A stretch of DNA of 64,000 nucleotides from Paraburkholderia sp. NMBU_R16 (lineage in GTDB: Bacteria; Pseudomonadota; Gammaproteobacteria; Burkholderiales; Burkholderiaceae), in NCBI RefSeq assembly GCF_013282575.1, contig NZ_JAAAYE010000024.1:1-64000 (forward strand), read 5' to 3'. The notes below the pieces were generated by a model that saw only the letters and a list, made by a program, of their open reading frames with translations, searched no databases and was not told the origin of the DNA. Below, piece after piece: positions 1 through 64,000 of the stretch. How positions within the stretch are numbered: position 1 is the first letter of the stretch; the number at the start of each line of letters is the position of its first letter. The position numbers and the translations under genes were made by a program.

Positions 1-823
1 ACGTGCAGCTGATGTCGCCCACCGTGCGAAAGCGCACCCGCGCCTTCTCGCTCGTCTCGCCTTCGCGCAGCGGCGTGAGCGGCGTCACCGGCACCAGCAG
101 CCCGTTGCGCCGCACGATCTCGCGCTCATGCGCGTAGTAGATCGACGGCAGCTCCAGCTGCTCGCGCCCGATGTACTGCCATATGTCCAGCTCCGTCCAG
201 TTCGAGATTGGAAACACGCGCAGATGCTCACCCGCGTGCAGCCGCGCATTGAACAGACTCCACAGCTCCGGGCGCTGCGCCTTCGGGTCCCACTGGCCGA
301 ATTCGTCGCGAAACGAGAAGATGCGCTCCTTGGCACGCGCCTTCTCTTCATCGCGACGCGCTCCACCGATCATCGCCGTGTAGCCGTGCTGCGCGATCGT
401 CTCGAGCAGGGTGACGGCCTGCGCGGCATTGCGCGAGTCCGTCTCGCGGCGCAGCCGCACCGTGCCGCGCTTGATCGAATCCTCCACATGCCCCACCACG
501 AGTTCGGCGCCGAGCTCGGCCGCGCGCCGGTCGCGAAACTCGATCACTTCCGGATAGTTGTGGCCGGTGTCGATGTGCACCAGCGGAAACGGCAGCACCG
601 TCTTGCGGTTCGCGCCCAGCCCGAACGCCTTGAGCGCCAGGTGCAGCACCACGACGGAATCCTTGCCGCCCGAAAACAGCAGCGCCGGCTTGGCGCATTC
701 CGCTACCAGCTCGCGCAGAATGTGGATCGATTCCGCTTCCAGCCAATCCAGGTGGTCCATGCGGTTCGTCGTGACCGTGTGCATCGCCATGACCGACTCT
801 TCCGGTCGATAAATAGTACTCAT
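1..823 (-). CDS. cysD: Sulfate adenylyltransferase subunit 2 (CysD), 3' end outside window
   Basis: Small, catalytic subunit of ATP sulfurylase, which with the GTPase CysN makes adenosine 5'-phosphosulfate (APS) from ATP and sulfate in the cytoplasm. About 274 codons are present from the ATG at 823; the stop lies beyond base 1, so the C-terminus (roughly 30-40 residues) is missing. The PP-loop motif SGGKDS sits at residues 51-56 and the HIDTGHN and GGARRDEEK-type segments of the family follow. It is the last visible gene of a minus-strand run cysC, DHH phosphoesterase, sulfotransferase, TauE/SafE permease, cysD; only 48 bases separate it from the permease. cysN is expected just past the window edge, which cannot be seen here. 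Family call is secure. Confidence 0.95.
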   Translation of the reverse strand, partial: MSTIYRPEESVMAMHTVTTNRMDHLDWLEAESIHILRELVAECAKPALLFSGGKDSVVVLHLALKAFGLGANRKTVLPFPLVHIDTGHNYPEVIEFRDRRAAELGAELVVGHVEDSIKRGTVRLRRETDSRNAAQAVTLLETIAQHGYTAMIGGARRDEEKARAKERIFSFRDEFGQWDPKAQRPELWSLFNARLHAGEHLRVFPISNWTELDIWQYIGREQLELPSIYYAHEREIVRRNGLLVPVTPLTPLREGETSEKARVRFRTVGDISCT

Positions 824-871
824 GTGTTCGTCTCAGGTTCTACGATTGTTCGTTGGATGGGAGCCGGCGGT

Positions 872-1666
872 TCACCGCGGCGCGCTACTACGATAGGCGA
901 TATAGGCCGCGATTGCGATCAGCACCAGGGCGAATAGCCGGCGCAGGAGCGCACCGCGCTGCGAAAGGGTCTTCGCCATGCGCATGCCTGCGCGCCCGCC
1001 CACCAGCCCGCCGCCGACGAGCGATAGCGCAAGCGGCACGCTGACTTTGCCGGCCATCGCATAGTTGAGGCCCGTCGTCGTGCCGAACGCGACAACGGAA
1101 ACAAGCGACGACGCCACCGCTTCGAGCATCGGAATGCGCGCAATCAGATGCAGCGCGGGTACGGAAAGAAAGCCGCCGCTCACGCCGAAAAAGCCCGATA
1201 CGCTACCGACGGCAACGCCCGCCCCCGCGGTTGCCAATCCACGCCCGCGCGGCAGCGGACCCGGCTCGGACGCGCTGCCGCCGTGCGCACGCGAGAACAT
1301 CAGCGCGCCGACAAGCGCCACGATGCCGGCCAGCAGCAGCATGGCGCTGCCGTCGACGCGCAATGACCACGTGGAGCCGGCAAACGCGCCCACCACGCCC
1401 GCCGTCGCGAACAATGCGCCCGTGCGCCAATGCACGAGGCCGGCGCGCGCATAGGCGATGAGATTGACGAGCGCCGTCAACGCAATCGCCACGGCCGTCG
1501 TGCCGATCGCAAGATGCGGATCGCCAATCTTCACGACGTACAGCAACAGCGGGACCGCAAGCGTGCCGGCGCCGCCGCCGACGAGCCCGAGCGTAAAACC
1601 GATCGACAAGCCGGATGCGCCGGCAAGCGCGATTTGCGCTTGCAGCCAGGACAATGGCACTGACAT
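872..1666 (-). CDS. TauE/SafE-family sulfite/anion permease
   Basis: A 264-residue polytopic inner-membrane protein of the TauE/SafE (formerly DUF81) family. The two-fold pattern typical of the family is visible: Gly-rich hydrophobic helices near residues 17-45 (GFTLGLVGGGAGTLAVP) and again near 155-175 (GSVSGFFGVSGGFLSVP). Members move sulfite, sulfoacetate or related small anions. The ATG at 1666 follows a good AAGGAGG ribosome-binding site. It lies between the sulfotransferase and cysD in one minus-strand run, so handling of sulfate or sulfite is the natural inference, but the sequence gives no direct sign of substrate or direction. Confidence 0.88.
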   Translation of the reverse strand: MSVPLSWLQAQIALAGASGLSIGFTLGLVGGGAGTLAVPLLLYVVKIGDPHLAIGTTAVAIALTALVNLIAYARAGLVHWRTGALFATAGVVGAFAGSTWSLRVDGSAMLLLAGIVALVGALMFSRAHGGSASEPGPLPRGRGLATAGAGVAVGSVSGFFGVSGGFLSVPALHLIARIPMLEAVASSLVSVVAFGTTTGLNYAMAGKVSVPLALSLVGGGLVGGRAGMRMAKTLSQRGALLRRLFALVLIAIAAYIAYRSSAPR

Positions 1667-1716
1667 GGGAACCTCCTTGGGTCCGTATGGACGATGCGCC
1701 GGAATCGATCGTGCGC

Positions 1717-2844
1717 TCAGTCGGTCACTTCGAACGGCGTCACGAGCTCATCGAGCCGCTGCCGGTCCGCTACGCCCGCCGCCTGGCGCGCGGCGCGCAA
1801 GGCCTCCATGCGAGCGCGCACGCTCGCGAGATACTCGGCGCGCTGGCGTCGCAATACATAGTCGCGGAAATTCGTTGCCTCCAGAGTTCGCCATGCTTCG
1901 TGCTTACGCTCATCCGAAAGACGGCGCGCCACATCGAAGGCGGACGTATCGATATCGACCGCAGCATCGGTCGCCAACTCGTAGCCGTAACGCCGCATAT
2001 ACCGCGCGGTCAGCGTTTCGATGATCCCGATCTCGTCGACTGACAGTTGCGCTTTGTACTTGTCGATATTCGCCGGAATCGGCGCAAAACAGTTCGACGA
2101 CCAAAGCGCCGACATCTGTGCGATCTGCTTTGCCTCCGCCGAGCGGGACACGTCGAGCATTTGCGGCAAATAGTCGATGCCGAAAAAGCCGCAGATCTTC
2201 CTCAGCGTAGCCTCCTGGTCCTCGAGGAAATCCTCGTAGCGAATCGTCATCGCGCGCTCCGGATAGCGCTCGAGCAGCAGATCGGCAGCCCGATGCGCTT
2301 CCACCCATGTCCGCGCATTGAGCAGCGTATCGAAGTCGTGAATGATCGCCTTGTTCATCGAAGCGATTTGCGCGCGCGGATCGCGCACGACGTTCAGGAA
2401 CCGCATATCGGGCATGAGCCGCATCAGCTCGTCGGCGTAGTGAACGCTGTCGAGCGATTTGTCCATGACGATGCGTGCGCCCCGTGCCTCGCCCGAGCGC
2501 AGCAGCAGTTCCCACACGATGCGATGCACGCTGCGCGGCGCGTGGCGGATGGCCTCGAATATTTCGACCGGATCGAACACGACGCCAGGCCACTTGACCA
2601 TGCTGACAGCCTGCAGGCCAACGACGTCACTCACCAGACGGAAGTAGGCGTGGTCGTCTTCGAGGTCGCCGTAAAGCGGCAAAAGCGGCATGAAGTCGAC
2701 GATATGCAGCGGATACGGCGAGTAGAACTGCGGATTGAAATTGAGTCGCAGCCGCAGCGCGTGCGATCCACAGCGGCGCAGCGGAATCATCAGCACGGGC
2801 ACCGGACGGTTCCCGTTTCCCCCGGTCGGATTGCTCTTGTTCAT
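1717..2844 (-). CDS. PAPS-dependent sulfotransferase
   Basis: A 375-residue protein of the sulfotransferase superfamily, which moves the sulfuryl group of 3'-phosphoadenylyl sulfate (PAPS) to an alcohol, amine or tyrosine. The 5'-phosphosulfate-binding loop is at residues 24-30 (RCGSHAL, in place of the more common RSGTT) and the 3'-phosphate-binding segment is at 154-163 (RDPRAQIASM), followed by a typical IRYEDFLEDQE stretch near 200. No signal peptide or membrane helix is evident. It sits 12 bases downstream of the DHH phosphoesterase and 50 bases before the permease, in a run that also makes PAPS. The acceptor cannot be read from the sequence. Such pairing resembles nodH with nodPQ and raxST with raxPQ, where a signal molecule is sulfated; similarity of function is inference. 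Confidence 0.85.
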   Translation of the reverse strand: MNKSNPTGGNGNRPVPVLMIPLRRCGSHALRLRLNFNPQFYSPYPLHIVDFMPLLPLYGDLEDDHAYFRLVSDVVGLQAVSMVKWPGVVFDPVEIFEAIRHAPRSVHRIVWELLLRSGEARGARIVMDKSLDSVHYADELMRLMPDMRFLNVVRDPRAQIASMNKAIIHDFDTLLNARTWVEAHRAADLLLERYPERAMTIRYEDFLEDQEATLRKICGFFGIDYLPQMLDVSRSAEAKQIAQMSALWSSNCFAPIPANIDKYKAQLSVDEIGIIETLTARYMRRYGYELATDAAVDIDTSAFDVARRLSDERKHEAWRTLEATNFRDYVLRRQRAEYLASVRARMEALRAARQAAGVADRQRLDELVTPFEVTD

Positions 2845-2856
2845 AGACAGGAGTCC

Positions 2857-3930
2857 TTATCGTTTGGTCTCGGTCGAATGAGTGGGTTGGGTTGGATCGG
2901 GTCCCGGTCCCAGCGCTCTCCCGCTCGGATCGGTCCCGGTGAAATAGCTGCGAAATGCAGCAAGAAAAGCCTCGATTTCATCCGCGGGCAATCGATTGAT
3001 GCCCGCTGCCGCACGCCGCCCGCCGCCGCTCGCGAAGCGCTCGCACAGCACGTTGGCAGGCCGCGCCCGCGCGTCGCCCGAGCGTACGCTGACCCCATAG
3101 GCACCGCTCGCGCATTCAGTGAGGACTGCGAACGAACACCCCGGTTCGCACTGCGTAAGCCGGTTCGCGAGCACGCCCGAAATCCGCCGCGCCCAACTGG
3201 CATCGGGCAGCATATAGACCGATGCCCCCTCGCACCGCCAATACGGTTCGACGGTCGCCACGCGCGCGAGATCCGCGCGATAGCCGGCGGCCAGCGCCTT
3301 GTAGCAGTCGGCATCGGCAATGAAGGCGAGCGGATCGTCGTACGGGTGCAGCTCGCGATAAAGCCGGTCCGGAGGAACGTGCAGATCGGCGAGCGTTTCG
3401 CCGTAGGCGTTGTAGTTGAGGATGCGGCCAAGCGCCTCGAGTGCATCGATCTCGTTCGCCGTGCATCCATCGTCGGCTGCCAGCCGCCGCGCGACGCCAT
3501 CGAGGTTGTCACCGAATGCGGCCGTGATCGCCCAGCGGCGAAAGCGCCCACCGAGCTCGCGATCGACGAGGAGACTCGTACACATGTCGGGCGAGTCGTC
3601 CCATACGAAACGCAACTGCGTATGCTCGAACGCACGGCTCGCCGCATGATGGTCGAAATAGACGACGCGCGCGCCTGCATCGAGCAGATCGACGAGCGCC
3701 GCATGATTCGCATCGAGCGAGATGTCGAGCACCGTGACGTCGATACCCGCGCTTCGCGGCACCCGCTCCAGCAGCGAGATATCGCGCTTCACGCCCGTCA
3801 CCAATGCGGCCGACAACGGTCGCGCGAGCCTCAGTTGATGCAAGGCGCATATACCATCGGCGTCGCCGTTGAAGACGTCGTAAGCCCGCGCCGCATGGGG
3901 CTCGGGCGTGCTGCTCGCGCTATCAGCCAT
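2857..3930 (-). CDS. DHH-family phosphoesterase, possible PAP phosphatase
   Basis: A 357-residue cytoplasmic protein with the metal-binding motifs of DHH phosphoesterases: NGDADG at residues 21-26, a conserved Asp near 69, and DHH at 93-95. Relatives include RecJ, NrnA-type oligoribonucleases and 3'-phosphoadenosine 5'-phosphate (PAP) phosphatases. The start at 3930 overlaps the end of cysC by eight bases, suggesting translational coupling; an in-frame ATG further up at 3993 would push 21 residues into cysC and is less likely. Position between APS kinase and a sulfotransferase suggests it removes PAP, the inhibitory by-product of sulfate transfer, but a nuclease role is equally allowed by the motifs. 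Confidence 0.8.
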   Translation of the reverse strand: MADSASSTPEPHAARAYDVFNGDADGICALHQLRLARPLSAALVTGVKRDISLLERVPRSAGIDVTVLDISLDANHAALVDLLDAGARVVYFDHHAASRAFEHTQLRFVWDDSPDMCTSLLVDRELGGRFRRWAITAAFGDNLDGVARRLAADDGCTANEIDALEALGRILNYNAYGETLADLHVPPDRLYRELHPYDDPLAFIADADCYKALAAGYRADLARVATVEPYWRCEGASVYMLPDASWARRISGVLANRLTQCEPGCSFAVLTECASGAYGVSVRSGDARARPANVLCERFASGGGRRAAAGINRLPADEIEAFLAAFRSYFTGTDPSGRALGPGPDPTQPTHSTETKR

Positions 3931-4654
3931 GAACGACACGATCGACGCCTCCGTTTTGCTCACGCAGGTAGGCGTGAAGAACCGCCGCCGCACTGGCCGG
4001 CGTCAACGCGGCCGTATCGACGATCAGCGCGGGCTCAGCGGGCGGCTCGTAGGGCGACGATACGCCCGTGAACCCCCGAAGCTCGCCGCTGCGCGCCTTA
4101 CGATAGAGTCCCTTCGGATCGCGCGACTCGCATACATCGAGCGAGGTGCTCACATAGACTTCGACGAACTGCTCGTCACCGACTATCGCCTTGGCCGCCT
4201 CTCGATCGGCGCGGTACGGCGATACGAGCGATGCTACGACGACCAACCCGTTCTCGTTCATCAACCGGGCGACCTCGGCCGTGCGCCGCACGTTTTCATG
4301 GCGATCGCGCTCCGAAAAGCCGAGGTCACAGTTCAGTCGGTGCCGCAGGTTGTCCCCATCGAGCACCGCGCACGGCTGCCCATCGCGAATCAGCAGATTC
4401 TCGAGCTCGTACGCGATCGTCGACTTGCCGGCACCGCTCAAGCCGGTCAGCCAGAAGGTGAGCGGTGCGCAGCCGAAGCGGCGCGCGCGCGCTTCGCCGG
4501 AAACGGTGCCCGCGTGCCAAAACACATTTGCCGGTGCGCACGGCTCGCGGCGCTCGGCGGTCGGCCCGAACGCACTCACCGTCGCATGCCGCTCCTGTGC
4601 GTGGGTCTCGGTGTGTTCGGTGCCAGAGGAGGAGCTCAGCGCTTTGCAGCTCAT
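3923..4654 (-). CDS. cysC: Adenylyl-sulfate kinase (CysC)
   Basis: APS kinase, which phosphorylates APS to PAPS with ATP. The 243-residue product has a Walker A motif GLSGAGKST at residues 71-79, DGDN at 99-102, the FSERDRHENVRR segment of the APS-binding site, and the RDPKGLY-type motif near 190. It carries about 60 extra N-terminal residues rich in Ser, Thr and Glu compared with the catalytic core; part of these is shared by CysN/CysC-like proteins, part has no evident role. The ATG at 4654 follows GAAGGAAGGGA. It is the first gene of the sulfation run, and the free-standing kinase (not fused to CysN) goes with a separate cysD at 823. Confidence 0.95.
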   Translation of the reverse strand: MSCKALSSSSGTEHTETHAQERHATVSAFGPTAERREPCAPANVFWHAGTVSGEARARRFGCAPLTFWLTGLSGAGKSTIAYELENLLIRDGQPCAVLDGDNLRHRLNCDLGFSERDRHENVRRTAEVARLMNENGLVVVASLVSPYRADREAAKAIVGDEQFVEVYVSTSLDVCESRDPKGLYRKARSGELRGFTGVSSPYEPPAEPALIVDTAALTPASAAAVLHAYLREQNGGVDRVVHG

Positions 4655-4795
4655 GAACGGTCCCTTCCTTCGAGTTCAACCCGCGCTATATGGCCGCCAT
4701 TGCCCGTGCCGCATGGTCGCGGCACCGCAGCCGGCGCGTTGCATCGCGCGCGGCGGCCATTCGAGCGAAAGGATGATGAAAATGGATAGCGATAC

Positions 4796-6487
4796 TCAGG
4801 CCGGCTGCACGTCGTGCGCGATGAGCGCCGCCGCGGGCCGGGCGAGGCGCCGGGGCGCGCTCGCCGACGCGGGCATGCTATGCGCCGCCGCCTCGACCTC
4901 GTATGCGCCGCCAGGCTGCTCGAGCTTGAACACGCCGACCGCGTGGACGAGCGCTGCGGTTTGCTCGCGCATCGACTCGGCGGCAGCCGCAGCCTCCTCG
5001 ACAAGCGCCGCGTTTTGCTGCGTGACCTGATCCATCTGCGTGAGCGCCTGATTGATCTGCTCGATGCCGGTAGCCTGTTCTTCGCTCGCACTCATGATCT
5101 CGACCATGATCTGCGTTACGCCTTTCACGCTATCCATCACTTCGCTCATCGTCGTGCCGGCTTCCTGTACGAGCTTGTTGCCTAGCGCCACCTGCTCGAC
5201 GGAGCCGCCGATGAGTGCCTTGATTTCCTTGGCCGCGGTGGCCGAACGCTGAGCGAGCGAGCGGACCTCGCTCGCGACGACGGCAAAGCCGCGTCCCTGC
5301 TCGCCGGCGCGCGCAGCCTCGACAGCCGCGTTGAGCGCGAGAATGTTCGTCTGGAAGGCGATACCGTCGATGACGCTGATGATTTCGACGATCTTTTGCG
5401 AGGCCTCGTGGATGCTGCCCATCGTCTGCACGACCTCCGACACGACCGAACCCGCCCGCTCGGATACACCCGATGCCGACGTGGCGAGCACGTTTGCCTG
5501 GCGCGCGTGTTCGGAGTTGCGGCGCACGGTGGCGGTAAGCTCTTCCATCGATGCGGCGGTCTGTTCGAGCGATGCGGCCTGCTCTTCCGTGCGCGACGAG
5601 AGATCGAGATTGCCGCTCGCGATCTGGTTCGCCGCGGTCGCAATCGCGCCGGTGCTGCGATGAACCTGGCCCACGATGCCGACGAGGCTGTCGCGCATCG
5701 TCTTCATCGCGTACATCAGGCTGGCGTCGTCTCCGGGCTGCGTTGCCACGCGAACAGTCAGGTCGCCGGTGGCCACGCGGTTGGCCGCTTCCGCGGCGGC
5801 TGCGGGTTCGCCGCCGAGCTGCTTGAGCACGCTGCGGGTAATGATCAACGCCGATGCGACGCTCAGAACCACAGCGAGCACGGTGAGTGCGATCATCAGC
5901 GTGCGGCTCATGTCATACAGCTGCTTGGCGCCGGCCGTTTCACTGTCGTTCTGCTTGCGCTCGAGCTCGCGCAATTCGCGGACGACCTTCCACCACTTGG
6001 CCTGCACAGGACGCAGATCGGCGCGCAGCACATGATAGGCCGCCTCGCGCTGACCGGCCATCGCGAGCTCCTTGGCCTTCATCATCAGCGGCAACGAGAG
6101 CTCACCCTGCTGACGAATCTGTTCGAGCAGCGCGCGCTCTTCGGGTGTCGTTTGCGGGTTCTGGAACATCGTCGACAGCTTGGCGCGCGCGTCCTCGTAG
6201 GTCTGCGTTTCCTTGTCGAAGCGCGTCGTCTCTATCGCGATCTGATCTTGCTGATCGGTTTGCAGAAGGATCAAGTTGCGCAGCGCGAGTGCGCGATTGG
6301 AGATCGTGTGATCGAGTTGATTCGCCAGTCCGGCTTCGACGGCATTGATATCGGTGATTTCGACCATCGACGACTCGAGTTGAGCCATTCGATAAAGCGC
6401 GAATACGGTGACCGCGACCAGCAAGCATGAAATCAAGCTGAAACCGATGCCGAGCCGGGTCGCTACCTTCGTGTGGGATAAGTTCAT
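4796..6487 (-). CDS. Methyl-accepting chemotaxis protein with four-helix-bundle sensor
   Basis: A 563-residue transmembrane chemoreceptor. An N-terminal helix (residues 11-33) is followed by a periplasmic four-helix-bundle-like sensor domain (about 34-194), a second transmembrane helix (195-217), a HAMP domain (about 215-270) and a long cytoplasmic signalling domain. The strongly conserved hairpin tip is plain at about 376-415 ([20 protein letters not shown] and following residues), which contacts CheA and CheW. Gln/Glu pairs for methylation flank it. No NWETF-type CheR tether is seen at the C-terminus. It is transcribed alone; its upstream region carries an odd TAGGG-type motif (6689-6708). 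The ligand is not predictable from the sequence. Confidence 0.93.
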
Positions 6488-6791
6488 GTTTTATGACGCC
6501 TTTAAAAGTCCCGATCAACGCACGAGCCGACGCACTGCTCTCTCAGCGCGTCGGACGTGGCAGCCGCTCTTCTGGCTACAAACTGGTCAACGGCACGACA
6601 ATCGCCGGCTTGAGCTACTCGTCATACTTATGAGAAAAAAATATCAACCGGCGAGCGATTAGAACCAACCGGCTACGACTTGTCGGTGTTTCCCTACACA
6701 ACCCTAGGATCGGATTTTTATACGTGTCGGGCGCACGGGGAGGCAGCGCAGAACCTCTGAGTGAGGACGCGTCAGGACAAGATTGCGGGCG
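6488..6791. other. Intergenic region upstream of the chemoreceptor
   Basis: About 300 bases without a convincing gene. It contains an AT-rich tract near 6630-6660 and, at 6689-6708, the motif TTTCCCTA followed by CCTAGG six bases later. No flagellar or sigma-54-type promoter was recognised with confidence. Confidence 0.4.
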
Positions 6792-6959
6792 TCAATGACG
6801 GTGCAGGAGACTGCGCAGCGGGTGGCGCCAATCGATACGCCGCGTGCCCGGCACGCGGGTTTCTTTGCGATGCTCCTGCCACAATTCGTCGGAGAAAAGA
6901 AACGCGACGATGACCAGCGGCAACACGAGAAAGGTTCCCAATATGAAGTGCTCGATCAC
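6792..6959 (-). CDS. Small single-pass membrane protein, 55 residues
   Basis: A short reading frame that starts with GTG at 6959 (GTG ATC GAG CAC) six bases after a clean GGAGG ribosome-binding site, and stops with TGA at 6792. The product has one hydrophobic helix (about residues 5-22, FILGTFLVLPLVIVAFLF) followed by a charged tail with many Arg, His and Glu residues (DELWQEHRKETR). The good ribosome-binding site and the clean helix-plus-tail design argue for a real gene. It lies between the chemoreceptor and the LysE exporter on the same strand. I do not recognise the family and propose no function beyond membrane attachment. Confidence 0.55.
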   Translation of the reverse strand: MIEHFILGTFLVLPLVIVAFLFSDELWQEHRKETRVPGTRRIDWRHPLRSLLHRH

Positions 6960-7136
6960 GATGAACCTCCGTCCTGTTCCCGTGGCAATCGATGCAACTC
7001 ATTGTAGTGCAGCGCGGCCACGCCGACCGGATGCAACGTGCAGCGCTAAGCGTCGCAGCGCGCATTCGGCGCAGAGCGCGAGGCGCCGCAAGCTGCGTGC
7101 ACAGCGCTGGCGTGCAGCAGCGCCGCACCTCGCGCG

Positions 7137-7763
7137 TCAGGCACTGGCCGACTTCCAGCTTGCCGCAAGCAGACCCGCGCCGACGAGCATCGTGCCGCCG
7201 GTGCGGTTGACCGCGCGCTGAACCTTGCGGCTGCGGATGGCGCGGCGCGCGCTCGACGCAAGCAGGGCGTAGCCCAGCGCATTCAACGAGGCGAGCACGA
7301 CGAAGGTGGCCTCGAGGACGACGGCTTGCGGCCACATCGGCGCGTGCAGGTCCATGAACTGCGGCACGAATGCAACGAAGAAAACGATGCTCTTCGGGTT
7401 CAACGTCGTCACCGCATACGCGTGAGCGAATACACGGGCGGTGCGCGTTTCCGATACGTCCGGCGCATCGCGTTCGACGACAGGCGCGCGCCACAGCTTC
7501 ACGCCCAGATAGACGAGGTAAGCCGCCCCCACCCATTTGATCGCGGTGAACAAGGTGGCCGACGCTGCGAGTACGGCACCGAGGCCGACCATCGAGGCCG
7601 TCATCGACGTCAAGTCGCCCAATGCGACGCCCGCAGTTGTGGCGAGCGCATAGCGGCGACCGTGGCCGAGCGCATAAGAGACGACCAGCAAGACGGTCGG
7701 TCCCGGAATGACGATGACGATTGCCGATGCGATTGCGAATGGCAGCCAGTGCGCAAAGCTCAT
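7137..7763 (-). CDS. LysE/RhtB-family amino-acid exporter
   Basis: A 208-residue inner-membrane protein of the LysE/RhtB translocator family, which exports amino acids such as lysine, threonine or homoserine lactone-type compounds. The hallmark N-terminal PGPTVLLVV motif lies at about residues 21-29, followed by the Gly-Ala-rich GHGRRYALATTAGVALGD segment; six hydrophobic stretches are visible. The ATG at 7763 (MSFAHWLPF) fits the family length; a longer frame starting at 7886 would add 41 residues without the look of a membrane protein and is rejected. Monocistronic as far as can be seen. Substrate unknown. Confidence 0.9.
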   Translation of the reverse strand: MSFAHWLPFAIASAIVIVIPGPTVLLVVSYALGHGRRYALATTAGVALGDLTSMTASMVGLGAVLAASATLFTAIKWVGAAYLVYLGVKLWRAPVVERDAPDVSETRTARVFAHAYAVTTLNPKSIVFFVAFVPQFMDLHAPMWPQAVVLEATFVVLASLNALGYALLASSARRAIRSRKVQRAVNRTGGTMLVGAGLLAASWKSASA

Positions 7764-8275
7764 GAGAAATCCCCAAGGGAAAACCCGATTAATCCATGAG
7801 TCGATGCGCAATGCAACAAAAAACCGACCGCGATGCCGGATCACCGACGCGCGGACGGGCGCCGCCGTCCATTTAGGACTAGGCATTCTTTTTATTCAGT
7901 AACCAGCTAATTCGTTCGCGCGATTTTCGTGGTGCTCGACGCATCCTTGTGTGCATTGCACCAATATCGATTCCGGTCTTTTAAGCGGGTTGCGTATTAC
8001 CGGCCCGATGAAGGTCGCTCACGCCGCAAAGCCTTGCAGTGCGGTTATGCGCAGTGTCCAGCGCACTTGCACCAGTGGCGCCGGGCCGCTGCTTAACGAT
8101 GCAATCGGCATGCTTTAGCCGCTGCGCCGCAGCTGCGACAATCCGTCGCTTTTGCAACCGCACACAAATTGTGCTTGTTCTTTTTCGCGCCTGTTCTATG
8201 TTCAAAACCGTGGGTTTTAGTTTGCCTTTAAACACATAGCTAACCTAAGTAAAAACCCGCATTTGGAGGCAGGAA
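7764..8275. other. Divergent intergenic region
   Basis: About 510 bases between the LysE exporter (minus) and a small exported protein (plus). It must hold both promoters, but no strong -35/-10 pair stands out. A GTG-initiated frame at 7981-8235 on the minus strand has no recognisable protein character. The stretch 8180-8260 is clearly more AT-rich than its surroundings and ends in a GGAGG ribosome-binding site at 8265-8269. Confidence 0.4.
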
Positions 8276-8620
8276 ATGAGGAAGTACGTCGCATCGCTTT
8301 TCGTGTTGGTGGGTTTTGGCACTGCTGTCTCGATTGCACAGGCGCAAGATAACGTCATCAAGCCGCAGCAAACCTTCGAACTCCGATCCGGCGCCTACGG
8401 CTGCCTGTCGAAAGACAAGTTCGATGCGGCCGATCGGCACGCACAGGCCGGCGAGCAACAGAAAATGCAGGAATTCTTCGCGGGCTACGAATGCTTGTCC
8501 ACGCCTGAACATTCGTCGTTCCGGGCGGTTCGAGTCGTTGGCCATGACGTCGAATTCGTCAACGCGGGCAATGGCGATACACAAGGCCTCTGGACACACG
8601 ATCGGTTCATCAAGCAGTAG
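8276..8620 (+). CDS. Small exported protein of unknown function
   Basis: A 114-residue protein with a clear Sec signal peptide: Lys/Arg at residues 2-3, a hydrophobic core (VASLFVLVGFGTAVSI) and a probable signal peptidase I site after AQA at about residue 23. The mature part of about 90 residues contains two cysteines (YGCLSK and YECLST) that could form one disulfide, and is otherwise polar. A strong ribosome-binding site (GGAGG) lies seven bases upstream of the ATG. I do not recognise the family; the length and the paired Cys suggest a small periplasmic protein. It stands alone, followed by a perfect 9-bp hairpin. Confidence 0.75.
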   Translation: MRKYVASLFVLVGFGTAVSIAQAQDNVIKPQQTFELRSGAYGCLSKDKFDAADRHAQAGEQQKMQEFFAGYECLSTPEHSSFRAVRVVGHDVEFVNAGNGDTQGLWTHDRFIKQ

Positions 8621-8648
8621 CACCCCTGCCTGATCCGCTATCATCACG

Positions 8649-8669
8649 CGCCGGCATGCGATGCCGGCG
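8649..8669 (+). terminator. Hairpin after the small exported protein
   Basis: CGCCGGCAT, a three-base loop, then ATGCCGGCG form a perfect stem 28 bases after the stop codon. A long U-tract is missing, so termination here is probable but not certain. Confidence 0.4.
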
Positions 8670-8761
8670 CGGTGTCGTGTTTGTAGCTCCCAGCGTCATG
8701 CACCTTTGCGGCTCCGCAAAGGTGCGCCACGGCCCGCGAAACGCTATTTTTCCGGTGCCGT

Positions 8762-9313
8762 ATGGCTCTCAAATCGACGATCCACAAAGCCGAGCTGCAA
8801 ATCGCCGACATGGATCGGCATTACTACGCCGACCATTCCATCACTGTCGCCCGCCATCCATCTGAAACCGACGAAAGGATGATGGTACGCATCGTCGCGT
8901 TCGCGCTCTTCGCGAGCGAACGGCTCGAATTCTGCAAAGGCCTTTCCGATACGGATGAGCCGGATCTGTGGCAAAGGGATTTGACCGGCGCCATCGAAAC
9001 ATGGATCGAGCTCGGCCAGCCCGACGAGCGGCGCATGGCCAAAGCCTGCGGGCGCTCCGACCATGTCGTCGTCATCGCATATGGCGGCCGAACGTCCGAT
9101 ATCTGGTGGCAGGGTGTGCGCGGCAAGGCCGAGCGCCTCGCCAATTTGCGTGTGTGGTCGTTGGCGGAAGGGACCGCCGCTGCGCTCGCGCGACTTGCCG
9201 AACGGACGATGCGGCTTCAGGTGACGGTTCAAGACGGCTCCGCATGGGTGAGCGGCGGCGAAGCCGAGCCGGTGGCAGTCGAGTGGACGGAGCTCAAACC
9301 GGCGGCCGGCTGA
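8762..9313 (+). CDS. yaeQ: YaeQ family protein
   Basis: A 183-residue cytoplasmic protein that matches the YaeQ family along its whole length: the N-terminal AELQIADMDRHYY segment, the RHPSETDERMMVR block, DEPDLWQRDLTGAIE and the CGRSDHVVV region. YaeQ adopts a PD-(D/E)XK nuclease-like fold; in enterobacteria it was once linked to RfaH-independent expression, but its real role is unsettled. Length agrees with the family (about 180). It converges on the VOC-family gene that follows, with a hairpin at the junction. Confidence 0.92.
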   Translation: MALKSTIHKAELQIADMDRHYYADHSITVARHPSETDERMMVRIVAFALFASERLEFCKGLSDTDEPDLWQRDLTGAIETWIELGQPDERRMAKACGRSDHVVVIAYGGRTSDIWWQGVRGKAERLANLRVWSLAEGTAAALARLAERTMRLQVTVQDGSAWVSGGEAEPVAVEWTELKPAAG

Positions 9314-9321
9314 CCGGCCGC
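9302..9321. terminator. GC-rich hairpin between convergent genes
   Basis: GCGGCCGG, loop CTGA, CCGGCCGC overlaps the yaeQ stop codon and precedes the end of the convergent VOC gene. There is no U-tract; a bidirectional terminator is possible. Confidence 0.3.
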
Positions 9322-9326
9322 AGTAC

Positions 9327-9740
9327 TCACGCAAGCGTTTCGGGCGGCCCCTTGAGCTCGAGCATATTGCCTTCGGGGTCGAATAGATAAAGCGAGGGGC
9401 CGTACCCCTCGGCACCGTAGCGCCGGCCTTCCTCGCCCAGTCTTGCACCGTGCGCTTCGAGATGAGCGCGCAGCCGCGCGGGATCGTAGTTCTCGACGCG
9501 CAGGCAAAGGTGGTCCATGTTGCGGCCGGTGCCCGGCGCACCGCTGTCGGCCCGGTCGAGCGGGCCGCCCACGGCCAGCAGATCGATCAGCGAACGCCCG
9601 GCCCGAAGCTGCGTCAGCCCGTACTCGGGCTGGTCCTTCTCGGACTCGCAACCCAGCGCATCGCAGTAAAAGCGCTTCAACGCCTCGGGGTTGGCGGCGC
9701 GAATTACCACATGGTCGATATCGCGGATGATCGGCTTCAT
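9327..9740 (-). CDS. VOC-family (glyoxalase/dioxygenase fold) protein
   Basis: A 137-residue cytoplasmic protein of the vicinal oxygen chelate superfamily. Two beta-alpha-beta-beta-beta modules are seen, with likely metal ligands in IDHVVIRA (His at about residue 9), MDHLCLRV (His near 76) and LYLFDPEGNMLEL (the C-terminal Glu near 130). That set is usual for glyoxalase I-like and fosfomycin-resistance-like members, but the reaction cannot be told from sequence. The ATG at 9740 follows AAAGGAGGTG; a longer frame up to 9884 would run through the small RNA and is rejected. Confidence 0.85.
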   Translation of the reverse strand: MKPIIRDIDHVVIRAANPEALKRFYCDALGCESEKDQPEYGLTQLRAGRSLIDLLAVGGPLDRADSGAPGTGRNMDHLCLRVENYDPARLRAHLEAHGARLGEEGRRYGAEGYGPSLYLFDPEGNMLELKGPPETLA

Positions 9741-9831
9741 CGGCACACCTCCTTTCATCGGTTCGATCGAATATCGTGGCCCAGTGTAGAGCACGGCCGG
9801 AATACAAGCGCGGGAGCCCGGAAAGCGGGCG

Positions 9832-9859
9832 AAAAAAAACCCGCTCGAAAACGAGCGGG
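9832..9859 (-). terminator. Rho-independent terminator of the small RNA
   Basis: Stem CCCGCUCG with loop UUUU and CGAGCGGG, then eight U on the minus strand. It lies upstream of the VOC gene (start 9740), so it does not end any protein gene, which is the main hint of an independent short transcript. Confidence 0.8.
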
Positions 9860-9895
9860 TTGAATCCATATCAGGAGGAGACATGGAGGAGACAA
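9832..9895 (-). ncRNA. Candidate small RNA with two anti-Shine-Dalgarno motifs
   Basis: A compact transcription unit on the minus strand. A promoter (TTGCAT, 17-base spacer, TATAGT) at 9929-9901 would start transcription near 9895. The RNA would carry two tandem copies of GUCUCCUCC (9891-9874), complementary to Shine-Dalgarno sequences, and end in a perfect stem CCCGCUCG / CGAGCGGG followed by eight U (9859-9832). About 64 nucleotides long, with no reading frame. Small RNAs with exposed CCUCC motifs that pair with ribosome-binding sites are known from alpha- and beta-proteobacteria; kinship to any named family was not tested. Confidence 0.65.
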
Positions 9896-9900
9896 GTCAC

Positions 9901-9929
9901 ACTATACACAAAGTCATGGTGCAATGCAA
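9901..9929 (-). promoter_or_regulatory. Promoter of the candidate small RNA
   Basis: TTGCAT (9929-9924) and TATAGT (9906-9901) on the minus strand with an exact 17-base spacer. It faces away from ada and the only thing it can drive directly is the terminator-ended unit at 9895-9832. Confidence 0.6.
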
Positions 9930-10077
9930 TATATCTTTTGTCGGAACATTGAAAGGTGCACGGTGAGCGTTGCCCCCGCGTTTCCGGCCGCTCGAATTAG
10001 ACCGCAAGATGCGGCGCGCGGCCGACCCGGCGCAGGCATACAGTGAAGCTCATCGATCTTCTTTTGCGAGGACCAAC

Positions 10078-11202
10078 ATGGATTCCGCCTACCGATCCGA
10101 CGACGAACGCTGGAGCGCCGTGTCGGCTCGCGACGCCAAGGCCGACGGCGCGTTTTTCTATGGTGTATCCACGACCGGAGTGTTCTGCCGGCCGTCTTGC
10201 GCGTCGCGCTTGCCGCGCCGGGAAAACGTCGCCTTCTTCGCGACTGCCGACGAGGCGCGCGCGGCCGGTTTCCGGGAGTGCAAGCGGTGCCGGCCGGGCG
10301 GCCTGCCGCGCGAATTCGCGATCGTCGAGCGCGCGCGTGCAGCCCTCGACGCGGATCCGTCGGCCCGAATGACGCTCGCGCAGTTGAGCGATGCGGTGCA
10401 TGTGAGCCCGTTCCACCTGCAACGACTGTTTACGCGCGTCATGGGCCTGTCGCCGCGCCAATATCAGGCGGCAAGGCGCGGCGCGGCGCTACGCGATGCC
10501 TTGCAGCGTGGGGAACCGGTCACGCGCGCGGCACTCGACGCGGGTTTCGGCTCCTCGTCGCGCCTTTACAGCAATGTCGCCGGCGATCTCGGCATGGCGC
10601 CTTCGACCTACCGGTCCAAGGGTGCCGGTCTTGCCGTTCGCTACGGTTGCGCGCCGACCGTCCTCGGCCATGTGCTCGTCGCGGCCACCGATAAAGGCAT
10701 CTGCCGCATTGCGTTCGGGGACGACGCCGGGGAGCTGGTCGCCGAATTGCGCGGCGCGCTCGCGAATGCCACGCTCGAAGAAGACCCGGCTCGCATCGCG
10801 CCGTTCATCGCTCAGATCGAGGCCTACCTGAGCGGCTCGCGCGAGGCGTTCGAGTTACCGCTCGATGTGGCCGCAACGGCGTTTCGGCAACGGGTCTGGG
10901 ACGCGTTGCGGCGCATCCCGTACGGTGAAACGAGGACATACACGGATATCGCCGAATCGCTCGGCGAGCCGCGAGCCGTGCGGGCCGTGGCCAGCGCGTG
11001 CGCCTCGAATCCGGTCGCGCTCGCCATTCCGTGCCATCGCGTCATCCAAAAGGGCGGCGCATTGGCGGGCTACCGATGGGGCCTCGAACGCAAAGCGGCT
11101 TTGCTCGAAGCGGAAGCCAGGCGGCGCGGCAGCGGGGCGAGTCGCGCGCCGCAGGCCGCCGCGGCCGAAGACAAACTTGCCGATATGGACGACGCCGCTT
11201 GA
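10078..11202 (+). CDS. ada: Ada: methylation-response regulator and O6-methylguanine-DNA methyltransferase
   Basis: A 374-residue bifunctional protein. The N-terminal zinc domain has the four cysteines C37, C41, C68 and C71; the first (in VFCRPSC) accepts methyl groups from phosphotriesters and turns Ada into an activator. An AraC-type helix-turn-helix follows (about 95-180), then a C-terminal methyltransferase domain with the active-site IPCHRVI (C319), which repairs O6-methylguanine. The ATG at 10078 gives the normal family length; a longer frame from 9970 adds 36 residues before the conserved core and is unlikely. alkA follows directly, so the two form an adaptive-response operon, probably autoregulated by methylated Ada. 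Confidence 0.95.
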   Translation: MDSAYRSDDERWSAVSARDAKADGAFFYGVSTTGVFCRPSCASRLPRRENVAFFATADEARAAGFRECKRCRPGGLPREFAIVERARAALDADPSARMTLAQLSDAVHVSPFHLQRLFTRVMGLSPRQYQAARRGAALRDALQRGEPVTRAALDAGFGSSSRLYSNVAGDLGMAPSTYRSKGAGLAVRYGCAPTVLGHVLVAATDKGICRIAFGDDAGELVAELRGALANATLEEDPARIAPFIAQIEAYLSGSREAFELPLDVAATAFRQRVWDALRRIPYGETRTYTDIAESLGEPRAVRAVASACASNPVALAIPCHRVIQKGGALAGYRWGLERKAALLEAEARRRGSGASRAPQAAAAEDKLADMDDAA

Positions 11203-12131
11203 ATGCCGCGCCGGAAGTCACCTTCGAGCTTCGGTTCAAGGCGCCCTACGATTGGCCGCGTGTGCTGCGCTTTTTCGCGGGCCGTGCAACGCCCGGCGTC
11301 GAGGTCGTCGAAGACGGCGTCTATCGCCGCGCCATCGAATGGCATGGCGAAACCGGTACACTCGCCGTGCGCCGGCATCCGCGTCGGCATTGCCTCGTCG
11401 TCACGGTTCAGGGACCGGTGAGCCGGCATGCCGATGCGCTCGCCGCGCACGTCGCGGTCATGTTCGATGTCGGCGCCGATCCGGCCCGCATCGGCGATCA
11501 TCTCGGGCGCGACACGCTGCTTGCGCCCCTTGTCGAAGCGGCGCCTGGCCTGCGCGTGCCGGGCGCGTGGTCGGCGTTCGAGCTCGTCGTGCGTGCGATC
11601 GTCGGCCAGCAAGTCAGCGTCAAGGCGGCGACCACGCTGATCGGCCGGCTCGTGGCGCGCGCCGGCGCGCGTATCGAAGACCATGCGCACGACGGCACCG
11701 CCTGGCGGTTTCCAACCCCGGCGGCCCTCGCCGCGGCGGATCTGAACGAAATCGGGATGCCTGGCAAGCGCGTGGCGGCGCTGCAAGGCCTCGCGAAAGC
11801 GGTGGCATCCGGCGCGGTTCGGATCGAACGCCCCGACGACCCGCGCGCTCCCGGCGCCGATTTCGCCACGCTGCGCTCGGCGCTTCTCGCATTGCCGGGC
11901 ATCGGCCCGTGGACTGTCGAGTACATCGCCATGCGGGCCTGGCGCGATGCCGATGCGTGGCCGGCGACGGACCTGGTGCTGATGCAGTGGCTGAGCGCGC
12001 GCGACGCATCGTGCGCCCGCCCCGCCGCACAACATGCGCGCACGGCCCGTTGGCGCCCCTGGCGCGCTTACGCCGCGATGCATCTCTGGAACGAGACGGC
12101 AGACCGTGCGGCCGGCGCACGCGGCGGCTAA
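11199..12131 (+). CDS. alkA: DNA-3-methyladenine glycosylase II (AlkA)
   Basis: Removes N3- and N7-alkylated purines from DNA. About 310 residues: an AlkA N-terminal domain (FELRFKAPYDWPRVLRFF), then the helix-hairpin-helix glycosylase fold with AFELVVRAIVGQQVSV, the hairpin LPGIGPWTVEYIAMRAW, and the catalytic Asp in PATDLVLMQ. No ATG lies near the conserved start; the best initiation is TTG at 11199, which overlaps the ada stop codon as TTGA, giving translational coupling. An in-frame ATG at 10998 would put about 67 unrelated residues in front and is unlikely. The TTG start is inference and the ribosome-binding site is weak. Confidence 0.9.
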   Translation: MNAAPEVTFELRFKAPYDWPRVLRFFAGRATPGVEVVEDGVYRRAIEWHGETGTLAVRRHPRRHCLVVTVQGPVSRHADALAAHVAVMFDVGADPARIGDHLGRDTLLAPLVEAAPGLRVPGAWSAFELVVRAIVGQQVSVKAATTLIGRLVARAGARIEDHAHDGTAWRFPTPAALAAADLNEIGMPGKRVAALQGLAKAVASGAVRIERPDDPRAPGADFATLRSALLALPGIGPWTVEYIAMRAWRDADAWPATDLVLMQWLSARDASCARPAAQHARTARWRPWRAYAAMHLWNETADRAAGARGG

Positions 12132-12269
12132 GCGCGTCCGCGCTGCTTGCCGGCACGGTACTCCGAGGATGCGCCAAGCGCGCTTCCCGGCGCGGTGTTA
12201 AAGTGCCCGCTACTCAAAAACGATTGCCCGGCATCGCTCGCGAAACGTGCGAATTCCGGGCCGGCTTCG

Positions 12270-13886
12270 ATGTCAGACAACCCATCTTCGATCCGCTCCG
12301 AGACGTTCGCGCGGCGCTTGTCCGTGCTGAGTTCGCCCAAGGCAGGCGATGTGCTCGCGCGCGGCCTGCGAGGCATCGAGAAGGAGAGCCTGCGCGTCAC
12401 ATCGGATGGCTCGCTCGCGATGACGCCGCATCCGCGCTCGCTCGGCTCGGCGCTGACCCATCCGTCGCTGACGACGGACTACTCCGAAGCGCTGATCGAG
12501 CTCATCACGCCACCCGAGCGCGATCCCGCCGGCACACTTGCACGCCTCGACGAGCTTCATCGATTCGTCTACTCGAAGCTCGGCGACGAAATGCTGTGGA
12601 CCGACTCGATTCCCGGTGCGCTGCCCGAAGACGACGAAATCCCGATCGCGCACTACGGCACGTCGAATATCGGCCGGCTCAAGCACGTGTACCGTCACGG
12701 GCTCGCGTTGCGCTACGGCCGAACGATGCAGTGCATTGCGGGCATCCACTACAACTACTCGCTCGACGAGGAAGCGTGGCGCCTGCTGCACGCGGCCGAG
12801 CCGTCGCCTGCCACCGCCGTCGACTTCCAGTCGGCTCGCTACTTTGCGCTGATTCGCAACTTCCGCCGCACGAGCTGGCTGCTGATGTACCTGTTCGGCG
12901 CATCGCCCGTGCTCGATCGCGGCTTCTTGCGCGGGCGGCCGCACACGCTCGAGCCGTTCGATGCCACGACGCTTTACAAGCCTTATGCGACGAGCCTTCG
13001 CATGAGCGATCTCGGCTACTCGAACACGACGGCCCAGGCCGCCTTGAAGCCTGACTACGATTCGCTCCCCGGCTATCTCGATGCGCTCGCACGCGCGGTG
13101 AGCGAGCCGTACGCGCCCTATGAAGCCATCGGCACCCATCGCAACGGCGAGTGGGTGCAGATCAATACCAACGTATTGCAGATCGAAAACGAGTTCTATT
13201 CGACGATTCGTCCCAAGCGCGTCGCCCGCTCCGGTGAAAGGCCGCTGCATGCGCTTGCGGCGCGAGGCGTCCAGTATGTCGAGGTACGCTGTCTCGACAT
13301 CGATCCATTCGAGCCGTGCGGCATCTCGCTCGAAACGGCACGTTTTCTCGACGCTTATTTGCTGGTGTGCGCGCTCGACGACAGCCCGCCGTTGCCCCAT
13401 GCCGCCTATATCGAGGCGAATGCGAACTTCGGACGCGTCACGCTCGAGGGGCGCAAGCCGGACATGCGGCTCACACGCGACGGCCGCGAGGTGCCGCTCG
13501 TCGATTGGGCCGACGAATGGCTGGCGAAAATCGGACTCGCCGCCGATGCGCTCGACGCAGTGGCCGGAGGAGACGCGCATCGGCGCGCGCTCGATGCGCA
13601 GCGCGCGAAACTCGCGGCGCCCGAGACCACGCCGTCTGCGCGCGTGCTCGCCGCGATGCGCGAGCACAAACAGGATTTCCTCGCGTTCGGACTGGCCCAA
13701 AGCCGCGCGCACGACGCCTACTTTCGCGCGCGGCCGCCTGCTGCCGACGAGGCGCGCGCGGCCATCGAGCTCGCCGAACGTTCGCTCCAGGAACAGGCAG
13801 CGCTCGAGCGCGATACGGACCCGGATTCTTTCGACGCATTCGTCAACGATTACCGCAGCTATACGCTCGAACGCTTCAGCGTTTGA
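12270..13886 (+). CDS. gshA: Glutamate-cysteine ligase (GshA, gamma-proteobacterial type)
   Basis: Catalyses ATP-dependent ligation of glutamate and cysteine, the first step of glutathione synthesis. The 538-residue product matches E. coli-type GshA in length and order: GIEKESLRV near residue 33, EALIELITPP near 70, the CIAGIHYNYS block near 160, and QINTNVLQIENEFYS near 295. Start at 12270 (MSDNPSS) is chosen because a longer frame from 12147 adds 41 residues with no similarity to the family. Many Burkholderiaceae have a second, beta-proteobacterial-type ligase near gshB, so this copy may be additional. A YbdK-type relative is also in this window (36761-37879). Confidence 0.92.
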   Translation: MSDNPSSIRSETFARRLSVLSSPKAGDVLARGLRGIEKESLRVTSDGSLAMTPHPRSLGSALTHPSLTTDYSEALIELITPPERDPAGTLARLDELHRFVYSKLGDEMLWTDSIPGALPEDDEIPIAHYGTSNIGRLKHVYRHGLALRYGRTMQCIAGIHYNYSLDEEAWRLLHAAEPSPATAVDFQSARYFALIRNFRRTSWLLMYLFGASPVLDRGFLRGRPHTLEPFDATTLYKPYATSLRMSDLGYSNTTAQAALKPDYDSLPGYLDALARAVSEPYAPYEAIGTHRNGEWVQINTNVLQIENEFYSTIRPKRVARSGERPLHALAARGVQYVEVRCLDIDPFEPCGISLETARFLDAYLLVCALDDSPPLPHAAYIEANANFGRVTLEGRKPDMRLTRDGREVPLVDWADEWLAKIGLAADALDAVAGGDAHRRALDAQRAKLAAPETTPSARVLAAMREHKQDFLAFGLAQSRAHDAYFRARPPAADEARAAIELAERSLQEQAALERDTDPDSFDAFVNDYRSYTLERFSV

Positions 13887-14027
13887 GGACGATCGAACGC
13901 CGTGGATGCCGACGGTGGCCTGCCACCGTCGTTCACCGATCGACGGCAAGACTGCCGCGATCCGGCGCGAACGCCGAGGCGCATTGTGCGTCGAACCGGC
14001 ATGCCAACCAACGAGGGGCGGTTCCGA

Positions 14028-14426
14028 ATGAAGACCATGCCATGGGTAGCCGCGTGCGTACTCGCCGCGGGCTGTTCGACGACGGATCGCGTGACCCCTG
14101 ACACGATGCAGGCCGCCACCGCACCGCTCATCTGCGCGCATGCCGACGAATGCGCACGCTGGTGGGCCCGTGCCCAGGAGTGGGTCACCCGCCACAGCGA
14201 ATACCCCGTGCAAACGGCGAGCGACTCGCTGATCGTGACGACGGGCCCCGAAGGGGGCAGCGGCAAGCTGGCCTATCAAATTACGAGAACGGCCAACGCC
14301 GACGGCTCCGAGACGATCGGCTTCGCCGCCCATTGCGACGCCATGATCGGTTGCCGGCCCGATCCGTGGCAGGCGGCCGCCCAGTTCAAACAGTTCGTCA
14401 AGTCCGGCGCGGCGCCGGCCAATTGA
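14028..14426 (+). CDS. Putative lipoprotein of unknown function
   Basis: A 132-residue protein with a lipoprotein signal: Lys at residue 2, a hydrophobic stretch and the lipobox-like VLAAGC with the acylated Cys near residue 15. The mature part has four further cysteines (ICAH, ECAR, HCDAM and GCRPD) and several tryptophans (CARWWARAQEW), which suggests two disulfides in the periplasm. The start at 14028 follows GAGGGG; ATG at 14001 would give nine more residues. Gene stands between gshA and the convergent EmrB-type exporter. I do not recognise a named family. Confidence 0.7.
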   Translation: MKTMPWVAACVLAAGCSTTDRVTPDTMQAATAPLICAHADECARWWARAQEWVTRHSEYPVQTASDSLIVTTGPEGGSGKLAYQITRTANADGSETIGFAAHCDAMIGCRPDPWQAAAQFKQFVKSGAAPAN

Positions 14427-14435
14427 GCGCCGAAC

Positions 14436-16004
14436 TCAGTGCGCCATCGCCGGGCCCGCACCGCGCCTTGGCTTGGTCACCCAGACAAGCATCGCGAGCA
14501 GCACGAACGCGATACACGAGATGCGAAAGAAGTCGTTGGTCGCCATCATGTAGCCCTGCTGCGTGACGACTTGGTTGATCTGAGCCGTGGCACTGCTGCC
14601 TGCCATGCCCAGCATGCTCAGCGCGTCGCGATAGTGTTGCGTGGCGGCCGAGTAGGCATTGACCGATTCCGACAGTACCGCGTGGTGATAGACGGCATCG
14701 TTTTCCCAGTACGTCGTGCTGATCGCGGTACCGATCGCGCCAGCCAGCGTACGCAGAAAGTTCGAAAGTCCCGATGCGCTCGCGAGGCGTTCGTCGGGCA
14801 CGCTCGAGAGCGTGATCGTGGTCATCGGCACGAAGAAACAGGCAACGCCGATACCCTGCACGATGCGCGGCAAGATGACGTGACTGAACGGCACGTCGAG
14901 CGTGAAGGTCCCGTTCCAGAGCGAGACGATCGCGAATACGGTGAATGCGAGACTCGCCACCATTCTCAAATCGAGCCGGTGCATGTTGCGCCCGATGATC
15001 GGCGAGAGCACGAGCGCGAGCAAGCCGACCGGCGCGGTCGCCAGGCCGGCGAGGCCCGCGGTGTATCCCATGACGGTCTGCAACCAGAGCGGGAAGATCA
15101 CCACGGATCCGAAAAACGCCATGTATCCAAAAAAAATGATCATCGCGCCGAGTGCGAAATTGCGGTCCTTGAAAAGGGTGAGGTCAATGACGGGCGTGCG
15201 TTCCGTCGCCTCCCATGCCAGCAGGAACGCCAGCGCCACGGCCGCGGTCAACGCGAGGCCCACGATGACATGCGAGCTGAACCAATCGCGGTCCTTGCCG
15301 AGGTCGAGCATCATCTGCAGCGAGCCCACGCCCACTACGAGCAGGCCGAGGCCCACGCCATCGATGCGCTGGTGCGCGGTGGACGTCTCGCGGCCACGCA
15401 GCAGAAAAAACGCCGACGACGCGGAGAGGAGGCCGATCGGCAGATTGATGTAGAAAATCCACGGCCAGCTGTAGTTATCCGTGATCCAGCCGCCCATCAC
15501 CGGACCGAAGATCGGCGCGACGATCACGGTCATCGCCCACAGCCCAAGCGCAAGGCCGCGCTTTTGCGGTGGGTACGAGCGCATGAGGATCGTCTGCGAG
15601 AGCGGCACCATCGGACCCGAAACGAGCCCTTGCAGCAACCTGAATGCGATCAGCGATTCGAAGTTCGCGGCGAGGCCGCACAGCGCCGAAGCGATCGTGA
15701 ATGCGAGCACCGCCAGCGTAAACAGCCGCACTTCGCCAACACGCCGCGCAAGCCAGCCCGTCAGAGGCACGGCGATCGCGGCCGCGACGGAGTACGACGA
15801 GATGATCCAGGTGCCGTCACTCGCCGCAACGGCCAGACTGCCCGAGATCGTCGGCACCGCCACATTGGCGATCGACGTGTCGAGCACCTCCATGAAGGTG
15901 CCGAACGCCAGGCCCACCGTCAGAAGCGCCAGAGGAGCGCCCGTGAGCGGAGCGGGCGGGTCGGCTCGCCGAGGCGAAGCCGTCGAGGAAGCAGCGTTGC
16001 TCAT
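14436..16004 (-). CDS. EmrB/QacA-type MFS drug exporter (DHA2, 14 helices)
   Basis: A 522-residue polytopic transporter. DHA2 signatures are present: motif D1-like FMEVLDTSIANVAVPTI near residue 40, the Arg-containing WLARRVGEVRLF between helices 2 and 3, and motif C-like GPVMGGWIT near 165. About fourteen hydrophobic segments are visible, fitting drug:H+ antiport with an outer-membrane partner. Partners are normally a HlyD/EmrA adaptor and a TolC/NodT channel. Here a NodT-type gene is divergent 220 bases away, but no adaptor gene is present in the window. Substrate unknown. Confidence 0.9.
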   Translation of the reverse strand: MSNAASSTASPRRADPPAPLTGAPLALLTVGLAFGTFMEVLDTSIANVAVPTISGSLAVAASDGTWIISSYSVAAAIAVPLTGWLARRVGEVRLFTLAVLAFTIASALCGLAANFESLIAFRLLQGLVSGPMVPLSQTILMRSYPPQKRGLALGLWAMTVIVAPIFGPVMGGWITDNYSWPWIFYINLPIGLLSASSAFFLLRGRETSTAHQRIDGVGLGLLVVGVGSLQMMLDLGKDRDWFSSHVIVGLALTAAVALAFLLAWEATERTPVIDLTLFKDRNFALGAMIIFFGYMAFFGSVVIFPLWLQTVMGYTAGLAGLATAPVGLLALVLSPIIGRNMHRLDLRMVASLAFTVFAIVSLWNGTFTLDVPFSHVILPRIVQGIGVACFFVPMTTITLSSVPDERLASASGLSNFLRTLAGAIGTAISTTYWENDAVYHHAVLSESVNAYSAATQHYRDALSMLGMAGSSATAQINQVVTQQGYMMATNDFFRISCIAFVLLAMLVWVTKPRRGAGPAMAH

Positions 16005-16226
16005 TCATATCCCCTTGAATGGTTCATCGCCACAGCGTCGTGCCGCAGATGACGCCTGCTTGTCGAGCTGGCCGACAATATCGCGCCAATTGGTTGCCAT
16101 GTCAATATTCAGCTATGCAATCATTTTATCGGGGCGCGCGGCGACTGTGTCCTGCTGTAATGACGCGTAACCCGGCCGGGGCATGCACTGCGCTACCATC
16201 GCCGCATCGCAAGCCGAGTCCCATTT

Positions 16227-17765
16227 ATGCAGTCCTCTCGAATTCATGCGCGCATCGCCGCGGGCGGCCGCCTGTCGATGCTTCCTTTCCTGCCGGTCGC
16301 CAAGGCGGCCGCGCTGGCTGCCGCGCTCGCGCTCGCCGGCTGCGCCGTCGGTCCCGATTACCACCGGCCCGCGGCGTCCGTACCTTCGTCGTTCAAGGAG
16401 GCGCCGCCCGGATGGAAAGTGGCCGAGCCCGCCGATCGCCATGACCGCGGCCCGTGGTGGGCACTCTACGGCGATGCGCGGCTCGATGCACTGATGACCC
16501 AGCTCGACACGGCAAACCAATCGGTGGCCCAATTCGCGGCCGCGTACCGTCAGGCGCGCGCGCTCGTAAACGAAGCGCGCGCCGCGTATTTCCCCACGCT
16601 GGGCCTGTCCGGCAGCGCCACACGTTCGGGCCAGCAACTTTCGAGCACATCGGCGTTCGGCACGACGCGCTCGCGTGTTTCGAACAGTTTCCAGATCGGG
16701 CTCGACGCCACCTGGGAGCCGGATCTCTGGGGCAAGGTCAGCCGTTCCGTCAGCGCCGAGCGGGCCGGCGAACAAAGCGCGGCAGCCGAACTCGCGAACG
16801 CCCGGCTCTCCGCGCAGGCGACGCTGGCCCAAACCTACTTTCAGTTGCGCGCCCTCGACTCGACGCAAAGACTGCTCGACGATACGGTGAAGGCCTACGA
16901 GCAGGCGCTGCAGTTGACGCAAAACCGTTACAAGCAAGGCGTTGCCGCGCGTTCCGACGTCATCCAGGCGCAAACCCAGTTGCAATCGGCCCAGGCCGCC
17001 GCGATCGACAACGGCGTCGCACGCGCGCAAAACGAACATGCCATTGCAGTACTGGTGGGCGTGCCGGCGTCGACGTTCTCGATCGAACCGATCCCGCTCG
17101 AGGCCGAGCCGCCCGAAGTCCCGCTCGAGCTGCCTTCCTCGCTGCTCGAACGGCGGCCCGACATCGCCGCCGCCGAGCGCAAGGCGGCCGCGGCCAACGA
17201 GCAGATCGGCGTTGCGATGGCGGCTTACTTCCCCTCGCTGACGCTTTCGGCACAGGGCGGGTTCGAGAACTCCGTGTTCTCGAAGCTGCTCACGCTGCCT
17301 TCGCGGTTCTGGTCGGTCGGCCCTACGCTTGCGGCCACGCTCTTCGACGCAGGGCTGCGGCATGCGCAGACCGAAGCCGCGCGCGCCGCCTACGACCAGC
17401 AGGTCGCGGCCTATCGGCAGACGGTGCTCACGGCCTTCCAGGACGTCGAAGACAATCTCGCCTCGCAGCGTATTCTCGCGCGCGAGATCGTCGTGCAGCG
17501 GCAGGCGGTCGACTCGGCCCGGCAGGCGCTCGCCATCGTCACGAACGAGTATCGGGCGGGGACGGTGGGCTATGTGAATGTGTTGACCGCGCAAACCACG
17601 GCATTCGCCGCCGAACAAAAACTGGCCAATATCGCGGGGCAGCGGATGGTGTCGTCGGTCGGGCTCGTGAAGGCGCTCGGCGGCGGCTGGGATGTCGCGC
17701 GCATGGCGGACGAAGCCGCCACTGCGGCGGGCGCCGCGCCCACCTCGGCACCGCTCGCGCGGTAA
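16227..17765 (+). CDS. NodT-family outer-membrane efflux lipoprotein
   Basis: A 512-residue outer-membrane factor of the RND/MFS tripartite efflux type. The signal peptide ends in the lipobox LAGC (Cys near residue 38), followed by the family hallmark VGPDYHRP. Two outer-membrane-efflux repeats follow, each with long Ala/Gln/Glu-rich coiled-coil helices (for example around 150-240 and 350-450) and the LERRPDIAAAE segment at about 310. It would form the trimeric channel for the divergent exporter at 14436-16004. The ATG at 16227 has no strong ribosome-binding site, so the exact start is uncertain; ATG at 16278 (MLPFLPV) would still keep a complete signal peptide. Confidence 0.92.
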   Translation: MQSSRIHARIAAGGRLSMLPFLPVAKAAALAAALALAGCAVGPDYHRPAASVPSSFKEAPPGWKVAEPADRHDRGPWWALYGDARLDALMTQLDTANQSVAQFAAAYRQARALVNEARAAYFPTLGLSGSATRSGQQLSSTSAFGTTRSRVSNSFQIGLDATWEPDLWGKVSRSVSAERAGEQSAAAELANARLSAQATLAQTYFQLRALDSTQRLLDDTVKAYEQALQLTQNRYKQGVAARSDVIQAQTQLQSAQAAAIDNGVARAQNEHAIAVLVGVPASTFSIEPIPLEAEPPEVPLELPSSLLERRPDIAAAERKAAAANEQIGVAMAAYFPSLTLSAQGGFENSVFSKLLTLPSRFWSVGPTLAATLFDAGLRHAQTEAARAAYDQQVAAYRQTVLTAFQDVEDNLASQRILAREIVVQRQAVDSARQALAIVTNEYRAGTVGYVNVLTAQTTAFAAEQKLANIAGQRMVSSVGLVKALGGGWDVARMADEAATAAGAAPTSAPLAR

Positions 17766-17783
17766 TCGAGCGCGTTACGCTAC

Positions 17784-18563
17784 CTACCGCGTATAGTCGA
17801 GCGCGACCGTGCCCGTACCCGTCGGGCGTCCGAGCAGGTTCAAGAGCCCGGCCAGATTGTCGCGCGCCTCGGGGGCCGAGCTCGCATCGCCATGAAACGA
17901 TACGCCGCCGCCCGCGAGCGTTCCGTGGCCGCTCAGCAGCAACGGACCTTTGAGCGTCGACAGATCGAGCGTGGACGCCGCTCCCTGCGCCTGCAGCACG
18001 ACACGGTAGGAGCCGAGCGGCTTCACCTGCGAGACGCGCGAGACCATATCGTTGAGTCTCACATCGAAGCGGCCGAAGAGGTTCGTGCGAATCAGGTGCC
18101 ACTCCGTCCACGTGACATGCACGCTGCCCTTGAGGTCGAGCGTATTGAACGGCGCCCCGAGGCCGTTCAGCAAAGCCGCCGGGAGCGCCATATCGCTCGC
18201 GGAGAGCCTGGCGCCGCCGAACGTCGCATCGAGGGTTATGGGCCGCGGCATCGCATCGGTCTGCCTCACGCGGACGTGCAACCGTCCCGTCAACAACGGC
18301 CAAAATGCGGTTTGCCATTCGATGCGCCCGGGCAAGACCGTCGCGCCGCTCGCGTCCGGGCCGGCTGCGAGCATCAGTGTCGCGGAGCCGCTCCAAAGCG
18401 AGCCCTGCGGCTCGATGAAATTGATGTGCCCCTGTGTCGCCTTGGCCACCTGGGGGGTGATCCATGCGGCGGGAAGCAACACGAGCAGCACGGCGGTACA
18501 GGCCACGCCTGCAATCGCGAGCCAGGGCAACGCCGCGGCGATGCGGCGCATCCAGATGTTCAT
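17784..18563 (-). CDS. gspN: Type II secretion protein N (GspN)
   Basis: A 259-residue inner-membrane protein: a short cytoplasmic Arg-rich N-terminus, one transmembrane helix (about residues 13-34) and a periplasmic beta-rich domain with the GspN feature GSLWSGSA near 54. Its function in secretion is accessory and missing from many systems. It is the last gene of the minus-strand unit gspG-H-I-J-K-L-M-N, 33 bases after gspM. Confidence 0.85.
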   Translation of the reverse strand: MNIWMRRIAAALPWLAIAGVACTAVLLVLLPAAWITPQVAKATQGHINFIEPQGSLWSGSATLMLAAGPDASGATVLPGRIEWQTAFWPLLTGRLHVRVRQTDAMPRPITLDATFGGARLSASDMALPAALLNGLGAPFNTLDLKGSVHVTWTEWHLIRTNLFGRFDVRLNDMVSRVSQVKPLGSYRVVLQAQGAASTLDLSTLKGPLLLSGHGTLAGGGVSFHGDASSAPEARDNLAGLLNLLGRPTGTGTVALDYTR

Positions 18564-18596
18564 TCGTCGTTCTCTTGGGAAACGTTTCGCTGCGTG

Positions 18597-19118
18597 TCAG
18601 TGGCCCGCACGCGCGGCCGACGGGGGCTGCAACGATGCCGTCAGATCGACTTGGCCGTCGACCTTGAGGGCAGTCGCATGCGCTTCCACCGCCTGGACCT
18701 TGAATTGCCGTCGGGCATCGTCGAGCCACATCGCCCAGGCCGCAAACGACGCATTCTTCAATTCGATGCGCACGGCGTCGCCGGCGAGTTGCACCTGCGG
18801 TGAGACGAAGCCGGCCTGCGTCAGTGAAGCGGCCAGCGCATCCTTGAGCGCAAGCCCCGTGGGCGCCGCTCCCTGCGCGGCCGGCGCGAGCGCGCGGGCC
18901 TCGTCCGCCTCGGCCGTCATTTGCGCGAGCTCGCGCTGCATGGCCGGCAACGCCGCGCGCAGCTCGGCACGGCCTTGCTGAGCCGGCGCCCAAAGCACGG
19001 AGTAGGCGATCACGACAGCGAGCAGAGCGCCGCCCCATGTCAGTAGCGTTTTCTCGCGGGCCGTGCGTCCGGCCCAGAACCCCGCCCAAGCGTTGGCGAG
19101 CACGGTCAGGGTCTTCAT
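18597..19118 (-). CDS. gspM: Type II secretion protein M (GspM)
   Basis: A 173-residue assembly-platform protein: one membrane helix at about residues 25-45 and a periplasmic ferredoxin-like domain with Ala-rich helices, as in GspM/PulM. It stabilises GspL and helps to couple the ATPase to pseudopilus growth. The ATG at 19118 overlaps the gspL stop by four bases (ATGA), which fixes the start; the longer open frame above it lies inside gspL. Confidence 0.88.
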   Translation of the reverse strand: MKTLTVLANAWAGFWAGRTAREKTLLTWGGALLAVVIAYSVLWAPAQQGRAELRAALPAMQRELAQMTAEADEARALAPAAQGAAPTGLALKDALAASLTQAGFVSPQVQLAGDAVRIELKNASFAAWAMWLDDARRQFKVQAVEAHATALKVDGQVDLTASLQPPSAARAGH

Positions 19119-20542
19119 TGTCCGCTCCGGTTTCTGATGGTCCATTTGCCCGTGTTGCTGTCGAACTGGCCCGCAAGGCCGTGTTGCGCGAGCCGCGTCA
19201 AAAAGTCCGGATCGGCACTGACGTTCGGTTTGAAGGTCAACTCGAGCCGGCGGTCGTGATAGTCGAGCGCCGCGATGCCATTGACGGGCAGGGACCCGAA
19301 CGCAGCGGCAAGCCGCGATGCCAGCGAGAGGAAATCGTCCGGCGACATCTGGCCCGCAGCAAGCCGCAGGCGTTCGAGCTGCGATTTCATCTGCGCCGGC
19401 GGATCGAGCACGGCGGCCGTCTTCGGAAACGCGTTCAGCAACAATTCGGTCATCTGCGCGTTGAGCGCGTCGCGCTCGCGTGCCAGCATGAACCACTGCA
19501 CATTCGCACCGACGATGGCCACGACGAGCGACGCGGCGATGAGGCCGATCGGCACGCGCAACCGCCTCACGGTCGCGCGGTCGAGCCGCCATGGCCGGGA
19601 CTCGAACTCGAACTGACAAAGATCGAAGCGAGCGTCGAGTGCCGTTCGGGCAAGGCTCTCGAACGGCAACGCGGCGGCTGTGGCGGACGCGGCAACATGG
19701 GTACCGTATGGCGCCGCCGCATCGAGCCGCGGCTCGCTTCCGGGCAAGCCGGTGAGCTCGAAGAGCTCGAACGCATGACCGCCCGCCAGCGCCGACAGCG
19801 TCGAGGCGAGCATCGAAGCCGGCACGGCGAGACCTTCGCCGAGTGCACCGCGTGCGATGGCTACTTCGACCCGCGACTCGTTCGCCGCGAGCGGCGCGGG
19901 GGAGCCGCCTGCGGCCGTCTCGGCCAGGATGGCGGGTGCCGTCTCGCCGACCGCGCCGAGCAGCGCCGCCACGACAGGCTGGGGCTCCGCGATGAGCGGT
20001 GCGGAGGCCACGGATGCGGCGGGCTGCAGCGGTGCTGCCGCCGGCGCGAGCCCGGCTTCGGCAAGCGCCGGTTCAGGCTCGGCGATCGGAGCGGCGCCTG
20101 CGGGCGCGGGCAGGCATCGCGTCACCGGAACGGCACGCAAGCTTCGATGTCCCGCCGCCGCAAACGCCTCCACGATGAAACGGAACCATCCCCGGTCGAT
20201 GACCGCGAGCACGCGCGCGCCTGTTGGAAGCGGCTGCGGATCGAGCGCGATATGGCACGTCGCCGCGTCCTGGATCAGCTGATCCTCCACGACGTTCGGC
20301 AGCGCCTGTCTGAGACGCGGTCCTCTGAGCGGCGGCAGCATCGCCGCGAGCATCAGGACGTCGCGCGCGGCGACGATCAGGACGGTCGTCGATGCGCGCG
20401 GCAAAAAGGCGAGCTCCGCGCGGCCCGCGCGTTCCTTGCGGCCGCCCTTGTCGAACAGGACGAAGGGCATCTCGGGCAGTTGCCACTCCTGCGACGGCAC
20501 CGCCGGGTCGCGCGGCGGCAAAAATACGATCAACGTGCTCAA
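19115..20542 (-). CDS. gspL: Type II secretion protein L (GspL)
   Basis: A 475-residue bitopic protein. The cytoplasmic part (about 1-310) has the actin-like fold that binds GspE, beginning with MSTLIVFLPPR; an Ala/Pro-rich insert (about 170-230) breaks it up. One transmembrane helix (about 330-350, IGLIAASLVVAIVGANV) precedes the periplasmic domain that pairs with GspM. Length is within the family range (380-480), the low-complexity insert accounting for the excess. Confidence 0.88.
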   Translation of the reverse strand: MSTLIVFLPPRDPAVPSQEWQLPEMPFVLFDKGGRKERAGRAELAFLPRASTTVLIVAARDVLMLAAMLPPLRGPRLRQALPNVVEDQLIQDAATCHIALDPQPLPTGARVLAVIDRGWFRFIVEAFAAAGHRSLRAVPVTRCLPAPAGAAPIAEPEPALAEAGLAPAAAPLQPAASVASAPLIAEPQPVVAALLGAVGETAPAILAETAAGGSPAPLAANESRVEVAIARGALGEGLAVPASMLASTLSALAGGHAFELFELTGLPGSEPRLDAAAPYGTHVAASATAAALPFESLARTALDARFDLCQFEFESRPWRLDRATVRRLRVPIGLIAASLVVAIVGANVQWFMLARERDALNAQMTELLLNAFPKTAAVLDPPAQMKSQLERLRLAAGQMSPDDFLSLASRLAAAFGSLPVNGIAALDYHDRRLELTFKPNVSADPDFLTRLAQHGLAGQFDSNTGKWTIRNRSGQ

Positions 20543-20585
20543 AGGCCGTTATCTCCTGGTTGGCTCAGGTCTTCGCAAACCCGCC

Positions 20586-21731
20586 TCAAGGCGCGTCCTC
20601 GACGCGCACGATACGCGTCGAATGCGTCAATGGGTCGCGATAGACGAGGGTCGTGCGATCGACTTCGGCGCGCCGATGCTGCACGCGGCCATGGACGAAA
20701 AAATAGCTCGTCGTGACGTCGATGGGAATCGAATTCGCGTCCGCCGCCTGCGGCGGCGCGCCGGCGCCGCGCAAGGCGAGCGTCACGTCGCCGGTGTTTC
20801 GAAAAAATACGGTCTGGCGTCGCGAAACGAATGCCTGTGCCGTCGAAACCGTCATGCCCGGCGTAATGGCGGCGACCACTTCAGCCGGAGCCGTATTCAT
20901 GTTGATCGGCGTTTGCGTCGGCAACACCGTCACGAACGGGCGCAGCCGCTCGACGATCTCCGGTGTAAAGCCCTGGACGTTCAGCAGCGAATCGACGCTC
21001 GTCATCTGCAGCGGTACGTCGCCCGAGTCGTCGTCGGTATCCTGAAGCCCGGGTTTGCTCGTGAAATTGTTGCCTCCCACCGCGCCGCCGAGTTGCTGCG
21101 GCTGAGCGTTGCCCGTCAACGGATTGTTCTGCGTCTGAAAACGCGTGGCGGATTGCTTGAGCGAAGCGCGTATGTAAAGGGCCGTTTTCCTCGCGAGTTG
21201 CTGCCCGGCAAAGCCGAACGATTGCAATAAGCGCTGGAAGGCGAGCGTCTGCTGAATGTCGATCTGCAGCTGCCCGGGCGCCGGGACGGAGACGAGGTTG
21301 CGGAGATTGAACTTGCCCTGGGCGTCTTCGATGGAGCCTGATACATAGGTGTCTTCACCTTGCCCCGCCTGTGCGACGCCGATTTTGCCGAGAAAGTCCG
21401 AAAGCCTCGTTTTGGCAATCGGAACGGCCCAGACCCCGCCAAGATACGTGACGGTCGGCGACGTATCGGCTTCGGCGCGCAAAATGAGCCGCGTCCAGTC
21501 GAGCGCGCCGCGCGAAACCCATTGCGCCTGCGCCAGCAGACGCTGGTTCTCGATGCGGCGCACCTGGATCTGTTGCCGCCAAAGCACGCTTGCGACGAGT
21601 ATTGCCGCCAGGGTGACGACGAAAAGCGCGGTGACGATCGCCGCGCCGCGCTCGTTCGCGCGCCCACGCGGCGCGCCAATAGGGGCGCGCGACGTCATGC
21701 GGCGGCGAACGGCAGGAACGCGAAGGCGCAT
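20586..21731 (-). CDS. gspK: Type II secretion minor pseudopilin K (GspK)
   Basis: A 381-residue minor pseudopilin at the tip of the pseudopilus. After a basic leader comes the prepilin-type site and hydrophobic helix (NERGAAIVTALFVVTLAAILVAS, about residues 26-48), where cleavage follows the Gly. The large periplasmic alpha domain includes the family segment NINTAP-like NMNTAPAEVV near 295. The ATG at 21731 lies two bases after the gspJ stop. Like other GspK it lacks the usual Glu at position 5 of the mature protein. Confidence 0.88.
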   Translation of the reverse strand: MRLRVPAVRRRMTSRAPIGAPRGRANERGAAIVTALFVVTLAAILVASVLWRQQIQVRRIENQRLLAQAQWVSRGALDWTRLILRAEADTSPTVTYLGGVWAVPIAKTRLSDFLGKIGVAQAGQGEDTYVSGSIEDAQGKFNLRNLVSVPAPGQLQIDIQQTLAFQRLLQSFGFAGQQLARKTALYIRASLKQSATRFQTQNNPLTGNAQPQQLGGAVGGNNFTSKPGLQDTDDDSGDVPLQMTSVDSLLNVQGFTPEIVERLRPFVTVLPTQTPINMNTAPAEVVAAITPGMTVSTAQAFVSRRQTVFFRNTGDVTLALRGAGAPPQAADANSIPIDVTTSYFFVHGRVQHRRAEVDRTTLVYRDPLTHSTRIVRVEDAP

Positions 21732-21733
21732 CG

Positions 21734-22417
21734 TCACTCTCCGACCAGAAAGACGCGCCTGATCGGCGCATGCAGGGACGTGGCGCCGATGGTGAGTTCG
21801 AGCCCCTTGACCGCACGATCGAGCGGCGCGTTGCCGAATTGCGGCACTTTGAGATTGTTGGCGTTGCGCGCGATTTCGTCGCTGACCTCGCTCATCTGCG
21901 TGGTCCATCCGACCCGCGGAACGAAGAGCCGCGCGTTGATCGCGCCGACACCGCCGATCAACGGTACCGCGCTCCACGCACCGGCGCCGCTCGAGGCATC
22001 GACCAGCCGGCGCAGGTCCCCGGCCGTCGCGACCGGTGGCGAGGCGTAGCGCGTCACGCGCCCGTTCGCGATCTGATATCTGACCACCTGCAAGCGCGGC
22101 GCTTCGCCTGCGATGCCGAAATGCCGCACGATTTGCAGCGTACTGCCGGCGACGGACACGGAGGGTTGCCCGACCTCGTCGTCGGTGGCAGCTTCGCGCG
22201 CATCGATGCCAACCTGATCGAACAGCTGGACGAAGACCCGCTCGTCCTCCATCGCATTGGTGATCGTCTGCCGTGCGCGAATGATCTGCTCGAGCCCGCG
22301 CCATGAGAGCACGGCGATGACAGCGAGAATTGCGATCGCGACCATCAGCTCGATCAACGTGAACCCGCCGGTGCGCCGCGAGCGCCGCGCGGCATCAGAG
22401 CGCACGGTTCGTCTCAT
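21734..22417 (-). CDS. gspJ: Type II secretion minor pseudopilin J (GspJ)
   Basis: A 227-residue minor pseudopilin with a class III signal: basic leader, cleavage site GGFTLIELMVAIAIL at about residues 17-31 with Glu at mature position 5. The globular domain has the family-typical GLEQIIRAR and the beta-rich C-terminal part. It forms the tip complex with GspI and GspK. The gene overlaps the end of gspI by 23 bases. Confidence 0.9.
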   Translation of the reverse strand: MRRTVRSDAARRSRRTGGFTLIELMVAIAILAVIAVLSWRGLEQIIRARQTITNAMEDERVFVQLFDQVGIDAREAATDDEVGQPSVSVAGSTLQIVRHFGIAGEAPRLQVVRYQIANGRVTRYASPPVATAGDLRRLVDASSGAGAWSAVPLIGGVGAINARLFVPRVGWTTQMSEVSDEIARNANNLKVPQFGNAPLDRAVKGLELTIGATSLHAPIRRVFLVGE

Positions 22418-22823
22418 TGGCCACCACCGTGACGAGTTGGGCGAGCACGCCGTCTTCCCCCGGTACCGTCACGGAGACCTCGACGCGCCGAAAGACCGGA
22501 TTGGGCGTCGCCGCGACGCGCTCGGTGCATGACAACGGTTGGTTGCCCTGCGAGCAATCGAACGTGCGTGCGCCGATATCGGGCCACTGCCGGGCGAGAT
22601 AGAGTTGCGCGAGGGCGTTCTCGGCGCTCCATCCGGCAAGCAGACGCCGGTGCAGGCCGGCTTCGTCCGTAGCGAGCATGGCGCTCGCGCGCAACGCCGC
22701 CGCCAAGGCGACGGCAATGATCGCGAGCGCAACGAGCACCTCGATCATCGTGAAACCGGTCGGTCGGACAGGACGTCTTGCGCGGCTTGCGCGCCGGGTC
22801 AGCAAGAGTAGGCGGGCAGGCAT
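22395..22823 (-). CDS. gspI: Type II secretion minor pseudopilin I (GspI)
   Basis: A 142-residue minor pseudopilin. The basic leader of about 22 residues is followed by GFTMIEVLVALAIIAVALAA with mature Glu5. The C-terminal domain contains two Cys (FDCSQGNQPLSC) that can form a disulfide. The ATG at 22823 lies two bases after the gspH stop, whereas a longer frame to 23093 runs inside gspH. Confidence 0.9.
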   Translation of the reverse strand: MPARLLLLTRRASRARRPVRPTGFTMIEVLVALAIIAVALAAALRASAMLATDEAGLHRRLLAGWSAENALAQLYLARQWPDIGARTFDCSQGNQPLSCTERVAATPNPVFRRVEVSVTVPGEDGVLAQLVTVVANETNRAL

Positions 22824-22825
22824 CG

Positions 22826-23329
22826 TCAGCGCACCTCGAAGCGGCCGTTTCCGGTGCCGACGACCGTGACGCGGCCGACCTCCGAAAAAAGCGTGACGGT
22901 CACCGCGGCACCGATGCTTTCCACCCCGAATACGATGCGATCGGGATGGACATCGGAGCCGGGGTAATCGATCGCGACGTCGGTGATGCCGGCTTCCCAC
23001 CGCCTTTCGCGCAACAGCTCGTCGCGCTGCAGCGGTCGCCAACCGTCGTCGGTACGGATGTCGAATCGGTAGCCGCCCGCCACCGGCTGCCATGCAATCG
23101 GCCGCGCACGCACCTGGGCTTCGTCGGAGGCCGATTCGAACAGCAACGCAAGGCGCTGCGCCTGCTCCTTGAGGTCCGTGCGCGGATTACGTGTGATCGA
23201 CACGGACGCGAGCGACACGAGCAGCCCCGCTATCACGAGCACGACGAGCATTTCGAGCAGCGTGAAGCCACGCCCGCGCGCGTACGTGGCTTCACGAAAA
23301 CAGGGGCTGCTCGTCGTCGAATCGGGCAT
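22826..23329 (-). CDS. gspH: Type II secretion minor pseudopilin H (GspH)
   Basis: A 167-residue pseudopilin with the cleavage site GRGFTLLEMLVVLVIAGLL at about residues 19-37 and mature Glu5, followed by the beta-sandwich domain of GspH/FimT type (LKEQAQRLALLFESASDEAQ). It is one of the minor pseudopilins that initiate pseudopilus assembly. It follows gspG after 44 bases. Confidence 0.9.
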   Translation of the reverse strand: MPDSTTSSPCFREATYARGRGFTLLEMLVVLVIAGLLVSLASVSITRNPRTDLKEQAQRLALLFESASDEAQVRARPIAWQPVAGGYRFDIRTDDGWRPLQRDELLRERRWEAGITDVAIDYPGSDVHPDRIVFGVESIGAAVTVTLFSEVGRVTVVGTGNGRFEVR

Positions 23330-23373
23330 CGTCGGTTACCAGGATGCAGCGTCCATGGGGCATCGCAACGGGC

Positions 23374-23841
23374 TTACTGCCACGACCCGATATCGGCGTC
23401 GTTGCCTTCGCCGCCGGCTTTGCCGTCGGCGCCGAAGCTGAATACATCGATTTCGCCGTGTACGCCGGGATTCAGATACTGGTAAGGATGCCCCCAGGGG
23501 TCGGTCGGCAGCTTGTCGAGATAACCGCCGTCCTTCCAATTATTGGGCACCGGATCGGTCGTCGGCTTGCTGATGAGCGCCTGCAGCCCTTGGTCCTGCG
23601 CCGGATAGCGGCCATTGTCGAGCCGGTACAGATCGAGCGCCTGCTTGATCGAGCCGATGTCCTGCTTGGCGGCGACGCGGCGTGCCTCGTCGGGACGGCT
23701 CATGATCTTGGGCACGATCAGCGCGGCCAGGATGCCGAGAATCGCGATGACGACCATGATTTCGATCAGCGTAAAACCGCGCTGGCGCCGTGCACGCGCC
23801 GATTCCAGCTCCATATGACGTCGGGTCCATCGTTGCATCAT
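23374..23841 (-). CDS. gspG: Type II secretion major pseudopilin (GspG)
   Basis: Main subunit of the periplasmic pseudopilus that pushes folded exoproteins through the secretin. The 155-residue precursor has the prepilin site [20 protein letters not shown] and mature Glu5, then the conserved GspG domain with [18 protein letters not shown] and the Ca-binding-loop region [13 protein letters not shown]. The start at 23841 follows GAGGTAGGA; the longer frame to 23871 is less likely. It is the first gene of the gspG-N unit, divergent from gspC. Confidence 0.93.
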
Positions 23842-23975
23842 TCCTACCTCGTTCTCAAAAAGTTGGGCCAAAAACGCCGCTGCGTCCGGCGCTCGATTCG
23901 GCCCGTGATTGTAATGTCGGACCGTCCGCGCGCCAGGTCACGCGCAAACCGATCAATACTTCGTACAATGGCTGC

Positions 23976-24389
23976 ATGAACACTCTACAAGTCCGCCTGC
24001 TATCTTTCGTCGCCTTCGCGATTCTTTGCGCGACACTGACGTACTGGGCCGTGCTTTTCACCGCCCGGCCGCCCGCCGCGCCGCCCGCCGCATCGGTGGC
24101 GCCGGCCGTGTCCGTCGAAGACGCCACGACGCTTTTCGGCGGCAAGCTCACGCGCGAAGTGAACCGGAGCATCAAGCTTTTCGGCATTCTCGCGCTGAGC
24201 AAAGGCGCCGCCGCCATCGTCAGTGTCGGCGACGAACCGCCGCACGCGATTTCGCTCGGCGGCCGGCTCGGCGAAGACTCGACGCTTGCGCAAGTGCGCG
24301 CGCGTTCGATCATCGTCGATCACAACGGCGCACGCTCCGAAGTATTTTTGCCGAGTACCGTCACGGGCCCCACGATCTACGTGCGCTGA
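23976..24389 (+). CDS. gspC: Type II secretion protein C (GspC), short form
   Basis: A 137-residue bitopic inner-membrane protein: transmembrane helix at about residues 7-28, a Pro/Ala-rich linker, then the homology region that docks on the secretin N0 domain (LFGILALSKGAAAIVSVGD and GPTIYVR). The PDZ or coiled-coil domain found at the C-terminus of longer GspC proteins (250-300 residues) is absent. It is transcribed opposite to all other gsp genes, between gspF and gspG, which is the arrangement I associate with Burkholderia. A longer frame from 23790 is antisense to gspG and rejected. Confidence 0.88.
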   Translation: MNTLQVRLLSFVAFAILCATLTYWAVLFTARPPAAPPAASVAPAVSVEDATTLFGGKLTREVNRSIKLFGILALSKGAAAIVSVGDEPPHAISLGGRLGEDSTLAQVRARSIIVDHNGARSEVFLPSTVTGPTIYVR

Positions 24390-24468
24390 AACGCCGCCAA
24401 CCCGAATAGCCGGTCCACAAGGTACACCCGATACGCTTGCTCGCGTCGTCACGCGCTCGCGGTCGCGA

Positions 24469-25686
24469 TCACTGAACCATATTGTTCAGATCGATGATCG
24501 GCAGCATCACCGCAAGCACGATGACGAGTACGACGCCGCCCATCGCAAGAATCAGCAACGGCTCGAGCAGGCTCGTCAGAAACATTGTCCTGCGCTCGAG
24601 TTCGCGCGCCTCGCCCTCGGCCGCGCGATCGAGCATCGTCGTCACATCCCCCGTCGCCTCGCCCGAACGAATCAGGTGCACGAGTACTGGAGGAAACGTT
24701 TTCACGTTGCCGAGCGAACGCGACAGCGAGGTCCCTTCGCGCACGCGCACGATGGCATCGTCGACATTGCCTCGCATCGCGCGGTTGTTCAACGTTTCAC
24801 CGGCTGCCTGAAGCGCGCGCAGGATCGGCACGCCCGCCGCGGTCAGAATCGCAAGCGTGCTGGCGAAGCGCACGGTGTTGTAGCCGCGCACGAGCTTGCC
24901 CGCAAGCGGCGCGGTCAGCAGCCATCTGTCGAACGCGAGGCGGGGCGCTTGTTGCGCGAGAATGCCGCGCACCCCGAACACGACGAGACCCACCCCGATC
25001 AGAATCGCCCACCACCAATGCCGCACGAACCCGGAGAGCGCCATCATGAACACGGTGATGAACGGCAACTGCTGTTTGGTGCTGGCGAACACGTTCACGA
25101 CTTGCGGCACGACGTAACTGAGCAGAAACGTCACGATGCCGAATGCGATCATCGTGACGATGGCCGGATAGGTGAAGGCCAGCACGATTTTCTGCGTGAG
25201 TGCGTTACGCTGCTCGATGTAATCGGCGAGCCGCGAAAGCACGAGCCCCAGCTTGCCCGTGTGCTCGCCCGCGGCAACCAGCGCGCGGTAGATATCCGGA
25301 AAATCGCGCGGATGCTGCTCGAGCGCGTTGGCGAGCGAATGTCCGCCGAGCACCTCGGCGCGAATCGCGGCGACGAGCTCACGGATGTAGTCGCGCTCGG
25401 CCTGTTCGGTCAGCACGGCCAGGGCCTCGTCGAGCGGCAACCCCGCCGTCAGGAGGCTCGCGAGCTGACGCGTGAGAATCGCCTGCTCGCGCTGCGACAG
25501 CTTGCGTCCGAGCGCGAGGCGCCGGCTGCGCTCGCCGCGCGCCGCGCTACCCGCGGGTTCGACAACGAGCGGCGTCAGGCCCTGCGTGCGCAGCTGCGCG
25601 CGTGCGGAACGGGCGCTGTCGGCATCGAGCACGCCTTTTTGGGCGTGCCCGACCGTATCGATGGCTTCGAATCGAAATGCCGGCAT
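24469..25686 (-). CDS. gspF: Type II secretion inner-membrane platform protein F (GspF)
   Basis: A 405-residue polytopic platform protein with two GspF repeats (about 70-195 and 270-395), each with the family feature seen here as LASLLTAGLPLDEAL and ILTAAGVPILRAL. Three membrane helices are visible (about 170-190, 225-245, 375-395). It rotates or relays motion from the GspE ATPase to the pseudopilus. It follows gspE after five bases. Confidence 0.93.
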   Translation of the reverse strand: MPAFRFEAIDTVGHAQKGVLDADSARSARAQLRTQGLTPLVVEPAGSAARGERSRRLALGRKLSQREQAILTRQLASLLTAGLPLDEALAVLTEQAERDYIRELVAAIRAEVLGGHSLANALEQHPRDFPDIYRALVAAGEHTGKLGLVLSRLADYIEQRNALTQKIVLAFTYPAIVTMIAFGIVTFLLSYVVPQVVNVFASTKQQLPFITVFMMALSGFVRHWWWAILIGVGLVVFGVRGILAQQAPRLAFDRWLLTAPLAGKLVRGYNTVRFASTLAILTAAGVPILRALQAAGETLNNRAMRGNVDDAIVRVREGTSLSRSLGNVKTFPPVLVHLIRSGEATGDVTTMLDRAAEGEARELERRTMFLTSLLEPLLILAMGGVVLVIVLAVMLPIIDLNNMVQ

Positions 25687-25691
25687 GCGCG

Positions 25692-27179
25692 TTAAGCCCC
25701 GCCCGTCACGCGGATCAGCTCTTCAAGCGAGGTCACGCCCGACGCGAGCCATCGTTCGCCGTCCTCGCGCAGCGTACGCATGCCTTGGGCGCGGCCAGCC
25801 TTGAGAATCTCGGCGTCGGCAGCATTGTGGTGGATCATCGTGCGAATCGCATCGTCGATGATGAGCAGCTCATAGATACCGCGCCGGCCCGAGTACCCGG
25901 AGCGCGCGCATTTGTCGCAGCCGACGGGATGCCAGTGCGTGCGTCCTTCTTCGACGCGCTCTTCCTTGCAAACGGGGCAAAGCCGTCGCACGAGCCGCTG
26001 CGCGAGCACGCCAAGCAGCGACGAGGCAAGCAGGTACGGTTCGACGCCCATGTCGGTGAGTCGGGTCACGGCCGATGCGGCGTCGTTCGTATGCAGCGTC
26101 GCAAGCACGAGGTGGCCCGTGAGCGACGCCTGCACTGCGATTTGCGCGGTTTCCAGATCGCGGATCTCGCCGATCATGATGATGTCCGGATCCTGGCGCA
26201 GGATCGAGCGAAGCGCGCGAGCGAACGTCATACCGATACGCTCGTTGACCTGCGTCTGCCCGATACCCGGCAGGTCATACTCGATCGGATCCTCGACAGT
26301 CATGATGTTGCTCGAGGCCGTCTCGAGCCGCGACAGCGAGGCATAAAGCGTCGTCGTCTTACCCGAGCCCGTCGGGCCCGTCACCAGGACGATGCCGTGC
26401 GGCCGCGAAATCAGGCGATCGAAGCGCTCGAGCGTATCAGGCCCCATACCCAGCGCCTCGAGATTCAGGTGCTGGGCGTCCTTCTCGAGCAGGCGCAGTA
26501 CCGCCCGCTCGCCGTGCCCGGTAGGCAGGGTCGACACGCGCACATCGACGGCGCGGCCACCGACGCGCAAGGTAATGCGTCCGTCTTGCGGTAGCCGTTT
26601 CTCCGCGATATCGAGTTGGGCCATGATCTTGATGCGCGAGATCAATGCGCCATGCAACGCCTTTTTCGGGCGCACGACATCGCGCAGCGTGCCGTCGACG
26701 CGAAATCGCACGACCGAGGCATTCTCGAACGGCTCGATATGGATGTCCGACGCATGCTCGCGCGCCGCCTGCGTGAGCAGCGCGTTGATCATGCGGATGA
26801 TCGGCGCGTCGTCTTCCGATTCGAGCAAGTCCTCGACCTCGGGAATGTCCTGCATGAGACGCGAGAGATCGACTTCGCCTTCGACTTCGCCGACGACCTG
26901 CGCGGCGCTGCCGTCATGACGCTCGTAGGCGCGGTTGATGGCCTGCGCGAGCTCGTCGGCGGGCAAGCGCACCGCGGTCAGCGCACCGAAATTACGCGCG
27001 ACTTCCGCAAGTGCCGCTGCGTTCGTGCGGTCGCTGATCCAGACCTCGATGCCTTCCGGCCCTTGATGAGCGACGAGAACCTGGCCGTTGCGGGCAAAGC
27101 CGTACGGCAACAGGCGAGCGGCGAGCGGCGAGGGCGCCTCGCGCTCGGTCACCGGTTCCGACGCCGCCTGCGTGACCAT
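25692..27179 (-). CDS. gspE: Type II secretion ATPase E (GspE)
   Basis: Cytoplasmic hexameric ATPase. The 495-residue product has an N-terminal GspL-binding domain, Walker A GPTGSGKTT near residue 264, the Asp box TVEDPIEY, Walker B-type DPDIIMIGEIRD near 325, the His box HTNDAASAV, and the tetracysteine zinc motif CPVCK ... CDKCA near 395-430. The start codon shares its A with the gspD stop (TGATG), so translation is coupled. Confidence 0.95.
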   Translation of the reverse strand: MVTQAASEPVTEREAPSPLAARLLPYGFARNGQVLVAHQGPEGIEVWISDRTNAAALAEVARNFGALTAVRLPADELAQAINRAYERHDGSAAQVVGEVEGEVDLSRLMQDIPEVEDLLESEDDAPIIRMINALLTQAAREHASDIHIEPFENASVVRFRVDGTLRDVVRPKKALHGALISRIKIMAQLDIAEKRLPQDGRITLRVGGRAVDVRVSTLPTGHGERAVLRLLEKDAQHLNLEALGMGPDTLERFDRLISRPHGIVLVTGPTGSGKTTTLYASLSRLETASSNIMTVEDPIEYDLPGIGQTQVNERIGMTFARALRSILRQDPDIIMIGEIRDLETAQIAVQASLTGHLVLATLHTNDAASAVTRLTDMGVEPYLLASSLLGVLAQRLVRRLCPVCKEERVEEGRTHWHPVGCDKCARSGYSGRRGIYELLIIDDAIRTMIHHNAADAEILKAGRAQGMRTLREDGERWLASGVTSLEELIRVTGGA

Positions 27180-29626
27180 CAGCTTCCTCCTTGCGAGACG
27201 CCCGGGTTCGACGGGCGAACGCCTTGCTGAGGCGGATTCGCCGTCGACGGATCCGCCGTGGCGGGGGCACCGCCGACAGACGGATTCGCATTGCCCGTGC
27301 CCGGTGCCGCGCCACCTTGCTGAACGGCCCCGGGCGGAGCCGCCATCGCCGCGCTCGGCTGCGGCGTCATGCGCCGCAAGTCGAACAGGTTGCTCGATGG
27401 CCGGGCGCCCTCGGTCGGGCCTGGCGGGACGGTCGGCAACTGCGGCACGTTCTTGTCGCGGATCAGGCGGTTGTCGGTTTGATAGCCGAGCTGTTGATCG
27501 CGCATGAGGTCATAGCGGTTTTCCGCGATGGCCGTGCTGTCTTCCAGATCGCGCACGATGACCGGGCGCAGGAAAATCATCAGATTGTCCTTTTGCCGGT
27601 TCTTGTTTTCGCTGCGGAACAACTGACCTATCCAGGGAATGTCGCCGAGCAGCGGCACCTTCGAGTTGCTCGCGCTGTAGTTGTCGCCGATGAGCCCACC
27701 GAGCACGACGATCGATCCGTCGTCGGCAAGCACCGTCGATTGCACCGAACGCTTGTTGATCGAAAAACCGCCGTTCGACGCGCTGTTGTTGATCGTCGCC
27801 TGATCGACCGACGATACCTCCGTGTACAGCTGCAGCTTCAATATGCCGCCGTCGGTGATTTGCGGCTTGATATGCAGCACCGTGCCGACGTCTTGCCGGT
27901 CGAATGTATTGAAGGCATTGACGCCCGTCGCCGAGCTCGTATTCGTCGTGTAGGACCCCGAGGGAATCGGCACGTTCTGGCCGACGATGATTCTCGCTTC
28001 CTCGTTGTCGAGCGTCATGAGGTTCGGCGACGACAGCACGTTCGCGTCGCTCGACTGACTGAGGGCCTGCAGCAAGCCGCCCAGCCCGAAGATGTTGCCG
28101 AAGCGATGCAGCAGGCCGATGTTCAGCCCATTCGGCAAAATCGGGGTGCTGGATCCCGGATTCAACGTGCTGAGCGCGCTCGAGAGGTTGCCCGATGACG
28201 CGACGCCTGCCCCCAGCGCCGTCAGATTGACGATGTTGCTCGTGCTTCCGCCGAAATTCGACCCCCCGTACACACCGTTGTTGCCGCTGTTCGACAGAAG
28301 CGCGCCTTGCCATTGAATGCCGAGATTGGCAGCGCTCGACGCTTGCAGCTCGACGATCAGCGCTTCGATATACACCTGCGCACGGCGCGCATCGAGCTGG
28401 TCGATTACGGCCCGCAGGTTCCGGTAGACCGGATCGGACGCCGTGATGATCAGCGAATTGGTGGCCGCGTCGGCCTGAATCATGCCGCCGGGCGGATTGT
28501 TGTCCTCGTTGCCGCCGCCTTGCCGATTGCTCGAAAAGCTGCGATTGCCGCCCAGGCCGCCACCGCCTCCACCGGCACCGGCGCCGTAGTTGCCGCCCAT
28601 CGAACCCGAACTCGAAGAGCTGCCGAACGACGTCGGTAGCGGCGGCACGCCGGGCGTTCCCGTCGAGGTGGAACCGCCGCCTGCGGCGCTCTCGTTGAAC
28701 GAGCCGGCGGCGTTCGATTCGGCGCTGGAACCGCTCGTTCCCTCGGAGCCGCCTTTGCCCATCATGCCGCGCAACGTTTTCGCGAGCTGGACCGCGTTGG
28801 CGTTGCGCAGATGCACGACGTGCATGTTGCCGGGCTGCGAACTGGGCGCGTCGAGCTGCTGCGCGAGTTTTTTCGCCGCGGCGAGCCGCGCCTTGTTCGA
28901 CGCCCGCAAGAGCAGCGAATTCGTGCGCGGATCGGGCGTGACCGAAACCTTCAGCGTTGCGTCGGTACTGCCGATCGCGCCCGGGTCGAGCAGCTTCGAA
29001 AGCTGCTGGGCCACATCGACGGCGATCGCGTTCCTGAGCGGCACGACCTCGATCTGACGACCCGCGGCGTTGTCGACGCCCGCGATGATCGACGCGATGC
29101 GCCGCACGTTATCGGCATAATCGGTCACGACGAGCGTGTTGTTGGCGGGATAGGCGGCAATGGTGTTGTTCGGCGAAATGAGCGGCCGCAAAACGGGCAG
29201 CAGGTTGTTCGCCGATTCGTTATGCAGCTCGAAGACCTGCGTGATGACCTGATCGCCGCGCGCCGGCGTGGAATTGCCGAAGTAGGTCGGCACGCCCTGC
29301 AGCTTCGCATCGGCCTCGGGCACGACCTTCAGTACGCCGTGGTCCTGCACGAGGGAGAACCCCTGCATGCGCAACGCCGATTCGAGCGTCTTGATCGCCT
29401 GCTCTTCAGGGACGGGGTGTTCCGAGACGAGATTCAACTGCCCTTTGACGCGCGGGTCGACGATGATGGTCTTGCCCGTGGCCGCGCCGATCGCTTTGGC
29501 CACCTGGTCGATGTCGGCGTTGACGAAGTTGAGCGTGACTTCCGCATGCGCGCCCTGCGCAACGACGAGACTGGCCATCAGCAACGCGGCTGCGATCCGG
29601 CGCAATGCCTTACGGTTTCTTATCAT
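27179..29626 (-). CDS. gspD: Type II secretion outer-membrane secretin (GspD)
   Basis: An 815-residue secretin that forms the outer-membrane gate. A signal peptide (cleavage after AHA near residue 28) precedes N0 (VTLNFVNADIDQVAKAIG), N1-N3 domains, with a long Gly/Ser-rich insert in N3 (about 290-375), and the secretin domain (about 405-690) with LGDIPWIGQLFR and DNLMIFLRPVIV. The Pro/Gly/Ala-rich C-terminal tail (about 725-815) has no clear S-domain, so no pilotin site is evident. It heads the gspD-E-F unit. Confidence 0.95.
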   Translation of the reverse strand: MIRNRKALRRIAAALLMASLVVAQGAHAEVTLNFVNADIDQVAKAIGAATGKTIIVDPRVKGQLNLVSEHPVPEEQAIKTLESALRMQGFSLVQDHGVLKVVPEADAKLQGVPTYFGNSTPARGDQVITQVFELHNESANNLLPVLRPLISPNNTIAAYPANNTLVVTDYADNVRRIASIIAGVDNAAGRQIEVVPLRNAIAVDVAQQLSKLLDPGAIGSTDATLKVSVTPDPRTNSLLLRASNKARLAAAKKLAQQLDAPSSQPGNMHVVHLRNANAVQLAKTLRGMMGKGGSEGTSGSSAESNAAGSFNESAAGGGSTSTGTPGVPPLPTSFGSSSSSGSMGGNYGAGAGGGGGGLGGNRSFSSNRQGGGNEDNNPPGGMIQADAATNSLIITASDPVYRNLRAVIDQLDARRAQVYIEALIVELQASSAANLGIQWQGALLSNSGNNGVYGGSNFGGSTSNIVNLTALGAGVASSGNLSSALSTLNPGSSTPILPNGLNIGLLHRFGNIFGLGGLLQALSQSSDANVLSSPNLMTLDNEEARIIVGQNVPIPSGSYTTNTSSATGVNAFNTFDRQDVGTVLHIKPQITDGGILKLQLYTEVSSVDQATINNSASNGGFSINKRSVQSTVLADDGSIVVLGGLIGDNYSASNSKVPLLGDIPWIGQLFRSENKNRQKDNLMIFLRPVIVRDLEDSTAIAENRYDLMRDQQLGYQTDNRLIRDKNVPQLPTVPPGPTEGARPSSNLFDLRRMTPQPSAAMAAPPGAVQQGGAAPGTGNANPSVGGAPATADPSTANPPQQGVRPSNPGVSQGGS

Positions 29627-30046
29627 GGAATAGGAATCAATGCGAGATTGCTAGGTTGCGGCCATTGGCACAAAGCCCCCCTCGCGCCATCGGTCATGCC
29701 GCCGCCGAAAGTTCAGGTCGAACATTAGCAGCTTTTCATGTCCCGACAATCACAAACCCCGAACTTGGGCATCGATTCACGGGCTGGCGATCGCGAGACA
29801 AGCCTCGGTGCGCCATCGTAAGGAAAATGTCGGCGTCGCCGCGCGCTAACCGATCGTTACCTTTTTGTCGGCGGGCAACGGTCTTATGTCTGCTGGCCTG
29901 CTGTGCGCATACGGCGCCAGCCGCTATGATACGAGCGGTATTTCGGATCGCACGCTCGCGCGGGCCTCGGGTTTTCCCTCGATCGGCGCGCGCATATGCC
30001 ATCCGGGTAATTCGAACAACAATAGCTTGGGAGGGTCGGTCCGGCG
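29627..30046. other. Divergent intergenic region, gspD / lytic transglycosylase
   Basis: About 420 bases that must carry the gspD promoter (minus) and the promoter of the lytic transglycosylase (plus). A TATGAT hexamer at about 29924 is a possible -10 for the plus direction, with a poor -35. No reading frame here looks like a protein. Confidence 0.35.
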
Positions 30047-30493
30047 ATGAAACGGACAATCGTCATTCTGGTATTCGGCCTGGCCGGCTGGTCGGCAAGC
30101 GGTGCCGCGCGCGCGGATTGCTTCGACGAAGCCGCGCGCTACCAGAAGGTCAACCCGCTCGTGTTGCGCGCGATCGCCTGGCAGGAATCGCATAACCATC
30201 CCGACGCGCTCCATAAGAACGACAACGGCTCCGTCGATTACGGCCTCATGCAGATCAATTCGGTTCACCTGCCCACGCTATCGCAGTACGGTATCTCCAC
30301 CGGCACGCTGATGGAGCCGTGCAAGAACGTTTATGTTGCCGCCTGGCACCTGCGCCAGAAGATGAACAAATACGGCAACAGCTGGCAGGCAATCGGCGCC
30401 TATCACTCCGAAACACCCTCGCTGCGCGACCGGTACGCGCGGCAGATCGCCGATATCCTCACGCGCTGGAAGCTCGTTTCCGCGTCGCGATAA
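30047..30493 (+). CDS. Lytic transglycosylase (SLT/IagB type)
   Basis: A 148-residue periplasmic murein hydrolase. A signal peptide with cleavage after ARA (about residue 23) leads to the mature start [14 protein letters not shown], followed by the catalytic Glu in AIAWQESHN (E47) and the GLMQINSVH motif near 73-81. Two Cys (residues 25 and about 93) may pair. Such short enzymes (IagB, VirB1, PilT-linked) open peptidoglycan for secretion machines or pili. It lies beside the type II secretion locus, but on the opposite strand, so the link is only suggestive. Confidence 0.9.
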
Positions 30494-30594
30494 GCGCGCA
30501 GCGCAGGGCCGGCGGCACCGGCCTTCGGGCGTTTGGTGCACAATGCTCGCTGCGCCGCCTCATTTCCGGGCGTCTTGCACTTTTCGCCCACTCG

Positions 30595-31923
30595 ATGTCC
30601 ACCCTCATGAACCAGCCCACTTTGCCCGTCACCGTGTTGTCGGGCTTTCTCGGCGCGGGCAAGACCACGCTGCTCAACCACATTCTCGCCAATCGCGCCG
30701 GCATGCGCGTGGCGGTCATCGTCAACGATCTCGCCTCGGTCAACGTCGACGCCTCGCTCGTGCGCGGTGCCGCCGCGCTCTCGCAGTCCGAGGAACGGCT
30801 GGTCGAACTGTCGAATGGCTGCATTTGCTGCACGCTGCGCGAGGACCTGCTCGCCGAAGTGCGCCGTCTTGCCGACGAGCACCGATTCGATGCGCTCGTC
30901 ATCGAATCGACGGGCGTGGCGGAGCCCATGCCGATCGCCGAGACCTTCGCCTTCGCGGACGACGACGGGGCCACGCTCACCGATGTGGCGCGCCTCGACA
31001 CAATGGTCACCGTCGTCGACGCACTCAACTTTTTGCGCGACTACGAATCGTCCGAGGCGCTCGCCGAGCGCGGACTCGCATCGAGCGATGAGGACGACCG
31101 CACGCTCGTCGAATTGCTCGTCGAGCAAGTCGAGTTCGCCGACGTGCTCATCGTCAACAAGGCGGATCTCGTGGATGCCGATTCGCTCGCGCGCTTGCAA
31201 GGCATACTCGCCGGGCTCAATCCGCGCGCGCGGCAGATCGTCAGCACCTTCGGTGCCGTTCCGCTCGCCGAGGTCGTCGGCACGGGGCGTTTCGATTTCG
31301 ACGAAGCGGCAAGCGCACCCGGCTGGCTCGCAACGCTCAACAGCGACCATGAACACGATCATGCGCACGATGACGGTTCGCATGAGCATGGGCATCTGCA
31401 TGAACCGCATGGCGAAGCGCAAAAATACGGGATCGACAGCTTCGTTTACCGCGCTCGGCGACCCTTCTCGCCCGAGCGGCTCTGGGGACTGCTGCACGAT
31501 AGCGCGTCATGGCGCAACGTGCTGCGCAGCAAGGGCTTTTTCTGGCTCGCCACGCGTAACGACGTCGTAGGTTCGTTTTCGCAAGCGGGCAGTGCATGCC
31601 GCCACGGGCCGGCGGGCTTCTGGTGGGCTGCCCAGCCACGCGACGAGTGGCCCGACGATGAGGAACTCGCTGCGGAAATCGCGGCCGACTGGCTCGGCGC
31701 ACCGGACGATATGTCGATCGGCGATCGTCGCCAGGAACTGGTCTTGATCGGCGTCTCGCTCGACGCCGGCGAGTGGCAGGCCAAGCTCGATGCCTGTCTT
31801 TTGACCGACGACGAATATGCGCTCGGACCGCTTGGCTGGCCCGCGCTTACCGATCCATTCCCGGCCTGGGACCTCGACGCCGATGACGAAGAGCACGGCG
31901 GCACGGGGCAGATCGTTCGTTAG
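30595..31923 (+). CDS. COG0523 / CobW-type metal-binding GTPase
   Basis: A 442-residue GTPase of the G3E family (ZigA, YeiR, CobW), thought to deliver zinc or another metal. Walker A GFLGAGKT is at residues 17-24, the metal-binding motif CICC at 76-79 (NGCICC), and the guanine-recognition NKAD near 188. A His/Asp/Glu-rich linker (about 248-272: HEHDHAHDD and onward) probably binds metal, and a C-terminal CobW_C domain follows. Zinc-limited regulation by Zur is usual for this group; no Zur box was recognised upstream. Start at 30595 gives the canonical N-terminus; ATG at 30607 is an alternative. Confidence 0.9.
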
Positions 31924-31974
31924 GAATCGCTCGTCAGCAACGAGGGCCGAGCGGCGCGACGCTTACGCACTCAA

Positions 31975-32004
31975 TAAAAAACAAAAACCCGCCTGAGGGC
32001 GGGT
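31975..32004 (-). terminator. Rho-independent terminator of hupA
   Basis: ACCCGCC, loop, GGCGGGT with a U-rich tract on the minus strand, 27 bases after the hupA stop. It may also serve the convergent COG0523 gene. Confidence 0.85.
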
Positions 32005-32030
32005 CTCGAACAAACGTCGAGCTGCAAGCA

Positions 32031-32309
32031 TCAGCGCTTGTTGACCGCATCCTTGAATGCCTTGCCAGCCGTGAACTTGACCGTCTTCGCGGCCGGAATC
32101 TTGATGGTCTCGCCCGTCTTCGGGTTACGGCCGGTGCGGGCAGCGCGCTTGCCCGAACCGAAGCTGCCGAAGCCGATCAGCTGAACCGCGTCGCCCTTCG
32201 AGACTGCCTTCTTGATCACTTCGAGAAGCGTATCCAGCGTTTCGCCGGTTTGAGCCTTGCTAGCGCCCGTCTGAGCCGCGACGGCGTCGATCAGTTCCTG
32301 TTTGTTCAT
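32031..32309 (-). CDS. hupA: DNA-binding protein HU
   Basis: A 92-residue histone-like protein that bends and compacts DNA. It starts [11 protein letters not shown], has the conserved [23 protein letters not shown] arm region (residues 45-67, quoted here in part by its key residues R55-R61) and ends with AFKDAVNKR. Length and sequence agree with HU-alpha/beta of beta-proteobacteria. A good AGAGGAA ribosome-binding site precedes the ATG. It is transcribed alone and ends at a clean terminator. Confidence 0.95.
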
Positions 32310-32454
32310 TAACGTTCCTCTTTATCAGATTGAAATGACACGGACAGCGCGAACACGCGCCGTTATACGTACGCAAGCTGTGCCGTCGAGTAGCTGTGGC
32401 GAAGCGAGCGCCCCCGGCTGCCGCGAACCCAGCGCGCGGCCGTCGTGCGGCGCT

Positions 32455-32463
32455 TGCTATGAT
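32455..32463 (+). promoter_or_regulatory. Extended -10 promoter facing mnmC
   Basis: TGCTATGAT fits an extended -10 element (TGn then TATGAT); the -35 hexamer is poor. Transcription would begin near 32470, just ahead of the stem-loop, giving mnmC a leader of about 260 bases. Confidence 0.45.
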
Positions 32464-32473
32464 AGCTCAGCGC

Positions 32474-32537
32474 AAACCCAATAACGGCAAGGGTTTCAAA
32501 GAATTTAACGCTTCTTAACCTTGCCGGTGCTGGGTTT
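32474..32537 (+). promoter_or_regulatory. Long stem-loop with two alternative pairings in the mnmC leader
   Basis: The left arm (32474-32492) and right arm (32519-32537) pair at 16 of 19 positions: AAACCCA and CGGCAAGG against CCTTGCCG and TGGGTTT. An inner AAGAA/TTCTT stem (32499-32503 and 32512-32516) extends it. AAACCC can instead pair with the nearer GGGTTT at 32491-32496, so two exclusive folds exist. Confidence 0.5.
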
Positions 32538-32549
32538 CCCGCATTGTCG

Positions 32550-32586
32550 TACCCGAAAAGCCCGTCTGCCAAGGGCTTTCGGGGTA
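32550..32586 (+). promoter_or_regulatory. Second hairpin in the mnmC leader
   Basis: TACCCGAAAAGCCC, a nine-base loop and GGGCTTTCGGGGTA form an imperfect 14-base stem. No U-tract follows, so it is not a standard terminator. Confidence 0.45.
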
Positions 32587-32731
32587 TCGGCGAGCTGCGA
32601 CGTTGGATTTTGCCAACGTTCTGGGAAAGCCCGGAGGAGGGCGCCCGCCGCCGCTTCGCACTCATTCGAACCTCGTGCCGCATGCCCGGATCGAGCCGGG
32701 CCGGCCGCAACCGCTGCATGTTCTCCCTGCC

Positions 32732-34696
32732 ATGACACATCCACTCGTGCCCGCCACCCTCGCTTTTCGCGGCGACGGCACACCATACTCGCCACGCTTC
32801 GACGACATCTATCACAGCGCGTCAGGCGCACTCGCGCAGGCGCGGCACGTGTTCATCGGCGGCAATGCATTGCCGCAACGCTGGCAAGGACAACGCCTTT
32901 TCACGATCCTCGAGACAGGATTCGGCATCGGCGTCAATTTCCTCGCCACCTGGGCCGCATGGCGTGCCGATCCCGCGCGTTGCGAGCGGCTTGCGTTCGT
33001 CTCAGTCGAAAAGCATCCGTTTTCCGCCGCCGACTTGGGCATTTTGCATGACAAGCTCGTTGCCGACACAACCATCGGGCCGCTCGCCGCCGAGCTCGTG
33101 AAAGCGTGGCCGCCGCTCATCGGTGGCGTCCATCGGCTCTCGTTCGAAGGCGGCCGCGTGACGCTGACGATCGTGTTCGGCGATGCGCTCGAATGGCTGC
33201 CCAAGCTGTGGCTGCGCGCCGATGCCTTTTATCTCGATGGCTTCGCCCCGGCCAAGAATCCCGATATGTGGGCGCCATCCGTCTTCAAGTCGCTGACGCA
33301 TGTGGCCGGCACCTTCGCCACGCTCGCCACCTACACTTGCGCGGGAGAGGTTCGGCGGGGGCTTGAAGGCGCCGGCTTCGCCTGCGAAAAAGCGGCCGGT
33401 TTCGCCGGCAAGCGCGAAATGCTCGTCGGCCGCTTTGCGCCCCGCTGGCGTGTTCGCCGGCACGAACCGCCGCTGCCGTTTTCGGTTGTGCAACGTCACG
33501 CCGTCGTCATCGGTGCGGGCATGGCCGGCTGCGCGCTCGCCGAGCGATTGGCCGCGCGAGGGTGGCACGTCACATTGCTCGACCGGAACACCCGAATGGC
33601 AAGCGAAGCGTCGGGCAATCCGGCCGCCGTCTTTCATCCATTGCTCTCGCGCGATGAAAGCGTCGCGACGCGCATCTCGCGCGCGGGCTTTCTCATGGCG
33701 TTGCAGAGTTGGCGCGCGCTCGAAGCGCGCGGTCACGATTTCACCCGTACCGATCGAGGCCTGCTGCATCTGCCGTCCGATGCGCACGAAGCGCGCTCGC
33801 TGGCCGATGCTATCGATTCCTATCGCTATCCGGAGACGTTCGTTCGACATGTGTCGTCCATCGAAGCCACCGACCTCGCCGGTGTGACGCTCAGTCACGA
33901 CGGCTGGTTCTACCCTCGAGGCGGCTCGCTCGATCCCGCCTCGCTATGTGCCGCGCTGTGCGCCGAGGCCGGCACCGCGCTCGATTGGCGTGCGGGAGTC
34001 CGGGTCTCGCGAATCGAACGCGAAGGGTCCGCTTGGAGCGTGCTCGATGAAACCGGCCAGGTCCTCGCCCGCGCCGAAGTCGTCGTGTTCGCCAACGCTC
34101 ACGAAGCGGCGCGGATCGCCGGTCTGCGTCACGCCCCAACACGGATCGTGCGTGGGCAATTGACGCGGCTACCTATCGGTACGCAGCTGCGTGTGCCGTT
34201 GATCGGCGAAGGTTATGCCGTGCCGCTCGCCGATGGGTTGCTTGCGGGCGCAACCTACGGGATCGACGACGCCGACAGCACTTCACGCGAACTCGATAAC
34301 GCGGAAAACATAGCCCGGCTCGCGCAACTCGTGCCGGCGTGGGGAGAGCAACTTGCGGCGCTCGACACATCGAGTCTGCCCAGCCGTGTCGCATTCCGCT
34401 GCGTGACGAGCGATCGCCTACCGATGGTCGGGCCGCTCGCCGATGAAGCGCTGTGCGCGCGGCACGCCAGCGCATTGGCCGGTGCGTGGCCACTCGATCT
34501 GCATCGCTCGCCGGGCCTTTATGGGGCATTTGCTCTCGGTTCGCGCGGACTCGTCTGGTCGACGCTCGCCGCCGAGCTGGTCGCCTCACAGCTGGAAGGC
34601 GAGCCGTGGCCCATCGAACGCGAGCTGGCGGAAGACCTGGATCCTGCACGCTACCTTTTGAGGGCCTTGCGGCGGGGCAGTGTGCAGCCGTCATGA
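32732..34696 (+). CDS. mnmC: Bifunctional tRNA mnm5s2U34 biosynthesis protein MnmC
   Basis: A 654-residue two-domain enzyme acting on the wobble uridine of tRNAs. The N-terminal part (about 1-245) is the methyltransferase MnmC2 (ETGFGIGVNFLATW as the SAM site, and DAFYLDGFAPAKNPDMW), and the C-terminal part (about 255-654) is the FAD oxidoreductase MnmC1 with the Rossmann motif VIGAGMAGCALAERLA near 263. It finishes the modification begun by MnmE and MnmG; mnmG is in this same window at 57163. The ATG at 32732 is chosen because 43 extra residues from 32603 show no family similarity. No obvious ribosome-binding site. Confidence 0.93.
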   Translation: MTHPLVPATLAFRGDGTPYSPRFDDIYHSASGALAQARHVFIGGNALPQRWQGQRLFTILETGFGIGVNFLATWAAWRADPARCERLAFVSVEKHPFSAADLGILHDKLVADTTIGPLAAELVKAWPPLIGGVHRLSFEGGRVTLTIVFGDALEWLPKLWLRADAFYLDGFAPAKNPDMWAPSVFKSLTHVAGTFATLATYTCAGEVRRGLEGAGFACEKAAGFAGKREMLVGRFAPRWRVRRHEPPLPFSVVQRHAVVIGAGMAGCALAERLAARGWHVTLLDRNTRMASEASGNPAAVFHPLLSRDESVATRISRAGFLMALQSWRALEARGHDFTRTDRGLLHLPSDAHEARSLADAIDSYRYPETFVRHVSSIEATDLAGVTLSHDGWFYPRGGSLDPASLCAALCAEAGTALDWRAGVRVSRIEREGSAWSVLDETGQVLARAEVVVFANAHEAARIAGLRHAPTRIVRGQLTRLPIGTQLRVPLIGEGYAVPLADGLLAGATYGIDDADSTSRELDNAENIARLAQLVPAWGEQLAALDTSSLPSRVAFRCVTSDRLPMVGPLADEALCARHASALAGAWPLDLHRSPGLYGAFALGSRGLVWSTLAAELVASQLEGEPWPIERELAEDLDPARYLLRALRRGSVQPS

Positions 34697-34749
34697 ACCT
34701 GCAGTGAAGCCCGCGATCTCGGACGCAGACGGAATCCGACGAGAGCGAG

Positions 34750-34775
34750 CTTATCCACCGAGAGCTGTGGATAAG
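34750..34775. promoter_or_regulatory. Two DnaA boxes in inverted orientation
   Basis: CTTATCCAC, eight bases, GTGGATAAG: a perfect 9-bp inverted repeat. It contains TTATCCACC (34751-34759, one mismatch to the DnaA box) and TGTGGATAA (34766-34774, exact on the minus strand). Confidence 0.65.
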
Positions 34776-34945
34776 CCGTTGAAGCCGACATGAAATGGCT
34801 GTGAACGGCGCGTGGACGTAAACGGGACAACTTGCCGATTCGGCAGAAGCGTTGAAAGTTGTTCTCGGAAACGGCCGTCGTCCGCACATGCTGCCCGTGC
34901 GGTTATGCGGTCGACAACTGTTTGATTCGTCTCGGTAAACGGGTG

Positions 34946-35012
34946 TTATCCACAGAAATGGGCGGGCTTTGTTAACTGCTACTACTTGTATACATACGTA
35001 AACCTGTAAACC
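34946..35012 (+). repeat. Origin-like inverted repeat, left copy
   Basis: Starts with an exact DnaA box TTATCCACA, followed by the GC-rich GGGCGGGC, then GTTAAC (34971-34976), CTACTAC (34979-34985), GTATAC (34988-34993) and a GTAAACC tail. About 34 of the first 42 bases match the reverse complement of 37946-37905. The order DnaA box, GC-rich spacer, CTA/CTT trinucleotides is that of the basal unwinding element defined in Bacillus subtilis oriC. Confidence 0.65.
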
Positions 35013-35470
35013 CTAGAGGCACGCGTGCCGCTGCAGGAAACGACGAGCCGCAGGGGTGCAATATCGACCGCAACCATCGGATGAATTTTCCTGTTCGGTT
35101 CTCGTTGACGATCATTTCTACCGAATTGACAGCCGTTCGATGTGGATTCGTTCCAAATCGAGCAAGCTGTGGCACAATCCGCGTTTCTTCCAGCATGAGT
35201 TGAGCGTTGGCGAATCGAGGCACCACTCGCCAACGGAACGGCGCCAGCCGAATCGGAATCACAGACGAGAGCGGCAGCGTCCCGTCCTAATTGTCCCGCC
35301 GGGGAGCGAGCTCGCCGGCACACCGTCGGTGCGCGCGGCTCGAAGCCCAGCGCCCGCGACCCTCATCGAACCCGCCGGCGCGGTGCGCCGGTTCGGCAAA
35401 TACACAGATCCGACATGCCGCTTCGTGCCTCTGACGCGGAGCGGACTGTCCGTAAAGGAGAAGCTATCTC

Positions 35471-36673
35471 ATGAAATCGGCGTTTTCCTTCCTTCCGAGC
35501 TGGCCGTTCGCGACGAATGCGGTCTTCTGGGCAGGACTCGCCTTGCTCGTCGCGGGGCTCTGCGGCGAGCTCTGCTATCGCGCATGGCGCCTGCCGCGGA
35601 TTTCGGGCTATGCGGTCATCGGCCTGATCGCCGGTTCGGCCGGGGTCGGCGCCATCGATGCCGGCATGGGCGCGACGTCGCGGCTTTTACTCGACGTCGC
35701 ACTGGGCCTGCTGTTGTTCGAACTGGGCAGCCGTCTCGATCTTCGGTGGATTCGCCGTAACCCATGGCTCATCGCCTCGAGCCTCGCCGAGGCGACGCTC
35801 ACCTTCGCCCTCGTGCTGATCGTCTTGTTGTTCGCCAAGGTGGCGCCGCCCGTCGCAACGGTGTTGGCCGCCATTTCGATGTCGACTTCGCCTGCCATGG
35901 TGATTCAGCTCAAGACGGAGTTGCGCGCGGAAGGGCAGGTGACGCAGCGGCTTCTCACGTTGACGGCGCTCAACAGCATGTATGCGGTCGTCGTCGAAAA
36001 GCTCGTCTCGAGCTGGCTGCACCAGGAAGTGTACGGAAACGTTTTTGCCACGATCATCCAGCCGGTCTATCTGCTTGTCGGCTCGCTCGTCGTCGCCTAT
36101 CTCCTCGCGCGCGCCTGCATGTTCTTTTTCAAACGCATGAACATGCAGGACGAGCATTCGTTCGTTGCGCTGTTCGGCCTCGTACTGCTTGCGATCGCGA
36201 TCGCGAATATTTTCAAGCTTTCGACGATCCTCAGCCTCCTGGCCGCCGGCATCATCGTCAAAAACCTCGAGCAGAAGCCGCAACTGTGGCCTCAGCATTT
36301 CGGCACGGCCGGATGGCTGCTGACGGTGATTCTCTTCGTGCTGACGCTGACTTCGTTCGAGTGGCACGATATCGTGCTCGGTGGCGTGGCGGCGCTCGGC
36401 CTCATCGTCGCGCGCTTCGTTGCGAAGCTCGTCGGCGTGCTGGCGTTCGCGAAACCGAGCGGTCTGGGGTGGAACCAGGGCATCGCGCTCGGGGTCTCGC
36501 TCGCGCCGATGTCGGCGCTTGCCTACCTGCTGGCCGACGACACTTATCAGCTCTACCCGCAGTTCGATCCGACGCTGCGTGCCATCGTCATGTGTTCGAT
36601 CGTGGTGCTGCAGATCGTGGGACCGTGGATCGTCTACCGCAGCCTGACGCTCGTCGGCGAGCGCCGCGAGTAA
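35471..36673 (+). CDS. Monovalent cation:proton antiporter (CPA2 / KefB-like membrane domain)
   Basis: A 400-residue polytopic membrane protein of the Na+/H+ exchanger (CPA2) fold, with about twelve hydrophobic segments and the family-like GLLLFELGSRLDLRW motif near residue 80 and AISMSTSPAMVIQLKTEL near 140, where Thr-Ser-Pro replaces the classic Asp-containing pocket in part. It lacks the cytoplasmic TrkA-N domain of full-length KefB/KefC, so it is membrane domain only. The ATG at 35471 follows AAAGGAGAAGC. It and the next gene form a pair enclosed by the two DnaA-box regions. Confidence 0.8.
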   Translation: MKSAFSFLPSWPFATNAVFWAGLALLVAGLCGELCYRAWRLPRISGYAVIGLIAGSAGVGAIDAGMGATSRLLLDVALGLLLFELGSRLDLRWIRRNPWLIASSLAEATLTFALVLIVLLFAKVAPPVATVLAAISMSTSPAMVIQLKTELRAEGQVTQRLLTLTALNSMYAVVVEKLVSSWLHQEVYGNVFATIIQPVYLLVGSLVVAYLLARACMFFFKRMNMQDEHSFVALFGLVLLAIAIANIFKLSTILSLLAAGIIVKNLEQKPQLWPQHFGTAGWLLTVILFVLTLTSFEWHDIVLGGVAALGLIVARFVAKLVGVLAFAKPSGLGWNQGIALGVSLAPMSALAYLLADDTYQLYPQFDPTLRAIVMCSIVVLQIVGPWIVYRSLTLVGERRE

Positions 36674-36760
36674 GCGCCGCTGCGCCCGGCGCGCCGGCGT
36701 CCGGGTTGCGCTGCACGCCGCATCTTTTGCTCGTATCTGCCCGCATAACAGGACACGCAC

Positions 36761-37879
36761 ATGGCACTCGAAACCTTTGTCAATTCCAAGCCTTTCACAT
36801 TCGGCGTCGAGCTCGAGATCCAGGTCGTCAATACGCACGACTACGATCTGACCAAAGCGGCGTCGGACCTCATGCGCCTCGTCAAGGATTACAAAGGCCC
36901 GGGCAACATCACGCCCGAGATCACGGAAAGCATGATCGAGCTTTCGACCGGCATTTGCACCTCGCATGAAGAGGCGCTCGCGCAGCTGCGCTCGATCCGG
37001 GACACGCTCGTCGCGGCGGCCGATCATCTCAACGTCGGTCTTTGCGGGGGCGGCACGCACGCGTTCCAGCAATGGAGCGAACGGCAAATTTTCGATGCGC
37101 CGCGTTTTCAATATCTGTCCGAACTCTACGGGTACCTCGCAAAGCAGTTCACGGTTTTCGGCCAACACGTGCACATCGGCTGCCCCGATCCTGACAGTGC
37201 GCTCTTTCTGTTGCACTCGATGTCGCGCTTCATCCCGCATTTCATCGCGCTTTCGGCATCGTCGCCGTATGTGCAGGGTGTCGATACCGGGTTTCATTCG
37301 GCCCGCCTGAACTCGGTATTCGCATTCCCGCTGTCGGGGCGCGCGCCGTTCGTGCTGACCTGGGATGCCTTCGAAGAATATTTTTCGAAGATGGTCGCGA
37401 CAGGCGTCGTCAACAGCATGAAGGATTTTTACTGGGACATCCGGCCTAAGCCCGGTTACGGCACCATCGAGGTGCGGGTGATGGACACGCCGCTATCGGT
37501 CGATCGGGCTGCGGCGATCGCCTGCTATATCCAGACGCTCGCGCGTCACTTGCTCACGGACAAACCGTTCATTCCGAAAGAGGACGACTACCTCGTTTAT
37601 ACGTTCAACCGTTTCGAGGCGTGCCGCTTCGGATTGGGCGGCACCTGCATCAATCCGCAAACCGGCGAACGACGCACGATATTCGAAGATATCCTGCAAA
37701 CGCTCGATGTCATTGCGCCGCATGCGCGCGCACTTCAATCGACGGCCGCGCTCAACGAAATCGCCGCAATCGCCACCGGGCAAGTGAACGATGCCGCGTG
37801 GCTGCGCGACGTGGCATCGAAAGAAAAGTCGCTGCACGAAGTTGTCCGCCAGCAATGCATCCAGTGGCGCAGTGTTTAG
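36761..37879 (+). CDS. YbdK-type carboxylate-amine ligase (glutamate-cysteine ligase 2 family)
   Basis: A 372-residue cytoplasmic enzyme of the GCS2 family. Family features are seen: [10 protein letters not shown] near residue 12, [13 protein letters not shown] near 50, the [10 protein letters not shown] block near 140, and [17 protein letters not shown] near 225. E. coli YbdK has weak glutamate-cysteine ligase activity; the true substrates in this group are mostly unknown. gshA at 12270 already provides the standard reaction, so a different amide bond is likely. The stop codon touches the right copy of the origin-like inverted repeat. Confidence 0.88.
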
Positions 37880-37946
37880 GTTTACCGTGGTGACTCGTAT
37901 ACAAACGTAGTAGTAGTTAACAAGCGACGCTCATTTCTGTGGACAA
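37879..37946 (-). repeat. Origin-like inverted repeat, right copy
   Basis: Read on the minus strand: TTGTCCACA (one mismatch to the DnaA box, 37946-37938), a GC-rich stretch, GTTAAC (37921-37916), CTACTACTAC (37916-37907), GTATAC (37902-37897) and GGTAAACC. It is the inverted counterpart of 34946-35012, about 2.9 kb away, so the two point towards each other. Confidence 0.65.
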
Positions 37947-38420
37947 CCTCGATTTTGCGTGCGGTCTCAAGGGGATAGCGTTGCAATAACCGGGTGGACG
38001 AGCGGTGCGCAGCGCTTTTGGTCTGCAGATAACTTTGGCGCAATTTCTTAGGCGGCAAGGTTATCAAGAAAGACGCCACAATCGGCCAGCACGGTTATAC
38101 AAACGTTATCCACAGCTTGGTTGCCAATACGTGGCTGTGCGGTCGGCTTTACTCGCTTAAAATGGCGCGTTCGTCGCTTTGGACCGATATGGCGTCATAA
38201 GCTCGAACGGCGCATCGGCATGCTGTGGCGGCACGTTTTCGCCGATCGTCGCGAAAATGGGCGTTTTTTCCGCGTCCTGTCGCGAAGTATCGAAGAGTAA
38301 AATCAGTTGGCCCCAAGAGAGGGGGCGGGTCGTCCCACGGAAGGTTGCGGCGTGTCGAGAGGCACTGCGCGCGCGTAACCGGATCGGCAGCGGCAATGCT
38401 GTCACTGGCGAAAGCGAACA
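37880..38420. other. Right intergenic arm of the putative replication origin
   Basis: About 540 gene-free bases. Besides the repeat at 37879-37946 it contains an exact DnaA box TTATCCACA at 38106-38114 and weaker look-alikes (TTATACAAA nearby, TTATCTGCA on the minus strand near 38030). Bases 37890-38170 are AT-richer than the flanks. The final 250 bases must hold the promoter of the MarR gene; no strong hexamers stand out. Confidence 0.55.
38106..38114 (+). promoter_or_regulatory. DnaA box
   Basis: Exact TTATCCACA, preceded by ACAAACG, in the AT-rich right arm. Confidence 0.65.
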
Positions 38421-39071
38421 ATGACTATGAGTGAAGGTGTTTTTACAGAACGGGCGAGTGGGCGCGTGACCCACAGCCTGTTACGGTTGGGCACGGCAAT
38501 GCGCAGCCAGGCGTGGGAATGGGCTGAAAGTGTGGGACTCACGCCGACGCAAGGCGAAATCCTCATGCTGCTCATGCAGCGCAAGGCGCCGCTGCGCCTT
38601 GGCGAGATCGCGCGCGAAACGGCGCTGACGGCCGCCACGACGAGCGATGCGGTGAGCACGCTGGAGGCGAAAGGGCTGATCGAAAAGCGGCGTGCGCTCG
38701 ACGATGGCCGCGCACTGGCGGTTCGCTTGACGGCGCGGGGCCGTACGGCGGCCAAGCGGGCGCAGCAGTGGCCGGAATTTCTGAATTCGGCGGTCGGCAA
38801 ACTGGCCGACGACGAACAGGCCGTGTTTTACCGTACGCTGCTCAAGATGATTCGTCATCTGGAGGTGCAAGGCGACATGCCCGCGCATCGGATGTGCATG
38901 ACATGCTGCCACCTCGCCGCGAGCAAGAACCCGAAGAAGACGCCGCATCGATGCACTGCGTTCGGGCAGGACATCGGCGACATCAATCTACGCCTCGATT
39001 GCGAGCGCCACGAACTGGCCGATTTGCCCACGCAGAAGAAGATCTGGAAGATCTTCGCGCAACAGACCTGA
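38421..39071 (+). CDS. MarR-family regulator with Cys/His-rich C-terminal tail
   Basis: A 216-residue transcription factor. Residues about 15-145 form a MarR winged helix: LTPTQGEILMLLMQ, the recognition region LTAATTSDAVSTLEAKGLIEKRR and the wing DDGRALAVRLTARGR. Beyond residue 150 comes an unusual extension with C159, C162, C163, H164, H176, C178, C194 and H197 (CMTCCH ... HRC ... DCERH), which looks like a metal or iron-sulfur site or a redox switch. Standard MarR proteins end near residue 150. ATG at 38427 is an alternative start. It is first gene to the right of the origin-like region and appears to be monocistronic. Confidence 0.85.
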   Translation: MTMSEGVFTERASGRVTHSLLRLGTAMRSQAWEWAESVGLTPTQGEILMLLMQRKAPLRLGEIARETALTAATTSDAVSTLEAKGLIEKRRALDDGRALAVRLTARGRTAAKRAQQWPEFLNSAVGKLADDEQAVFYRTLLKMIRHLEVQGDMPAHRMCMTCCHLAASKNPKKTPHRCTAFGQDIGDINLRLDCERHELADLPTQKKIWKIFAQQT

Positions 39072-39369
39072 CAGACTTCGCGCGGCGAGGCTTCTCGCGC
39101 GGCGCGCTCGAGCCCGGCGATTATGGCCCGCGGTGGTCCGTTTCCCGTTTTATTGCGGACAACGTTGAACGAAGATGTTGTCAACGTGTACGATTTCGCT
39201 TTGTGACGTGTGTCACGTCGTGTGTCGACGCGGCGCCTATTTGGGCGCCGCGTTTCATATCGATCGCTGTTCTGGTCCCACCAGCGATCCCGTGATCGAA
39301 AATGCTCGCATAGGCGGCGACGCTCCCGCGCCGCGATGGCGACATGCAAGCTATTCAGAGGATTCGTCG
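39072..39369. other. Intergenic region before the SET gene
   Basis: 298 bases. Contains the palindrome GTGAC-GTGT-GTCAC at about 39203-39216, a possible operator, and a strong hairpin at 39228-39253 followed by TTT that may terminate the MarR transcript. A promoter for the SET gene was not recognised. Confidence 0.4.
39228..39255 (+). terminator. Strong GC hairpin, probable terminator
   Basis: ACGCGGCGCC, six-base loop, GGCGCCGCGT followed by TTT. Ten perfect base pairs; a short U-tract. Confidence 0.5.
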
Positions 39370-39831
39370 ATGAGTTCACGCAAGTTGGTCGTGCGCCGCT
39401 CGGGGGTGCATGGCAAGGGGGTTTTTGCCGCTCAACCGCTCAGGGCTGGCGAGCGCCTGCTCGAATACAAAGGGCAACGGATCTCATGGAAAGAGGCGGT
39501 GCGCCGGCATCCGCACAATCCGGACGAACCGAATCACACGTTCTATTTCGCACTCGAAGATGGGCGTGTGATCGACGGTAACGTGGACGGGAACAGCGCA
39601 CGGTGGATCAATCACTCGTGCGCGCCGAACTGTGAGGCCGAGGAAATCGAAGGGCGCGTGTTCATTCAGGCGCTGCGCGACATTTCCGCCGATGAGGAGC
39701 TGTTCTACGATTACGGGCTCGTCATCGACGAGCGCCAGACCAAGAAGCTCAAGAAGGAATACGCGTGCCATTGCGGGGCACGCAAGTGTCGGGGCACGAT
39801 GCTCGCGCCGAAGCGAAACGGCAAGGCTTGA
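39370..39831 (+). CDS. SET-domain protein-lysine methyltransferase-like protein
   Basis: A 153-residue stand-alone SET domain. The SAM-binding and catalytic motifs are intact: GKGVFA at residues 16-20, NHSCAPNC at 81-88 and YDYG at 113-116; a post-SET Cys cluster (CHCGARKCRG, C133, C135, C140) with C88 can bind zinc. SET proteins of this sort are mostly eukaryotic histone-lysine methyltransferases; bacterial examples act on host histones or on bacterial proteins. No secretion signal is evident. Its stop codon directly abuts that of the convergent histidine kinase gene (TGATCA), leaving no room for separate terminators. Confidence 0.88.
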   Translation: MSSRKLVVRRSGVHGKGVFAAQPLRAGERLLEYKGQRISWKEAVRRHPHNPDEPNHTFYFALEDGRVIDGNVDGNSARWINHSCAPNCEAEEIEGRVFIQALRDISADEELFYDYGLVIDERQTKKLKKEYACHCGARKCRGTMLAPKRNGKA

Positions 39832-41340
39832 TCAGAGCCGGTAAGAGCTCGTCCGTTCCTCGCGAACGGGACCGGATTCGCGGCTCGGCTCGCGATCGTC
39901 ATGGTTGGGCGCAAGCGGAATGCGCACCACGAAACGTGCGCCGCCGTCCGGGGCATCGGCGTAATCAACACTGCCGCCGTGCAGATCCATGATGTCGCGC
40001 ACGATGGCGAGCCCGAGACCCGCGCCGCCGTCAGCCGCATCGTCGGCGCTGTCTTGCCGGTCGCCGCGGAAAAAGCGCTTGAACAGATCGGCTTGTAGTG
40101 CCACGGGTACGCCGCTGCCGTTGTCTTCGACGGCAATCTCGGCAATAGGCGTATTGGCCGGCGTCACGGTGCGCGTAACGGTGACGGTGACCCTTGCGCC
40201 ATCGAGGCGGGTGCTCGGCACGTACTTGAGCGCATTGTCGAGCAGATTGGCGATCACTTCGCGCAACAGCACCGGATTGCCCTTTACCACGAGCGACGAA
40301 TCGTTCGTGGGATCGTCGAGCCGCTGAAAGCCAAGGTCGACGCGCGCCGCGAGCGCGCGCGGCACCCACTCCGCCCCCGTTTCGAATGCGAGCGCCGCGA
40401 TATCGACATCGACGAAACGCGTGGCCTGCGCCCCCGGTTCTGCGCGTGCGAGCGACAGCAATTGATTCGAGAGCCGCACGGCGCGATCCGCCGCCACGCG
40501 CAACTCACGCACGGATGCGAGCGATTGCGCGAGATCGCGGGCTTTCACGGCTTGTTCCGCATGCAGCTTGACGGCCGTCAGCGGTGTGCGTAACTGATGC
40601 GCGGCATCCGCGATGAATTTTCGTTGGGCGTCGAGTGCGGTCTTCAAGCGGTCGAGCAGGGCGTTCAACGCGCTCGTCAACGGGCGGATTTCGAGCGGCA
40701 CATGCGTTTCGTCGACGGGCTCGAGCGACATGTGCGTCTGGCGGTTCAGCGAATCGGCAAGCGTCGTGAGGGGGCCCAGTTGCTGATTGACGACGCGCCA
40801 GACGATGCCCCAGCCGGCGAGCAGCAGCAGCAGGAGCGGCATCATGATCGCGACCAGGAATTCCGCCGCGATGCGATAGCGGTGACGTAGCGGTTGCGCG
40901 ACCTCGACGACGATCGGTTTTTTGCCGCCGTCCTGCGCGACGCGAACTTGGGCGACGCGCACCAGCATGTCGTGATGATGCGTTTCGAAGATCGATGCGT
41001 AACGTGTGTCGCGCACGCTCGAGCCCGTGAGCGGAAGATCGGGATCGCCGGCAAGATCGCGCTCGCCGTCGTTGATGCGGTAGATCAAATGCTGCGGGGG
41101 ATCGGAGAACATCGCGCGCGCGAGCGGCGGAACCACGATGCGCGCGTTGGGGCCGGCGATCTGGACTTGCTTGGAAATGGCGGTAGCCAGGTCGGCGAGC
41201 GACCGATCGATGACGTGCTGCGTGTATTGCCACGCGAGCCAATACGCGATGAGGCCGCTCATCAGCGCGAGCAGACACAGCGGCGCCGCCAGCCGCCGCA
41301 AGAGAGAACGACGCAAGCTTGTCGCGGCGGCGTGAGGCAT
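39832..41340 (-). CDS. Sensor histidine kinase (TctE/QseC type)
   Basis: A 502-residue membrane sensor kinase. Two transmembrane helices (about 18-38 and 160-182) flank a periplasmic domain of the 2CSK_N/TctE type, followed by a HAMP-like linker, the H-box FIADAAHQLRTPL with phospho-acceptor H248, and a HATPase domain with NLLDNALKY, DNGSGVP and GGAGLGLAIV. It pairs with the OmpR-type regulator 24 bases upstream. TctDE pairs often control tricarboxylate uptake; no transporter gene is adjacent, so the signal is unknown. Confidence 0.92.
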   Translation of the reverse strand: MPHAAATSLRRSLLRRLAAPLCLLALMSGLIAYWLAWQYTQHVIDRSLADLATAISKQVQIAGPNARIVVPPLARAMFSDPPQHLIYRINDGERDLAGDPDLPLTGSSVRDTRYASIFETHHHDMLVRVAQVRVAQDGGKKPIVVEVAQPLRHRYRIAAEFLVAIMMPLLLLLLAGWGIVWRVVNQQLGPLTTLADSLNRQTHMSLEPVDETHVPLEIRPLTSALNALLDRLKTALDAQRKFIADAAHQLRTPLTAVKLHAEQAVKARDLAQSLASVRELRVAADRAVRLSNQLLSLARAEPGAQATRFVDVDIAALAFETGAEWVPRALAARVDLGFQRLDDPTNDSSLVVKGNPVLLREVIANLLDNALKYVPSTRLDGARVTVTVTRTVTPANTPIAEIAVEDNGSGVPVALQADLFKRFFRGDRQDSADDAADGGAGLGLAIVRDIMDLHGGSVDYADAPDGGARFVVRIPLAPNHDDREPSRESGPVREERTSSYRL

Positions 41341-41364
41341 GTTCGACCGGCCAGGGCCCTACAT

Positions 41365-42051
41365 TCAGGACGCCTGACGAATCTCCTGCAACAAGTAGCC
41401 GAAGCCGCGCACCGTCACGATTTCGACGCGACAGTTTTCGAGCTTCTTGCGCACCCGGTGCACGTAGACCTCGATGGCCGTATCCCCGAGGTCTCCCCCG
41501 AAGTGAGTCAGATGGTCCTGCAACTGCGCCTTGCTGACGACCCGGCCATGGCGCAGCAGCAGCATTTCGAGCACGGCGAATTCGCGCGGCGAAAGCTCCA
41601 GCGCCTTGTCTTCGTTGAAGATGCGGCGATCGACACCCGACAGGCGCACGCCGCCCAGCGAAACTTCCGGGCGCGGTACGTCGTTGGCGGGGCCGCTGCG
41701 GCGCATGACGGCACGGATGCGCGCTTCGAGCTCGGCGGGCTCGAACGGCTTGAGCATGTAATCGTCGGCGCCGGCATTGAGGCCTTGCACGCGGTCGCTC
41801 AGGTCGTCTCGTGCCGTCAGCACGATCACGGGCGTGTGGCGGTTGCCCTGCCGGAACCGCGAAAGCAGCGTCATGCCGTCGATACCGGGCAGGCCGAGAT
41901 CGAGGATGATCAACTCGTGGCGGTTTTGCGTGAGAGCCTGTTCGGCGAAAATCCCGTCGTGAACCATGTCGACGGTGAATCCGGCTTGTTCGAGGCTGCT
42001 TTGGATGCCGCGCGCGATCGGGCGGTCATCTTCGATCAGGAGGAGTCGCAT
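41365..42051 (-). CDS. OmpR-family response regulator (TctD-like)
   Basis: A 228-residue two-domain regulator. The receiver domain has acidic residues E7-D9, phospho-acceptor D51 (ILDLGLPG), and K101 (MLKPFE). The C-terminal winged helix (about 128-222) carries the family features LSPREFAVLEMLL and HVYVHRVRKKL-like YVHRVRKKLE, then VRGFGYLL. It activates or represses genes after phosphorylation by the kinase at 39832-41340. Confidence 0.93.
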   Translation of the reverse strand: MRLLLIEDDRPIARGIQSSLEQAGFTVDMVHDGIFAEQALTQNRHELIILDLGLPGIDGMTLLSRFRQGNRHTPVIVLTARDDLSDRVQGLNAGADDYMLKPFEPAELEARIRAVMRRSGPANDVPRPEVSLGGVRLSGVDRRIFNEDKALELSPREFAVLEMLLLRHGRVVSKAQLQDHLTHFGGDLGDTAIEVYVHRVRKKLENCRVEIVTVRGFGYLLQEIRQAS

Positions 42052-42204
42052 GGAAGTCGCTCAAGTACAATGGGTTACGCATTCAACGCGCGCTGGGGTC
42101 AACGTGCCGGCACGCGGTTCGCTGGAGCCTCGTCGCCACAGTCGAGCGCGAGCCGCTTGCCAAGCCGGGTCCGCCCGGGCACCCATGCAGCCGTCACCTC
42201 AACC

Positions 42205-42447
42205 ATGTCCGATATCACGATCAACGAACTCGAAGCGGCGATCAACTTCTGGCGCGCCCGCTCGCCATCGAGCGGCGACGAACTCAGCCTGTGCAAGGAG
42301 GCCAGTGCGCTCTCCAAGCCGTATGCGTTGCTGATTGTACAGCGTCGGGCGCATATCCCGGTGGAAGCGCTGGAGCCGCCCGCCCGCGCGGCCTGGGATG
42401 GGTATCGCCAGGCCATGGACGGCGAGGCGGGGCGGAGCGACGGTTGA
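42205..42447 (+). CDS. DUF3717 family protein
   Basis: An 80-residue cytoplasmic protein that begins MSDITINELEAAINFWR and carries the short helix-rich block LCKEASALSKPYALLIVQRR, which I recall as DUF3717, a small family limited mostly to Burkholderiales. The function is unknown. The start at 42205 gives the natural family N-terminus; the open frame extends far upstream but there overlaps the regulator gene on the other strand. Divergent from the response regulator. Confidence 0.75.
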   Translation: MSDITINELEAAINFWRARSPSSGDELSLCKEASALSKPYALLIVQRRAHIPVEALEPPARAAWDGYRQAMDGEAGRSDG

Positions 42448-42490
42448 TGGCCTGGTGATGACGTGGTGATGAGCTGCCCGCGCTGATTTC

Positions 42491-42796
42491 TCAGTTGCGC
42501 TGCATCGTACGCGCTACGTCGTCGATAAAGCGTGCGAGCACGAGATCGCGCTCGGTGACGCCTTGCGCTTCGTGCGTGGATAGCGTGATATCCACGGTCT
42601 GATAGACGTTGAACCACTCGGGATGGTGGTTCATTTCCTGGGCCTTGATGGCCACGCGGGTCATGAACCCGAACGCTTCGTTGAAATCGGCGAATTTGAA
42701 CTGGCGGTGAATGGCGTCGCGGCCGTTGACGGGCAGCCAACCCTGCAGCTCGGTCATCTGCCGGGCACGTTCCTCGGAAGTCAGCTTATGAATCAT
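42491..42796 (-). CDS. phhB: Pterin-4a-carbinolamine dehydratase (PhhB)
   Basis: A 101-residue enzyme that dehydrates 4a-hydroxytetrahydrobiopterin and so recycles the cofactor of phenylalanine hydroxylase. The active-site region with EMNHHPEWFNVYQTVDITLSTH (His at about 56, 57 and 74) is intact and length fits. The partner gene phhA, commonly just upstream, is not here: a LysR gene lies on that side. Only a 36-codon remnant-like frame separates the two. Confidence 0.92.
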   Translation of the reverse strand: MIHKLTSEERARQMTELQGWLPVNGRDAIHRQFKFADFNEAFGFMTRVAIKAQEMNHHPEWFNVYQTVDITLSTHEAQGVTERDLVLARFIDDVARTMQRN

Positions 42797-42951
42797 GGGA
42801 ATTTCCTCTCAGTGGGGCGGCCCGGCGGCGCTTATCCTCGCCGCGACGGTCGCCAGCCCAACAGGCATTTTTTCACAGATCCCGCAGTGATGTGCCCAGC
42901 GCGGCTTTTCGTCGGACATGCGCCGCAAAGCCGGCTGATCGGCTCGATCGC

Positions 42952-43848
42952 TCAAGTCGCCCATTGCGCTTCCGCGAGCTTGAACGCGGCAGCGATAGGC
43001 GGCTCGTCCATGCGCGCCGCGAGCGCGATCAACGTGAGTTCGGTCGGCACCGTAATGCCTTCGACTATCGTCAGTCCATGCGCGTGTGCTTCCGCAAGGG
43101 CGATCGAATCGCGCGCGAGCGTCAGCCCGACGCCGGATTTCACGAGATCGAGCATCGACGTTTCCTGATCGACCTCGGCAACTTTGACGGGGCTTGCCCC
43201 GGCTTCGGCGAAGCGGCGCGACAACAAGCGCTGATGCGCCGATGCGGCCGGCGTCCATATCCACGGCAGGGCGGCCAGCGCGCGCCAATCGCTTGCCCGG
43301 CTCACACGGTCCTTCCAGCCGGCCGGCGCCAGTACGCGGTATTGAAAGCGCGTGAGTGTGGCCGTATGGAAGAGCCCTTCGGGCATGCCGTCTTCGACCG
43401 GTTGGCCGATGTAGTAGCCGACATCGAGCTCGCGGGCGCGGATCTCCTGCGCCACCCAGCCCGACATCCCATGGCGTAGCGCTGTTTCGATCTGAGGATA
43501 GGTTTCCACGAGCTGCTTCAGAAACCCGCCCAGGCGCAGGAAATGGGGATCGAGAATCGTACCGATACGCAGCTTGCCGCGCACTTCCTGACGTAGTGCC
43601 GCCGCCGCCCGCTCGACATCGCCGGCCGCCGCGAGCGCGCGTTCCGCATGGGGCAGCAACACTTGTCCGTCGCGCGTCAGAACGAGCCCGTGCGCCGTAC
43701 GTGAAAACAGCGCCACGCCGAGCGTTTCCTGCAAATTCTTCAGTTGCAGACTGACGGCCGGCTGGGTGAGGTGCAGCTGCGCGGCCGCCCGCGTCAGATT
43801 GCCGACGCGGGCGACGGTGACGAACGCACGCAGCAATGTCAGGTCCAT
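42952..43848 (-). CDS. LysR-family transcriptional regulator
   Basis: A 298-residue regulator with the N-terminal winged helix-turn-helix (residues 1-60; RAAAQLHLTQPAVSLQLKNLQ) and a C-terminal periplasmic-binding-like effector domain (about 90-295). It is divergent from the GMC oxidoreductase gene at 43956, with 107 bases between the starts, so control of that gene is the simplest inference. LysR T-N11-A sites were not identified with certainty. The effector is not predictable. Confidence 0.9.
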   Translation of the reverse strand: MDLTLLRAFVTVARVGNLTRAAAQLHLTQPAVSLQLKNLQETLGVALFSRTAHGLVLTRDGQVLLPHAERALAAAGDVERAAAALRQEVRGKLRIGTILDPHFLRLGGFLKQLVETYPQIETALRHGMSGWVAQEIRARELDVGYYIGQPVEDGMPEGLFHTATLTRFQYRVLAPAGWKDRVSRASDWRALAALPWIWTPAASAHQRLLSRRFAEAGASPVKVAEVDQETSMLDLVKSGVGLTLARDSIALAEAHAHGLTIVEGITVPTELTLIALAARMDEPPIAAAFKLAEAQWAT

Positions 43849-43955
43849 GCCGCGATATTAGCGCGGCTTATATCGCAATTGAACAGAACTCATTGGATTT
43901 CCACGATCACGGGCGCGTACGCTTGCGAGCGACGAGCAACCGCGGGGAGTGCGCC

Positions 43956-45632
43956 ATGGACAAAGAGACGATTTCAGCCGGCGAATTCGACTATGTGGTC
44001 GTCGGCGCGGGCACCGCGGGGTGCGTTCTTGCCGCGCGGCTCAGCGAGGACAGCAGCGCAAGCGTGCTGCTGATCGAGGCGGGCGGCAAGGACGATTATC
44101 ACTGGATTCATGTTCCGGTCGGCTATTTGTACTGCATCGGCAACCCACGCACCGATTGGCTCTATCGCACCTGCGCCGAACCGGGCCTGAACGGGCGCGC
44201 ATTATCGTATCCGCGCGGACGTGTGCTCGGCGGCTCGTCGTCGATCAACGGCATGATCTATATGCGCGGTCAGCGCGAGGACTATGACGAATGGGCGCGC
44301 ATCACAGGCGACGCTTCATGGTCGTGGGATGCGGTTCTGCCGGTTTTCAAGCGCAGCGAAGATCACCACGCCGGCGGCGACACATGGCACGGCGTGGGCG
44401 GTCCCTGGCGCGTCGAGCGGCAACGCCTGAAGTGGAAAGTGCTCGAGGCATTTCACGAGGCCGCTCGGCAAGCGGGCATTCCCGCCACCGACGATTTCAA
44501 TCGCGGGGACAACACCGGCGTCGGGTATTTCGAAGTCAATCAGAAGCGCGGCGTGCGCTGGAATGCCTCCAAGGCGTTTCTGCGGCCGGCGCTTGCTCGG
44601 CCCAATCTCACGATCGTCACCGATGCGCACGTGAATCGGCTCGTGTTCGAGGGCAGGCGGTGTGTCGGGGTGGCCTATCGGCGCGGCAGCCGCGGCAGTG
44701 ACGGGGGAATGCGCGAGTTCGTCGCGCGTGCGCGCGGCGAGGTCGTCGTCGCAGCCGGTGCCGTCAATTCGCCGCAGCTGCTCGAGCTGTCGGGCATCGG
44801 CAATGGCGCGCGTCTTCAGCGGCTGGGTATCGGTGTCGTGCAGGATCTGCGGGGCGTCGGCGAGAACTTGCAGGATCACTTGCAGTTGCGCATGGCCTAC
44901 CGCGTGCAAGGCGTACGCACGCTCAATACGCTGTCGGCCCACTGGTGGGGCAAGCTGTGGATCGCCGCGCAATATGCGTTCTCGCGCAGCGGCCCGATGT
45001 CGATGTCGCCTTCGCAGCTTGGCGCGTTCGCCAAGTCGTGCCCCGACGATGTGTCGATCACGCGTCCCGATATCGAATATCACGTGCAGCCGCTCTCGCT
45101 CGACCGCTTCGGCGAGCCGCTGCATCGCTTCAATGCGTTTACCGCATCGGCTTGCCATCTTCGGCCGACTTCGCGCGGCAGTATCCATATCCAATCGCCC
45201 GATGCGAGCACGCCGCCGCTCATTGCACCCAACTATCTGTCGACCGACTACGATCGCCATGTGGCCGCCAATGCACTGCGGCTCACGCGGCGCATCGTGG
45301 CTTCGCCCGCGCTCGCGCGCTACATGCCGCAGGAGATCATCCCGGGCATCGAATTCCAGACCGAGGACGAGCTCGTCAAGGCAGCCGGTGCGGTAGGCAC
45401 GACGATCTTTCATCCGGTCGGAACCTGCCGCATGGGCGTCGCCGACGATCCCGCCGCTGTCGTCGATTCCCGTTTGCGCGTGATCGGGGTAGCGGGGCTG
45501 CGCGTTGTCGATGCGTCGGTGATGCCGACGATCACATCGGGCAACACGAATTCGCCGACATTGATGATCGCGGAGCGTGCGAGCGAGATGACGCGCCGAC
45601 CGGCGAGCGGATCAAGGCATATCCGCAATTAA
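43956..45632 (+). CDS. GMC-family FAD oxidoreductase (choline/alcohol dehydrogenase-like)
   Basis: A 558-residue flavoenzyme. The FAD-binding GAGTAG motif is at residues 17-22, the GMC signature segments PRGRVLGGSSSINGMIYMRG (about 88-107) and GAVNSPQLLELSGIG (about 270), and the active-site His in HPVGTCRMG near residue 486 with a second Asn/His near 530 are all present. It oxidises a primary alcohol; choline, polyethylene glycol or aliphatic alcohols are typical substrates. The start at 43956 is preceded by GGGGAG. The divergent LysR gene probably controls it. No betaine-aldehyde dehydrogenase gene lies beside it, so choline is not specially supported. Confidence 0.9.
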   Translation: MDKETISAGEFDYVVVGAGTAGCVLAARLSEDSSASVLLIEAGGKDDYHWIHVPVGYLYCIGNPRTDWLYRTCAEPGLNGRALSYPRGRVLGGSSSINGMIYMRGQREDYDEWARITGDASWSWDAVLPVFKRSEDHHAGGDTWHGVGGPWRVERQRLKWKVLEAFHEAARQAGIPATDDFNRGDNTGVGYFEVNQKRGVRWNASKAFLRPALARPNLTIVTDAHVNRLVFEGRRCVGVAYRRGSRGSDGGMREFVARARGEVVVAAGAVNSPQLLELSGIGNGARLQRLGIGVVQDLRGVGENLQDHLQLRMAYRVQGVRTLNTLSAHWWGKLWIAAQYAFSRSGPMSMSPSQLGAFAKSCPDDVSITRPDIEYHVQPLSLDRFGEPLHRFNAFTASACHLRPTSRGSIHIQSPDASTPPLIAPNYLSTDYDRHVAANALRLTRRIVASPALARYMPQEIIPGIEFQTEDELVKAAGAVGTTIFHPVGTCRMGVADDPAAVVDSRLRVIGVAGLRVVDASVMPTITSGNTNSPTLMIAERASEMTRRPASGSRHIRN

Positions 45633-45752
45633 TGCCGATCCACAGGTTGCGCCCGGTACAGCGGACGTATTGGCTGGCCAATTAGTCGGGCGTCTCACCG
45701 ACGCGAAGACATAGCCCATAGCCAATGCACGGCGAGCGACGATGAAAACCTT

Positions 45753-45776
45753 TTCGGTGCAGCGGTGTTCGCTTCG
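45753..45776 (+). promoter_or_regulatory. Perfect hrpII-box match (TTCG-N16-TTCG)
   Basis: TTCG at 45753-45756 and TTCG at 45773-45776, separated by exactly 16 bases, as in the HrpB-bound element of Ralstonia and related plant-associated Burkholderiales. A -10-like TAGAGT follows 32 bases later, at the edge of the described distance range. A chance match in 64 kb is possible. Confidence 0.4.
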
Positions 45777-45851
45777 TGAAAACCGGCCATTTGCGTTGGC
45801 GCAATGGCTAGAGTTCCCACTGTCGAAATCAAACAGTGCGGAGCTTCGCTG

Positions 45852-46655
45852 ATGGGAAACGATATTGGACGGACTGGCCCCCGTGCGACGGGCGGAGGTG
45901 ACGGTGAGCCGGCTCATCCGGTGAATCACCCTCCCGAAACACCGGCGCACGCGCCGACGCATCGTGCGAATAACGGTGCACTCGCAAAACTCCTCGGTCC
46001 GGTACGGGGAATCGGCGGTGCCATGCGCGGTCTGCGGGTTTCAGCAACAAAGGAGGAGGCACGCGCGGCCGCGTTGCGCGCAAAGACGCTCGATCGCGCG
46101 CGGCAGTCCTGGGGAGCAGCAACGATGGACGACGGCAGCTACGCTCAAATCCTGGACTCGATCGCGCGTTCGATCACATTCGACGGGCTGTTCGACGAAC
46201 CGCCGCCGCTCGGCGAAGTTCCGGGCGGCGCCCGGAAGGGGGCGGTCGAGCATCCGGCCCATCGAGCCGTCGACCCGAGCAACGTCGAGGAGCTGCGGAC
46301 GATATTTTCGGACATGCTGGCATTGTCATCGCACCTCCCCGCCCATAGCCAGCGTCACTGGCTCGCAGCGCTCGTCCGGATTGCCGGCATGCTGCCGCCT
46401 TCGCAAGGCGAGCAAAGCGAGCAACGCCAGGCGCTATCAGCTGCACGACAGGCATGGGACGGACGGAAACTCCGCGCCGCGCATTACGCGGAAATTCTTT
46501 CGATGCTCGGCCGAGGCGACGGTTCGTCCAATCCAAAGGTCGATCCGGGATTGCTCGCCGACATTTCCATCGAGTCCCTAAAATTGCCTGTCCCGGTCAG
46601 AGAGGCGCTCGCTCGCTCGCTGGAGCAGGCGGCCATTACGCCCGAACAGGAATAG
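45852..46655 (+). CDS. Orphan protein, candidate type III effector
   Basis: A 267-residue protein without signal peptide or membrane helix. Residues 1-60 are disordered-looking, rich in Gly, Pro and His (TGGGDGEPAHPVNHPPETP), as is common in type III effectors. The rest is helical and contains an internal duplication: ARQ-x-W then YA-x-IL with the same ten-residue offset at 83-101 and 198-216, each followed by a VDP turn. The start at 45852 follows GCGGAGC at eight bases; ATG at 45804 would lie upstream of the presumed -10 and is less likely. I do not recognise the family. The upstream hrpII-box match and isolation between unrelated operons suggest, but do not prove, HrpB control. Confidence 0.6.
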   Translation: MGNDIGRTGPRATGGGDGEPAHPVNHPPETPAHAPTHRANNGALAKLLGPVRGIGGAMRGLRVSATKEEARAAALRAKTLDRARQSWGAATMDDGSYAQILDSIARSITFDGLFDEPPPLGEVPGGARKGAVEHPAHRAVDPSNVEELRTIFSDMLALSSHLPAHSQRHWLAALVRIAGMLPPSQGEQSEQRQALSAARQAWDGRKLRAAHYAEILSMLGRGDGSSNPKVDPGLLADISIESLKLPVPVREALARSLEQAAITPEQE

Positions 46656-46716
46656 GCCGGCGTTTCGTGTCCCGCATTACGTAAACAAACCTAAGTGCAA
46701 ATCCCGATGAATGCGC

Positions 46717-46786
46717 TGCATCATTGGGGGGACAATTCCCGATGCCGCATGGTGCGGGGCCGACCTTCCCGCAATGATGCACCATG
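46717..46786. promoter_or_regulatory. Nested inverted repeats upstream of the first Liv operon
   Basis: TGCATCATTG (46717-46726) is repeated inverted as CAATGATGCA (46772-46781), and CATGGTGC (46748-46755) inverted as GCACCATG (46779-46786). They lie about 100-170 bases before the first gene and could be operators or a folded leader. A TTGACA at about 46813 lacks a good -10. Confidence 0.4.
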
Positions 46787-46887
46787 CCAAAAAATGGCGG
46801 GGCTTGCGTCTTGACACCCAAACCCCGTTCCGATGCGACGCGCCCACCCGGCGCGCGTGATAAAGCGGCGCAACGCCCAACTTCGGC

Positions 46888-47679
46888 ATGGAAGGGGACA
46901 TGATTCTCGGCGACACGATTCTCGAAACGCGCGGGCTCACCAAGGAATTCAAAGGATTCACGGCCGTGAACGGCGTGAACCTGCGCGTGCGCCGTGGCTC
47001 GATCCATGCGCTGATCGGCCCGAACGGCGCGGGCAAGACGACCTGCTTCAACCTGTTGACCAAGTTTCTCGAACCCAGCGCGGGCCAAATCGTTTTCAAC
47101 CATGTCGATATCACGCGCGAGCGGCCCGCCCAGATTGCGCGGCGGGGCATCATTCGTTCGTTCCAGATATCGGCCGTGTTTCCGCATTTGACGGTCTTGC
47201 AGAATGTTCGCGTGGGTTTGCAGCGTACGCTCGGCACCGCATACCACTTCTGGCGCTCGGAGCGCACGTTGGAGGCGCTCGACGCGCAGGCCCACGATCT
47301 GCTGTCGCAAGTGGGTCTGACCGATTTTGCCGACACGCCGACCGTCGAGTTGTCGTACGGCCGCAAGCGCGCGCTCGAAATCGCGACGACGCTGGCCATG
47401 GAGCCGGAACTCATGCTGCTCGACGAGCCGACACAGGGCATGGGACACGAAGATGTCGATCGCGTGACCGCGCTCATCAAGAAGGTCTCGGCGGGCCGGA
47501 CCATCCTCATGGTCGAGCACAACATGAACGTGATCGCGGGCATCTCCGATACGATCACGGTTTTGCAGCGCGGCGAGGTGCTGGCCGAAGGCAGCTATGC
47601 GGAAGTCTCGAAGAATCCGCTCGTGATGCAGGCGTACATGGGCAGCGCCGAGGCCGCCCTCACAGGGGCGCACGGATGA
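46888..47679 (+). CDS. Branched-chain amino acid-type ABC transporter ATPase (LivG-like)
   Basis: A 263-residue ABC ATPase. Walker A GPNGAGKTT is at residues 44-52, the signature is the variant LSYGRKR near 148, and Walker B with the catalytic Glu is LMLLDEPTQ near 170. The IRSFQISAVFPHLTVLQNV stretch is typical of LivG/UrtD-type proteins. It is first gene of an operon ATPase-ATPase-binding protein-permease-permease (46888-51687). ATG at 46900 has AAGGGG only two bases away, so the start is open. Likely substrates are branched-chain amino acids, amides or urea. Confidence 0.88.
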   Translation: MEGDMILGDTILETRGLTKEFKGFTAVNGVNLRVRRGSIHALIGPNGAGKTTCFNLLTKFLEPSAGQIVFNHVDITRERPAQIARRGIIRSFQISAVFPHLTVLQNVRVGLQRTLGTAYHFWRSERTLEALDAQAHDLLSQVGLTDFADTPTVELSYGRKRALEIATTLAMEPELMLLDEPTQGMGHEDVDRVTALIKKVSAGRTILMVEHNMNVIAGISDTITVLQRGEVLAEGSYAEVSKNPLVMQAYMGSAEAALTGAHG

Positions 47680-48446
47680 ACCAGATGGCGCATCAAAACG
47701 TAGAAGCCGATGCGCGAGCGGCAGCCGCCGCGCCGCAGGGCACGCCCGCACTGACCATTGCGGGCCTGCAAGCGTGGTACGGCGAGTCGCACATCCTGCA
47801 TGGCGTCGATCTCACGGTGAACCGCGGCGAAGTCGTGACGCTGCTTGGCCGCAACGGCGCAGGGCGCACCACGACGCTGCGCGCGATCATGGGCCTCACG
47901 GGGCGCCGTACAGGTTCGATACGCATCGGCGAGCGCGAGACGATCGGTTTGCCCACGCACAAGATCGCGCACTGCGGTGTCGGATACTGCCCCGAGGAAC
48001 GCGGTATCTTTTCGAGCCTGTCCTGCGAAGAGAATCTGATCCTGCCGCCGCCGGTGGGCGCAGGCAAGGACGCGATGCCGATCGACGAGATCTACACGAT
48101 GTTCCCGAACCTGAAGGAGCGGCGCGCAAGCCAGGGCACGCGGCTGTCGGGCGGGGAGCAGCAGATGCTGGCCGTGGCGCGTATCTTGCGCACCGGGGCG
48201 AACCTGCTGCTGCTCGACGAGATCTCCGAGGGGCTCGCGCCCGTCATCGTGCAGACATTGGCGCGCATGATCCTGACACTGAAGGCGCGCGGCTATACCA
48301 TCGTCATGGTCGAGCAGAACTTTCGCTTCGCGGCACCGCTTGCGGACCGGTTCTATGTCATGGAACACGGCGGCATCGTCGAGCACTTCGAAGCGAGCGA
48401 GCTCGAACGCAAGATGCCCGTGCTGCACGATCTGCTCGGCGTTTAA
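47676..48446 (+). CDS. ABC transporter ATPase (LivF-like) with Arg in Walker A
   Basis: A 256-residue ABC ATPase, coupled to the previous gene by an ATGA overlap. The signature LSGGEQQML and Walker B LLLLDEISEGLAP are standard, but Walker A reads GRNGAGRT at residues 58-65: the invariant Lys is Arg (R64, codon CGC). This residue normally contacts ATP phosphates, and Lys-to-Arg changes usually cripple ATPases. In a heterodimer with the LivG-like partner one degenerate site may be tolerated. N-terminal extension of about 25 residues, Ala-rich. Confidence 0.88.
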   Translation: MNQMAHQNVEADARAAAAAPQGTPALTIAGLQAWYGESHILHGVDLTVNRGEVVTLLGRNGAGRTTTLRAIMGLTGRRTGSIRIGERETIGLPTHKIAHCGVGYCPEERGIFSSLSCEENLILPPPVGAGKDAMPIDEIYTMFPNLKERRASQGTRLSGGEQQMLAVARILRTGANLLLLDEISEGLAPVIVQTLARMILTLKARGYTIVMVEQNFRFAAPLADRFYVMEHGGIVEHFEASELERKMPVLHDLLGV

Positions 48447-48534
48447 GGCCCCACAAGCGTTTCCTTGCATGCGGCGCGGCGCGGCGCATGCGTCAAAATA
48501 GTTGCACGAACAACCATAAGCGAAGGAGATTCTG

Positions 48535-49755
48535 ATGAGAAGCAGTTTGTTCGCAAGCACTGCACGCACACTCGCGCTGACCGCCACCGCGCTCGCCGCC
48601 GGGCTCGCGGCGCAGCAGGCTACCGCGGCTGAGACTCAAGTCACGATCGGTTTCGTCACCGATATGTCGGGACTGTATGCCGACATCGACGGCAAGGGTG
48701 GCGCGACGGCGATCCAGATGGCCATCGACGACTTCGGGGGCAAGGTCAATGGGTTGCCGATCAAGCTGCTGACCCAGGACCACCAGAACAAAGCCGACAT
48801 CGCCGCTTCCGCAGCGCGCAAGTGGATCGACACCGAAGGTCTCGATATGCTGATCGGCGGGACGAACTCGGCGACCGCCTTGTCGATGGACGAGGTCATC
48901 AAGGAGAAGAAGCGGCCGTACTTCTCGATCGGCGCCGGCACCGATGCGCTGACGAACAAGCAGTGCACGCCCTATACGATCCACTACGCATACGACACGA
49001 CCGCGCTCGCACGCGGTACGGGCTCCGCGATCGTGAAGCAGGGCTTCAAGACGTGGTACTTCCTGACGGCCGATTATGCGTTCGGCAAATCGCTGGACAA
49101 GAATACGACCGAGGTCGTCGAAAAGAACGGCGGGAAGGTGCTGGGTCATGCTTTCCATCCGCTCTCGGCCTCCGATTTCTCGTCGTTCCTGCTTCAGGCT
49201 CAGGCATCGAAGGCTCAGGTGCTCGGCTTGGCCAACGCGGGTGGCGACACCGTGAACTCGCTCAAGGCGGCGAAGGAGTTCGGCATCACGAAGACGATGA
49301 AGATCGCGGCACTGCTGATGTTCATCGACGATGTGCACAGCGTCGGGCTGCCGACGGCGCAAGGTCTGTTGTTGACGGACAGCTGGTATTGGGATCAGAA
49401 CGCGAAGTCGCGCGAATGGGCCGAGAAGTACTTCAAGAAGACGGGCAAGATGCCTTCGAGCCTGCAAGCGGCCGACTACTCCGCGACGATGACTTATCTG
49501 AACGCCGTGAAGGCCGTCGGTTCGACCGATCCCGACAAGGTCATGGCTCAGTTGCACAAGCAGCCGATCGACGATTTCTATGCGAAGGGTACGGTGCGCC
49601 CCGACGGTGTCATGCAGCACGACATGTATCTGTTCCAGGTGAAGACGCCGGGCGAGTCGAAGAAGCCATGGGACTACTACATGCTGAAGGCGACGATCCC
49701 GGGCGACCAGGCGTTCGGTACGAAGGCGGAAACGCAGTGCGACCTCTGGAAGTAG
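48535..49755 (+). CDS. ABC transporter substrate-binding protein (LivK/AmiC-like)
   Basis: A 406-residue periplasmic binding protein with a signal peptide (basic MRSSLFASTAR, Ala/Leu core, cleavage after ATA near residue 31). The mature part opens with VTIGFVTDMSGLYADIDG and continues with the two-lobed type I fold, including the hinge-like IGGTNSATALSM and YFLTADYAFGKSLDKN segments. This subgroup is close to receptors for branched-chain amino acids, amides, urea or aromatic acids; the ligand cannot be fixed. A GAAGGAGA ribosome-binding site precedes the ATG. Confidence 0.9.
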   Translation: MRSSLFASTARTLALTATALAAGLAAQQATAAETQVTIGFVTDMSGLYADIDGKGGATAIQMAIDDFGGKVNGLPIKLLTQDHQNKADIAASAARKWIDTEGLDMLIGGTNSATALSMDEVIKEKKRPYFSIGAGTDALTNKQCTPYTIHYAYDTTALARGTGSAIVKQGFKTWYFLTADYAFGKSLDKNTTEVVEKNGGKVLGHAFHPLSASDFSSFLLQAQASKAQVLGLANAGGDTVNSLKAAKEFGITKTMKIAALLMFIDDVHSVGLPTAQGLLLTDSWYWDQNAKSREWAEKYFKKTGKMPSSLQAADYSATMTYLNAVKAVGSTDPDKVMAQLHKQPIDDFYAKGTVRPDGVMQHDMYLFQVKTPGESKKPWDYYMLKATIPGDQAFGTKAETQCDLWK

Positions 49756-49831
49756 ACGTAGTGCGCGGCGCGCGATGACGATGCGCGCCGCGCTTTTCGC
49801 GCGCGGCTACCCTTTTTCGACGGCAGGTTAA

Positions 49832-50716
49832 ATGGACATCTTCGGCATTCCGTTGCCCGCGATGCTGAGCCAGCTCTTGCTCGGGCTCGTCAACGGATCG
49901 TTCTACGCGATCCTGAGCCTGGGGCTGGCGGTCATCTTCGGCATGCTCAACGTGATCAACTTCGCGCACGGCGCGTTGTTCATGCTTGGCGCGATGCTCG
50001 CCTGGATGGGGTTCAACTATCTCGGCCTGCCCTACTGGGCGATGCTCGTGCTGGCGCCGCTCGTCGTGGGCGCGTTCGGTATCGTGGTCGAGCGCACGAT
50101 GCTTCGCTGGCTCTACCGGCTCGACCATCTCTATGGTCTGCTGCTGACGTTCGGCCTCACGCTCGTCATCGAAGGGATATTCCGCTCGCTTTACGGTTCC
50201 TCGGGGCAGCCCTACGACGTTCCCGAGTTGCTTGCGGGCGCAACGAACGTCGGATTCATGTTGCTGCCGAACTATCGCGCATGGGTCGTGGTGGCTTCGC
50301 TCGTCGTTTGCTTCGTCACCTGGTTCGTCATCGAGAAGACGCGCATTGGCGCCTATCTGCGCGCGGGCACCGAAAACCCGAAGCTCGTCGAGGCATTCGG
50401 CGTGAACGTGCCGCTCATGATCACGCTCACGTACGGTTTCGGGGTGGCGCTCGCGGCTTTCGCGGGGGTGCTGGCGGCGCCCGTCATTCAGGTCTCGCCG
50501 CTGATGGGGCAATCGATGATCATCACCGTGTTCGCGGTCGTGGTGATCGGCGGCATGGGTTCGATCATGGGCTCGATCCTGACGGGTTTGATGCTCGGTG
50601 TCGTCGAAGGGTTCACGCGCGTGTTCTATCCGCAGGCCTCGTCCACTGTGGTCTTCGTCATCATGGCGCTCGTGCTGCTCGTGCGTCCCGCGGGTCTTTT
50701 CGGCAAGGAACGGTGA
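49832..50716 (+). CDS. ABC transporter permease (LivH-like)
   Basis: A 294-residue inner-membrane permease with about eight hydrophobic helices. LivH features are plain: GLVNGSFYAILSLGLAVIFG near residue 14, INFAHGALFMLGA near 40, and the cytoplasmic RAGTENPKLVEAFGVNV loop near 175 that contacts the ATPase. Start codon at 49832 after a 76-base gap from the binding-protein gene; the stop overlaps the next start by one base. Confidence 0.92.
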   Translation: MDIFGIPLPAMLSQLLLGLVNGSFYAILSLGLAVIFGMLNVINFAHGALFMLGAMLAWMGFNYLGLPYWAMLVLAPLVVGAFGIVVERTMLRWLYRLDHLYGLLLTFGLTLVIEGIFRSLYGSSGQPYDVPELLAGATNVGFMLLPNYRAWVVVASLVVCFVTWFVIEKTRIGAYLRAGTENPKLVEAFGVNVPLMITLTYGFGVALAAFAGVLAAPVIQVSPLMGQSMIITVFAVVVIGGMGSIMGSILTGLMLGVVEGFTRVFYPQASSTVVFVIMALVLLVRPAGLFGKER

Positions 50717-51687
50717 TGCAGAGAAAAGCGCTCTATGGCCTGCTCTTCGCGGGCCTCCTGATCGCGCCGTGGGTCGGCGTCTATCCCGTGTTCGTCATGA
50801 AGGTGCTTTGCTTCGCGCTCTTCGCGGCGGCCTTCAATCTGCTGATCGGCTATACGGGGTTGCTGTCGTTCGGCCATGCGATGTTTCTTGCCACCGCCGG
50901 CTACGTCACGGGCTTCGCGATACAGTCGCTCGGCTTTCCTTCGCTCGTCGGTGTCATCGCCGGCACCGCGGCCGCGACGCTGCTGGGGTTCGTCGTCGGA
51001 CTCTTTGCGATTCGGAGGCAGGGTATCTATTTCGCGATGGTCACGCTCGCCTTCGCGCAGATGATCTACTTCATCTATTTGCAGGCGCCGTTCACGCACG
51101 GCGAGGATGGCCTGCAAGGCGTGCCGCGCGGAACGTTGTTCAAGGCGATCGATCTGTCTTCCGATGTCGCGCTCTATTACCTCGTGCTCGTGGTCGTGAC
51201 GCTCGCCTTTGCGCTGATCGTACGCATCGTTCATTCGCCGTTCGGACAACTGATGACGGCCATTCGCGAGAACGAGCCGCGGGCCGTTTCGCTCGGCTAC
51301 GACACCGACCGCTTCAAGCTGCTCGCCTTCGTGCTCTCGGCCGGGCTCGCGGGCCTCGCGGGTTCGCTCAAAGTACTCGTGCTCGGCTTCGAGACGCTCA
51401 GCGATGCGCATTGGACGATGTCGGGGCTCGTCGTGCTGATGACGCTCGTTGGCGGGATGGGCACGCTGTTCGGGCCCGTCCTCGGTGCGACGATCATCAT
51501 CACGCTCGAGGACCGGCTCGGCGATATCGGCGCGGTCCTCGCGTCGGCGACAGGCATCACCTGGTTCAACACGCTCGGCGAATCGACGACGATCGTCGTG
51601 GGCTTCATCTTCATCGTATGCGTACTCGCGTTCCGGCGCGGCATCGTCGGTGAGATCGTGTCCCGCGTGCGTATGCTGCGTGCGTGA
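50716..51687 (+). CDS. ABC transporter permease (LivM-like)
   Basis: A 323-residue permease with around ten membrane segments. Typical LivM motifs are GYTGLLSFGHAMFLATAGYV near residue 45, and the EAA-like ATPase contact AIRENEPRAVSLGYD near 185. The ATG shares its A with the livH stop (TGATG). It closes the first transporter operon and is followed by a GC hairpin near 51769-51787. Confidence 0.92.
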   Translation: MQRKALYGLLFAGLLIAPWVGVYPVFVMKVLCFALFAAAFNLLIGYTGLLSFGHAMFLATAGYVTGFAIQSLGFPSLVGVIAGTAAATLLGFVVGLFAIRRQGIYFAMVTLAFAQMIYFIYLQAPFTHGEDGLQGVPRGTLFKAIDLSSDVALYYLVLVVVTLAFALIVRIVHSPFGQLMTAIRENEPRAVSLGYDTDRFKLLAFVLSAGLAGLAGSLKVLVLGFETLSDAHWTMSGLVVLMTLVGGMGTLFGPVLGATIIITLEDRLGDIGAVLASATGITWFNTLGESTTIVVGFIFIVCVLAFRRGIVGEIVSRVRMLRA

Positions 51688-51768
51688 GTGCGAAGTCAGT
51701 GCGTTTCGCGTGCGCAATGCGTATGAATCGCGCGCGAATGCACACCACTAGGGAAAGTGCTAGGTTGT

Positions 51769-51792
51769 CGCCCCAGACGGGGGCGTTTAATC
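51769..51792 (+). terminator. Probable terminator of the first Liv operon
   Basis: CGCCCC, loop AGAC, GGGGGCG, then TTTAAT, about 85 bases after the livM-like stop codon. Confidence 0.55.
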
Positions 51793-51869
51793 TTCGTTCC
51801 AGTTCTGATGCACCGAATTTGCAGGTGGAGAACGAGGAGACAATCGAGGCACTCAGTGCCCGGACGAAG

Positions 51870-51904
51870 GCGCTGTTGGAGAGATCCAACAGCGCTTTTA
51901 TTTT
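51870..51904 (+). terminator. Strong rho-independent terminator
   Basis: GCGCTGTTGG, six-base loop, CCAACAGCGC, then TTTTATTTT. Ten perfect pairs and a U-rich tail, but no protein gene ends nearby; it sits 183 bases after the livM-like stop and a first terminator. Confidence 0.85.
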
Positions 51905-52194
51905 GCCGTTCGCTTTTCAGCACCGGCACGCGAGCTGCCGAGGCCGGTCGCCATTCGCATCGTTGCGTTTCGCCATCGAACGAAACGCACCGCTTTCCCC
52001 CCGTTTCCTTTTCTTTTCCAGCGCCGTCGCGCCAGTGTGGCCCGCGGTGCGGCAACGCTTGCGTGTTTTTGCCGCTGCGCGCCGCGCTTCACGCTACGAT
52101 TGGCGTTTTTCTTTCGGTGTACGAATCGATTCAGATCGCCGGACAGACCGGCTACAACAACAACGCTTTCGAACGAAGCGTCTGGAGATCCGCA

Positions 52195-53352
52195 ATGACG
52201 ATGAAGCAGTGGGTATGTAACGGCACGATCGCGGCACTGGTCTGCGCCTGGGGTACCGCGTTCGCGCAGGTGAAAGTCGGCGTTGTCTTGTCCGCCACGG
52301 GGCCGGCGGCATCGCTCGGCATTCCCGAGAAAAACACCATCGAGCTGCTGCCGAAGGAAATCGGCGGCAAGAGCGTGCAGTACATCGTGCTCGACGATGC
52401 ATCCGATACAACCAAGGCTGTTCAGGACGCGCATAAGCTCATCGACGAGGACCACGTCGACGTCATCGTCGGCTCGAGCACCACGCCGAACTCGATGGCC
52501 ATGCTCGATGTCGTCTCCCAAGCGAAAACGCCGATGATCTCGATGGCCGCTTCGGCCAACATCGTGCAGCCCGTCGATGCCAAGCGCAGCTGGGCGTTCA
52601 AGACGCCGCAAAACGACAGTCTCATGGCCGATGCGATAGCAAGCTACATGCGCTCGCACGGGGTCAAGACGGTGGGCTTCATCGGCTTTACCGACGCCTA
52701 TGGCGAAAGCTGGCATCAGGCGTTCACGAAAGCCGCGGGCGAACACGGGCTCAAGCTCGTCAGTGACGAGCGCTATGCCCGCACGGATACCTCGGTGACG
52801 GGGCAGGTGCTCAAGACCATCGGCGTGCGGCCCGATGCGGTGCTGATCGCGGCCTCGGGCACGCCGGCCGCGTTGCCGGCCAAGGAACTGAAGGCGCGCG
52901 GCTACACGGGCAAGGTCTATCAGACGCACGGCGTGGCGAACAACGATTTTCTGCGCGTGTGCGGTAAGGACTGCGACGGGGAAGTGCTGCCGGTCGGTCC
53001 GATCCTCGTAGCGGATCAACTGCCCGATGCGAACCCCGTGAAGAAGTCGGCGCTCGCTTATAAGAGCGCCTACGAAGGCAAGTACGGCGCCGGGTCGGTC
53101 GTCACGTTCGGCGGCCACGCGTGGGACGCGGGCCAGATGCTGCAGCAGGCGATCCCCGTCGCGCTGAAAAGCGCCCAACCCGGCACGCCGGAGTTCCGCG
53201 CGGCGTTGCGCACCGCGCTCGAAGGAATCAAAAGCCTGCCCGTTTCGCACGGCATCATGACGATTACCCCGACCGATCACAACGGCTTCGACAAGCGTGC
53301 ACGCGTGATGGTGCAGATCGTCGATGGGAAGTGGAAGGTCGTCGGCGAATAG
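52195..53352 (+). CDS. ABC transporter substrate-binding protein (LivJ/LivK-like)
   Basis: A 385-residue periplasmic binding protein. The signal peptide ends at AFA (about residue 24); the mature protein begins QVKVGVVLSATGPAASLG, which is the classic start of leucine/amide-type receptors, then IVGSSTTPNSMAMLDV and GFTDAYGESW typical of lobe 1 and 2. It heads the second Liv operon. The start at 52195 follows TGGAGA; ATG at 52201 is an alternative. It shares the general fold but little detail with the receptor at 48535, so the two systems probably take up different compounds. Confidence 0.9.
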   Translation: MTMKQWVCNGTIAALVCAWGTAFAQVKVGVVLSATGPAASLGIPEKNTIELLPKEIGGKSVQYIVLDDASDTTKAVQDAHKLIDEDHVDVIVGSSTTPNSMAMLDVVSQAKTPMISMAASANIVQPVDAKRSWAFKTPQNDSLMADAIASYMRSHGVKTVGFIGFTDAYGESWHQAFTKAAGEHGLKLVSDERYARTDTSVTGQVLKTIGVRPDAVLIAASGTPAALPAKELKARGYTGKVYQTHGVANNDFLRVCGKDCDGEVLPVGPILVADQLPDANPVKKSALAYKSAYEGKYGAGSVVTFGGHAWDAGQMLQQAIPVALKSAQPGTPEFRAALRTALEGIKSLPVSHGIMTITPTDHNGFDKRARVMVQIVDGKWKVVGE

Positions 53353-53368
53353 GTCGGGACAACGAAGC

Positions 53369-54424
53369 ATGGATCTATCGATCGCGGCCATCCTGGCTCA
53401 GGATGGCGTGACGACGGGTGCCGTCTATGCGCTGCTCGCGCTGGCGCTCGTGCTTGTCTTTTCGGTGACGCGCGTCATCTTCATCCCGCAAGGGGAGTTC
53501 GTCTCCTACGGCGCACTCACGCTCGCGGCGCTGCAGGCAAACAAGTTGCCGCCCACGACGCTCCTGCTGATGGCGCTCGGCGCGGCATGCTTCGTCACGC
53601 AAGCGCTGGGGCTGCTGCGTCGGCCTGGCCGCACGCAGGGCATGATTCGCCATGTCGCGCTGCTTGCGGGCCGATATCTGATCTTTCCTTTGGCGGTCTA
53701 TCTGGTCAACGTGCGTTTGAGCGCGCAGCCGATGCCGATGCTCGCGCAAGTGGCGTTGACGCTGCTTATCGTCGTGCCGATGGGGCCGTTCATTTACCGG
53801 CTAGCGTACGAGCCGATCGCGCAGGGCTCGACGCTGCTGCTCCTGATCGTTGCCGTCGCGGTGCACTTCGCGATGGTCGGGCTCGGTCTGTGGATGTTCG
53901 GCGCGGAAGGATCGCGCACGACGCCGTTCTCGGATGCGACATTCACGGTCGGCGCGCTGACGATGGCGGGGCAGAGCGTATGGGTCGTGCTGACGACGCT
54001 TGCGCTCATCGTCGCGCTGTACATCTATTTCGACCGCTCGATTTCAGGCAAGGCCTTGCGCGCCACCGCGGTGAACCGTCTGGGGGCGCGGCTCGTCGGC
54101 ATCGGCACCGCGCAAGCCGGACGGCTCGCGTTCACGCTGGCAGCCGCACTCGGCGCCTTGTCGGGTGTGCTCGTCGCGCCGCTCACCACGATCTATTACG
54201 ACTCGGGCTTCCTGATCGGCCTGAAGGGGTTCGTCGGGGCGATCATCGGCGGCCTCGTCAGCTATCCGCTCGCGGCCGCCGGCTCGCTGCTCGTCGGACT
54301 GCTCGAATCGTATTCGTCGTTCTGGGCGAGTGCTTACAAAGAGGTGATCGTGTTCACCGTCATCATCCCGGTACTGCTCTGGCGCAGCCTGGCAAGCCCG
54401 CACGTCGAAGAGGACGAAGACTGA
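53369..54424 (+). CDS. ABC transporter permease (LivH-like), enlarged
   Basis: A 351-residue permease. LivH features are AILAQDGVTTGAVYALLALALVLVF near the start, FIPQGEFVSYGAL near 45, and ATPase-contact loop GKALRATAVNRLGARLVGI near 235. It is about 60 residues longer than usual: an extra stretch with two hydrophobic segments (about 80-145; LLRRPGRTQGMIRH between) lies in the first half. Starts 17 bases after the binding-protein stop. Confidence 0.88.
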   Translation: MDLSIAAILAQDGVTTGAVYALLALALVLVFSVTRVIFIPQGEFVSYGALTLAALQANKLPPTTLLLMALGAACFVTQALGLLRRPGRTQGMIRHVALLAGRYLIFPLAVYLVNVRLSAQPMPMLAQVALTLLIVVPMGPFIYRLAYEPIAQGSTLLLLIVAVAVHFAMVGLGLWMFGAEGSRTTPFSDATFTVGALTMAGQSVWVVLTTLALIVALYIYFDRSISGKALRATAVNRLGARLVGIGTAQAGRLAFTLAAALGALSGVLVAPLTTIYYDSGFLIGLKGFVGAIIGGLVSYPLAAAGSLLVGLLESYSSFWASAYKEVIVFTVIIPVLLWRSLASPHVEEDED

Positions 54425-54425
54425 C

Positions 54426-56222
54426 ATGACTGCGACGAGGCGCCCGGCCTGGCTCGCCAAGCCGTTCTGGTTCTTTCTCGTGGCGATCTTCGCGCTACCG
54501 GTGTTGCCGGGGCCGCTGAGTGCGCCGGAGTATTGGATCACGCTGCTCAACTACATCGGACTCTATTCGATCGTGGCCATCGGCCTCGTCTTGCTGACCG
54601 GCATCGGCGGCATGACGAGCTTCGGCCAGGCGGCGTTCGTCGGCGTGGGTGCCTACGCGAGTGCGTTTCTGACCACGCGGCTGGGCATCTCCCCGTGGGT
54701 GGCGCTCTTTGTCGGCATCGCGCTGACGGCGCTCGTCGCGTTCGTCATCGGCGCGGTCACGATGCGTCTATCGGGGCATTTCCTGCCGCTGGGGACCATC
54801 GCCTGGGGGCTCTCGCTGTATTACCTGTTCGGGAATCTGGAAGCGCTCGGCAAATACGACGGGATCAGCGGTATCCCGCCGCTCTCGCTGTTCGGCGTGT
54901 CGCTCGCTTCGGGCCGCAGCATCTACTACGTCATCTGGATCGTCGTGCTCGCAGCGGTACTCTCCGTGCAGAACTTGCTGAACAGCCGGCCCGGACGCGC
55001 CATCCGCGCGCTGCGCGGCGCCGGCACGATGGCGGAGGCCATGGGCGTCAATACGGCGTGGATGCGCGTCGTGATCTTCGTCTACTCGGCCGTGCTTGCC
55101 TCGATTTCCGGGTTTCTCTATGCGCATTTGCAGCGTGCGGTAAATCCCACGCCATTCGGGCTCAACCACGGCATCGAATATCTGTTCATGGCGGTCGTGG
55201 GCGGCGTAGCGCACGTCTGGGGTGCGATATTGGGCGCCGCCATCCTCACGATCCTCCAGGACTATTTGCAATCGATCCTGCCCGTGCTGCTCGGCCAAAG
55301 CGGCAATTTCGAAGTCATCGTATTCGGCATTCTCATGGTGCTGCTACTGCAGCATGCGCGGCAAGGCGTCTGGCCCTTCGTGGCACGGGCCTTCCCGAGG
55401 GCCCCGGCCGCGCGCGTGCCTGAACAGGCAGCAGTTTTGCCGCAACGCACAAAACCAAAGGCCGGTGAACCGTTGCTTGTCGTCGAGCGGGCGCGCAAGA
55501 CGTTCGGCGGTCTCGTGGCCGTCGACGATGTCAGTTTCGAGGTGAGAGCGGGGCAGATCGTCGGACTCATCGGACCGAACGGCGCCGGAAAGTCGACCAC
55601 GTTCAACCTCGTGACAGGCGTGTCGCCGGTGACGCACGGCACGATTCGGTTTGCGGGCGAACGCATCGATACGCTCAACGCGCGCGAAATCGTTCGGCGG
55701 GGGATCGGGCGCACGTTTCAGCACGTCAAGCTGCTGCCCGGGATGACCGTGCTCGAAAACGTTGCGATCGGCGCGCACTTGCGCGGATCGGCCGGCGTCT
55801 GGCGTAGCATCGCGCGGCTCAATCGCGCGGAGGAAGCGCGCCTGATGGCCGAGGCCGCGCGCCAGCTGGCGCGAGTCGGTCTGGAGGCGCACTTGTACGA
55901 GGAGGCAGGCAGCCTTTCGCTAGGGCAGCAGCGCATCCTGGAAATTGCACGTGCACTGTGCTGCGATCCGGCGCTGCTGCTGCTCGACGAGCCGGCGGCC
56001 GGCCTGCGATACCAGGAGAAGCAAAGACTCGCCGAGTTGCTGCGCAAATTGCAGGCGGAAGGCATGAGTGTGCTGCTCGTCGAACACGACATGGATTTCG
56101 TGATGAATCTTGCCGACCGGCTCGTGGTCATGGAATTCGGCACGCGCATCGCCGAAGGGCTGCCGCGGGATATTCAGAACGATCCAGCGGTCCTCGAGGC
56201 TTATCTCGGCGGAGTGGATTGA
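54426..56222 (+). CDS. Fused LivM-LivG permease/ATPase
   Basis: A 598-residue single chain joining two ABC parts. Residues 1-315 are a LivM-type permease ([20 protein letters not shown] near 55, [16 protein letters not shown] near 200). A Pro/Arg-rich linker (about 318-350) leads to a LivG-type ATPase with Walker [10 protein letters not shown] near 384, signature [15 protein letters not shown] near 498 and Walker [12 protein letters not shown] near 520. The first operon keeps these parts apart. Such fusions are known in this family and fix permease and ATPase in a one-to-one ratio. Confidence 0.92.
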
Positions 56223-56223
56223 C

Positions 56224-56982
56224 ATGGACGCAACGATGGCTGGGCCGATCCTCGCTGTGGCGGGTTTATCGGTGCGCTACGGAAAAGTCGAAGCACTGCA
56301 CGATGTCTCGATTGCCGTGTGGCCGGGGCAAATCGTCAGCGTGATCGGTCCCAACGGTGCGGGTAAGTCGACGCTGCTCAATGCGATCATGGGTGCGCTG
56401 CCGCTGACGGGCCACTCGGCGGGCGAGTTGCGGTATCGCGATGCCGACGTGACGAGTTTGCCCATCGAAGCCCGCGTTGCGCTCGGCCTATGCCTCGTTC
56501 CGGAAAAGCGCGAGCTGTTTTCGACGATGTCGGTGGAGGACAACCTCGTGCTGGGCGCCTATCGGCGCAAGCGCGCAGGCGAGCGGAATTTTCTCGATCA
56601 GCTCGAACCGGTCTTTGCACTTTTTCCGCGGCTGAAAGAGCGACGTCGGCAAGCCGCGGGCACGCTTTCCGGCGGCGAGCGGCAGATGCTGGCGCTCGGT
56701 CGTGCATTGATGGGCAAACCCGATCTGCTCATGCTCGACGAACCGAGTCTTGGGCTCGCGCCGCTCATCGTCAAGGAAATCTTCCACGTCGTCAGCGCGC
56801 TCAGGCAGACGGGCGTCGCCATACTGCTGATCGAACAGAACGCGCGCGCGGCGCTGCAGATCTCGGACTATGGCTACGTGCTGGAGACGGGCGAGGTCGT
56901 CTTGGAAGGGGCGGCGGCGGAGCTGGCCGCCAATCCGCAGATCATCGAGACTTATCTGGGGCTCGCCAGAAAGAGGGCGTGA
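56224..56982 (+). CDS. ABC transporter ATPase (LivF-like)
   Basis: A 252-residue ATPase with standard motifs: Walker [10 protein letters not shown] near residue 39, signature LSGGERQML near 145, and Walker [14 protein letters not shown] near 166. It starts one base after the fusion gene and is last in the second Liv operon. In contrast to the LivF-like protein of the first operon its Walker A Lys is present. Confidence 0.92.
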
Positions 56983-57006
56983 CGACGGGGGGCGAAATGC
57001 GGGGGC

Positions 57007-57022
57007 TGTTTCACGTGAAACA
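57007..57022. other. parS: parS centromere site 1
   Basis: TGTTTCACGTGAAACA, a perfect 16-bp palindrome identical to the canonical chromosomal parS bound by ParB/Spo0J. It lies between the second Liv operon and mnmG, 3.6 kb before parB. Confidence 0.92.
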
Positions 57023-57101
57023 ACGCTTGGCTTCGCCTCTATAAACCCGCGTCGACAGGCCATAGCCCCGAGAACGCGAATCGCGATCCTCCCGAACCCG
57101 T

Positions 57102-57107
57102 TATAAT
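57102..57107 (+). promoter_or_regulatory. -10 element of the mnmG promoter
   Basis: Consensus TATAAT 56 bases before the mnmG start; the -35 region is poor. It probably drives mnmG-rsmG-parA-parB. Confidence 0.5.
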
Positions 57108-57162
57108 TTCGCGCATCTCCGCTCTCGAATGGCCCGCGCGCGTTCTCGTCGCGGGATCCACA

Positions 57163-59127
57163 ATGCTTTATCCCACTGAATTTGACGTCATCGTTGTCGG
57201 CGGCGGTCATGCCGGCACGGAGGCCGCTTTGGCCTCCGCGCGCATGGGCGCAAAGACGCTGCTGTTGACCCACAACATCGAAACGCTCGGTCAGATGAGC
57301 TGCAATCCGTCGATCGGCGGTATTGGCAAAGGCCATCTGGTCAAGGAAGTCGACGCGCTCGGCGGCGCAATGGCGGCCGCAACCGATGAGGCCGGGATTC
57401 AATTCCGCATTCTCAACTCGTCGAAAGGGCCTGCCGTACGCGCGACGCGCGCGCAAGCCGACCGCCTCTTGTACAAACAGGCGATCCGCCATCGGCTCGA
57501 GAATCAGCCGAATTTGAGTCTGTTTCAGCAGGCGGTCGAGGATTTGATCGTGGAGGGCGACCGCGTGGTCGGCGCCGTGACGCAAGTCGGCATTCGTTTC
57601 CGCGCGCGTGCGGTGGTGTTGACGGCCGGTACGTTCCTCGACGGCAAGATTCACGTCGGCCTCAATCATTACACCGGAGGCCGCGCCGGCGATCCTGCCG
57701 CCGTATCGCTGTCCGCCCGGCTCAAGGAATTGAAGCTGCCGCAAGGGCGGTTGAAGACGGGGACGCCCCCGCGTATCGACGGCCGTACGATCGACTTTTC
57801 CGTGCTGGAAGAGCAGCCCGGGGATCTCGATCCGGTCCCTGTCTTCTCGTTTCTGGGCCGAGCAGAACAACATCCGCGTCAGGTGCCGTGCTGGGTCACG
57901 CATACGAACGAGCAGACGCACGAGATCATTCGTGGCGGCTTGGCCCGGTCACCGATGTATACCGGGGTCATTGAAGGCGTGGGCCCGCGCTACTGCCCGT
58001 CGATCGAGGACAAGATCCATCGATTTGCGACGAAGGCTTCTCATCAGATCTTTCTAGAGCCCGAGGGGCTGACGACGAACGAGTTTTATCCCAACGGTAT
58101 TTCGACGAGCCTGCCGTTCGACGTTCAGTTGGCGCTCGTCCGTTCGATGCGTGGCCTGGAGAACGCGCATATCCTTCGGCCCGGCTATGCCATCGAGTAC
58201 GACTACTTCGATCCGCGCGGGCTGAAAGCGTCGCTCGAAACGAAAGCGATCAAAGGGTTGTTCTTCGCCGGTCAGATCAACGGCACCACAGGCTACGAGG
58301 AGGCGGCGGCGCAGGGTTTGCTCGCCGGCATCAATGCGGGACGCCATGTGCAGGAGAAAGACGCCTGGAGCCCGCGGCGCGATGAGGCCTATCTAGGGGT
58401 CCTCGTCGACGATCTGGTCACACGCGGTGTGTCGGAGCCGTATCGGATGTTCACGAGCCGGGCCGAATATCGTCTGAGCCTTCGCGAAGACAATGCCGAT
58501 ATGCGCCTGACCGAGATCGGACGCGAGCTCGGCGTCGTCGACGATGCACGCTGGGAGGCGTTCTCTCGCAAGCGGGATGCTGTTTCACGTGAAACAGAAC
58601 GTCTGAGGATGACCTGGGTGAATCCGAAGACGCTGTCCGCGGCCGAGGCGACCGCGCTGCTCGGCAAGCCGATCGATCACGAGTACAGCTTGGCGGACCT
58701 GCTGCGCCGCCCGGGCGTCAGTTACGCAGGCATCTGTGCGCTGCGCGAGGGTGGGTGCGGGCCGGATGCGCCGCTGGCCGACGATCGGGTCCTGCTTGCG
58801 CAGATCGAGGAGCAGATCGAGATCGGCATCAAGTACCAGGGCTATATCGATCGCCAAGCCGACGAGATCGAGCGCAACGAGGCGAACGAAAACACGCGCC
58901 TGCCGGATCGCATCGACTACGCGGCTGTGCGCGGCCTATCGTTCGAGGCGCGTCAAAAGCTCGAGCAATTCCGGCCGGAAACGATCGGCCAGGCATCGCG
59001 CATCTCGGGCATTACGCCGGCGACGATCTCCCTGCTGATGGTTCATCTGAAGAAAGGGCTTGGCCGGCGGCCGGAGCCTGTGACTCACGACGATGGCGGC
59101 CCGAACGCCGCGTCGCCGGCGCGATGA
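57163..59127 (+). CDS. mnmG: tRNA uridine 5-carboxymethylaminomethyl modification enzyme MnmG (GidA)
   Basis: FAD enzyme that, with MnmE, installs the cmnm5 group on U34 of tRNAs. The 654-residue product has the dinucleotide-binding [17 protein letters not shown] near residue 11, the GidA motifs [14 protein letters not shown] near 47 and [21 protein letters not shown] near 365, and the C-terminal MnmE-binding domain. A parS site lies inside the gene and is read as residues 473-478 (AVSRET). It starts the chromosome-partition operon mnmG-rsmG-parA-parB and complements mnmC at 32732. Confidence 0.97.
58581..58596. other. parS: parS centromere site 2, inside mnmG
   Basis: A second exact TGTTTCACGTGAAACA, 1.6 kb from the first and within coding sequence, encoding part of AVSRET. 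Confidence 0.92.
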
Positions 59128-59855
59128 CGTCATCGCGCAAGGGAGCGGGGCAGACGCTGGATCGAGACACGTTGCGCAGCCTGCTGGATTCGGGGGTGGC
59201 GAAGCTTGGTTTGGCGTTGTCCGGCGAGCAGTCCGAGCGGTTGCTCGATTACCTGGGCCTGCTGTCGAAGTGGAACGCCGTCTACAACCTCACGGCGATA
59301 CGCGACCCGCGGCAGATGCTGATCCAACACGTCCTGGACTCGCTTTCGGTCGCGCCGCATCTTGCCGCGCACGCCGGCGACAGCATCCTCGATGTGGGAT
59401 CGGGCGGCGGCTTGCCCGGCATCGTCCTCGCGATCGTCTTTCCCGAACGGGCCGTTACCTTGAACGATATCGTTCAAAAGAAAACGGCGTTTCAGGCGCA
59501 GGTGAAGGCGGAGCTGAAACTCTCCAACGTCTCGGTCGTGACGGGCAGGGTGGAAACGCTGCGTCCGGGCGTGGAAGTCGCGGGAAAATTCGACGCGATC
59601 GTCTCCCGTGCGTTCGCAGAGCTCTCCGATTTCGTTACACTTGCGCGGCACCTCGTCAGCGAGCGAGGGTCGATCTGGGCCATGAAAGGTGTGCGTCCCG
59701 ATGCCGAGATTGCGCGGCTGCCGGCGGATGTTCGCGTGGCGCAGATCGTTCGGCTAGACGTGCCGCTGCTCGACGCCGAGCGGCACTTGGTCGAGATCGT
59801 GCCCGAGCCCATGCCTCGGACGATCGCTCCGCTTATCACGCTTAGGACCCAATAA
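59124..59855 (+). CDS. rsmG: 16S rRNA (guanine-527-N7) methyltransferase RsmG (GidB)
   Basis: A 243-residue SAM-dependent methyltransferase that modifies G527 of 16S rRNA; its loss gives low-level streptomycin resistance in several bacteria. The SAM motif [16 protein letters not shown] is near residue 88 and [10 protein letters not shown] near 155. The start overlaps the mnmG stop by four bases (ATGA), so translation is coupled. A longer open frame upstream runs inside mnmG and is rejected. Confidence 0.95.
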
Positions 59856-59858
59856 ACG

Positions 59859-60629
<771 letters not shown>

Positions 60630-60661
60630 GCCGCGATACGGAATGCAGACGAGGAAGCGAA

Positions 60662-61549
60662 ATGAATGCAGTAGCGAAGAAGAAAGGGTTGGGGCGAGGT
60701 CTAGAGGCGCTGCTCGGCGGCAGTCCTGACATCGCCGCGGCGGTCAAAAGCGAAGCCGCGCCGCATGTGCTGCCGCTCAGTCGCCTGCAGGCGGGCAAGT
60801 ATCAGCCGCGTACCCGCATGGACGAGGGCAGCCTCCAGGAGCTCGCGGCGAGCATTCGCGCGCAAGGTCTGATGCAGCCGATTCTCGTGCGCCCTGTCTC
60901 GGCGGAGAAGTACGAAATCATTGCGGGCGAGCGGCGATTCCGCGCTGCGCACCTGGCCGGGCTCGACGAGGTGCCGGTGCTCGTCAAGAGCGTGCCCGAT
61001 CAGGCCGCGGCGGCCATGGCGCTCATCGAGAACATCCAGCGCGAAGATCTGAATCCGCTCGAAGAAGCGCAGGGCATCCAACGGTTGCTCGATGAATTCA
61101 ATTTCACGCACGAGCAAGCGGCCGAATCGGTCGGACGCTCGCGCAGTGCTGTCTCGAACCTGTTGCGGCTGCTCAATCTGGCTGCACCGGTTCAAACGAT
61201 GCTGTTGGCCGGCGATCTCGACATGGGGCATGCGCGTGCACTGCTGGCCGTGGACGCTGCGACGCAAATCACGCTCGCCAACCAGGTCGTGAACAAGCAG
61301 ATGTCGGTGCGGGAGACGGAGCGGCTCGTCAACGTGACGACCAAAGCGGCACCGACGGTGAAAGCGCGCGCGAGTCAGGACGGCGGCCGCGACACGCGCC
61401 GGCTCGAAGAGGAACTATCCGATCTGCTCGCGTCCGCCGTGAAAATCAAACTGGGCCGCCGCGGACGCGGTCAAGTGCAGATCGAATTCGGCAGCCTCGA
61501 CGCGCTCGAAGGCATCCTCGCGCGTTTGCGCGGTAACGCCAGCGCATGA
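60662..61549 (+). CDS. parB: Chromosome partitioning protein ParB
   Basis: A 295-residue CTP-dependent clamp that loads at parS. Box I (YQPRTRMDEGSLQELAASI), box II GERRFRA at residues 89-95 (CTP-binding region), the helix-turn-helix at about 148-172 (THEQAAESVGRSRSAVSNLL) and a C-terminal dimerisation domain (about 250-295) are all present. An N-terminal KKKGLGRGLEALLG segment stimulates ParA. The two parS sites at 57007 and 58581 are its obvious targets. Confidence 0.96.
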   Translation: MNAVAKKKGLGRGLEALLGGSPDIAAAVKSEAAPHVLPLSRLQAGKYQPRTRMDEGSLQELAASIRAQGLMQPILVRPVSAEKYEIIAGERRFRAAHLAGLDEVPVLVKSVPDQAAAAMALIENIQREDLNPLEEAQGIQRLLDEFNFTHEQAAESVGRSRSAVSNLLRLLNLAAPVQTMLLAGDLDMGHARALLAVDAATQITLANQVVNKQMSVRETERLVNVTTKAAPTVKARASQDGGRDTRRLEEELSDLLASAVKIKLGRRGRGQVQIEFGSLDALEGILARLRGNASA

Positions 61550-62688
61550 GTTCGGCCGAGAAGCCTCGCGGCGCCGGGATGCCCGGTTTGCGCAAAATAG
61601 TCGGATTTGTTGCAAGCGAGCCAGTCCTGGCCATTCTCGTCGCGGCGCTCGTTCTGCTGCAATCTCTGCATCCGCAGGCGTGGCGCGCATTGCCCGGGCT
61701 CGTCGACTGGCCCACCGTTCAGACGCTCGCGGGCCTGCTGATTCTGACGAAAGCCGTGGAACTGTCGGGTTTTCTGATGTGGCTCGCGCATCGCGTCGTC
61801 CACCACGTGCATTCGGAGCGCGGTCTCGCCGGCCTCGTGATTGCGTTGGCAGCGGGGCTCTCGATGCTCGTGACGAACGACGTCGCGCTGTTCGTCGTCG
61901 TTCCGCTCGTGCTGTCGCTGAACCGGCTGACACCGCTGCCGGTCAAGCGGCTTGCGATTTTCACGGCGCTGGCGGTCAACGCCGGCTCGATCCTGACGCC
62001 GCTCGGCAATCCGCAAAACCTGTTTCTGTGGCAGACCAGCGGCGTTTCGTTCGGCGCTTTCGTCGATGCGCTGTTGCCGCTTTGCGCCGCATTGACCGCC
62101 ATGCTGTATGCGGTCGCGTTTTTCGCCTTCGAACCGCGCCCACTCGATTTGTCGCGCGATGCGGCGACACAACCGGTCGATCGTGCGTACGCCGGGACGG
62201 CGGGGCTGCTTTTCGTGGCGTTCGTGCTGCTGGCCGATTCGCATCACGCCGCGATCGGGGTGGCCGCCATCGCACTGGGCTTTCTTCTCTGGCGCCGCGA
62301 CGCCGTGCTGAAGATCGACTGGCCGCTCCTGCTGATCTTCGTGCTGATGTTCATCGTCCTGCGCAGCGTGGCGGCGCTGCCATCGATCAAGGCGACCATC
62401 GCTGCCATCGGCATCGATACACCCCTGCGCGCTTTTGTCGCAGGCTCCGTGTTATCGCAAGGTATCAGCAATGTTCCGGCGGCCATCATGCTGGCGGAGT
62501 TCACGCATGACTGGCGCGCGCTGGCGTTCGGTGTCAGCGTCGGCGGGTTCGGTCTCGGCATCGGCTCGCTCGCGAACCTCATTGCGATCCGGCTCGCCAA
62601 GGAGCGCGGCGCCTGGACCGCGTTCCATCTGTTGTCGATCCCGTTCTGGATCGTAGCAACGGCGTTCGGCGCCTGGCTCGTGCGCTGA
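61546..62688 (+). CDS. SLC13/ArsB-type anion permease family protein
   Basis: A 380-residue polytopic membrane protein with about eleven hydrophobic segments. The features MLVTNDVALFVVVPLVLSL near residue 105 and ILTPLGNPQNLFLW near 145 match the ion-transporter superfamily (ArsB/NhaD/CitMHS/SLC13); the second half repeats the pattern (LSQGISNVPAAIMLAEF near 305). Substrate may be arsenite, citrate or another anion, or Na+; it cannot be told. The ATG overlaps the parB stop by four bases, so it is co-translated with the partition genes, though a shared function is unlikely. Confidence 0.82.
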   Translation: MSSAEKPRGAGMPGLRKIVGFVASEPVLAILVAALVLLQSLHPQAWRALPGLVDWPTVQTLAGLLILTKAVELSGFLMWLAHRVVHHVHSERGLAGLVIALAAGLSMLVTNDVALFVVVPLVLSLNRLTPLPVKRLAIFTALAVNAGSILTPLGNPQNLFLWQTSGVSFGAFVDALLPLCAALTAMLYAVAFFAFEPRPLDLSRDAATQPVDRAYAGTAGLLFVAFVLLADSHHAAIGVAAIALGFLLWRRDAVLKIDWPLLLIFVLMFIVLRSVAALPSIKATIAAIGIDTPLRAFVAGSVLSQGISNVPAAIMLAEFTHDWRALAFGVSVGGFGLGIGSLANLIAIRLAKERGAWTAFHLLSIPFWIVATAFGAWLVR

Positions 62689-62987
62689 CATCTGCTGAGA
62701 TCGAGCCCGCGCGCCACTTGCAGCCGCCTTGCAACGGGCATTCAACCGGGCAGTGTCCGCCGCCGCGCGAGCGGTCGCCCGGACACCGTTCGCGCCATCT
62801 TGCCGTTCGACCTAAAGTCTTGAATCGCCTGCGAGTATCGCTTACAATCGCCCGGATTTATTAGCTAGGCAGCCCCGTAAGCACGTCGAAAGAAGCTCGC
62901 ACGTGGCGAAGTAATGGAAAGCGCGCGCGACGAAGCGGCGGCGGGTCGGAAATGGGTCTTTGAGCAGTCGTTTTTGGCGGATAGGCG
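62689..62987. other. Upstream region of the ATP synthase operon
   Basis: 299 bases with the atp promoter at 62820-62848 and a leader of about 130 bases before atpI. No other feature recognised. Confidence 0.6.
62820..62848 (+). promoter_or_regulatory. Promoter of the atp operon
   Basis: TTGAAT (62820-62825), an exact 17-base spacer and TACAAT (62843-62848), in the expected place and direction before atpI. Confidence 0.7.
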
Positions 62988-63521
62988 ATGGCGGATCGAG
63001 AGCCGGAAGAAAGGCACGAGGCACGCGCGCCACAGACTGTTTCCACTGCGCCGCGCGTCGGTCACGTCGAACATGTCGACGATGCGTGGGATGCCGAGCA
63101 GCAAGATATAAATATCGTTCCGCTCACGCGGGCGGAGGCCGAAAAGCTCTTCGGCCCGAAAGTGAGCCGTCCAGCGCGCGTCACGCCGTTCCGGGTCGTG
63201 ATGGCGCAAATGGTTTTGTCCCTGGTTGCAACGCTGGTTTGGTGGCTGTTTTACGAGCCGCCGGGTGCTGCTGCGCTGTCGGCGTTCCTCGGGGGAGCGA
63301 TTTGTTGGGTGCCGAGCGCATTGTTCGCGGCACGTCTTGGAAGAGCGGGCGCAGGCGGATCGATTTTCGGTTGGATGATCGGCGAAGCGCTCAAGATGGG
63401 GGTGACGGTTGCGATGTTCGTCGCAATCGCGTTCTGGTATCACGACGTGCGGTGGTTGCCGCTTTTCGTGACCTATCTCATCGCGCTCAAGACGTATTGG
63501 GTCGCGCTCGCGCTGCACTGA
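62988..63521 (+). CDS. atpI: ATP synthase subunit I (AtpI)
   Basis: A 177-residue small membrane protein at the head of the atp operon. A hydrophilic N-terminus of about 70 residues precedes four hydrophobic helices (about 73-90, 96-115, 125-143, 150-172). AtpI helps assemble the c-ring or supplies Mg2+ in some bacteria and is poorly conserved; the call rests on topology and on position before atpB. The N-terminus is longer than in E. coli AtpI, as is common in Burkholderia. Confidence 0.85.
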   Translation: MADREPEERHEARAPQTVSTAPRVGHVEHVDDAWDAEQQDINIVPLTRAEAEKLFGPKVSRPARVTPFRVVMAQMVLSLVATLVWWLFYEPPGAAALSAFLGGAICWVPSALFAARLGRAGAGGSIFGWMIGEALKMGVTVAMFVAIAFWYHDVRWLPLFVTYLIALKTYWVALALH

Positions 63522-63554
63522 AAGATTTTCGACAATTTGGGTGGCATTAACGAT

Positions 63555-64000
63555 ATGGCAGCTAGCGAAGGCACGCGCGTGGCGGATCCGTCCGAGTACA
63601 TCGCGCATCACTTGCAGAACTTTTCCACCTCGCACCAGACGTCGATTTTCGACATCCATGTCTGGAATCTGGACACGCTGTTCTGGTCGATCGTTTGCGG
63701 CGTCATCACCATCCTCGTGCTGCGTCTTGCCGCGCGCAAGGCCACGCCCGGCGTGCCGGGGCGCTTCCAGTGCGCAATCGAGATGCTCGTCGAGATGGTC
63801 GAGGATCAATCGAAGTCGATGATCCACGGCAATCGCGCGTTTATTGCACCGCTCGCGCTGACCGTGTTCGTGTGGGTCGCGCTGATGAACTCGCTCGACT
63901 TCATCCCCGTCGACCTGCCGGGCCGCCTCATTGGCCTGCTGGGCCTGTCGGGCGTCATCTCGCACCACCGCATCGTGCCGACGGCCGATCTGAACGGCAC
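63555..64000 (+). CDS. atpB: ATP synthase F0 subunit a (AtpB), 3' end outside window
   Basis: Proton-channel subunit of ATP synthase. About 148 residues are visible from the ATG at 63555: a hydrophilic start (SEYIAHHLQNFST), first helix FWSIVCGVITILVLRLA near 43-59, the MVEDQSKSMIHG loop and VFVWVALMNSLDFIPVDL near 105-122, all typical. The essential Arg of helix 5 and the C-terminus lie beyond the window. Confidence 0.95.
   Translation, partial: MAASEGTRVADPSEYIAHHLQNFSTSHQTSIFDIHVWNLDTLFWSIVCGVITILVLRLAARKATPGVPGRFQCAIEMLVEMVEDQSKSMIHGNRAFIAPLALTVFVWVALMNSLDFIPVDLPGRLIGLLGLSGVISHHRIVPTADLNG

Follow-up and report, generated by a model that had tools for sequence, protein, structure and literature searches.

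The locus described here raises two questions: whether it is the place at which copying of the main chromosome begins and, if so, whether its two arms are halves of one origin or copies of it. The window, i.e. the whole 64-kb stretch of DNA that was analysed, was counted among Trinickia by its best matches. It contains two arms without a long gene that flank an antiporter/ybdK gene pair, as the initial annotation had described (Table 1); no RNA family was found at gathering threshold in the interval 34600-38500.

Table 1. Features of the locus, with positions counted in the 64-kb window.
Feature	Positions	Strand	Remarks
HU-type gene	32031..32309	-	one bracket of the origin interval
Left arm	34697..35470		774 bp, no long gene
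Left outboard box pair, first	34751-34759	+	TTATCCACC, one base off
Left outboard box pair, second	34766-34774	-	TTATCCACA, exact
Inverted repeat, left copy	34945..34994	+	
Left module DnaA box	34946..34954	+	TTATCCACA, exact, R1-like
Left spacer	34955..34970	+	fixed length, letters mostly variable across species (variable part of 13 bases)
Left GTTAAC (GTWWAC site)	34971..34976		junction of spacer and trio array
Left DnaA-trio run	34976..34990	+	CTG CTA CTA CTT GTA
Three further GTWWAC sites	34988..35011		GTATAC, GTAAAC, GTAAAC; low-stability stretch
Na+/H+ exchanger-family gene (PF00999)	35471..36673	+	between the modules
ybdK-type GCS2 gene (PF04107)	36761..37879	+	contains the GC-skew minimum of the window (37,777)
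Right arm	37880..38420		541 bp, no long gene
Right GTWWAC sites	37880..37902		GTTTAC at 37880, GTATAC at 37897
Inverted repeat, right copy	37897..37947	-	
Right DnaA-trios	37908..37916	-	CTA CTA CTA
Right GTTAAC	37916..37921		
Right module DnaA box	37938..37946	-	TTGTCCACA, one base off
Right outboard inverted box	38106..38114	+	TTATCCACA, exact; 168 bp from the module box
SET-domain protein gene	39367..39831	+	other bracket of the origin interval

All DnaA-box matches claimed for the arms were recovered, three exact and two one base off, and these five are all the boxes with at most one mismatch in the window. Their number is ordinary (3.39 expected; 28 of 100 shuffles reach five); their clustering is unusual, all five lying within 3.4 kb of the 64 kb, and constitutes the DnaA-box cluster by which an oriC is recognised. 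The two modules face inward, as had been stated, and each is accompanied by an inverted box further outboard, on the left at 180 bp from the module box, start to start. Of 71 left modules, 69 have such an outboard box, at a distance of 180-181 bp in 66 cases; of 28 right modules, 27 have one, without exception at 168-171 bp.

Local alignment of one arm to the inverse of the other gave a score of 59, compared with a maximum of 35 in 1000 Markov-sampled arm pairs and with 24 for the arms in the same orientation. The inverted repeat thus exists, yet its length had been put at about 67 bases, of which only about 50 bp are well matched and the rest forms a weakly matched tail. A general repeat search of the window did not list it, probably because of its indels. 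The order of elements in each copy (box, spacer, GTTAAC, CTACTAC, GTATAC) was confirmed. Each arm carries at least three DnaA-trios in the right orientation, but the fit to the trio model is imperfect: the run begins 21 nt past the box in both modules of the window, as does the best run in 92 of 99 strict modules, and this exceeds the published criterion for a basal unwinding system (BUS) of at least three trios not more than 16 nt from a DnaA box. A permissive NTN rule is passed by 30 of the 99 strict modules elsewhere. As the basal unwinding system of B. subtilis and others is described in the relevant parts of PMC8287927, it shares with the present modules the box, the spacer and correctly oriented 3'-GAT-5' trios and differs from them in the shorter distance between box and trios and in the GTTAAC that lies between these here. 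According to the stability calculation an easily melted element adjoins the boxes, as 40-bp windows of lower stability account for 0.005% (left) and 0.14% (right) of positions; DNA that is just as unstable also occurs at other sites of the window, such as 8215 and 9859.

In E. coli oriC the inverted boxes R1 and R4, both exact, are separated by 180 bp, and the arms resemble it in this geometry and in the side of melting. E. coli has 13-mers, GATC sites and one copy, whereas the window has a trio-type array, GTWWAC sites and two copies, and it lacks a conserved IHF site. A perfect IHF consensus within the left arm (34915), reminiscent of the E. coli layout, was rejected as a candidate: the consensus was found for two of the 71 left modules and for none of the 28 right ones, compared with 11 of 3080 random windows.

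The strand composition places the start of replication at this locus. The initial annotation had predicted a skew minimum here, and the cumulative GC skew of the window indeed reaches it inside ybdK. The same holds for G009, a Trinickia replicon of 4.29 Mb, for which 260 contiguous kb and 20 stretches of 20 kb up to 3.63 Mb were evaluated (the last 0.66 Mb unsampled): its local minimum at 2,248,932 is again inside ybdK and 72 kb away from dnaA (2,177,041), in line with the claim that dnaA is found elsewhere on the chromosome. In other relatives, minima were found at 87,591 in the first 160 kb of the Burkholderia-like G021 and at 420,319 in G154 (140 kb examined), between modules at 417,411 and 420,594, at a resolution of about 1 kb at best. 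Evidence to the contrary comes from G137 and G035, in which the minimum is about 9 kb off the module. The switch is ambiguous in G034, where the minimum lies about 95 kb off the HU-SET module, and this genome was not counted as support. The stretch is very probably the start site of main-chromosome copying in this soil bacterium, far from dnaA, the usual landmark gene, and the earlier claim of a chromosomal origin is borne out.

A rough origin location was already known in two relatives. For oric1 of B. cenocepacia J2315 the exact position is left open in the published work, and the replication profile of c1 has 10-kb bins (PMC4948915). The origins of this species carry methylated CACAG and GTWWAC, with BCAL0003 being a MarR gene, and the passages describing oric1 mention no unit, trio or duplication (PMC4948915, PMC7364216). 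In C. metallidurans CH34 the skew transition of chromosome 1 is found about 90 kb from dnaA and adjoins a stretch of 213 nt that holds three perfect DnaA boxes; unlike for the Trinickia locus, the account of this region contains no duplication or trio (PMC2864759). No description of a duplicated origin unit was found in the literature searched.

How constant the two modules are was determined for the best 80 of 585 YbdK matches, which therefore represent close YbdK relatives. At least one intact module is present in 77 of these 80 loci; L080-L082, from other lineages and with no module seen, are outside the counts. Both modules are intact in 40 of the 77, 28 have the left one only, four the right one only, four the left one with a partial right one, and one is without right-side data. 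Each of the 11 Trinickia genomes has one module in forward and one in reverse orientation and no more, the two facing inward about 3.0 kb apart, and the reversed control was found in none of 35 genomes. Outside Trinickia the picture is more diverse: within the same best 80 matches, 12 of 13 loci classed here as Burkholderia sensu stricto have no intact right module, in Pandoraea the right module is the sole one (3 of 3 loci), and the right module has undergone 10 changes on a tree of 73 loci (partial modules counted as lost; L051, L054, L060 and L072, short or cut, also omitted). The comparison across the family that had been suggested thus showed, for these loci, that one module is nearly always kept and that the two are not always kept together. 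In G025 and G016 there are instead two tandem modules, at distances of 492 and 367 bp, respectively. The modules adjoin different genes in different genomes. By eye, an HU gene was seen beside the module in G034 and G035; a similar module stands beside a gyrB-like gene in some g21 genomes, and in G022 the unit precedes dnaN. A trio array modelled on the G022 sequence was found in one of 28 genomes, G022 itself.

Judged by sequence, either arm has the appearance of a complete origin, with outward box, inward box, spacer, GTTAAC and at least three trios. Each unit can probably initiate alone, and the origin would then be duplicated rather than split, a reading also favoured by the frequency of intact single-module loci among the 77. 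We consider it likely that the locus is oriC of Trinickia chromosome 1 in the form of two convergent units of about 250 bp flanking the antiporter-ybdK pair, duplicated and not split, and that one copy is dispensable over evolutionary time.

It is possible, if doubtful, that a single module serves as the origin, its counterpart being a regulatory copy or one in decay. The repeated loss of the right module and the almost constant retention of the left one among the best 80 matches point in this direction, as does the perfect left box of the window next to a right box that is off by one. The window is the exception here, however: the left module box is one to two bases off the consensus in 10 of 11 Trinickia genomes, right modules, where they occur, are well conserved in their core (28 strict ones), Pandoraea has retained nothing but the right module, and the skew minimum is nearer to the right arm. 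The averaged minimum of the best 80 matches is near the right arm both in the 44 loci with an intact right module and in the 28 without one, so that the skew cannot tell which arm fires.

We regard it as unlikely that the origin is truly bipartite, with both arms required and one of them opened through a loop that DnaA forms across the 2.4-kb gene pair. Two separated DnaA-box clusters are indeed present, and the invariant inward pair of Trinickia and the 40 loci with both modules would fit such a model. The frequent one-armed loci (32 of the 77 lack one module outright), the 10 changes of the right module and the tandem modules of G025 and G016 argue against it; the earlier view of the arms as halves of one origin of the B. 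subtilis or Helicobacter type is not supported, as each has the full unit.

That the locus is a datA/DARS-like cluster for DnaA titration or regulation, the true origin being located at dnaA-dnaN-gyrB, is highly improbable. A DnaA box upstream of dnaA in the genome of the window, several such boxes in G035, the gyrB-side modules, the G022 unit before dnaN and the placement of the Caballeronia insecticola origin at the dnaA locus, as stated in PMC10809759, would be compatible with it, but in G009 the skew does not change sign across the dnaA region and does so at ybdK, and the minimum of G154 is at its ybdK modules and not on the gyrB side. Least probable of all is a promoter-regulatory cluster for the flanking genes, for which the GTWWAC sites between HU and SET genes of R. 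solanacearum, reported to fall on predicted promoters (PMC5390034), provide a precedent, as promoters leave the fixed box spacing, the trios and the skew flip unexplained and the neighbouring genes differ between genomes.

For the duplicated origin the following course of events can be envisaged. In each unit DnaA would occupy both strong boxes, which are inverted and separated by 168 or 180 bp; starting at the inner one, it would then spread across the spacer onto the CTA-type trios and melt the low-stability, GTWWAC-rich stretch. Methylation of GTWWAC, one site of which lies between box and trios, may modulate opening after replication in a similar way to GATC in E. coli, whose oriC has clustered adenine-methylation sites.

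In the window 9 of 16 GTWWAC sites are inside the 1315 bp of the two arms. Across the 77 loci from the best 80 of 585 matches, their density amounts to 13.25/kb in the left peak bin, about 115 times the flanking density, and to 5.6/kb in the right one, at a background of 0.115/kb beyond 4 kb. CACAG is also dense in the arms, in part simply as a DnaA box plus G. A methyltransferase gene close to PDB 8urk/9c3u is present between trpB- and trpA-like genes, the same placement as that of B. cenocepacia BCAM0992, from which we infer specificity for GTWWAC in Trinickia. Clustered adenine-methylation sites and a matching orphan methyltransferase gene, two components of a Dam/SeqA-type system, are thus both found at the sequence level; in Trinickia the sites may be methylated, and this may affect initiation.

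Among 28 genomes, 11 have module and enzyme, one the module only (G020), three the enzyme only (G012, G014, G035) and 13 neither. Some genomes, G022 (below) included, speak against the methylation part. G012 and G014 possess the enzyme, paired boxes and GTWWAC sites, and a CTACTAC trio was not found beside these; G034 has the methyltransferase, yet GTTATC replaces the usual GTTAAC. A homologous unit was recognised in three enzyme-less genomes. In G020 and G028 the unit contains no GTWWAC and the stretches examined are AT-richer than the window (GC 0.37-0.46); the trios of G020 were identified by eye, and those of G028 include only one CTA. In G022 two GTWWAC sites precede the box, by 54 and 21 bp, and one follows it at 69 nt, with none between box and trios. 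Since it depends on these three genomes, the link between methyltransferase and sites is weak. In the most far-reaching reading, both origins would be complete and able to fire, facing inward at a distance of 3 kb, and a methylation site, the GTWWAC between box and trios, would gate either one; this would be a Dam/SeqA-like once-per-cycle control, separately evolved on a trio-type origin, that fades with loss of the methyltransferase. We regard this as rather unlikely.

The conserved and nameable unit indicates where to look for the origin across much of the family, and species with naturally one or two modules offer a ready comparison of redundant and bipartite origins. The locus may represent a second, independent case of clustered adenine methylation controlling initiation, and its two facing copies of a start signal with their DNA-marking sites provide exact places for tests of origin function and evolution.

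The five DnaA boxes, the two gene-poor arms, the antiporter-ybdK pair between them and the inverted repeat were all found where the initial annotation had placed them, except that the alignable stretch of the repeat is 50–51 bp instead of about 67. Five boxes in 64 kb are an ordinary number (28 of 100 shuffles give five or more), the clustering of all five inside 3.4 kb is unusual, and the repeat aligns with a score of 59, the best of 1000 Markov-sampled controls scoring 35. A perfect IHF consensus, unique in the window, adjoins the left module and is not conserved. Two exact parS-like sites (GTTTCACGTGAAAC) lie 19–20 kb from the right arm; 0.11 matches to this pattern are expected at up to two mismatches. 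We infer that the genus is Trinickia, since the nearest named relatives of YbdK (best 80 of 585) are three Trinickia proteins with 91% identity and the same-genus genomes G003, G004 and G005 share their module sequences with L005, L003 and L004, respectively, which are named Trinickia loci.

As predicted, dnaA is located elsewhere, on a different contig from that of the window (C24), and the cumulative GC skew of the window has its minimum within ybdK. The genome is a draft of 562 contigs without a whole chromosome, and skew was therefore read in relatives. In the Trinickia genome G009, whose 4,294,907-bp contig was sampled up to 3.63 Mb, skew is negative in the stretches between 0.19 and 2.09 Mb; it is positive in the first 20 kb and between 2.28 and 3.61 Mb, with one stretch near zero at 3.23 Mb. 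The minimum falls within ybdK in a contiguous 260-kb stretch of G009 and in the first 160 kb of G021, and between the two modules of G154 (140 kb read), where it is distant from the third module, which adjoins a gyrB-like gene at 358 kb. It is about 9 kb off the module in the Pandoraea-like G137 and the Cupriavidus-like G035, and about 95 kb off the HU-SET module in the Ralstonia-like G034, which was not counted as support.

Positions of features in the window and in genomes compared with it
Sequence	Feature	Position
Window	HU-type gene	32031..32309
Window	Left arm	34697..35470
Window	IHF consensus	34915-34927
Window	Antiporter-ybdK pair	35471..37879
Window	Skew minimum	37,777
Window	Right arm	37880..38420
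Window	SET-domain gene	39367..39831
Window	parS-like sites	57008-57021, 58582-58595
G009	dnaA	2,177,041
G009	Skew minimum	2,248,932
G021	dnaA	523
G021	Skew minimum	87,591
G154	Skew minimum	420,319
G034	Skew minimum	3,275,127
G022	Box-and-trio unit	L219:1234-1530

Strict modules number 99 in the named loci, 71 on the strand of the left arm and 28 on that of the right, and follow one order: a DnaA box, AG or G, a mostly variable stretch of fixed length, TTGTTAACT and a repeat of CTAC type, with GTATAC after it in most cases. GTTAAC stands at 16 nt, and the DnaA-trios begin 21 nt after the box in 92 of the 99. An inverted box lies outboard of 69 of the 71 left modules (66 at 180–181 bp) and of 27 of the 28 right modules, every one at 168–171 bp, the two distances being about one helical turn apart; by chance such a box occurs in 61 of 4000 random 130-bp stretches. 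The left distance resembles that in E. coli K-12, where two exact inverted boxes, R1 and R4, are 180 bp apart. Because each arm carries the letters of the unit and an outboard inverted box at an E. coli-like distance, it looks, judged by sequence, like a whole origin and not a half. The initial proposal of one origin split over two arms is thus considered unlikely, each arm appearing complete with box, trio-type repeat and outboard inverted box.

GTTAAC, GTATAC and GTAAAC each fit GTWWAC. Across 77 loci (from the best 80 of 585 YbdK relatives) the density of this motif reaches 13.25/kb at its left-arm peak and 5.6/kb at its right-arm peak, over a background of 0.115/kb beyond 4 kb, and AT content rises from 0.37 to 0.46–0.49 at these arms. 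The six sites of the window's left arm are reached in 0 of 500 Markov-sampled arms, the three of the right arm in 2%. The genome of the window encodes a methyltransferase (L203) between trpB- and trpA-like genes that matches PDB 8urk (E 1.7e-159; titled 'Methyltransferase'), an entry that we take to be M.BceJIV. The enzyme is present in 24 of 61 genomes. In a set of 28 genomes scanned for the module, it is present in 11 of the 12 with a match and in 3 of the 16 without. PMC7364216 describes methylation of GTWWAC by BCAM0992 in B. cenocepacia, its gene lying between trpB and trpA.

We read GTTAAC as a putative methylation site set in place of the first trios, because trios lie nearer the box in two genomes without the enzyme: in G028 a trio-like run begins 11 nt after the box, in a unit without GTWWAC, and G022 has six trios from 13 nt with no GTWWAC between, but with such sites upstream, 54 and 21 bp from the box. 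A third, G020, has a module match in which TTTATTATC replaces TTGTTAAC; three enzyme-less genomes are too few for proof. Against this reading, G034 has the enzyme, yet GTTATC at that position, and G012 and G014 have the enzyme, GTWWAC sites and boxes 182 and 181 bp apart, but no CTACTAC run was found beside them.

In B. cenocepacia, BCAL0003 is a MarR gene and BCAL0423 is dnaA (PMC7364216), for which reason nt1, the origin position discussed in print for chromosome 1 of strain J2315, is probably the same locus as the origin of the window. For C. metallidurans CH34 a skew switch about 90 kb off dnaA, beside three perfect boxes, is given in PMC2864759. In R. solanacearum the GTWWAC sites conserved in the HU-SET interval were interpreted as promoter features (PMC5390034); we think that these sites are instead a mark of the origin or of a relic of it. 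No description of a duplicated unit was found in the literature searched, mostly titles and abstract openings, supplements and subscription papers aside.

Each of the 11 Trinickia genomes contains a single forward and a single reverse copy (≤3 mismatches), the left box being 1–2 bases off consensus in ten; a reversed-pattern control matched 0 of 35 genomes. Family-wide, the core TTGTTAACNNYTACTA is found in 108 of 200 genomes, its reversed control in 11. Among 77 named loci (from the best 80 of 585 YbdK relatives), 40 have both modules intact, 28 the left only, four the left and a partial right, and four, namely three Pandoraea and Candidatus Burkholderia crenata, only the right, while one is without right-side data; three loci of other lineages (L080-L082), outside these counts, yielded no module. 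A tree of 73 loci requires ten changes of the right module (nine forced by starred branches) and one of the left, counts that treat a partial module as lost and depend on the three-mismatch threshold.

Extra module copies occur in Paraburkholderia-like and Caballeronia-like genomes (L206-L212, L224), adjoining genes recognised by eye as gyrB-, glmS- and lytic-transglycosylase-like, roughly 50–295 kb from the origin when on one contig; they are possibly further start sites or DnaA sinks. At least three exact core matches are present in 12 of 21 genomes of group g21. The reduced genome G020 has two origin-like units (L282, L283) about 17 kb apart, identical across roughly 250 bp compared, up to the trio.

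HU and SET lie 7 kb apart around the origin of the window, with four further genes inside. G035 has one module between them and G034 a related one, with another 23 kb off; G016 and G025 have tandem pairs 367 and 492 bp apart, respectively, and G021 a second, weaker copy 58 kb off. The simplest history would be a single unit in the HU-SET interval that was then spread by inserted genes and duplicated. In the small genome G022, box and six contiguous trios stand just before a dnaN-like gene; since this unit is at dnaA-dnaN and not at HU-SET, the place of the unit has moved within the family.
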